Assembly (NCBI GenBank): GCA_024275235.1 | Contig: JAJRZN010000240.1 | Location: 1 to 33,899 of the forward strand | Direction: 5' to 3' | Length of the DNA stretch: 33,899 nt | DNA from: Deltaproteobacteria bacterium | Lineage (GTDB): Bacteria > Desulfobacterota > Desulfobulbia > Desulfobulbales > VMSU01 | Shown here: in pieces, positions 1 to 33,899 of the stretch | Position numbering within the stretch: the stretch's first letter is position 1 | How the letters are laid out: every line of letters starts with the position of its first letter | The notes under the pieces: model-generated | Seen by the model: the letters and a program-made list of their open reading frames with translations, nothing else | What the model was told of the DNA's origin: nothing | Database searches by the model: none | Position numbers and translations under genes: made by a program

Positions 1-804
1 AATTTAAGTGACTTTGAGCCCCGGCAGCGGGTTGCCTACGCGGATTTACCGGAAATCGACCGCTGGGCTCTGTCACAGTTTGAGCAGCTGCGGGAGCGTT
101 TTGTCAAGGCCTATGATGACTTTGAGTTCCACATTATCTTTCATGGGCTGCAGAATTTCTGCGCCGTGACCATGAGCTCCTTTTATCTCGATATTATCAA
201 GGATCGTCTTTATACCGCGGCGGGCAGCTCTCAGGAACGGCGGGCGGCCCAGACCGTGCTTTATGAACTGACAGAGGGCCTGCTGCGTTTGATGGCCCCG
301 GTACTGGCCTTTACCGTGGCCGAGGCCTGGGGCTATCTGCCGCCTGATCCGGAGCGGGAGCAAGACCCGGCGATGGCTGCCTTCCCGGCCCCGCGGCCGG
401 AATATCGGCAGCCGGAATTGGACGAAAAATGGGAGCGCCTGATTCTGATCCGCCGGGAGTTGACCAGGGCCCTTGAGATTGCCAGGGTCAACAAGGTTAT
501 CGGCCATTCCTTAGAGGCCATGGTGACCATCTCCGCCAGCGGTGAATTGGCCGGGTTCCTTGCCGATAAACGGCAGCTGTTAGAGGATATTGCCATTGTC
601 TCTCAACTTGAGTTCGGCGAAATCAGCGATGGTGAGGTCTATGAAAGCACCGAACTTGACGGCCTGCGGGTACTGGTCTCTCCAGCCGCCGGTCAGAAAT
701 GCGAGCGCTGCTGGACTCGCAGTATCAGCGTGGGTGAAAATTCGCTTCATCCCACCATCTGTGAGCGCTGCACCAGGGTTATGCTTGAGCTGGAAGGCGC
801 TTGA
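1..804 (+). CDS. ileS: Isoleucyl-tRNA synthetase, C-terminal part (5' truncated by window edge)
   Basis: Frame 1 is open from base 1 (NLSDFEPRQRVAYADLPEIDRWALSQFEQLRERF...YDDFEFHIIFHGLQNFC...SSFYLDIIKDRLYT); C-terminal zinc motif CERCWTRS...CERC; followed by lspA as is common. Confidence 0.95.
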   Translation, partial: NLSDFEPRQRVAYADLPEIDRWALSQFEQLRERFVKAYDDFEFHIIFHGLQNFCAVTMSSFYLDIIKDRLYTAAGSSQERRAAQTVLYELTEGLLRLMAPVLAFTVAEAWGYLPPDPEREQDPAMAAFPAPRPEYRQPELDEKWERLILIRRELTRALEIARVNKVIGHSLEAMVTISASGELAGFLADKRQLLEDIAIVSQLEFGEISDGEVYESTELDGLRVLVSPAAGQKCERCWTRSISVGENSLHPTICERCTRVMLELEGA

Positions 805-1277
805 TGCCATATCTGATTATCATCATGGTAGTCGCCCTTGATCAGGCGACTAAGGTCTGGATTGCCAAGACCTTCACCCTCTTTGAGAGCCGTGAGGTTA
901 TTCCTGGACTCTTTAACCTGACCTATCTTACCAACAGCGGGGCGGCCTTCGGTTTTTTGAATGGTCAGCATGGTATATGGCGGCAGGTGTTTTTTGTCGC
1001 TACCGCGCTTATCGCCCTGCTGGTAATGATTATTGCTCTGCGCCGTTTGCGGGGCCAGAGCAGGGCCGTCTCCTGGGCCGTTGCGCTCATTGCCGGGGGA
1101 GCGGCCGGTAATCTCATTGATCGTCTGCGCCAGGGGGCGGTGGTGGATTTTCTGGATTTTTATTATCACGCCCATCACTGGCCGGCCTTTAACCTGGCGG
1201 ATTCGGCGATAACCATTGGGGTAACGATACTTATTCTGGAGCAGTTTATAAGCGGGAGGCACAAAGATACAAAGTAA
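804..1277 (+). CDS. lspA: Lipoprotein signal peptidase (signal peptidase II)
   Basis: Motifs DQATKVWI, LTYLTNSGAAFGFL, GGAAGNLIDRLRQGAVVDFLDFY, FNLADSAITIG; 1-nt TGATG overlap with ileS. Confidence 0.95.
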   Translation: MPYLIIIMVVALDQATKVWIAKTFTLFESREVIPGLFNLTYLTNSGAAFGFLNGQHGIWRQVFFVATALIALLVMIIALRRLRGQSRAVSWAVALIAGGAAGNLIDRLRQGAVVDFLDFYYHAHHWPAFNLADSAITIGVTILILEQFISGRHKDTK

Positions 1278-1346
1278 GCGCCCCCATGAACGGCTTGAGG
1301 GTAATTTACAGCCCTCGCTGAGAGTTACATGAATTAAAGGAAAAAT

Positions 1347-2306
1347 ATGAACAAGACAAAAACAGCGGTTATCTTTCCCGGTCAAGGCTCACAATATGTT
1401 GGTATGGGGCGGGAGTTAGCCGAAAATGATAGCGCGGCAATGAAGATTATGACTATGGCTCAGGAGGTCAGCGGCCTGCCCATCGTTGATTTATGTTTCA
1501 ACGGCCCCATGGATGAGTTAACCAGGGCGGAGAATCTGCAGCCGGCGATGACGGCAGTCAATATGGTCTGCTGGCAGGCGGTCAGCAAGGCCGGGCTGCG
1601 GGCCGATTATTTTGCCGGTCATTCATTGGGGGAATATTCCGCCCTGTGGGCGGCCGGGGCTTTGAGCGCCGAGGATGCTATCCGACTGGTGAGCGACAGG
1701 GGCCGGATAATGGCGGCGGCTGGTGCCGAAAATCCAGGCGGTATGCTGGCCGTTCTTGGCCTTGATATCGAGACGGTGGAGGCAATTCTATCTCAAATGG
1801 ATTGTCTCTCGGAAATCAGTATCGGTAATTATAACTCCAGCCGGCAGATTGTGGTCTCCGGGACGGCGGCGGCGGTGCGCAGAGCCGGGGAGCTGGCCGT
1901 TGAGCAGGGTGGCAAGGCAATTCCTCTGCCGGTCAGTATTGCCAATCATAGTCCGTTGATGGCGGCGGCGGTGCCGGAATTCGAGAAGATATTAAGGGCT
2001 GCAACGTTGCGGAAGCCTAAGACGCCGGTCTTGTTTAATGTCACGGCCGCCGAAGCCGCCGACCCCGATGAGATCAGGGCGATAATGGCCCGTCAGGTGG
2101 TGTCCATGGTGCGCTGGCTCGATATAATTAATGCCCTGCGGGCCAAGGGAGTTAAAACCTTCATCGAAGTAGGCCCTAAAAAGGTACTCAGCGGCCTGAT
2201 GAGACGTATATTGCCTAAGGGGGGGGACTGTGTCTGCTGCCAGATTGACAGTCTCGAAGGCCTGCGTAATTGTCGGCGGGATTTGCCTGCCCTGTTTGAG
2301 GCTTGA
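1347..2306 (+). CDS. fabD: Malonyl-CoA:ACP transacylase
   Basis: FPGQGSQYVGMG, GHSLGEYSAL active-site motif, NHSPLM, EVGPKKVLSGL. Confidence 0.95.
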   Translation: MNKTKTAVIFPGQGSQYVGMGRELAENDSAAMKIMTMAQEVSGLPIVDLCFNGPMDELTRAENLQPAMTAVNMVCWQAVSKAGLRADYFAGHSLGEYSALWAAGALSAEDAIRLVSDRGRIMAAAGAENPGGMLAVLGLDIETVEAILSQMDCLSEISIGNYNSSRQIVVSGTAAAVRRAGELAVEQGGKAIPLPVSIANHSPLMAAAVPEFEKILRAATLRKPKTPVLFNVTAAEAADPDEIRAIMARQVVSMVRWLDIINALRAKGVKTFIEVGPKKVLSGLMRRILPKGGDCVCCQIDSLEGLRNCRRDLPALFEA

Positions 2307-2331
2307 CAAATCCTCCGAACAAAGGTATTTT
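2303..2331 (+). promoter_or_regulatory. Candidate sigma70-type promoter upstream of ffh
   Basis: TTGACA (2303-2308), 17-bp spacer, TATTTT (2326-2331) at the fabD/ffh junction. Confidence 0.6.
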
Positions 2332-2422
2332 AGAAAATTCTGCAATTTTGCTGGATGTTTCGAAATCAACCTTGTGGTATTGTCTGTTTTTATACATCAC
2401 GTTGAATAGTTAATAGAAAATA

Positions 2423-3787
2423 ATGTTTGATAATCTCTCCGACCGCTTAGAAGGGGTCTTTAAAAATCTCCGCGGACACGGCAAACTTTCTGAAGATAAT
2501 ATAAAAGATGCCCTGCGTGAGGTGCGTCTGGCCTTGCTGGAGGCTGATGTAAACTTCAAGGTGGTTAAGGAGTTCATCGCCTCTCTGACCGAGAAGGCGG
2601 TGGGGCAGGAGGTACTGCGGAGTCTGTCACCGGGGCAGCAGGTCATCGGGATTGTCCATGAGGCCCTGATAGACCTGCTCGGCGGTGAAGCTGTTGATCT
2701 TCAGCTCGGCGGTTCCTCGCCGGCAATTATTCTGATGGTCGGTCTGCAGGGTTCCGGCAAGACGACCTCCTCCGCCAAGCTTGCCAAACTCCTTAAGAAA
2801 AAGGGACGACGTCCCTATCTGACTCCGGCGGATGTCTATCGACCGGCAGCCATCGAACAGCTGCGGGTACTTGGTGAGAGCATTGAAGTGCCGGTGCATC
2901 CCTCTAAAACCGAGCAGGATCCGGTGGATATAAGCCGTAACGCGGTGCTGGTTGCCCGGCATGAGAATTATGACACGGTAATTATTGATACCGCCGGCCG
3001 TCTGCATGTCGATGAAAAATTGATGGCAGAGCTGGTGCGGATCAAGGAAGCGGTGCAGCCGGCGGAGATTATGCTGGTGGCCGATGCCATGACCGGCCAG
3101 GACGCGGTCAGTGTTGCCGAGCAGTTTCATCAGCAGCTGAATATCAGCGGCGTTATTCTCTCCAAGATGGAGGGTGATGCCAGGGGCGGTGCGGCCCTGT
3201 CCATCAAAAAGGTAACCAGCTGCCCCATAAAATTTGTTGGTACCGGTGAGGGCCTGGAGGCCCTTGACGTCTTTCATCCTGACCGTCTCGCCTCCCGTAT
3301 CCTGGGCATGGGAGATGTCCTCTCCCTGATTGAAAAGGCCGAGGAGGTTGTCGATAAGAACGAGGCGGCCAAGCTGGCCAAAAAGCTGCAGAAGGATGCC
3401 TTTACCCTCGGTGATTTCCGGGATCAGATTCAGCAGATCAAGAAGATGGGCAGTCTGGAACAGATTATGGGCATGATTCCGGGGATTAACAAGCTCAAAA
3501 AGATGAAGGATATGCCCAAACCGGACGAACGGGAACTTGGCAAGGTGGAGGCGATTATCAACTCCATGACTGACAAAGAACGCCGTCGTTATCAGATTAT
3601 TAACGCCAGCCGCCGCAAACGTATTGCGGCTGGTTCCGGTACCACGGTGCAGGATGTCAATAAGGTATTAAAGAGTTACAGCGAGATGCTGAAGATGATG
3701 CGCAAGATGCGGGGCCCTAAAATAGGGGGCGTGGCCGGCAGGCTCGGTAAAAAGAGGCGCAAACGGCCCAAAGGGCTTTTCCGCTGA
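2423..3787 (+). CDS. ffh: Signal recognition particle protein Ffh/SRP54
   Basis: MFDNLSDRLEGVFKNLRG, GLQGSGKTTSSAKLA, DTAGRLHVDEKLM, methionine-rich C-terminal M domain. Confidence 0.97.
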   Translation: MFDNLSDRLEGVFKNLRGHGKLSEDNIKDALREVRLALLEADVNFKVVKEFIASLTEKAVGQEVLRSLSPGQQVIGIVHEALIDLLGGEAVDLQLGGSSPAIILMVGLQGSGKTTSSAKLAKLLKKKGRRPYLTPADVYRPAAIEQLRVLGESIEVPVHPSKTEQDPVDISRNAVLVARHENYDTVIIDTAGRLHVDEKLMAELVRIKEAVQPAEIMLVADAMTGQDAVSVAEQFHQQLNISGVILSKMEGDARGGAALSIKKVTSCPIKFVGTGEGLEALDVFHPDRLASRILGMGDVLSLIEKAEEVVDKNEAAKLAKKLQKDAFTLGDFRDQIQQIKKMGSLEQIMGMIPGINKLKKMKDMPKPDERELGKVEAIINSMTDKERRRYQIINASRRKRIAAGSGTTVQDVNKVLKSYSEMLKMMRKMRGPKIGGVAGRLGKKRRKRPKGLFR

Positions 3788-3831
3788 GTTTAGCAGTTAC
3801 CACCAATTAATATATAAATGGAGAGAATGTA

Positions 3832-4086
3832 ATGGCAGTAAGAATCAGATTGAGTCGGCTGGGCCGCAAGAAGAAACCCTTTTATAGAATTGTCGTACAG
3901 AATTCCGAGGCCAGTCGTAACGGTAAGTTTCTGGAAATTGTCGGCACCTATGATCCTCTTAAATCCCCGGCTGCCGTTAATATTCAGTACGATAAAGTTG
4001 CCTCCTGGATAGCCAAGGGGGCTTTGCCCACCACCACGGTGAAGAGTCTGTTTAAGGCCCATCCGGCCCCGGCAGCGGCCGAGTAA
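3832..4086 (+). CDS. rpsP: 30S ribosomal protein S16
   Basis: MAVRIRLSRLGRKKKPFYRIVVQNSEASRNGKFLEIVGTYDP. Confidence 0.97.
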   Translation: MAVRIRLSRLGRKKKPFYRIVVQNSEASRNGKFLEIVGTYDPLKSPAAVNIQYDKVASWIAKGALPTTTVKSLFKAHPAPAAAE

Positions 4087-4107
4087 TTTCTTTCTCTGCT
4101 TTTTGTT

Positions 4108-4338
4108 ATGAAGGAATTAGTTGGTTTTATTGCCAGAGCCCTGGTCGATAATCCCGAAGAGGTGCGGGGCGATGAGGTCGATACTGACGGCACGATTCTT
4201 GAGGAATTGCGGGTCGCTCAGGATGATCTGGGCAAGGTTATCGGTAAACAGGGGCGCACGGCGAGAGCCATTCGTACATTGCTCAGTGCTTCGGCTCGAA
4301 AAGTGGATAAACGGGCTCGTCTTGAGATTATTGAATAG
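4108..4338 (+). CDS. khpA: KH-domain RNA-binding protein (KhpA/YlqC family)
   Basis: Small KH protein with GKVIGKQGRTARAIRTLL; located between rpsP and rimM. Confidence 0.9.
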   Translation: MKELVGFIARALVDNPEEVRGDEVDTDGTILEELRVAQDDLGKVIGKQGRTARAIRTLLSASARKVDKRARLEIIE

Positions 4339-4371
4339 CTTCTGTCTATCTATCGATAGCGGGAGAGCCTC

Positions 4372-4890
4372 ATGACCACACGCATAGAGTTGGGTAAGAT
4401 AGTTAAGGCCCACGGCATAAAAGGTGAAATTAAAGTTTTGCCTTTTTCCGGAGTAGCGGAAGATCTGCTGGCTCTAACCGAGATTGAGTTGCGTCATGGT
4501 GGTGATGGGCATATTCTCAAGCTCGAGAGGATTCGCCCTCAAGGTCGTCTGGTAATTATGCAGCTGACGGGGATTGTAGACCGTAATATGGCTGAGGAAC
4601 TGATCGGCAGTGAAGTCTGGGGTGATGAAGAATCACTGCCGGAGCTTGGCGATGACGAGTTCTACTGGCATGAAATGGAGGGCCTGGAGGTTGAAACCGC
4701 TGCCGGTCGGAGACTGGGGCGGGTACAGTCCTTACTGGCCACCGGCGCTCATGATGTTCTAATTATCACCAATGGCAGCAATGAGTATCTGGTGCCGGCC
4801 ATTAATGAGATTATGGTCAGCCTTGATAAGGAGGCCGGGGTTTTGGTCATTGATCCACCGCCAGGTCTGCTGGAAATTAATCTTTCCTGA
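4372..4890 (+). CDS. rimM: Ribosome maturation factor RimM
   Basis: LGKIVKAHGIKGEIKVLPF, FYWHEMEGLEVET, PAINEIM; location before trmD. Confidence 0.95.
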   Translation: MTTRIELGKIVKAHGIKGEIKVLPFSGVAEDLLALTEIELRHGGDGHILKLERIRPQGRLVIMQLTGIVDRNMAEELIGSEVWGDEESLPELGDDEFYWHEMEGLEVETAAGRRLGRVQSLLATGAHDVLIITNGSNEYLVPAINEIMVSLDKEAGVLVIDPPPGLLEINLS

Positions 4891-6191
4891 TGCGGTTTGA
4901 TATTCTGACTATATTCCCGGATCTGCTGAAATCCCCCCTTAATGAGGGTATTATCAGACGGGCCAGGGCGGCTGGTATTCTGGAGATTAACAGCCATAAT
5001 ATCCGGGATTTTGCCTTTGACAGGCATGCCATGACCGATGATCGGCCCTTTGGCGGCGGTGAGGGCATGGTAATGAAGCCGGAGCCCGTTGCCGCAGCTC
5101 TACAGGCGGTAAACGCTGAACAGGCCGGCGGTCATGTGGTGTTACTTAGTCCCCAGGGGCGGCCGTATAATCAGTCCTTGGCCGCTGAACTGGCTGCATA
5201 TAAGCATTTGATTTTTATTTGCGGTCGTTATGAAGGAATAGACGACCGACTAACAGATTATATTGATGATGAGGTGTCCATCGGCGATTATGTTCTTACC
5301 GGCGGTGAGCTGCCGGCCATGGTACTTATTGATTCCATAAGTCGTTTATTGCCCGGTGTGCTGGGATGTGTGGATTCTGCCGGCCGGGATTCCTTCAGTC
5401 GCGGGTTGCTTAAGCATCCGCAGTTTACCCGGCCGCGGGTTTTTGCCGGTCATGAGGTTCCCGAGGTCTTGATGTCCGGCGATCATCAGGCCATCAGGCG
5501 TTGGCGTCTGGCTCAGTCGGTTAAGCGGACAAGGGCGCGGCGGCCTGATTTACTGGCCGGGGCGCGCTTCAGTGCCGATGAATTAAAAGATTTAAAGTCC
5601 GAGGGTGTTGAGACTGACGGTCTGCGGGCTGAGACGGCCGCGGTTAAACTCGACGTGGCTCTGGTGCATTACCCAGTCTGTAATAAAAATAAAGAGATTA
5701 TCGGCTCGGCAATAACCAATCTTGATCTCCATGATATTGCCCGGGCTTCGGCAACCTATGGGGTGGGAACTTATTATGTGGTTACCCCCTATGAAGATCA
5801 GCAACGTCTCGCCATGGAGATTATAGAACACTGGCGGCAGGGCTTTGGGGCCGTTTATAATCCTGACCGGGGTCAGGCTCTGGCCAAGGTGGTGGTGGTC
5901 GACAGTTTAGAGAGCCTTTTCAAGGAGGCCGGGAGCCGTGGCGGGCGTTATCATGTCATGGCGACCACGGCTGCCTCAGGCGCGGCAACCATGAGCTATA
6001 AACAGGTCAGGCAGCGCCTCGCGGCCGGAGAGCGGACGCTTTTGCTCTTTGGCACCGGCTGGGGGCTGGCACCGGAGATTATGGCCCAGGTTGATGATGT
6101 CTTACCGCCCCTGGGCGGCAAGGGCTATAATCATCTCTCGGTACGTTCAGCCGTCTCCATTATCCTGGATCGTCTGCTGGCCGATGCGTAA
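4890..6191 (+). CDS. trmD: TrmD (tRNA m1G37 methyltransferase) fused to a second SPOUT-like RNA methyltransferase domain (RNA_Me_trans type)
   Basis: N-terminal ~250 aa is TrmD (MRFDILTIFPDLL, GGGEGMVMKPEP, ICGRYEGIDDR, SIGDYVLTGGELPAMV). C-terminal ~180 aa (VALVHYPVCNKNKEIIGSAITNLDLHDIARASATYGV...LLFGTGWGLAPEIM...LPPLGGKGYNHLSVRSAVSIILDRLL) resembles the RNA methyltransferase often encoded next to trmD. Confidence 0.93.
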   Translation: MRFDILTIFPDLLKSPLNEGIIRRARAAGILEINSHNIRDFAFDRHAMTDDRPFGGGEGMVMKPEPVAAALQAVNAEQAGGHVVLLSPQGRPYNQSLAAELAAYKHLIFICGRYEGIDDRLTDYIDDEVSIGDYVLTGGELPAMVLIDSISRLLPGVLGCVDSAGRDSFSRGLLKHPQFTRPRVFAGHEVPEVLMSGDHQAIRRWRLAQSVKRTRARRPDLLAGARFSADELKDLKSEGVETDGLRAETAAVKLDVALVHYPVCNKNKEIIGSAITNLDLHDIARASATYGVGTYYVVTPYEDQQRLAMEIIEHWRQGFGAVYNPDRGQALAKVVVVDSLESLFKEAGSRGGRYHVMATTAASGAATMSYKQVRQRLAAGERTLLLFGTGWGLAPEIMAQVDDVLPPLGGKGYNHLSVRSAVSIILDRLLADA

Positions 6192-6196
6192 TTTTT

Positions 6197-6243
6197 GTAA
6201 CTGTTTAGCTGTATTCCGAGCTGAAGCATATCTAAGCAGTTAC
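6197..6243. repeat. Intergenic imperfect palindromic repeat, copy 1
   Basis: GTAACTGTTTAG (6197-6208) ... CTAAGCAGTTAC (6232-6243); arms complementary at 11/12; related to the 16639 copy. Confidence 0.7.
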
Positions 6244-6305
6244 GGTTCTGAGTTTTTGGAAAGTTTTTCAACTGCATTCAATCTATAAATATAAGGGTGG
6301 TAAAG

Positions 6306-6653
6306 ATGGCAACAGTACTTGAACAAATGGCAAGAGAAAATATGCGCTATGATATTCCGGAGTTTCGTCCTGGAGATACCGTCAGTGTTCATTTAAGAAT
6401 TATAGAGGGCGCCAAGGAAAGAATTCAGATCTTCAAAGGCGTGGTAATTGCTCAACGCCGGGGCATGATGGGGGCCTCTTTCACCGTTCGCAAGATGTCG
6501 CACGGGGTTGGTGTTGAAAAATCATTTCCTTTTCATTCCCCCAAAATAGATAAGATAGAGGTTGATAATCAGGGACGGGTACGACGCTCTAAACTTTATT
6601 ATCTTCGTGAGCTGCGCGGCAAGGCGGCCCGGATTAAAGACCGTAATATATAA
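6306..6653 (+). CDS. rplS: 50S ribosomal protein L19
   Basis: [34 protein letters not shown]...[28 protein letters not shown]; start taken at ATGGCAACAG. Confidence 0.96.
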
Positions 6654-6657
6654 GGTT

Positions 6658-7341
6658 ATGAGGGGGGGGGATGGCACGCCTGTTCAGCAGAGCTTATTCC
6701 CTCTCCCGCGGGAAACTGATCGTTTTTCCTTTGAGCGCGACTTGGTTCGCCGGGGTTTTAAGGCCATTGCCGGTACCGATGAGGCCGGACGCGGCCCTCT
6801 GGCCGGGCCTGTGGTCGCGGCAAGTGTTATTTTGCCGGTTGACTGTGATTATCAGCAGTTTAATGACTCCAAAAAATTAACGGCTAAAACGCGGAACCAC
6901 CTCTGTGATGTTCTGCGTGATATGGCTGTGTCCATTGGGATCAGTATTATTCCTGAGACCGTTATAGACCGGATCAATATTCTGCAGGCCTCACTGCTGG
7001 CCATGAAGAACTCTCTTGAAGCTCTGATTGTGCCGCCCGATTTCATCCTGGTTGATGGTAAGTTTCCGGTTCCGGTTGCTGTCTCTCAACAAGCCCTCGT
7101 CAAGGGGGATTCCCGCAGTGCCTCCATCGCGGCTGCTTCCATTATTGCCAAGGTAACCAGAGATGAAATAATGGTTCAATGTCATCGGCAATATCCTCAA
7201 TATAATTTTTGTAAAAATAAGGGCTATCCCACCGCCGAGCATCGCCGGGTTCTGGCCGCTGAGGGGCCCTGTCCCCTGCATCGCCGGAGTTTTGCCGGGG
7301 TTAAGGAGTTTTTTGCATCAGGCCCTGATCCTAAGCCATGA
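6658..7341 (+). CDS. rnhB: Ribonuclease HII
   Basis: GTDEAGRGPLAGPVVAASVIL, DSKKLTAKTR, SIAAASIIAKVTRD; start ATG at 6658 is directly followed by a G9 tract. Confidence 0.93.
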   Translation: MRGGDGTPVQQSLFPLPRETDRFSFERDLVRRGFKAIAGTDEAGRGPLAGPVVAASVILPVDCDYQQFNDSKKLTAKTRNHLCDVLRDMAVSIGISIIPETVIDRINILQASLLAMKNSLEALIVPPDFILVDGKFPVPVAVSQQALVKGDSRSASIAAASIIAKVTRDEIMVQCHRQYPQYNFCKNKGYPTAEHRRVLAAEGPCPLHRRSFAGVKEFFASGPDPKP

Positions 7342-7703
7342 GCGGTGATCGTCTCAGTCTGGGCCGTGAGGGTGAACGGCTGGCCAGTCTGTATTTACAG
7401 AAATCAGGTTACCGCATAATAGAGCGTAATTTTCGTTTTCGGGGCGGTGAAATAGATATAATTGCCCGGCAGCGGGAGTTCCTGATCTTTGTAGAGGTCA
7501 AGACCCGTTCCACCTTGGCTTACGGGGTACCGGCAGCGGCAGTGGATGTCCGCAAACAGCGGCAGATCATTCAGACCGCCAGGTTTTACATGGCTAAACA
7601 CCAGATTAAGGAGGTGGCGATACGTTTTGATGTGGTTGCCATTCTCCTGCCTAAGGGCGGCAAGGCCTTAATCGAGTTAATTCCTCATGCCTTTACGGCT
7701 TGA
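7338..7703 (+). CDS. yraN: YraN family (UPF0102) endonuclease-like protein
   Basis: LGREGERLASLYLQKSGYRIIERNFRFRGGEIDIIARQREFLIFVEVKTRS; downstream of rnhB as is common. Confidence 0.93.
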   Translation: MSGDRLSLGREGERLASLYLQKSGYRIIERNFRFRGGEIDIIARQREFLIFVEVKTRSTLAYGVPAAAVDVRKQRQIIQTARFYMAKHQIKEVAIRFDVVAILLPKGGKALIELIPHAFTA

Positions 7704-7836
7704 GGCTTTTGGTGATTGGGCGCAGCTATAAGTTACGATTTAAAGTTCCTGGTAGTTTTTTGGCCTTGCCTTAGATAGTTACGTTGATTGTTTAAATGAG
7801 GTGTGACGTGCAAGATAAGCAAAGGGGCGAGAGGTA

Positions 7837-9489
7837 ATGGCTATTGCGAATACCCCCTTAATCGGCATTACCATGGGCTGCCCGGTGGGGATCGGGCCGG
7901 AGGTGGCTCTTAAATATCTCCGGCAGGCCGCCGATGAAGGCCCCGAAGCGGTAATAATCGGCGATTGTGAGGTGTTGATTTCCACCGCCCGCCTCCTTGA
8001 TCTGCCCGCCGCAGTCTGCAGCTGGCAGCCCGGTCAACCCCTGCGGCCGGGTTCGATAAATGTTTACCAGGTGGCGGATGTTGATGCCGATGCCGTCCTG
8101 AACCACCGGCAACTGCGCTATGGTTGTCCCAACCGGCAGACTGGTCTGGCCATGGCCGCCTATATCAAGGCGGCGGCCCGCCTCCTGCAGGAAGGACGTC
8201 TAACCGCCATGGCCACCTGTCCCATTACCAAAGCCGCTCTCCATGAGGCGGGTTACGATTATCCCGGCCATACCGAGATGCTGGCCCATCTCTTTAAAAC
8301 AGAACAATTTGCCATGATGATGGCCGGAAAATCATTAAAGGTGACCCTGACCACCATTCATCAAAGTCTGGCCTCGGTGGCCATGTCTTTGACTACTGAG
8401 GCAATTGTTGAGTTAATTGATTTGAGCGCTCGCTCATTACGCCGTGATTTTGCCGTCCAGAACCCCAGACTGGCAGTGGCGGCCCTCAATCCTCATGCCG
8501 GGGAAGGCGGTATGTTCGGCGATGAGGAAGAGCGGATAATTGCCCCGGCCATTGCCCGGGCCCAGGCCATGGGCTGGCAGGTGGAGGGCCCCTTTCCCCC
8601 TGACACTATATTTAACAAAGCCGCGGCCGGAGATTTTGATCTGGTGGTCTGCATGTATCACGATCAGGGACTCATTCCCTTTAAACTCCTGCATTTTGCC
8701 GATGGAGTTAATGTTACCATCGGACTGCCCCATGTCCGCACCTCGGTGGACCACGGTACGGCTTATGATATAGCCGGTAAGGGGCTGGCCAGTCCCGTCA
8801 GCCTTAAGGCGGCGGTGGAGATGGCGGCCATGATCGCCGAAAATCGTCGGCAATACGGGGCGGAGCGCTCTCTGCCCTCTTCTCCCGTCCGTCAGGGGCG
8901 TCTAATTGCCTTTGAGGGTATTGACGGCAGCGGTAAATCAACTCAGATAGAATTACTGGCCGAGACCCTGCGGGGGGAAGGTTTTGAGGTTCTGCTGACC
9001 CGTGAGCCCACCGATTCGTCCTACGGCCGGCGGATAAGAGAACTTTACAGTCACCGGGAGGCGGTCAGCCATGAAGAGGAGCTGGAACTTTTTATTGCCG
9101 ATCGGCGCCAGCATGTGGCGGAGGTGATAAATCCGGCCCTTGAAAGTGGTAAAATTGTACTCACCGACCGTTATTTTCTTTCCACTGCCGCCTATCAAGG
9201 GGCGAACGGCCTGGATCCTGACGATATTCTGCGCCGCAACGATTTTGCCCCGTCTCCTGATCTGGCTTTGATTCTTGAGGTGCCGCCCAGTCTGTCGGTT
9301 GCCCGTATTCGCCAGGGGCGGGGGGAGACCCCCAATGATTTTGAGCAGGAGGATTATCTGACTAAGGTGGCGGCAGTCTTTGCGGAGCTTCGCGGTGATT
9401 ATATCAGGCGTTTGCCTGGAACCGGAGACCTTAACGCGGTGCGCCTGAGAATCTGGCAGGCGGTTAAGGGGATTTTGCCCTCCGCTTAG
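7837..9489 (+). CDS. Fusion of 4-hydroxythreonine-4-phosphate dehydrogenase (PdxA) and thymidylate kinase (Tmk)
   Basis: N-terminal ~340 aa PdxA (GITMGCPVGIGPEVALKYL, GHTEMLAHLF, TTIHQSL, ALNPHAGEGGMFGDEE, CMYHDQGLIPFKLL, VRTSVDHGTAYDIAGKG); C-terminal ~210 aa Tmk (RLIAFEGIDGSGKSTQIELL, LTREPTDSSYGRRIREL, FIADRRQHV, VLTDRYFLSTAAYQGA). One uninterrupted frame, junction near nt 8890. Confidence 0.95.
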   Translation: MAIANTPLIGITMGCPVGIGPEVALKYLRQAADEGPEAVIIGDCEVLISTARLLDLPAAVCSWQPGQPLRPGSINVYQVADVDADAVLNHRQLRYGCPNRQTGLAMAAYIKAAARLLQEGRLTAMATCPITKAALHEAGYDYPGHTEMLAHLFKTEQFAMMMAGKSLKVTLTTIHQSLASVAMSLTTEAIVELIDLSARSLRRDFAVQNPRLAVAALNPHAGEGGMFGDEEERIIAPAIARAQAMGWQVEGPFPPDTIFNKAAAGDFDLVVCMYHDQGLIPFKLLHFADGVNVTIGLPHVRTSVDHGTAYDIAGKGLASPVSLKAAVEMAAMIAENRRQYGAERSLPSSPVRQGRLIAFEGIDGSGKSTQIELLAETLRGEGFEVLLTREPTDSSYGRRIRELYSHREAVSHEEELELFIADRRQHVAEVINPALESGKIVLTDRYFLSTAAYQGANGLDPDDILRRNDFAPSPDLALILEVPPSLSVARIRQGRGETPNDFEQEDYLTKVAAVFAELRGDYIRRLPGTGDLNAVRLRIWQAVKGILPSA

Positions 9490-9535
9490 GAGCATATTGT
9501 TTACAGGCCCTTAATTTTAAAAGGCGGAATGTGGA

Positions 9536-11251
9536 ATGAGAAATTATATAGTTCTTATCTTTTGCGGTCTGCTGCTTCTCTCCTGTGCCCCGCATAACAT
9601 GCGGGTGAGTAATCTTACCTCTTATAACAAGGTGCGGGAGCCGGCCGAAGAGGTTGATCATAACTGCTCGTATTTTTATTTTCTCTGGGCTCGAAGTGCC
9701 GAATTAGACGGCCACGACGATGAGGCTCAGGCGGCCTACGAAAAGGCCATCGTCTGTGATCCTGATTCCGATTATCTTGTTCGCCGCCTGTCAGCCCTCC
9801 TGCTGCGTATGGGTAAAACAAAGCAGGCCGTAAGCTGGATGGCAAAACTGATTGCCGCTCAACCCCATAATGCAGGGTTGCGGGTTTTTCTTGCCGATCT
9901 CTATGCCTCCATGGGTGATTTGGACAAGGCCGAGGGTATTTATCTTCAAGCCCTGGAGTATGCTCCTGCCAACAGCGATATAATGCTCAAACTGGGCAAG
10001 GTCTATCTGCGGCAAAGGGACTATCCAAAGGCCCGTAATGTTCTGGAACGTATGGTACGGATTGTCCCTGATTCCTTTGCCGGTTATTATTATCTGGCCC
10101 GTCTTTACCGGCAGACCCATTATTTTGCTAAGGCCAGAGCCGCCTATAAGCGGGTTCTGAAAATAAACTGGTTACCGCCCCTGGCTCTGGAGGCGGCGGC
10201 TTTTTATGAGCGCTCTAATCATAAGGTGGCCGCCATCGCGCTCTACCGGAAGATATTGCGGCGGGCAAACGGCGTTAATAACGAGGCCCTGGGGCGTCTC
10301 GTTGGTATATATATTGGAGAGAAAAGATTTAAAGAGGCCTTAAAGATACTTAAAGAGGAGCGGGATCTGGCTGCTGATCCCGCTACTATTGATTTTACCA
10401 TGGGCCGGGTTTATCTGCGGGCCGAGGACTATCCGGCGGCAATTAAACTTTTCAAGGCCATGCTGAAAAGGGATAAAAACTTTGATAACGCCCGTTTTCT
10501 CCTGGCTCTGGCCTATTACGAAAATGGTGATGTCAAGGCCGCTAAAAAGTTGCTGCTAACGGTGGATGTCGACGCCGACAGCTACAGTGAGTCGGTCTTC
10601 ATGCTGGCCAGGATTTACGCTGACGAAAAGGATTATAAAGCGGCCATTAATCTGCTTAAAGGGGTTATTGGCCGTAAGCGGGATCAGGAAAGTTTTTATT
10701 TTACCCTGGCCATACTCTATGAGGAGGCAGGACAGACGGCCAAGGCAGTTGAGACCTTTAAGGAGGTTATACGGGTTTTTCCTGATTCGGCCGAGGCTCG
10801 GCGCAAATACGCCCTGTTTCTGGATCGCTGCGGTCACGGGGATGCTGCTCTGCGGCAAATGTTGAGTTCTTTAAGCCTGGAAGCGGATAATGTCATGGCC
10901 TTGAACTATGTGGGCTATACCTGGGCTGACAGGGGAGTTCATCTTCAAAAGGCCCTGGATTATATCAAAAAGGCGCTGGCGGCCCGTCCTGATGACGGTT
11001 ATATCCGTGACAGTCTGGGCTGGGTGTATTTTAAACTTGGTGAGAATGAGAAGGCGAGGCTGGAATTGAAGAAGGCCTTGACTGAGCAGGGCGATGACCC
11101 CACCATTCATGAACACCTTGGTGATGTCCTGAGAGCCATGGGGCTGAATAATGAGGCTCTTGAAAATTATCATAAATCCATGAAAGCGGCCCGAACATTA
11201 AAGGATAAGAAACGTTTGCGAACTAAAATTAAGGAACTGGAACGTTTATGA
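9536..11251 (+). CDS. TPR-repeat lipoprotein
   Basis: Lipoprotein signal MRNYIVLIFCGLLLLSC; many TPR-like helix pairs (AAYEKAIVCDPD, KAEGIYLQALEYAPANSDIMLKLGKVYLRQRDYPKA, LGWVYFKLGENEKARLELKKAL). Confidence 0.9.
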   Translation: MRNYIVLIFCGLLLLSCAPHNMRVSNLTSYNKVREPAEEVDHNCSYFYFLWARSAELDGHDDEAQAAYEKAIVCDPDSDYLVRRLSALLLRMGKTKQAVSWMAKLIAAQPHNAGLRVFLADLYASMGDLDKAEGIYLQALEYAPANSDIMLKLGKVYLRQRDYPKARNVLERMVRIVPDSFAGYYYLARLYRQTHYFAKARAAYKRVLKINWLPPLALEAAAFYERSNHKVAAIALYRKILRRANGVNNEALGRLVGIYIGEKRFKEALKILKEERDLAADPATIDFTMGRVYLRAEDYPAAIKLFKAMLKRDKNFDNARFLLALAYYENGDVKAAKKLLLTVDVDADSYSESVFMLARIYADEKDYKAAINLLKGVIGRKRDQESFYFTLAILYEEAGQTAKAVETFKEVIRVFPDSAEARRKYALFLDRCGHGDAALRQMLSSLSLEADNVMALNYVGYTWADRGVHLQKALDYIKKALAARPDDGYIRDSLGWVYFKLGENEKARLELKKALTEQGDDPTIHEHLGDVLRAMGLNNEALENYHKSMKAARTLKDKKRLRTKIKELERL

Positions 11252-12066
11252 TTGTGATTAACTGTTTCAGCTTCGTAACTATTCCCCGGCCGGCTTTGAA
11301 AAATATCGGTCTTATCTGCTGTCTGGCAGTGCTCTTCACCCTTGGTGCCTGTGCCACCTTGCCTCATGGGCCGCTGGTCAGGGGGCGGCAGGCGGATGAG
11401 GTGCGAACTGCCTTTCGAGATCAACAGCAAAAATGTCCGGTCGGGGTTGATGCCGAGGTCAGCCTTGATATTCCGGCTCTGAACCTGCCTGATGTTGATG
11501 GCTATCTCCTGACTTACGCCCCGGGTTATCTGCGCTTTGACGGCCTCACTCCCCTCGGGCTTACGGCAAATATACTGACTACCAACGGCCGGCGTTATGA
11601 TTATATCGTGGTGCAGAGTCAACTGGCCTATGGCGGCACCATTACAGGGCAGAAATATATCCCGCCTGTCCTGGCCGCTGAGGTGTCCTGCTGGCTCCTG
11701 GGCCGGCCGCGTCTTGCTGAACGTCAGTTGACCGTTGAGGAGGCGGGCGGCGGCAATTATTGGCTGGGATCGGCGCTGGACGGCAGGGTGCGCACCAAAA
11801 TTTTATTTTCTCCAGCCCGCGGGCAGGTACAACGCTATCTCGCCACGGCTCCAGGCTATAAAACCCTTGATGTTTATTACGAATATAACTCCCGTGCTAT
11901 TGGCCGCCGGAACTCATGCCGGTTGCCGGATGAGGTCAGGATGCGGCTGGGCGGGCACCAGGTTTTTAATCTCAAAATTAAAAATCCGTCAGTCGTAAAA
12001 AAGTTACGGAAAGAGCGCTTCAGAATTAAGATTCCCAATAATTACAAAAGGATCAACCTGCATTGA
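11248..12066 (+). CDS. Putative outer-membrane lipoprotein, possibly LolB/LolA-fold
   Basis: Lipobox LFTLGAC; ATGA overlap with the TPR gene; beta-rich body (YLLTYAPGYLRFDGLTPLGLTANILTTNGRRYDYIVV). The fold is inference. Confidence 0.6.
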   Translation: MIVINCFSFVTIPRPALKNIGLICCLAVLFTLGACATLPHGPLVRGRQADEVRTAFRDQQQKCPVGVDAEVSLDIPALNLPDVDGYLLTYAPGYLRFDGLTPLGLTANILTTNGRRYDYIVVQSQLAYGGTITGQKYIPPVLAAEVSCWLLGRPRLAERQLTVEEAGGGNYWLGSALDGRVRTKILFSPARGQVQRYLATAPGYKTLDVYYEYNSRAIGRRNSCRLPDEVRMRLGGHQVFNLKIKNPSVVKKLRKERFRIKIPNNYKRINLH

Positions 12067-14572
12067 ATATTGAAGAAATACTCCCCCTTATCAAGCGTCC
12101 CAGTCGTTATCTTGGTAATGAACATAATGTGATCAACAAGGACTGGCAGGGCGTGCGTCTGCGGGTTGCCCTGGCCTTTCCCGACCTCTATTAAATCGGG
12201 ATGAGCCATCAGGGCCTGAAGATCATCTATAATATCCTGAATCAGGAAGATGATTTCCTGGCGGAACGGGTTTATGCCCCTGATATTGATATGGAGCGTC
12301 TGCTGCGGGAGCGCGGTCTGCCTCTTTTCAGCCTGGAGAGTAAACGGCCTCTGTCTGACTTTGACATGCTGGGTATAACCCTGCCCTACGAGTTATGTTA
12401 CACCAATATTCTCACCATTCTCGACTTGGCCGCTATTCCTTTCTACAGCCGGGAGCGTGATGATTCTCAGCCGCTGATTGTCGGCGGCGGCCCCTGTGCC
12501 TTTCACCCTGAGCCTGTGGCCGATTTTTTGATGCCATTCTGCTTGGCGACGGCGAGGAGGCGGTGCTGAGCATTGCCCGTTGTATCGCCGCCGGTCGGGA
12601 GCAGGGCAGGGGAAGGGCGGCAATTCTGGACTCTTTGAGCCGGATTGAGGGAGTCTATGTCCCCTCTTATTTTGAACCGCAATATGGCTCTAAAGGCCAA
12701 TTAACCGAGATCAGGCCATTAAACGGGCGCCCGGCTCGAGTGCGGCGGACGGTGGTGGCAGATCTAAACGCCCAGCCCGCCATTGAGCGGCCATTGGTGC
12801 CTCTGGCCCGTATCGTCCATGACCGGCTGGGGCTGGAGCTGGCCCGCGGCTGTACCAGGGGCTGCCGTTTCTGCCAGGCCGGGGTGATTTATCGGCCGGT
12901 GCGGGAGCTGGCCCCGGAACGGGTCATGGAACTGGCTGTAGATGGTATAAGGAACGGTGGTTTTGACGAATTGGCTCTCCTCTCTTTAAGTACGGGCGAT
13001 TATTCCTGCCTGGCCCCGCTTCTGGTGCGTTTGATGGATGAGTTTGCCGCCCGTCACATCTCGGTCTCAATGCCCTCCATGCGGGTGGGAACCTTGACTC
13101 CGGAGATTATGGAGCAGGTCAAGAGGGTGCGGAAGAGTGGATTTACCATTGCCCCGGAGGCTGGAACCGACCGCCTGCGGCGGGTAATTAATAAGGGGAT
13201 TACCGAGGCTGATTTACTGAAAACCGTAAGTACCGCCTTTGAGCTGGGCTGGAAGTTGATTAAGCTCTATTTCATGTTTGGCCTGCCCATGGAGACCAGG
13301 GAGGACATAGACGCTATTCCGGCCCTGACCGTCCGGGCTCTGCGGGCGGCGGGCGGCAAAGGCCGGACGATAAACGTCAGTATCGGTACCTTTGTTCCCA
13401 AGCCACACACGCCCTTTCAATGGGAACCGCAATTGGACACGGACACGGCCTATGACTATATTGACCGCCTGAAAAGGGCCATGCCCAAGGGGGCTAAACT
13501 AAAGTGGAATGACCCCCGGAATAGTTTTTTAGAGGGCGTTTTTTCCAGGGGTGACCGGCGTCTGGCCCCCCTCATTGAGAAGGCCTGGCGGGCTGGAGCC
13601 CGTCTTGACGCCTGGTCTGAGTACTTTAATCTGCCCCGCTGGCAGGAGGCAGCCGTTGAGCTGGGAATTGATCTAAACGACTATCTGCGCCGTCGGGAGT
13701 TGGATGAGGTGCTGCCCTGGGATCACATTGACTGCGGCCTGGAGTCTGATTTTCAGATCAGGGAACTTGCCAAAGCCAGGGAAGAGGCCTATACCCCGGA
13801 CTGCCGGGTGCACGGCTGCCAGGGCTGCGGCCTCTGTGATTTTAAAAAAGTTAAGCCGGTGGTTTATGATGCCGCGGCGGCCCGTGCTGAGGTGCCCCGC
13901 AGCTTTGGCACCAGGGCCGTCAGCCAGCCGCAAGGGGCGTATCATTATCGTTTTACTTACGAGAAACGGGGCCTGGCCCGGTTTGTCGGTCATCTTGAGT
14001 TTCTCCAGACCCTGTTCAGAGCGGTGGAGCGGGCCGGATTGCCGGTGAAATTTTCGCGGGGCTTTAATCCCTCGCCCCGGATTTCCTTCAGTCCCGCTCT
14101 CCCCCTGGGGATGGAGAGTCTGGCGGAATATTTTACCGCCGAGCTGCAGACCCCCTTGTCTGACCTCGATGGCTGGCTTAAAAGAATGAATGATGAGATG
14201 CCTCAGGGCTTTAATGTTCTGAAGATTAAACTCACCGGCAAGGGGCAGCCCCTTAAAATTGTTACTGATTACCGGATTGTCCTGCCGGTTGAGATTGTGG
14301 GTGATAAAATAGATAAATTTCTGCGGGTCGAGAAATTTCCTCTCTCCGTTATACGCAAGGGGAGAAAAAAGGAGATAGACGCCAGGCCATTGGTGCGGGA
14401 GATAGAGGTGCTTGATACCTCTGTCCTGGCGCTCACTATGGTCAGCGAGATCAGTAAGGCCGGGATTAAACCCCTGGAATTTGTTCAGGCCCTGCTGGGG
14501 TTAAACGATAACGATACGCCGGTGCGGGCCGTAAAACTTGCCTGGCGGGAGGACGATGGTAATGGCTACTGA
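12063..14572 (+). pseudogene. TIGR03960-type radical SAM protein fused to a DUF2344 (TIGR03936) domain; reading frame interrupted twice
   Basis: Frame from TTG 12063 gives NIEEILPLIKRPSRYLGNEHNVINKDWQGVRLRVALAFPDLY*IGMSHQGLKIIYNIL; TAA at 12192-12194; frame shift at T6 tract 12524-12529; then LELARGCTRGCRFCQAGVIYRPVRE (CxxxCxxC) and C-terminal DUF2344 (YRFTYEKRGLARFVGHLEFLQTLFRAVERAGLPVKFSRGFNPSPRISF). Confidence 0.8.
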
Positions 14573-16127
14573 TCTGATTATTAACGCGACTTCATACGAG
14601 GTTAGAATCGCTCTGCTGGAGCATGGTGAGCTGGTGGAGTTTTATCTTGAGCGCCCCTCGGAGCGCGGGCTGGCAGGTAATATATATTATGGCCGGGTAT
14701 CCAGGGTACTGCCCGGTATGCAGGCCGCCTTTGTGGATATCGGTCTGGAACGTAATGGCTTTCTCTATGTGGATGATGTCAATATCGGGGCCCAGCAGGT
14801 GGATAATTTCGCTAACGGTAACGGCCACAATCACGATGACGATCAGATGCCGCCGGAATCGCTTTCCAAGCGTGAACCGGGAATGAATATTGATGATCTC
14901 CTCGTGGAGGGACAGGAGCTTCTCGTTCAGATCAGTAAGGAGCCCATTGGCAGCAAGGGGGCGCGGCTGACCTGTAATATAACCCTGCCGGGCCGCAATC
15001 TTGTCTTTATGCCCATGACTGATCATATCGGCATTTCCCGCAAGATTGAGGATGAAAAAACCAGGGGGCGGTTGAAGGAGATTATCGAGAATCTCCGGCC
15101 GGCAGATACCGGTTTTATTCTGCGGACAGTGGGCGAGAATGCCACTCATGCCCTCTTGGAAGCCGATATGGAATTTTTGCTGAACCTGTGGATGGAAATT
15201 CAGGACTCCGCCGCTGTTCATAAGGCCCCATATCTGCTCTATAAAGATCTGGATACTACCCTGCGGGTGGTGCGGGATGTCTTTTCACCGAGTGTCGACC
15301 GGGTGGTGGTGGATGACAAGGCGACCTATGAGCGGGTCTGGCAATTTGTGCAGAACTTTGCCCCCCGTCTCTTGAACAAGGTGCATCATTTTGCTGAAAA
15401 TATTCCGGTTTTTGATGCCTATGGGATTGGGACGGACATCAGCCGGGTCTTGAACAAAAAGGTCTGGCTGCGCTGCGGCGGTTATATAATTATTGAAAAC
15501 ACCGAGGCCTTAACCGTGGTGGATGTTAATACCGGCCGTTATGTGGGGAAGCGCGACCTGGAGGATACTATTTACAAAACCAATATGGAGGCGGCCAAGG
15601 AAATCGCCTATCAGATGCGTCTTAAGAATATCGGCGGCATAATTATTGTCGATTTTATCGACATGGAGCAGGAGACCCACCGGGAAGAGGTGGTAAGAAT
15701 TCTGCAGGAGGCGGTTAAACGTGATAAATGCCGGGTTAACGTCTTAAAAGTATCTGAATTTGGCCTGGTACAGATGACCCGCAAGCGGAGCCGGGAGGAT
15801 ATTGTCCAGATTATGTGTGAACCGTGTAATTGCTGTGCCGGCAACGGCTGGGTTAAATCACGCCGTACCGTGGCCTATGAAATTTTCAGAAAAATTGCCA
15901 AGAGCCGACTGCCGGGAGCAGTTCGAGTCACTATTAAGGTCAACCCCAGGGTTGCGGCCATGATGCTTAAGGATGAGGCCTCAACCATCCATGAGATAGA
16001 GGATGATTTGCAGATCCAGATAATTATTGAACCGGACAGCCATCTGGCGGTGGAAAAGTACGCTATTATCTGGGGATCTGATAACGGTAAAAGCGGTTTC
16101 CCGGCCATACAAAAGGCACGAACGTAG
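14562..16127 (+). CDS. rng: Ribonuclease G / Rne-Rng family ribonuclease
   Basis: MATDLIINATSYEVRIALLEHGELVEFYLER, NIYYGRVSRVLPGMQAAFVDIGLERNGFLYVDD, TEALTVVDVNTGRYVGK, GGIIIVDFIDM, LVQMTRKRSRE. Confidence 0.95.
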   Translation: MATDLIINATSYEVRIALLEHGELVEFYLERPSERGLAGNIYYGRVSRVLPGMQAAFVDIGLERNGFLYVDDVNIGAQQVDNFANGNGHNHDDDQMPPESLSKREPGMNIDDLLVEGQELLVQISKEPIGSKGARLTCNITLPGRNLVFMPMTDHIGISRKIEDEKTRGRLKEIIENLRPADTGFILRTVGENATHALLEADMEFLLNLWMEIQDSAAVHKAPYLLYKDLDTTLRVVRDVFSPSVDRVVVDDKATYERVWQFVQNFAPRLLNKVHHFAENIPVFDAYGIGTDISRVLNKKVWLRCGGYIIIENTEALTVVDVNTGRYVGKRDLEDTIYKTNMEAAKEIAYQMRLKNIGGIIIVDFIDMEQETHREEVVRILQEAVKRDKCRVNVLKVSEFGLVQMTRKRSREDIVQIMCEPCNCCAGNGWVKSRRTVAYEIFRKIAKSRLPGAVRVTIKVNPRVAAMMLKDEASTIHEIEDDLQIQIIIEPDSHLAVEKYAIIWGSDNGKSGFPAIQKART

Positions 16128-16147
16128 GGGCGTATTGCCTACGCCCC
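16127..16147. repeat. Perfect 8-bp hairpin at the rng stop codon
   Basis: GGGGCGTA-TTGCC-TACGCCCC, first base shared with the TAG stop; no T-run follows. Confidence 0.6.
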
Positions 16148-16205
16148 GGCGTGGGGGAGCTGATATAAATAATTGCGAATTGTACTGCCTCTCTGTTGCT
16201 TTTAC

Positions 16206-16233
16206 TTGACAAAAATAATGGATATGGTAAGTA
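16206..16233 (+). promoter_or_regulatory. Candidate promoter upstream of rplU
   Basis: TTGACA (16206-16211) with a weak -10-like TAAGTA about 16 bp downstream. Confidence 0.4.
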
Positions 16234-16309
16234 ATTCTGTTTCTTGAGCTAATGTGGCCGTTGGAGTGAAGTTGATGACAGCGGTGAGTAATATAAATTG
16301 GAGGTAATT

Positions 16310-16621
16310 ATGTACGCGATTATTCGTACTGGCGGTAAGCAGTATCAGGTAGAGGCCGGGGAGCGTCTGCGGGTGGAAAAATTAAGCGGTAATGTCGGCG
16401 ATTCCATTGTTATTGAGGACGTTCTGCTGGTTGTTGACGGTGAAAATATCAAGATTGGTCAACCCGTTGTTGAGGGGGCCAGGGTTAATGCCAGGATAAT
16501 TGAACAGGATCGCGAAAAGAAGGTTCTGGTCTTTAAGAAGAAGAAACGTAAGGGCTATCAGGTTATGAAGGGCCATCGGCAGTATTTCACCAGTCTTGAG
16601 ATTCAGGAAATTCAGGCCTGA
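16310..16621 (+). CDS. rplU: 50S ribosomal protein L21
   Basis: MYAIIRTGGKQYQVEAGERLRVEKL...KKKRKGYQVMKGHRQYFTSLEI; GGAGG upstream of ATG 16310. Confidence 0.97.
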   Translation: MYAIIRTGGKQYQVEAGERLRVEKLSGNVGDSIVIEDVLLVVDGENIKIGQPVVEGARVNARIIEQDREKKVLVFKKKKRKGYQVMKGHRQYFTSLEIQEIQA

Positions 16622-16638
16622 CAGCGCCTGGATGAATC

Positions 16639-16679
16639 GTAACTGCTTGGATGTGCCTGAGATGCAGCTAAGCAGTTAC
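16639..16679. repeat. Intergenic imperfect palindromic repeat, copy 2
   Basis: GTAACTGCTTGG (16639-16650) ... CTAAGCAGTTAC (16668-16679); arms complementary at 11/12. Confidence 0.7.
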
Positions 16680-16707
16680 ACCAAATTAAGAAAATAGAGG
16701 TTTCAGC

Positions 16708-16971
16708 ATGGCACATAAAAAGGCAGGCGGCAGCTCAAGGAACGGCCGCGATAGTCAGGGACAACGGCGCGGAGTCAAACGTTTTGGCGGTCAGATTGTT
16801 AAGGCTGGTAATATTCTGGTTCGGCAGTTGGGAACCAAGATCCATCCTGGCACCAATGTGGGCTGCGGGCGTGATTATACCTTGTTCGCTAAGATTGACG
16901 GGGTGGTAACCTTTGAAGATTTTGGCCGTAATCGTAAGCGGGTAAGCATATATCCGGCGGAAACAAATTAA
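16708..16971 (+). CDS. rpmA: 50S ribosomal protein L27
   Basis: [48 protein letters not shown]. Confidence 0.97.
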
Positions 16972-16997
16972 AAAATCCTGTTTGCAGGGTTAATTTA

Positions 16998-17067
16998 CCG
17001 GACAGCTGTTGTCGGCGGACGGTCCTTAACGGACGGCTGGCGGGAAACTGCTGATCCGGTTTTTTTT
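16998..17067 (+). terminator. Candidate intrinsic terminator/attenuator between rpmA and obgE
   Basis: Long imperfect hairpin CCGGACAGCTGTT ... AACTGCTGATCCGG followed by eight T (17060-17067). Confidence 0.5.
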
Positions 17068-17084
17068 ATGGGCGGCGGAGAGAT

Positions 17085-18086
17085 ATGTCCTTTGTTGATG
17101 AGGCTAAATTTTTTGTTAAGGGTGGTGACGGCGGCCGCGGCTGTTTGAGTTTCCGGCGGGAGAAGTTTGTCCCCAAGGGCGGTCCGGACGGCGGAGACGG
17201 CGGGCATGGCGGCAGCGTTTATCTTGAGGCCAGCCGTAATCTCCTCTCCCTGACTGATTTTCAGTACCGTTCTCATTTTATGGCGGAAAACGGGGTGGCG
17301 GGCATGGGTAAGAAACGCCACGGCCGCAAGGGGGGCGATAAGATTGTCCTGGTACCCCGGGGCTCCTTGATTAAGGATGCCGAGACCGGTGAGCTGTTGG
17401 CGGATTTAATAACCGAAGGCGAGCGTTTTCTCGCTGCCAGCGGCGGGGCGGGAGGGCAGGGCAATGTCCGTTTCGCCACTGCCCATAATCGGGCTCCACG
17501 CCGGGCCACGCCTGGTAAACCTGGCGAAGAACGCTGGCTGAAGGTCGAATTAAAATTATTGGCTGACGTGGGCCTTATCGGTCTGCCCAATGCCGGTAAG
17601 TCCACTCTGCTTTCCAAGCTGTCGGCAGCCCGGCCCCGGATTGCCGCTTACCCCTTTACCACTCTGGAACCTCAGCTTGGTATCCTGAGATTTGAGTATT
17701 CTGATACCCCCTGCGTTATCGCTGATATTCCCGGTCTCATTGAGGGCGCTCATCAAGGGGTTGGGCTGGGCCACACATTTTTGCGCCATATTGAACGAAC
17801 CAAGGTGCTGCTCCATGTTATTGATGCCGCCGCTCTTGATCCCTGGCTGGATTATCAGGTCTTAGAGGAGGAGTTGCGCCTCTATCGAGACGAATTGGCC
17901 AGTCGTCAGCGCTTTATTGTTCTGAATAAGACAGACCTCATTGACGACGAGGAGCAGTTGGCGGAACTGAACAGCCATTTTCAGAAGCAGGGGCTGGATG
18001 TCTTGATGGTCTCGGCCTTAGAGGGCCAGGGGTTGGCGGCATTAAAGGACAAACTGGCTGCCATTATGGCGGTGGCAGAGGAATGA
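17085..18086 (+). CDS. obgE: GTPase Obg/CgtA
   Basis: Glycine-rich Obg domain (FVKGGDGGRGCLSFRREKFVPKGGPDGGDGGHGGSVYL) and G domain (GLPNAGKSTLLS, YPFTTLEPQLG, DIPGLIEGAHQGVGLGHTFLRHIERT, NKTD). Confidence 0.97.
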   Translation: MSFVDEAKFFVKGGDGGRGCLSFRREKFVPKGGPDGGDGGHGGSVYLEASRNLLSLTDFQYRSHFMAENGVAGMGKKRHGRKGGDKIVLVPRGSLIKDAETGELLADLITEGERFLAASGGAGGQGNVRFATAHNRAPRRATPGKPGEERWLKVELKLLADVGLIGLPNAGKSTLLSKLSAARPRIAAYPFTTLEPQLGILRFEYSDTPCVIADIPGLIEGAHQGVGLGHTFLRHIERTKVLLHVIDAAALDPWLDYQVLEEELRLYRDELASRQRFIVLNKTDLIDDEEQLAELNSHFQKQGLDVLMVSALEGQGLAALKDKLAAIMAVAEE

Positions 18087-19237
18087 CCTTTCAACTCGGC
18101 ATTGATGAGGGACTGAACCGGCGGCGTCAGATTTTAGATGGGGCCAGACGTCTCGTGGTAAAGGTGGGGAGCGCTGTCCTCACCACTTCCCAGGGGTTGA
18201 ACCGGTCGGTCATGGAGGAACTGGCTCGTGATCTAACGGCGCTGCGCCAGAGCGGTATGGAGATTATTCTGGTCTCTTCAGGTGCCGTGGCCGCTGGCCG
18301 TAAGGCCCTGGGACTCGGCAACCGGCCCCTGAACATGAAAGAAAAACAGGCCGCCGCCGCCTTTGGCCAGAGCGCTCTGATGCGGGTCTATGAGGATATT
18401 TTTGAGGCCCGGCAGCAAAAGGTGGCCCAGGTTCTGCTTACCCATAATGATCTGGCTAATCGTGACCGCTATCTGAACATCCGCAACACCCTCTTTACCA
18501 TGTTTGACTGGCAGCTTCTGCCGATAATTAATGAGAATGATACGGTCTCCGTCAAGGAGCTGCGCTTTGGTGATAATGATACCCTGGCAGCAATGACCAC
18601 CAACCTCATCGGGGCCGATGTCATGATCTGCCTCACCGATGTTGATGGCCTTTATAATGGTAATCCCGCTCTTGACCCCAGGGCCCAGCTGGTACATACG
18701 GTGGCGCGTGTTGATCAGGAGGTGGAGGATATGGCCGGGCATGTCCACAGCGCTCTCGGTACCGGCGGTATGCGCAGCAAGATTATGGCGGCCCGCATGG
18801 TGGCGGCCAGGGGCGGCAGTTCATTAATATGCTGCGGTCGGGAGGCTGGGATTTTGCGGCGTCTGTTTGCCGGAGAGCCCGTGGGTACCTTCTTTCTGCC
18901 CCAGGATGAAATAATGCACAGCCGTCAGCACTGGATCGCCTATACCCTCCGTCCCAAGGGCTTTCTGGTTCTGGATGAGGGGGCCTGTCAGGCGATCATG
19001 GCCGGGGGCAAGAGTCTGCTGCCCTCCGGTATTATTGAAATCAGAGGGGATTTCGGGATTGGTGATCCGGTGCATTGTTTAGATGGCAATGGCGAGCCTC
19101 TCGCCGCCGGTCTGGTGAATTATGCTGCCCGCCATGTCAGGAAGATTCAGGGGCGGCAGAGTAAAGAAATTAAGGAAATATTGGGCTTTGTTGACAGCGA
19201 AGAGATTATTCATCGTGATAATTTAGTGCTGTTATAG
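18083..19237 (+). CDS. proB: Glutamate 5-kinase with C-terminal PUA domain
   Basis: RLVVKVGSAVLT, LVSSGAVAAGRKALG, FGDNDTLAAMTTNLIGADVMICLTDVDGLY, GTGGMRSKI; adjacent proA. Confidence 0.96.
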   Translation: MTFQLGIDEGLNRRRQILDGARRLVVKVGSAVLTTSQGLNRSVMEELARDLTALRQSGMEIILVSSGAVAAGRKALGLGNRPLNMKEKQAAAAFGQSALMRVYEDIFEARQQKVAQVLLTHNDLANRDRYLNIRNTLFTMFDWQLLPIINENDTVSVKELRFGDNDTLAAMTTNLIGADVMICLTDVDGLYNGNPALDPRAQLVHTVARVDQEVEDMAGHVHSALGTGGMRSKIMAARMVAARGGSSLICCGREAGILRRLFAGEPVGTFFLPQDEIMHSRQHWIAYTLRPKGFLVLDEGACQAIMAGGKSLLPSGIIEIRGDFGIGDPVHCLDGNGEPLAAGLVNYAARHVRKIQGRQSKEIKEILGFVDSEEIIHRDNLVLL

Positions 19238-19270
19238 CGGAAAACAGTCAAAGAACGGGGGATATTTATT

Positions 19271-20527
19271 ATGTCTGTAGAGGAAACCATAAGCCAGATG
19301 GCCCGAGAGGCCAAGCGGGCCGCCAGGGCGGCGGCCTCCATGTCAACCGAGATCAAAAACCGGGTTCTGAACCGGGTGGCCGATGAATTGCGGCAGCAGG
19401 CTGAGGCTGTTCAGCGGGAGAATGAGAAGGATTTAGCCGCCGGCCGGGAAAAGGGACTTTCCAGTGCCATGCTTGACCGCCTGACCCTGTCAGACCGGGT
19501 AATCAACTCTATGATCGATGGTCTGCATGAGGTGGCGGCCCTCGTTGATCCGGTGGGCGAGGTCAGTGAGATGAATAAACGGCCCAGTGGTATTACGGTG
19601 GGCCGCATGCGGATTCCCCTGGGGGTCATTGCCATGATCTACGAGTCGCGGCCCAATGTCACCATTGATGCCGCCGCTCTCTGCCTGAAGGCCGGGAATG
19701 CCGTTATCCTGCGCGGCGGTTCCGAGGCCATCCATTCCAATCTGGCTCTTGCCGGAATTTTACAGGACGCCCTGGCCGCCGAGGGGGCTCCGGCCGCCAT
19801 TATTCAGGTGATTCCCACCACCGACCGGCAGGCGGTTAATGCCCTTTTAACTCAGGAGGCCTGTATAGACTTGATTATTCCCCGCGGTGGTGAGGGGCTT
19901 ATCCGTTTTGTGGCCGAGAATTCCAGAATTCCGGTCTTGAAACATTATAAGGGGGTCTGTCACGCCTTTGTGGATTATAACGCTGATTTTGAGATGGCCG
20001 CGGCGATCATCCTCAACAGTAAAGCCCAGCGGCCGGGAGTTTGTAATGCCCTGGAAACTATGCTGGTGCACAGGGACGCGGCCCCGAAATTTCTGCCCTT
20101 TATAGGCAAACGTCTTGCCGGGGCCGGAGTTACTCTGCGGGGCTGTTCTGAGACTATGGCCCTTTGGCCCGAGACACAGGCCGCTGATGATACAGACTGG
20201 GATCGGGAATATCTGGAGTTGATTCTGGCTGTGAAGGTGGTGGCCGATATTGATGAGGCCATGGATCATATCGCCGCCCACGGCTCTCAGCATACGGAGA
20301 CCATTGTCACCGAGAGCTACACCAATGCCCGGCGCTTTATCCGGGAGGTAGATTCCTCTTCGGTGATGATTAACGCCTCCACCAGATTTGCCGATGGCGG
20401 TCAATACGGCCTCGGGGCCGAGATCGGGATCAGTACCACCAAACTGCATGCCTATGGCCCCATGGGGTTGAAGGAATTGACTACTAAGAAGTTCATTGTT
20501 TATGGCAGCGGTCAGATTCGGCAGTGA
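19271..20527 (+). CDS. proA: Gamma-glutamyl phosphate reductase
   Basis: [75 protein letters not shown]. Confidence 0.97.
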
Positions 20528-21233
20528 GCGGTTCATTCAGAAGCCTGAATCTCGAATCCCGAAGTTTAGAGACTGGGCCAGAGGGGAAAAGGCCGGCATT
20601 CTGGGCGGCACCTTTGACCCGGTACATAACGGTCATTTATCAGCCGCTTTGGGGGTGAAGGAACACTTCGCGCTGGATAAGGTTTTTCTGCTGCCCGCCG
20701 CCCGGCCGCCCCATAAGGCCGGCTGTTTCATAACCCCATTTGGAAAACGGCTGAGCATGCTGGAGCTGGCGGTTGCCGGACTGCCGGGCCTCTCCGTCTG
20801 CAGTCTGGAGGCAGAACGCCCCGGCCCCTCATTCACCATTGATACTCTTCGAGCCCTGCGGCATGACGGTGGGTTTCGGCTTTATTTTATTATCGGCCTT
20901 GATGCCTTTGCCGATATTCATACCTGGAAGGAGTATGCTTCCATCCCTGATGAGGCTCATCTCGTGGTTTTGAGGCGTCCCGGTTGTCTGATCCCGGCGG
21001 ATAAGTATATTACTGAATTTTTTCCGGCCTTCAGCACGGTGGATGACGGTAAAAGCTGGCAGGCGGCGGGAGTGCCAGGGAAAATATATGTGCCGGCCAT
21101 GGCGGCGCTTTCTGTTTCTTCTTCCATGCTTAGAAGGGAGGTGACTGCGGGGCGGGATATCAGCGCTCTGACCCCGGCGGCAGTGGCTGACTATATAGTT
21201 GAAAATCAACTGTATCAAACCCCTGAGGGGTGA
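20502..21233 (+). CDS. nadD: Nicotinate-nucleotide adenylyltransferase (start codon uncertain)
   Basis: [61 protein letters not shown]. No in-frame ATG/GTG/TTG close to the conserved start; nearest ATG is inside proA. Confidence 0.9.
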
Positions 21234-21261
21234 ATTGTTAATTCGGAAGGTGAAATCCGGC

Positions 21262-22164
21262 ATGTCTCAAACTCTGCAGGCGCAAAAGCAAAATACGCAA
21301 AATATCTCCCGCTATATCCGTTTTGTAACTTTTGTCGGCCTGATAGTTAATATCCTGTTGACGACGGTGAAATTCTGGGCCGGGATTGTGGGGCACAGTC
21401 AGGCTCTGGTGGCGGATGCTATTCACAGTCTGTCGGATACCATCTCAGATCTGGCAATCATTATCGGTTCTTATTTCTGGTCTAAACCGGCGGATGCGGA
21501 TCATCCTTACGGCCATCGTCGCATTGAGACTATTATTACTCTTTTTGTGGGGTTGATGCTGGTGCTGGCCGCGGTGGGGATTATCCGCCAGGCCTTTTTG
21601 ACCATGCATGGCGGCCGGCATATTCGGCCGGATACAATCACCGCCGGAGTGGCAGCGCTCTCGGTGCTGGTGAAGGAGGCCCTTTACCGCTGGACAAAAC
21701 AGGCGGGAGAAAAATGTCACAGCGGCGCGGTGCTGGCAAATGCCTGGCATCATCGCAGTGACGCCATGAGTTCTATTCCCGCCCTGATTTCTATAGTCGC
21801 CAGTATTGTGCTGCCGGGGATGGCCTACCTGGATCGGTTGGGAGCGGTCGTGGTCGCCCTGTTTATTTTGCAGGCCGCCCACAAGATTATGCTGCCTGGT
21901 TTAAAGGAATTGGTTGATACCAGCGCCGATGATGAGATTTGCAGACAAATCAGAGAAATGGCCATGCAGATGCCGGAGGTTCGTGATATTCACCGCCTGC
22001 GGGCCCGTTTGTCAGGGGCCAGGCTTTATGTCGACCTTCATATGGTGGTGGATGGCGATATTACCGTCCGCAGCGGCCATGAAATAGGCAAAGCGGTTAA
22101 GAATCGCATTATAAACTCTGATCTTCAGGTGGTGGATGTGATAATCCATCTTGAAGCCCAGTAG
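21262..22164 (+). CDS. Cation diffusion facilitator (CDF) family transporter
   Basis: Multiple TM helices, ADAIHSLSDTISDLAIIIG, DHPYGHRRIETI, HHRSDAMSSIPALI, C-terminal cytoplasmic domain DIHRLRARLSGARLYVDLHMVVDGDITV. Confidence 0.93.
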   Translation: MSQTLQAQKQNTQNISRYIRFVTFVGLIVNILLTTVKFWAGIVGHSQALVADAIHSLSDTISDLAIIIGSYFWSKPADADHPYGHRRIETIITLFVGLMLVLAAVGIIRQAFLTMHGGRHIRPDTITAGVAALSVLVKEALYRWTKQAGEKCHSGAVLANAWHHRSDAMSSIPALISIVASIVLPGMAYLDRLGAVVVALFILQAAHKIMLPGLKELVDTSADDEICRQIREMAMQMPEVRDIHRLRARLSGARLYVDLHMVVDGDITVRSGHEIGKAVKNRIINSDLQVVDVIIHLEAQ

Positions 22165-22171
22165 CGGTTGT

Positions 22172-23767
22172 TTACTGCTTTCTGATCTCCACCCCATTCC
22201 TGGTCAGATACTCCTTGACCTCGCCAATCGGCACCTCCCGGCGATGGAATATACCGGCGGCCAGGGCGGCCTCAGCCCTGGTGCCGGCAAAGACCTCGGC
22301 AAAATGGGCCGGACATCCCGCGCCGCTGGAGGCGATAACCGGGATACCGACATTATCACGTACCAGGTTAATAAGCTCCAGGTCAAAGCCAATATTAGTG
22401 CCGTCCCGGTCGATACAATTCAGTAATATCTCACCGGCTCCCAGCTTCTCGCAGATCTGAGCCAGGGTCAGGGCGTCTAAGTCACACCCCTCACGACCGC
22501 CCTTCACCGTGCATTGATACCAGCAGTATTCCTCGCCATTGGGGCCGGGCTGAGTAGTCTTTATGACGTGGCGACCCACTGCCTCGGTCTCATTCTTGAC
22601 ATATATTCGTCTCGGATCGACGGAGATGACCACCGCCTGGCTGCCATAACGTGCTGAAATCTGGCTGATGGCGTTATCGTGACGCCCCTGGCGGCGGTAT
22701 TTTTCTGCCGTGTATACGGCATCGCTGCCGATGGAGATTTTGTCGGCCCCGGAACGAAAATATTCTGAGGCCACATCGAGGGCCGAGTAATCACGGCCCT
22801 GGGAATCGGTAAAGTTGCGGATGCCGCCGCCGATGGTCAGCGGTACGAAGACCTGCTCAGAGGTGCGCTTTAAGACCTCTAACATAGGTTGGTCCTTCAG
22901 GGGAAAATCCCGGAACCCGGTGATGTTCAAAAAGGTTATTTCATCGGCCCCTTCATTAAAATAACGGCGGGCGAGTTCCACTGGTTTGCCAAGATTCCTC
23001 ACCTCGCCTTTATCTCGGACATCATATTGGTCGCCTTTGGTGACAATCAGGTCACCGTTGTCATTACTGCGGACATCAAGGCAGGCGATAATTCGTTTGG
23101 CCAGCCTGGTTTCACTGTCGGCGGCTGTGGATTTAGTGTTCAACTCCAGCACCTTGCCGGTGGATAGAAAATTTTGGAGAATTTTGAGTCCGGCGGCTCC
23201 GCTTTTTTCGGGGTGGAATTGAGTGGCGCAGACATTACCCCGGTTTACGGAGCTGATAAACTCCTCTCCGTAACTCGTGGTGGTGAGAATCCAGTCACGG
23301 TTAGCCTCTGTCTCCATGGCCCGATAGGAGTGGACAAAATAGAGCTTTTCGCGCTCGTAATTATCAAAAATAACCGAATCTTTGCGGCGTTGAATACCGT
23401 TCCAGCCGATATGGGGAATGGCAAGCGGGGCAAGACCAAGGTCAAAACGGCCCACGGCGCCGGGGATAATACCCAGCCCCTCGATACCGGGCGACTCCTC
23501 ACTGCCGGAAAAAAGGGTATGGAGCCCGAGGCAGATACCGAGGAAGGGACGATCGGCCAACAGATAGTCCCGCAGGGCATCTATATAACCTAATTCCCGG
23601 AGACGGATCATGGCGCTGCCAAAACTTCCCACTCCGGGAAAAATTAACTTTTCAGCCTGGTTAATATCTCTGGCCGAGGTTGCGTCTTTAATCTCAAAAC
23701 CTAATTTTTTAATGGCGTTACGGACACTTCTGACGTTACCGGCACCATAGTCAAGCAGGGTTATCAT
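22172..23767 (-). CDS. hisHF: Bifunctional imidazole glycerol phosphate synthase, HisH-HisF fusion (eukaryotic HIS7-like architecture)
   Basis: N-terminal glutaminase (MITLLDYGAGNVRSVRNAIKKLG, PFLGICLGLHTLF, ATQFHPEKSG) followed in frame by HisF cyclase (LAKRIIACLDV, ADEITFLNITGFRD, FVPLTIGGGI, FRSGADKISIGSDAVY, AVVISVDPRRIYV, GAGEILLNCIDRDGTNIGFDLELI, IPVIASSGAG). Confidence 0.96.
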   Translation of the reverse strand: MITLLDYGAGNVRSVRNAIKKLGFEIKDATSARDINQAEKLIFPGVGSFGSAMIRLRELGYIDALRDYLLADRPFLGICLGLHTLFSGSEESPGIEGLGIIPGAVGRFDLGLAPLAIPHIGWNGIQRRKDSVIFDNYEREKLYFVHSYRAMETEANRDWILTTTSYGEEFISSVNRGNVCATQFHPEKSGAAGLKILQNFLSTGKVLELNTKSTAADSETRLAKRIIACLDVRSNDNGDLIVTKGDQYDVRDKGEVRNLGKPVELARRYFNEGADEITFLNITGFRDFPLKDQPMLEVLKRTSEQVFVPLTIGGGIRNFTDSQGRDYSALDVASEYFRSGADKISIGSDAVYTAEKYRRQGRHDNAISQISARYGSQAVVISVDPRRIYVKNETEAVGRHVIKTTQPGPNGEEYCWYQCTVKGGREGCDLDALTLAQICEKLGAGEILLNCIDRDGTNIGFDLELINLVRDNVGIPVIASSGAGCPAHFAEVFAGTRAEAALAAGIFHRREVPIGEVKEYLTRNGVEIRKQ

Positions 23768-23883
23768 ATATAAATATGGGGGATGTGATTAACGGGAAAG
23801 AACTAAGCAGATTAGTTCGTGGTTGTTTGTTAATGCCATGTTACCTGACCAGGATGAGAAATGCAATTATTGAATGACGCTAA

Positions 23884-24603
23884 TTAAGGTAACTGCTCTC
23901 GTTTATGGCGCAGACGGTTGAGGATGGAATCAATACTCTCAAAGACCTCATCCTCTTCCTTTTGTACAAGATTATAAAAATCGCATTGCATGCAGTCTTT
24001 TATCTTGCAGGCAAAAGAACCCTGCACGCAGCCGCCGCAGAGAGTGCCGCTGACGGCCCAGCATACCCGGCCGCCATTTTTGCCGCCGTGCATATCTGAG
24101 GCGGCGGATTCCAGCGCTGCCTGGCATACCCCCTGGCTGCCGACGCGAAGGCCGTTGGGCTCCCGGCCGCAGTGCATGTATTCCCAGCAGTTCAGCCGCG
24201 GCAGGTCGTAGCCCAGAGGGCGCAGGACTTCCGCAAGCCGTTGGTGGGTGATAGGCTTGGACAGCAGATGATCCTCGCTTTTGTTTTTGGCATATCTGGG
24301 CGGCATTTTTCCGCCCCCCAAAATAATAGTATGTTCGGCTGAACCGTTGTGCATGGCGAGAGCCAGGGTTCTGATGGCCAGGTTGTTTTTTTCTTCACTG
24401 GCGTTGGGCGGGGGAAAGACGATGAATACTAAATCAAAGGAGCTGCTGTTATCTAAGGCGTGGCTGATGGCGTCATGGCCCTGTTCATAGTCCATGAAGA
24501 TGCTGATGTTGCGGCTTAAGGGGCTTAGAAGTACCATGAGGGAGGAGGCCTCCACTGTTGATTCATCAATAATTATAATCTTGGGCTCATCCTTGCTGCT
24601 CAT
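23884..24603 (-). CDS. Degenerate response-regulator receiver domain joined to a cysteine-rich two-CW domain
   Basis: N-terminal KIIIIDES...LLSKPIT receiver-like; C-terminal LNCWEYMHCGREP...GVCQAA...GGKNGGRVCWAVSGTLCGGCVQGSFACKIKDCMQCDFYNLVQKEE matches the two-CW pattern. Confidence 0.75.
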   Translation of the reverse strand: MSSKDEPKIIIIDESTVEASSLMVLLSPLSRNISIFMDYEQGHDAISHALDNSSSFDLVFIVFPPPNASEEKNNLAIRTLALAMHNGSAEHTIILGGGKMPPRYAKNKSEDHLLSKPITHQRLAEVLRPLGYDLPRLNCWEYMHCGREPNGLRVGSQGVCQAALESAASDMHGGKNGGRVCWAVSGTLCGGCVQGSFACKIKDCMQCDFYNLVQKEEDEVFESIDSILNRLRHKREQLP

Positions 24604-24834
24604 TGTTTTTCACCATGATGTTGAAAATTGAATTTGTTGTCTTGTTTTGAAAATCAGGGCGCCTGATTGATTATCATAAAGAAGTTGCTGCGTAATTGTA
24701 ACTGTATTTTTGTATCACAAAGTATCAGCTGGGTACAAGTTAAAAATAAGGGATTAGCCGCTAATGATTGATCTCACTAACCGCAGGGTGTTCATGGAGC
24801 GCTTACGTTTACTGTAAATAGCGGCTGACGGTAG

Positions 24835-26559
24835 ATGCTCCTTGCTATTATTGTTATCTTATGGAATATTAACGGGGTTATACTTTGCTTATTAAGCGGC
24901 GCCTTGTCAATGGGCGCTTTTTATTTTTTTATATGGAGATGTATGGAAAAGGTTGATAGCGAAAAGCTCATTATTGAGCTTAATTTTAGAAATGAAGTCA
25001 TAAATGAACGGTTAGAGGGTAATGAAGTCAGCAGCGAAAAAATGCTTGAACTTCTGCCTGAAACCGTAATAGATAAACGTACCTTGGAAACCATTGAGAT
25101 TCACAAGCTCTTTAAGTCCTTAGATTATACTAAGACCTTTGTCGGGGCCGCTCATCTCTGCCATTCTCTCATTAACCCGCCGGAATCGATTGAGCTGGTG
25201 TACGCCAAGCAGGATGCCTTCTGTGAGTTGGCGGCCAATGTCAATCTGCAAAAGGCCATTAAGGAGTTTCTTGTCGGTTTTCATGAGGGTGAGGCGGATA
25301 TATTTACGTTTCTGAATGCCCATATTCACCCCATGACGGCTTATGGTGATTATAAAAAAGCCATGCGGGCTATTGAGAAGATGATGACTCTCGTTAAGAA
25401 GATCCCGCAGCCGGAGACGGTTTATCTGGATTCCATGGTTAAGACCATTAAGAGCTTTAACCGTTCTATTACCAGAGAGCTGGTGGAAGGCCCGGTTTAT
25501 CGTACCCTGAGCGGTCTTAAAGCAAGAAGTGACAAGACTATTTTTAATCCGGGATTACGCTTTTACCCCACCCGCCTGGGGATCGGCTTCTGGGGTCCGG
25601 GCCTTTCCGCCCTCTTTTTTCTGGCCGGTTGGCTTATTCCATTTATGAATCCCCCCAAAGCCCTGGTTCTCTGTCTGCTCTTCACCATGATGACGGCAGG
25701 TGGTGGTCTTTACGGTCTCCTGATTAAGCCCATCATAGATTATGAAACCGCTATTTTGCCGGTTCGTGAGATGCTTCTGGAATCTAATCGTTTCGGCTCT
25801 GCTCTTGAGGCGGTGGCGGCCATTGATGAGTTATTGTCCTTTGTCCGCTTTGCGGAAAATATGCCGCATCCAACGACCATCCCGGAGATTACTAACGAGA
25901 GCAGTCATTTCTTTGTGGCCCGCGGTCTGCGTAATCCCATCAGTGCCAGGGACGAGCCAGGTTTTGTGCCCAATGATGTGAATCTGACTAATGCCCGGAT
26001 GACCTTTATCACCGGCCCCAACAGCGGCGGTAAAACCACCTATTGCAAGACTATAGTCCAGAATCAGCTTCTGGCCCAGATCGGGGCACCCGTAGTGGCC
26101 AGTGCCGCCATGATTAATATGGCTGATCATATAACTTATCAGGCCCCCTCCTTTGACAGTCTTGCCGACAATGAAGGCCGCTTTGGTACCGAGTTGAAGG
26201 TGACAAGGGATATCTTTTATTCGGTAACTCCCCGCAGTCTCGCTATTTTAGATGAAATAGCCGAAGGTACCACCACCAATGAAAAAATAACTCTGTCGGT
26301 GGATATCATGAATGGCTTTCTCGCCATTGGTAATAATACCATGCTGGTGACCCACAGTCACGAGTTGGTGGATAGATTCTGCGAGCAGGGACAGGGGCAG
26401 TATCTGCATGTGGAATTTAAGGATGATAAACCTACCCATAAAATGGTTCCGGGAATATCGCGAGACAGTCATGCCCACCGGGTGGCGGAAAAAATTGGAT
26501 TTTCGCCGCTTGATATTGAGAATTATCTGCGGGAAAAGGGTTATAAAACCGAGGGATAA
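24835..26559 (+). CDS. Membrane-anchored MutS-like ATPase (MutS domain V family, no mismatch-recognition domain)
   Basis: Walker A FITGPNSGGKTTYCKTI; SFDSLADNEGRFGTELK; Walker B SLAILDEIAEGTTTNE; MLVTHSHEL; hydrophobic helices at the N-terminus (MLLAIIVILWNINGVILCLLSGALSMGAFYFFIW) and mid-protein (GPGLSALFFLAGWLIPFMN...LVLCLLFTMMTAGGGLYGLL). Confidence 0.88.
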   Translation: MLLAIIVILWNINGVILCLLSGALSMGAFYFFIWRCMEKVDSEKLIIELNFRNEVINERLEGNEVSSEKMLELLPETVIDKRTLETIEIHKLFKSLDYTKTFVGAAHLCHSLINPPESIELVYAKQDAFCELAANVNLQKAIKEFLVGFHEGEADIFTFLNAHIHPMTAYGDYKKAMRAIEKMMTLVKKIPQPETVYLDSMVKTIKSFNRSITRELVEGPVYRTLSGLKARSDKTIFNPGLRFYPTRLGIGFWGPGLSALFFLAGWLIPFMNPPKALVLCLLFTMMTAGGGLYGLLIKPIIDYETAILPVREMLLESNRFGSALEAVAAIDELLSFVRFAENMPHPTTIPEITNESSHFFVARGLRNPISARDEPGFVPNDVNLTNARMTFITGPNSGGKTTYCKTIVQNQLLAQIGAPVVASAAMINMADHITYQAPSFDSLADNEGRFGTELKVTRDIFYSVTPRSLAILDEIAEGTTTNEKITLSVDIMNGFLAIGNNTMLVTHSHELVDRFCEQGQGQYLHVEFKDDKPTHKMVPGISRDSHAHRVAEKIGFSPLDIENYLREKGYKTEG

Positions 26560-26571
26560 TTATACAGGTTC

Positions 26572-26940
26572 TTAGTGACCGCGGGACGGCTGGTTGTTAT
26601 TAAACTGGTTTATTATTCCAGCCAGCCGCTGGTATTCTTCTTCTTTATCTGGTGGGACAAAGCCGTTCTCTACGAGATATTGATCCAGATCCCGCATCTC
26701 AAGAACTAATGACTTGTTACTGCCAAGCTGCCTTTTTTCCCAAAAGTCGATCATTTTGTTAAAGGCCTGCTCCATGGAGTTACCCCAGAACAGATAATAG
26801 CCATAGCCGTATTTGGTTAAACAGGCAGGTCTGACAGGGCCGCTCCCCATTTGCTTGCGGGCAAATGATATCGGCAGCGGCTGTTGGCTGTTATTGTTGT
26901 CTTGACTCATCATCATAGTCTGACCATTAATTTTTTTCAT
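26572..26940 (-). CDS. Hypothetical protein (122 aa)
   Basis: Open frame between convergent MutS-like gene and divergent kinase gene; polar protein with PACLTKYGYGYYLFWGNSMEQAFNKMIDFW core; no family recognised. Confidence 0.6.
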   Translation of the reverse strand: MKKINGQTMMMSQDNNNSQQPLPISFARKQMGSGPVRPACLTKYGYGYYLFWGNSMEQAFNKMIDFWEKRQLGSNKSLVLEMRDLDQYLVENGFVPPDKEEEYQRLAGIINQFNNNQPSRGH

Positions 26941-26982
26941 TAATAGAAATATTTAATATAATACTACGTAATGTAGTAATTA

Positions 26983-27008
26983 ATAAATACCCCGGCCGGG
27001 GTATTTAT
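26983..27008. repeat. Perfect 26-bp palindrome
   Basis: ATAAATACCCCGG|CCGGGGTATTTAT in the divergent intergenic region, flanked by two smaller dyads. Confidence 0.85.
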
Positions 27009-27055
27009 GGGTATCTGTACCCTGGCTGTTTCTCTGGTATCCTTCTTGGGGGGTT

Positions 27056-29344
27056 GTGATGAAAATTTCCATGCGCTGGGCGACTATAATTGGTTCAATT
27101 CTCCTGGTATGGGGAGCTAACCTTATTATTATCCCTTCCTCCTATTTTAATTCACAGCACATTCTTTTGCGCCATTCACGGGATATTATGGTTAATATCT
27201 CTGACCTGACCATGGAGCAGTCGTATAATCATCTCTATAAGGCCAGAAGCGCCGCTAATCTCACTAAATTGCTGCTAAGCTCCCGGGTGGTCACTCATGA
27301 GAGCGCGGTGGGGTTCAGCGCTCTGGAACATTATTTCTTTGATCAACTGGCCACCTATCCCCATTTAGCCGGGATCTATTTCGGGACGCCTGATGGGGAC
27401 TTTTTCTATGTCAATCGTGATAATTCCAGGATTAAAAATGGTTTTCGTACCAAGATTATTAAACATGGGCCCAAGGGTAGAACCTGCCGACTGATCTGGC
27501 GGGACAGTAACTACAATATACTTGCCAGAAAGAACGATCCAAGTGATACCTATGATCCGCGGCAGCGCCCCTGGTACCGTAAGGCCATTCGCGAGAATCA
27601 TATTGTCTGGACGGATCCTTACATATTTTTTACCTCTCAGCGGCCTGGAATTACCATAGCCGGCCCGTCATATAACGCTAAAGGCCGTTTGCAGGGAGTG
27701 GTCGGGGTAGATATTGATATTGCCGAGCTTTCCACCTTTATCGGCAAATTGCGGGTCGGTAAATCCGGCGAGGCATTTATGCTGAACCGTAATGGTGATG
27801 TTATTGCCTATCATGATATAAAACGATTGATTGTCCATACCGGTCCTTCAGGAACCACTCATCTGGCCAGTGTTGATGAGCTTGGTAATCCGGTGATTAC
27901 CAAGGCCTTTGCCACCGTGAAGTGGCATTATGATAAAGATGGTAATATGCAGTTGCCAAAGCCGGTTTTCACCTCTTTTCTATGTAAGGGCAAGCGATAT
28001 ACCGCCATGTTTACCCCTTTTGCCGATAAAAAATTACCCTGGGTTATCGGGGTATATATCCCTGATGATGATTATCTTGGAGAGATAAAGCATAGCCGGA
28101 AATTGAACATTATTTATACGGTGCTGCTCTCTGGTATTGCCTCTCTGCTGGCCATGGTTTTTGCCCGATCTATTACCCGGCCGGTGGTCGCTTTACAGGA
28201 AGCGGCCAGGGCCATTGAGAAAAATGATATGACTCCAACCATCAAGGCGGATTCCATCTTTCAGGAGATTCAAGATACTGCCGATGGCTTTACCAGGATG
28301 CAGAAGTCAATTATTAATTACAGGCAGGAATTGGAGGAGCGGGAAAAACTGCATGCCGCCATTACCAGTACCGCCAATGATGCGATTATTCTTATTGATC
28401 AGAAGGATAATATTTCTTACTGGAATCCAGCGGCGGAAAAAATATTTGGTTTCAGCAGTGAGGCGGTAATGGGGGCCAATATTTTTAAGACTATAATGCC
28501 AGCCGATGATGGAGGCGAGGAGCGGGGTGCTGTCCTCAGAGCTCATATTCAGCGCCTGAATGATTCCGGCCGGGCCTTTGAGCTTATGGCTGTAAATGCC
28601 CAGAGAACAAAGATACCCATTGAGTTCTCTGCCGCCCATCTGACGATTAAGGGCGATCAGCACGAGGTGGTTATTATTCGTGATATTAGTGAACGGAAAC
28701 GCCATGAGAAGGTTAAAAAACAGCTGGTGAATGATCTCCATGATGGTATTGGCGGTAATCTGACTAATATAAAATTATTAGCCGAAATGAATGCCGCCCG
28801 GACAACGGATGAGGAGGACCGCCGGGTTTTGGAGAATATTGCCGATATCTGTCAGGACAGCATGCTGGAAATACGTAATTACATGGACAGCCTGGATGGC
28901 CGCGAGATCAACTGGCCGAGCTGGCTGGCTGATTTAAGGCAGTATTGCTTTAAGACCATGGAGGCGCATGGCATAAATTTTGAGATGCATCATGTTTTGA
29001 ATCCCAAGGCCTGCCGCCCTTCGTCTCTCCTGGCCATGAACATGTTTAAGATTATCAGGGAAGGTCTGACTAATATTATTAAACATGCCCAGGCTGGTAA
29101 GGTACGGCTTGCTATTATTATCGATGGAGAGACCCTGCGTCTTAATCTGGCCGATGATGGCGGGGCCGATGCCGGTGATATTGAGCGCAACAGACATGGC
29201 CGGGGAATATTGAGCATGCGGGCCCGTTGCCGTGATTTGGGCGGTGAATTAAGTTTAAGGGCGGAGAAGGGCTTGAATATTGATATTATCATTCCTCTGA
29301 AGGCTGGTTCGGAACATCTGGTTTGTCGGCAGGAACATGTTTGA
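27056..29344 (+). CDS. NarL-type sensor histidine kinase (dCache-like sensor, HAMP, PAS, HisKA_3, HATPase_c)
   Basis: N-terminal TM; YFGTPDGDFFYVNRDN...RPWYRKAI...GVVGVDIDIAELS (dCache-like); FARSITRPVVALQEAARAIEKND (HAMP); PAS ITSTANDAIILIDQKDNISYWNPAAEKIFGFS; H-box NDLHDGIGGNLTNIKL; HATPase IIREGLTNIIKHAQAGKVRLAI...DDGG...GRGILSMRAR. Confidence 0.93.
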   Translation: MMKISMRWATIIGSILLVWGANLIIIPSSYFNSQHILLRHSRDIMVNISDLTMEQSYNHLYKARSAANLTKLLLSSRVVTHESAVGFSALEHYFFDQLATYPHLAGIYFGTPDGDFFYVNRDNSRIKNGFRTKIIKHGPKGRTCRLIWRDSNYNILARKNDPSDTYDPRQRPWYRKAIRENHIVWTDPYIFFTSQRPGITIAGPSYNAKGRLQGVVGVDIDIAELSTFIGKLRVGKSGEAFMLNRNGDVIAYHDIKRLIVHTGPSGTTHLASVDELGNPVITKAFATVKWHYDKDGNMQLPKPVFTSFLCKGKRYTAMFTPFADKKLPWVIGVYIPDDDYLGEIKHSRKLNIIYTVLLSGIASLLAMVFARSITRPVVALQEAARAIEKNDMTPTIKADSIFQEIQDTADGFTRMQKSIINYRQELEEREKLHAAITSTANDAIILIDQKDNISYWNPAAEKIFGFSSEAVMGANIFKTIMPADDGGEERGAVLRAHIQRLNDSGRAFELMAVNAQRTKIPIEFSAAHLTIKGDQHEVVIIRDISERKRHEKVKKQLVNDLHDGIGGNLTNIKLLAEMNAARTTDEEDRRVLENIADICQDSMLEIRNYMDSLDGREINWPSWLADLRQYCFKTMEAHGINFEMHHVLNPKACRPSSLLAMNMFKIIREGLTNIIKHAQAGKVRLAIIIDGETLRLNLADDGGADAGDIERNRHGRGILSMRARCRDLGGELSLRAEKGLNIDIIIPLKAGSEHLVCRQEHV

Positions 29345-29398
29345 GGGCTTGGTGCTTTTAGATATCTGGCGGAAAAGTTAAGAAGGAGAGTAGATTAG

Positions 29399-30022
29399 AT
29401 GCGGATTATTATTGTCGAAGATAACAGTATGTTGAAAGATAATCTCCTGTTGCTCTTAGGAGGTGAGCCGGATATGGAGATCATAGGCAGTTATGGCTCG
29501 GCTGAGGCGGCTCTCGTTCACCTTGAGGACGAGGCTCCTGATTTTATGCTGGTTGATCTGGGATTGCCGGGGATGAACGGCATTGAGCTTATTCGGTTGG
29601 TGAAAGAAAAATATCCCCTGATTGACATTATGGTACATACGGTATTTGACGGTCGGGATACGGTATTTGCCGCCATCAAGGCCGGGGCTTCCGGCTATAT
29701 TCTTAAAGGGGCGACACCACGGGAACTGATTGAGTCGATTCATAATCTTTGTGAGGGCGGAGCTCCCATGAGCCCCAAAATAGCCCGGGCGATTATCAGC
29801 GAACTTCAGGAGATTAAAATCAGTGAGGAGTATATATTGTCGGCCAGAGAAAAGGAGATATTGTCTGGTCTGGAGTTGGGCAATACCTATAAGGAACTGG
29901 CCGCGCTCCTCAATATAAGTCCTCACACCATTCATTCTCATATCAAGAAAATCTATGAAAAGCTGCACGCCAAAAGCCGTCGTGAGGCCCTGACCAAGGC
30001 TAAACGAAAGGGAATAATATAG
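29399..30022 (+). CDS. NarL/FixJ-family response regulator
   Basis: IIIVEDNSMLKDNL, DFMLVDLGLPGMNGIEL, KAGASGYILKGATPREL, LuxR-type HTH LSAREKEILSGLELGNTYKELAALLNISPHTIHSHIKKIYEKL. Confidence 0.95.
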   Translation: MRIIIVEDNSMLKDNLLLLLGGEPDMEIIGSYGSAEAALVHLEDEAPDFMLVDLGLPGMNGIELIRLVKEKYPLIDIMVHTVFDGRDTVFAAIKAGASGYILKGATPRELIESIHNLCEGGAPMSPKIARAIISELQEIKISEEYILSAREKEILSGLELGNTYKELAALLNISPHTIHSHIKKIYEKLHAKSRREALTKAKRKGII

Positions 30023-30072
30023 GCGGCAGGCAGGGGCGCTGTCTGCGCAATAATGCGGTATAAATGTTGGCC

Positions 30073-30738
30073 CTACCAGATAATGGCGGGTTGGTTATGT
30101 TGCTCAAGATAGGTGTTACATTTGGCAAATACCCCTGAACCAAGAAAACCGCGGTGGGCGGACAGCGGTGATGGGTGGGTGGTTTTGAGAACACAGTGTC
30201 TGCTTTGGTCGATGAGCTGGGCCTTCTTCTGGGCAAAGGCTCCCCAGAGCATGAAAACCACCTGCTGCCGCTGCTGAGAAATTGTCTTAATTATATCGTC
30301 GGTGAGCTTTTGCCAGCCAAGTCCGGCATGAGAATTTGATCTCCCGGCAATTACAGACAGACTGGCATTCAACAGTAATACCCCCTGTTTTGCCCATCGG
30401 CTTAAATCCGGTGAAAATTTTTGTGGCTTGCCGTGGTAAATACTATTCGTAATTTCCTGGAAGACGTTTTTCAATGAGGGCGGAACAGGTATGCCGTCAC
30501 GAACCGAGAAGCAGAGGCCATGGGCCTCAGAAACGCCCCTGTACTCATTTATGTAAGGATCCTGGCCAATAATTACCACCCGAACCTCATCAAAGGGGGT
30601 CAGGCGCATGGCGTTAAAGACCATCTCCCGCGGCGGATAAACCTTCCGCCCCATGGATGATTTTCCATAGGCTTCATTCACCAGGGTCTTGTGATAGCCA
30701 GTCTTCATCAGCGGTATTGTTTCTTCCCAAAGTGCCAT
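30073..30738 (-). CDS. ung: Uracil-DNA glycosylase (family 1, variant water-activating loop)
   Basis: VVIIGQDPYINEYRGVSEAHGLCFSV, PPSLKNVFQEI, WAKQGVLLLNASLSV, VVFMLWGAFAQKK, HPSPLSAHRGFLG. Confidence 0.93.
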   Translation of the reverse strand: MALWEETIPLMKTGYHKTLVNEAYGKSSMGRKVYPPREMVFNAMRLTPFDEVRVVIIGQDPYINEYRGVSEAHGLCFSVRDGIPVPPSLKNVFQEITNSIYHGKPQKFSPDLSRWAKQGVLLLNASLSVIAGRSNSHAGLGWQKLTDDIIKTISQQRQQVVFMLWGAFAQKKAQLIDQSRHCVLKTTHPSPLSAHRGFLGSGVFAKCNTYLEQHNQPAIIW

Positions 30739-30847
30739 GGTGTTTAAGACCTCATCAAGTATGATTTTTATTTTTCATTCTTCCAACTGCGCCGGGCTAC
30801 TACCATTCTTATCTGCCCATAGGTGTAACCGTCTCCCAAAGCGGCCT

Positions 30848-32977
30848 TTATCTCGCTGATGGAATTCCATGTTCCCGGCGATATTCTGCTACCATTGTCA
30901 CCAGATCATCCCCGTATTTTTCTATGGTTTTGGGGCCTACCCCTTGTATCTTTTTTAACTCTGTTTTGTTATCAGGCAGATGGACAGCGATCTGGATTAA
31001 AACCCTCTGATGTATTATCTGACAATGCTTAACGTCCCGTTCCTCGGCCAGCCGGTTTCGCCACTCCCGCAAGACCTGATACAGTTTGGGATGGGCAATA
31101 TCAGATTCGGCGCAGGCTGGAGCCTGTGCCTTATTGACCTTGCGCGGTGTAAAATCCAGCTCTGCCCTGGATATGGCCCGCAGGTAATCAGCCGGAGAGA
31201 ACCCCTTTCGGCAGCAGCTGATTCCGGCCCGTTTAACGGCGATTTCCAGTTTCAGGTTATTAAGGGCCCGGTCAATTTTTTTACGAATATCGGCATTGTC
31301 ACTCTCTATATGGGCGTTCTGCTCCAGCTCAGAAAAGACAGCGGTGAACTTTTCCCGGAACCAGTTTGAGGCTTTGCCGGTACGTTCCAGGGTATGGGCA
31401 TCGGAATCCGGCAGATTACGGGCCGTGAAGATAGTGGATAGTTGGCGGCTAAAATTCTCAGCCACGGTAAATATATCCTTATCCGCTTTTTCCCAGAGTT
31501 TGTCGGGGTCAGACAGGCCGCTAAGGTGGAGCAGGCGGGCATTCTGTTGGGTCAGACGCAGGAAACAGCTCAACTGCGAACGCAGCTTGTCTAAATTAAA
31601 ACATTCCAGTAATAATTTCTGTTGATAGGCCAGCCTGGCCTGCCGCAACTGGTCTTCCCGGGGCGGATTCTGTCTGACCTCCGCGTCAAATTTTAAAACA
31701 TCTTCGTCCGTTGTCACTCCCTGAGCAGAGATGGGGGAGCGGAGGACAATCCCCTCTAAGCTTTTACAACGGCTCAAGGCCACATATATCTGACCGTGGG
31801 CAAAGGCCGCCTCGGCGTCAATGATGGCCTTTTCAAAGGTGAGTCCCTGGCTTTTGTGGATGGTAATGGCCCAGGCAAGTTTCAGGGGGAATTGGATAAA
31901 TCCACCAATAACCTCCTCTTCAATCTCCTGGTTTTTTTTGTTGACGGTGTATTTAATATTCTGCCATTCCTCCGGTTCAACCTCAATTCTCTGCTTCTCT
32001 CCGGCGCATAGAACTTCGATGCTCTCGGGGGTAAGCCTGGTCACGAGGCCTATTTTGCCATTATAATAGCGTTTTTCAGGGCTTGAGTCGTTGCGGACAA
32101 ACATGACTTGAGCTCCCTTCTTCAGTTGCAGGGTGGCCGCAGTCGGGTAGGCATGCTCGGGGAATTCGCCGATAATCTCGGCAGGGAACAGATGCTTTTT
32201 GCCGGTCAGGGAGTGGAGTTTATCCCGGTTAATGGTATCTGCCTGCCGATTATGGGTGGTAAGGGTGATGTAGTCATCTCCGGTCGAAAAATCGGCAAGA
32301 CAGCGTTTGTTTAAGGCGGCCTGTGTCTGCTCGTCAAGGCGGTTATCCCGTACCCGGTTCAGGAGTTCAATAAAATGGGGATCGGACTGTCGGTAGATGT
32401 GTCGCAGTTCAATGGTCAACAGCTCGGTTTGACGAAGCGCTCTGCTGCTGAAAAAATAAACCGACTCATAGTATTGCCGCAGAATCTGCCACTCGTCTGA
32501 CCTGGCAATTGGTGACAGCTGGTGCAGGTCGCCAATCATCAGAAGCTGCACGCCGCCAAAGGGCTGGTTATTACGGCGGTGATGGCGGAGAGCCGCATCT
32601 ATTGCGTCAAGCAGATCAGCCCGCACCATGCTGATTTCATCAATAACGAGTAAATCAAGGCTTTTGATGATCGCCTTTTTTTCATTACTGAAACGAAAGC
32701 GGCGCTGGTTGTTTTGTTCGCAGGCCTCGTTTCCTGGTACAAAGGGGCCAAAGGGTAACTGGAAAAAGGAATGCAGGGTAACCCCGCCGGCATTGATGGC
32801 TGCCACCCCGGTGGGGGCGGTAACAATCAGGCGCTTGGCGGTGTTTTTACACAGGTTGCGCAGAAAGGTAGTTTTGCCGGTTCCCGCCTTTCCGGTGAGA
32901 AAGATATTGCGGTCGGTATGATGGACAAAATCATGGGCTAACCGCAATTCGTAATTTGTCTTATCTGTATTAAACAA
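30848..32977 (-). CDS. PIF1/RecD-like DNA helicase with HRDC-like C-terminal domain
   Basis: FLTGKAGTGKTTFLRNLCKNTAKRLIVTAPTGVAAINAGGVTLHSFFQLPFGP, LLVIDEISMVRADLLDAID, LLMIGDLHQLSPI, AWAITIHKSQGLTFEKAIID, YVALSRCKSLEGIVLRSPI; C-terminal IQGVGPKTIEKYGDDLVTMV. 3' end may be frameshifted. Confidence 0.92.
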   Translation of the reverse strand: MFNTDKTNYELRLAHDFVHHTDRNIFLTGKAGTGKTTFLRNLCKNTAKRLIVTAPTGVAAINAGGVTLHSFFQLPFGPFVPGNEACEQNNQRRFRFSNEKKAIIKSLDLLVIDEISMVRADLLDAIDAALRHHRRNNQPFGGVQLLMIGDLHQLSPIARSDEWQILRQYYESVYFFSSRALRQTELLTIELRHIYRQSDPHFIELLNRVRDNRLDEQTQAALNKRCLADFSTGDDYITLTTHNRQADTINRDKLHSLTGKKHLFPAEIIGEFPEHAYPTAATLQLKKGAQVMFVRNDSSPEKRYYNGKIGLVTRLTPESIEVLCAGEKQRIEVEPEEWQNIKYTVNKKNQEIEEEVIGGFIQFPLKLAWAITIHKSQGLTFEKAIIDAEAAFAHGQIYVALSRCKSLEGIVLRSPISAQGVTTDEDVLKFDAEVRQNPPREDQLRQARLAYQQKLLLECFNLDKLRSQLSCFLRLTQQNARLLHLSGLSDPDKLWEKADKDIFTVAENFSRQLSTIFTARNLPDSDAHTLERTGKASNWFREKFTAVFSELEQNAHIESDNADIRKKIDRALNNLKLEIAVKRAGISCCRKGFSPADYLRAISRAELDFTPRKVNKAQAPACAESDIAHPKLYQVLREWRNRLAEERDVKHCQIIHQRVLIQIAVHLPDNKTELKKIQGVGPKTIEKYGDDLVTMVAEYRREHGIPSAR

Positions 32978-33187
32978 ATTTATTCTGACGATTCGTAACC
33001 AGTCAGTTCGCTAAGCAGCTGACCGGCCATTAATTGAAAAATGTTCCGTATGCCAGACAACTATAGCAAAATTATTATTATCCTCAACTGTTTGTTGTTT
33101 TAGAAGGCTTGTTACCTGCGTTTGCTGAACCCCAGGCCTGGTATTAAACTGTGGAGAAGATGACCGTTCGGGAAAGCGCAGACTCCG

Positions 33188-33308
33188 GGATGTGCCCGAG
33201 ATGTGGTTAATAATGCTGTTCAGTTATACATTTGTATGCTGGACGGCATTATCGGCCGCAGGTAAGTGAGCCAGTGAGACTTCGGATTGAGTGCAGCTGA
33301 ATAGTTAC
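33188..33308. repeat. Degenerate copies of the intergenic palindromic repeat family
   Basis: GGATGTGCCCGAGATG (33188-33203) vs GGATGTGCCTGAGATG (16649-16664); GCAGCTGAATAGTTAC (33293-33308) vs GCAGCTAAGCAGTTAC (16664-16679). Confidence 0.5.
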
Positions 33309-33391
33309 AAAAAACAAGCTGATTCGTGGTGTTAACTCGCGGGATTCCCTGTCGGTGTGGCACGATTTTTAGTTTCGTGATAATTATTTGC

Positions 33392-33419
33392 TTGACAACC
33401 TGGCGCTTTGTTTTATGGT
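33392..33419 (+). promoter_or_regulatory. Candidate sigma70-type promoter upstream of the TolQ/ExbB-like gene
   Basis: TTGACA (33392-33397), 16-bp spacer, TATGGT (33414-33419). Confidence 0.45.
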
Positions 33420-33477
33420 GGGTGCTACTTTTTTAAGATTGGTGTCACTCGGGGTATTTGTTGCAGGAGGAAAAAGC

Positions 33478-33899
33478 ATGTTTGTTTTACTTGCCAAAGG
33501 CGGCATTCTGGTCGGGCCCATTCTTCTCTGTTCGGTGGCGGCTTTGGCGATTTTTGTTGAACGTCTCATTCATTTTACTCGTCTTAAAATCCGGGAGGAC
33601 GCGGTGGTGGAGGAAGTGGTCGGGCTTGTCCAGCAGGGTGACTATCCAGCGGCTGGCGCGGCGGCCGGGCGGAGCAGCAGCCCCATGGGCCGTATCCTGG
33701 CCCATGCTCTTGAGGTCATGGGCCGGGACAGGGAAACGGTGGAGACGGTCATTGCTCATTCCGTGGGGGAGGAGGTTAGAACATCTTCCCGGTATCTGTC
33801 TGCCTTGGCGACTATTGGCAATATTGCGCCCCTTCTTGGTTTGCTTGGTACTGTTCTCGGTATGATTAAGGCGTTTATGGTGATTCAGGAGATGGGCGG
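33478..33899 (+). CDS. MotA/TolQ/ExbB proton channel family protein, N-terminal part (truncated by window edge)
   Basis: AGGAGG then ATG 33478; MFVLLAKGGILVGPILLCSVAALAIFVERLIHFTRLKIRE...SSRYLSALATIGNIAPLLGLLGTVLGMIKAFMVIQEMG; open to the window end, so missing from the ORF track. Confidence 0.9.
   Translation, partial: MFVLLAKGGILVGPILLCSVAALAIFVERLIHFTRLKIREDAVVEEVVGLVQQGDYPAAGAAAGRSSSPMGRILAHALEVMGRDRETVETVIAHSVGEEVRTSSRYLSALATIGNIAPLLGLLGTVLGMIKAFMVIQEMG

Follow-up and report, generated by a model that had tools for sequence, protein, structure and literature searches.

A HIS7-type HisH-HisF fusion in a Desulfobulbales genome and a eukaryote-type HisA in the same order

The window, that is, the whole stretch of 33,899 nucleotides analysed here, carries hisHF, in which HisH is followed by HisF in one open frame, as determined using NCBIfam profiles (Table 1). 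A 531-aa frame with this arrangement had been proposed in a first-pass annotation made from the letters alone; its coordinates are exact, but it is encoded on the minus strand; read on the plus strand, the interval is full of stops. The motifs quoted in that annotation are all present letter for letter in the protein. The host is apparently a bacterium of the sulfate-reducer type, belonging to Desulfobulbales in Desulfobacterota, and its genome assembly comprises 2.79 Mb in 269 contigs (93% complete, 2.8% contamination). Profile searching of the whole genome placed the HisH and HisF matches at the same site and revealed no other hisH or hisF over the cut-off; the separate genes that were to be looked for elsewhere are thus absent from the assembly, and hisHF is its sole hisH and hisF.

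Table 1. Position of hisHF, its parts and further frames in the window
Feature	Position	Strand	Basis
hisHF, bifunctional imidazole glycerol phosphate synthase, HIS7 type, 531 aa	22172..23767	-	open frame; HisH and HisF families; yeast HIS7 match
HisH glutaminase domain, residues 2-202	23162..23764	-	TIGR01855, 202 bits (cut-off 105); triad C79, H185, E187
HisF cyclase domain, residues 222-529, with HIS7-type inserts	22181..23104	-	TIGR00735, 328 bits (cut-off 295); D231, D384
Longest HIS7-type insert block, residues about 395-410 (EAVGRHVIKTTQPGPN)	22538..22585	-	column occupancy in alignment
Two-CW-domain protein	23884..24603	-	
MutS-like ATPase	24835..26559	+	domains III and V only recognised; below all curated NCBIfam cut-offs
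PdxA (residues 9-333) and dTMP kinase (residues 352-518) in one 550-aa frame	7837..9489	+	
TrmD (residues 1-225) with an extra C-terminal domain of ~200 aa	4890..6191	+	no NCBIfam match for the extra domain at the threshold used

The isolation of hisHF from other histidine genes, noted at first reading, was borne out: no his genes were seen near it within the window, and hisB lies on another contig. On one side are proB, proA, nadD and a cation-efflux gene, with which hisHF is convergent, and on the other side are genes for a two-CW-domain protein and a MutS-like ATPase. The two-CW gene lies just upstream on the same strand, and hisHF starts 116 bases after it. The whole neighbourhood was also found in two other metagenome-assembled genomes (MAGs; L002 and L003), the HisHFs of which share 93-94% protein identity with the window HisHF. 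The two-CW gene stands beside hisHF only in these two, and the neighbourhood is absent in the remaining relatives, which suggests that hisHF moves about over longer time scales. Elsewhere in the window, two other frames were noted (Table 1), one of which unites PdxA and dTMP kinase, two unrelated functions.

In imidazole glycerol phosphate (IGP) synthase, which carries out step five of histidine biosynthesis, C79, H185 and E187 form the glutaminase triad, and D231 and D384 are the cyclase aspartates. All five residues are invariant in an alignment of 12 sequences (the window HisHF, yeast HIS7 and ten further HisHFs of prokaryotes), in agreement with the earlier reading of both active sites as intact. 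By analogy with the family, the N-terminal glutaminase would use C79-H185-E187 to free ammonia from glutamine, the ammonia would be channelled into the (beta/alpha)8 barrel, and D231 and D384 would there drive the formation of imidazole glycerol phosphate and AICAR from PRFAR. Through the fusion, the HisH and HisF parts would be fixed in their docking and in a ratio of 1:1. The window hisHF probably encodes an intact enzyme of a known type, ordinary for its group.

The similarity of the window HisHF to eukaryotic HIS7 was evaluated against all solved structures, among which the yeast enzyme was the only eukaryotic HIS7 (PDB search). Yeast HIS7 (1jvn) matched over the full length with 585 bits, versus 183 bits at most for separate HisFs. 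The HisF half alone scored 433 bits against yeast HIS7 and 186 bits against the next solved relative; the corresponding values for the HisH half were 148 bits and, for Thermus, 129 bits. Judged by these scores, the affinity to HIS7 appears strong in the HisF half and modest in the HisH half. The window HisHF resembles yeast HIS7 (1jvn, 1ox4-1ox6) in domain order, catalytic residues, barrel inserts and ~54% full-length identity, and differs in a shorter linker, in the absence of the yeast insert of ~6 residues in the HisH domain and in its bacterial host. The separate enzymes of Thermotoga maritima (1gpw) and Thermus thermophilus (1ka9) have the same reaction, folds and catalytic residues, but they consist of two chains, with a HisF of ~253 aa that lacks the inserts, and are far less similar to the window HisHF.

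Six insert blocks (residues 237-241, 249-253, 288-290, 322-332, 356-365 and 395-410 of HisHF) are filled in yeast and in >90% of the fused HisFs, versus <10% of the separate HisFs (n=33, of which 30 belong to the same phylum); within the last block, one column lying between blocks departs from this pattern. The HIS7-type features of the HisF half, which the first-pass annotation had listed, were thereby recovered, and the window HisHF is truly of the HIS7 type, more than just a fusion. Insertions common to the bifunctional enzymes only were already described by Fani et al. 2007 (PMC1963479).

Phylogenetic trees were constructed for each half and for the concatenated halves, with separate HisH sequences drawn mostly from the same phylum and the eukaryotes represented by one HIS7 (yeast) on a long branch. 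A branch separated the fused bacterial sequences together with yeast from the other sequences in the tree of the HisF half (support 100/100), as well as in those of the HisH half (100/99.9) and the concatenated halves (100/100). The window HisHF shares a common origin with yeast HIS7, and the affinity of both halves to eukaryotic HIS7 that had been proposed from the letters was corroborated by inserts and trees alike; common descent with eukaryotic HIS7 in general is indicated with a single eukaryote sampled. In the HisF tree, yeast was placed inside the bacterial HisHFs (87/84), and the alternative with yeast outside all bacterial HisHFs was not rejected (p-AU 0.17). In the concatenated tree, yeast stood close to the base, alongside six bacterial lineages, and the other 46 bacterial rows were nested (95/94); the basal place of yeast was without support in the HisH and concatenated trees. 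The window HisHF belonged to a 27-row bacterial clade (100/99) inside the 46-row clade of the concatenated tree. Because it is nested among bacterial HisHFs, recent acquisition of hisHF by this organism from a eukaryote is excluded, and because its clade occupies a derived position among the bacterial sequences, the window lineage is likewise excluded as the donor of HIS7. The first-pass annotation had offered a donor lineage or a transfer from a eukaryote as the two explanations; the old link between bacteria and eukaryotes stood, and the versions naming this lineage or this organism fell. In the same tree, an Archaeoglobus copy (L014; 98/83) and one HisHF from the phylum of a Nitrospirae MAG (100/95) grouped with the window HisHF, a pattern consistent with an outward transfer from sulfate reducers.

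The bacterial fusion proved to have many close homologues and a routine, published architecture, which the first-pass annotation had named as a result that would speak against its proposal. A pattern scan of GTDB contigs yielded 108 HisHF relatives, mostly in Desulfobulbales and Desulfobacterales, with further, sporadic copies in Archaeoglobales, Thiodictyon and one Nitrospirae MAG. The fusion was present in 65 of 395 genomes of an even sample of the phylum, distributed over many families, and in all 16 sampled genomes of the window's order. The best-scoring HisFs of the 395-genome sample are ordinary separate frames, and most relatives keep separate genes. In the phyla of the Nitrospirae MAG (L042) and the Thiodictyon MAG (L054), the fusion was detected in 2 of 326 and 1 of 399 genomes, respectively. 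Some of the odd host assignments may be binning errors; the contig of L027 is only 3.8 kb long. Identity among bacterial HisHFs goes down to about 60%. No match was obtained in the E. coli genomes searched for HisHF. The possibility that hisHF is a plasmid or phage gene was also considered and rejected, since the plasmid and phage matches are HisH and HisF proteins of ~33-42% identity that are not of the HIS7 type. Five viral contigs of 23-231 kb (L183-L187) carry remote HisH/HisF relatives of 36-39% identity, either of the ordinary type or sugar-modification paralogues.

The fused enzyme was reported by Fani et al. 2007 from three sequences in two species of deltaproteobacteria (PMC1963479). 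The window HisHF is a further member of this published family: it shares the fused organization and the kind of insertions with those enzymes and comes from another species of the same bacterial group. HisHF was also reported in two Archaeoglobales, about 70% identical to the sulfate reducers, in a 2024 study (PMC11237513); these copies differ in their archaeal host, and the eukaryote-type HisA described below was not over the cut-off in those genomes.

The enzyme of the preceding step, HisA, was also investigated. No hisA of either kind was found in the window genome by profile search, the absence of which would break the histidine pathway unless the gene lies in an assembly gap. In the window's order, 53 of 58 genomes scored above the cut-off for the eukaryote-type HisA (TIGR02129), versus none of 14 controls. 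The eukaryote-type hisA is carried, in a conserved context that includes fusA, by the same-genus genome G433, whose coordinates match those of the L003 genome, and by that of the close relative L002. Biological loss of hisA was rejected on this ground, and an assembly gap is most likely. The context consists of an EF-G-like gene, a gene for a GKT-motif protein, hisA, an HDOD-like gene and an MBL-like gene (neighbour names read from the sequence), and its conservation among bacteria suggests that the eukaryote-type hisA is a long resident there. The eukaryote-type HisA was noted in relatives (L195, L197, L206 and L208-L210).

The only solved relatives of the eukaryote-type HisA at E <1e-8 are 9fcf (287 bits), which we take to be a plant HisA enzyme, and 2agk (222 bits), presumably yeast HIS6. 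In the HisA tree, 9fcf nests among the bacterial rows and yeast lies outside, and a single eukaryotic clade was not rejected (p-AU 0.22); 9fcf is 54-57% identical to the best bacterial HisA versus 44% to yeast. Across the phylum sample, the eukaryote-type hisA occurs in 23 of 65 genomes with HisHF versus 10 of the 330 genomes that lack it (Fisher p 6e-13, confounded by kinship), and the difference persists when the window's order is set aside (9 of 49 versus 10 of 330; p 2e-4, with the same confounding). The two genes are not neighbours. The occurrence of the eukaryote-type HisA in the order, alongside the HIS7-type HisHF, is new here.

We consider it highly probable, at roughly 93%, that hisHF encodes a working IGP synthase of the HIS7 type, that its fusion was one event shared with eukaryotic HIS7, and that an ancient bacteria-eukaryote transfer and a later spread produced the present distribution. 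The bacterial HisHFs and eukaryotic HIS7 would go back to this one fusion and be joined by the transfer, after which hisHF would have spread within Desulfobacterota and reached some members of Archaeoglobi, Nitrospirota and Chromatiaceae by transfer; the single fusion and the single transfer are suggested by the inserts and by trees that include a single eukaryote. Independent fusions of ordinary hisH and hisF in bacteria and eukaryotes, alike by convergence, might be expected from the 1:1 binding of HisH and HisF, and hisIE is thought to have fused several times (PMC1963479). However, the barrel inserts occupy matching positions away from the point of fusion, and the trees of both halves contain a single supported split from the separate genes; the common inserts, together with the trees of both halves and of the joined halves, make convergent fusion very unlikely. 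An artefact, in which a contig of eukaryotic origin was binned with bacterial ones or the assembly is chimeric, might be suspected from the number of contigs and the contamination estimate, but hisHF lies among bacterial genes and its neighbourhood recurs in the independent assemblies L002 and L003, a synteny by which contamination and chimerism were ruled out; the chance of either is negligible.

Within the shared-origin reading, the direction of transfer is a more tentative matter. The fusion may have arisen in a Desulfobacterota-like bacterium, from which an early eukaryote, or else fungal and plant ancestors, gained hisHF and a HIS6-type hisA, a scenario to which we give somewhat less than an even chance. 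It is favoured by the depth of the bacterial HisHFs and their spread over many families, by the place of yeast near the base of the concatenated tree with most bacterial rows nested, by the position of 9fcf inside the bacterial rows and its greater identity to them than to yeast, by the co-occurrence of hisHF with the eukaryote-type hisA, and by the reported link of the plant HisIE enzyme to Deltaproteobacteria (PMC8102479). It is weakened by the two topologies that the AU tests did not reject, yeast outside the bacterial HisHFs and a single eukaryotic HisA clade, by the long branches in play and by a co-occurrence that is confounded by kinship and involves genes that are not neighbours. The reverse, an ancient passage of the eukaryotic fusion to the ancestor of part of Desulfobacterota, is in line with the published tree, in which the three bacterial HisHFs clustered with plants and transfer from plants to bacteria was proposed (Fani et al. 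2007, PMC1963479), and with a patchy distribution in a phylum where most relatives have separate genes. Nevertheless, that study covered three sequences from two species, and the fusion is now known from every sampled genome of one order and from many families; the bacterial diversity demands a very old event, identity to yeast is only ~54%, and a recent transfer is excluded. Passage from eukaryotes to bacteria is unlikely in our assessment, and the wide distribution of the bacterial HisHFs and the nested place of the window HisHF among them argue against the recent plant-to-bacterium transfer proposed in 2007.

The striking part of these results is evolutionary, namely, the pair of a HIS6-type HisA and a HIS7-type HisHF in Desulfobacterota. 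In the open literature, to which our search was confined, no paper joining HisHF, the eukaryote-type HisA and the plant HisIE was found, and work on the evolution of HISN3 or HISN4 added nothing more. The size and depth of the bacterial HisHF family call the plant-to-bacterium picture of 2007 into question, and the HIS6-type HisA, acting one step before HisHF, shares its unusual phylogenetic pattern, thereby making the origin of HIS6 and HIS7 testable with existing genomes. That eukaryotic HIS6 (HisA) and HIS7 (HisHF), which catalyse consecutive steps, both came from a Desulfobacterota-like donor, of a kind in which both still co-occur, is conceivable, with a chance of about one in three. If true, the double descent of HIS6 and HIS7 would mean that bacteria made a specific contribution to the metabolism of early eukaryotes.
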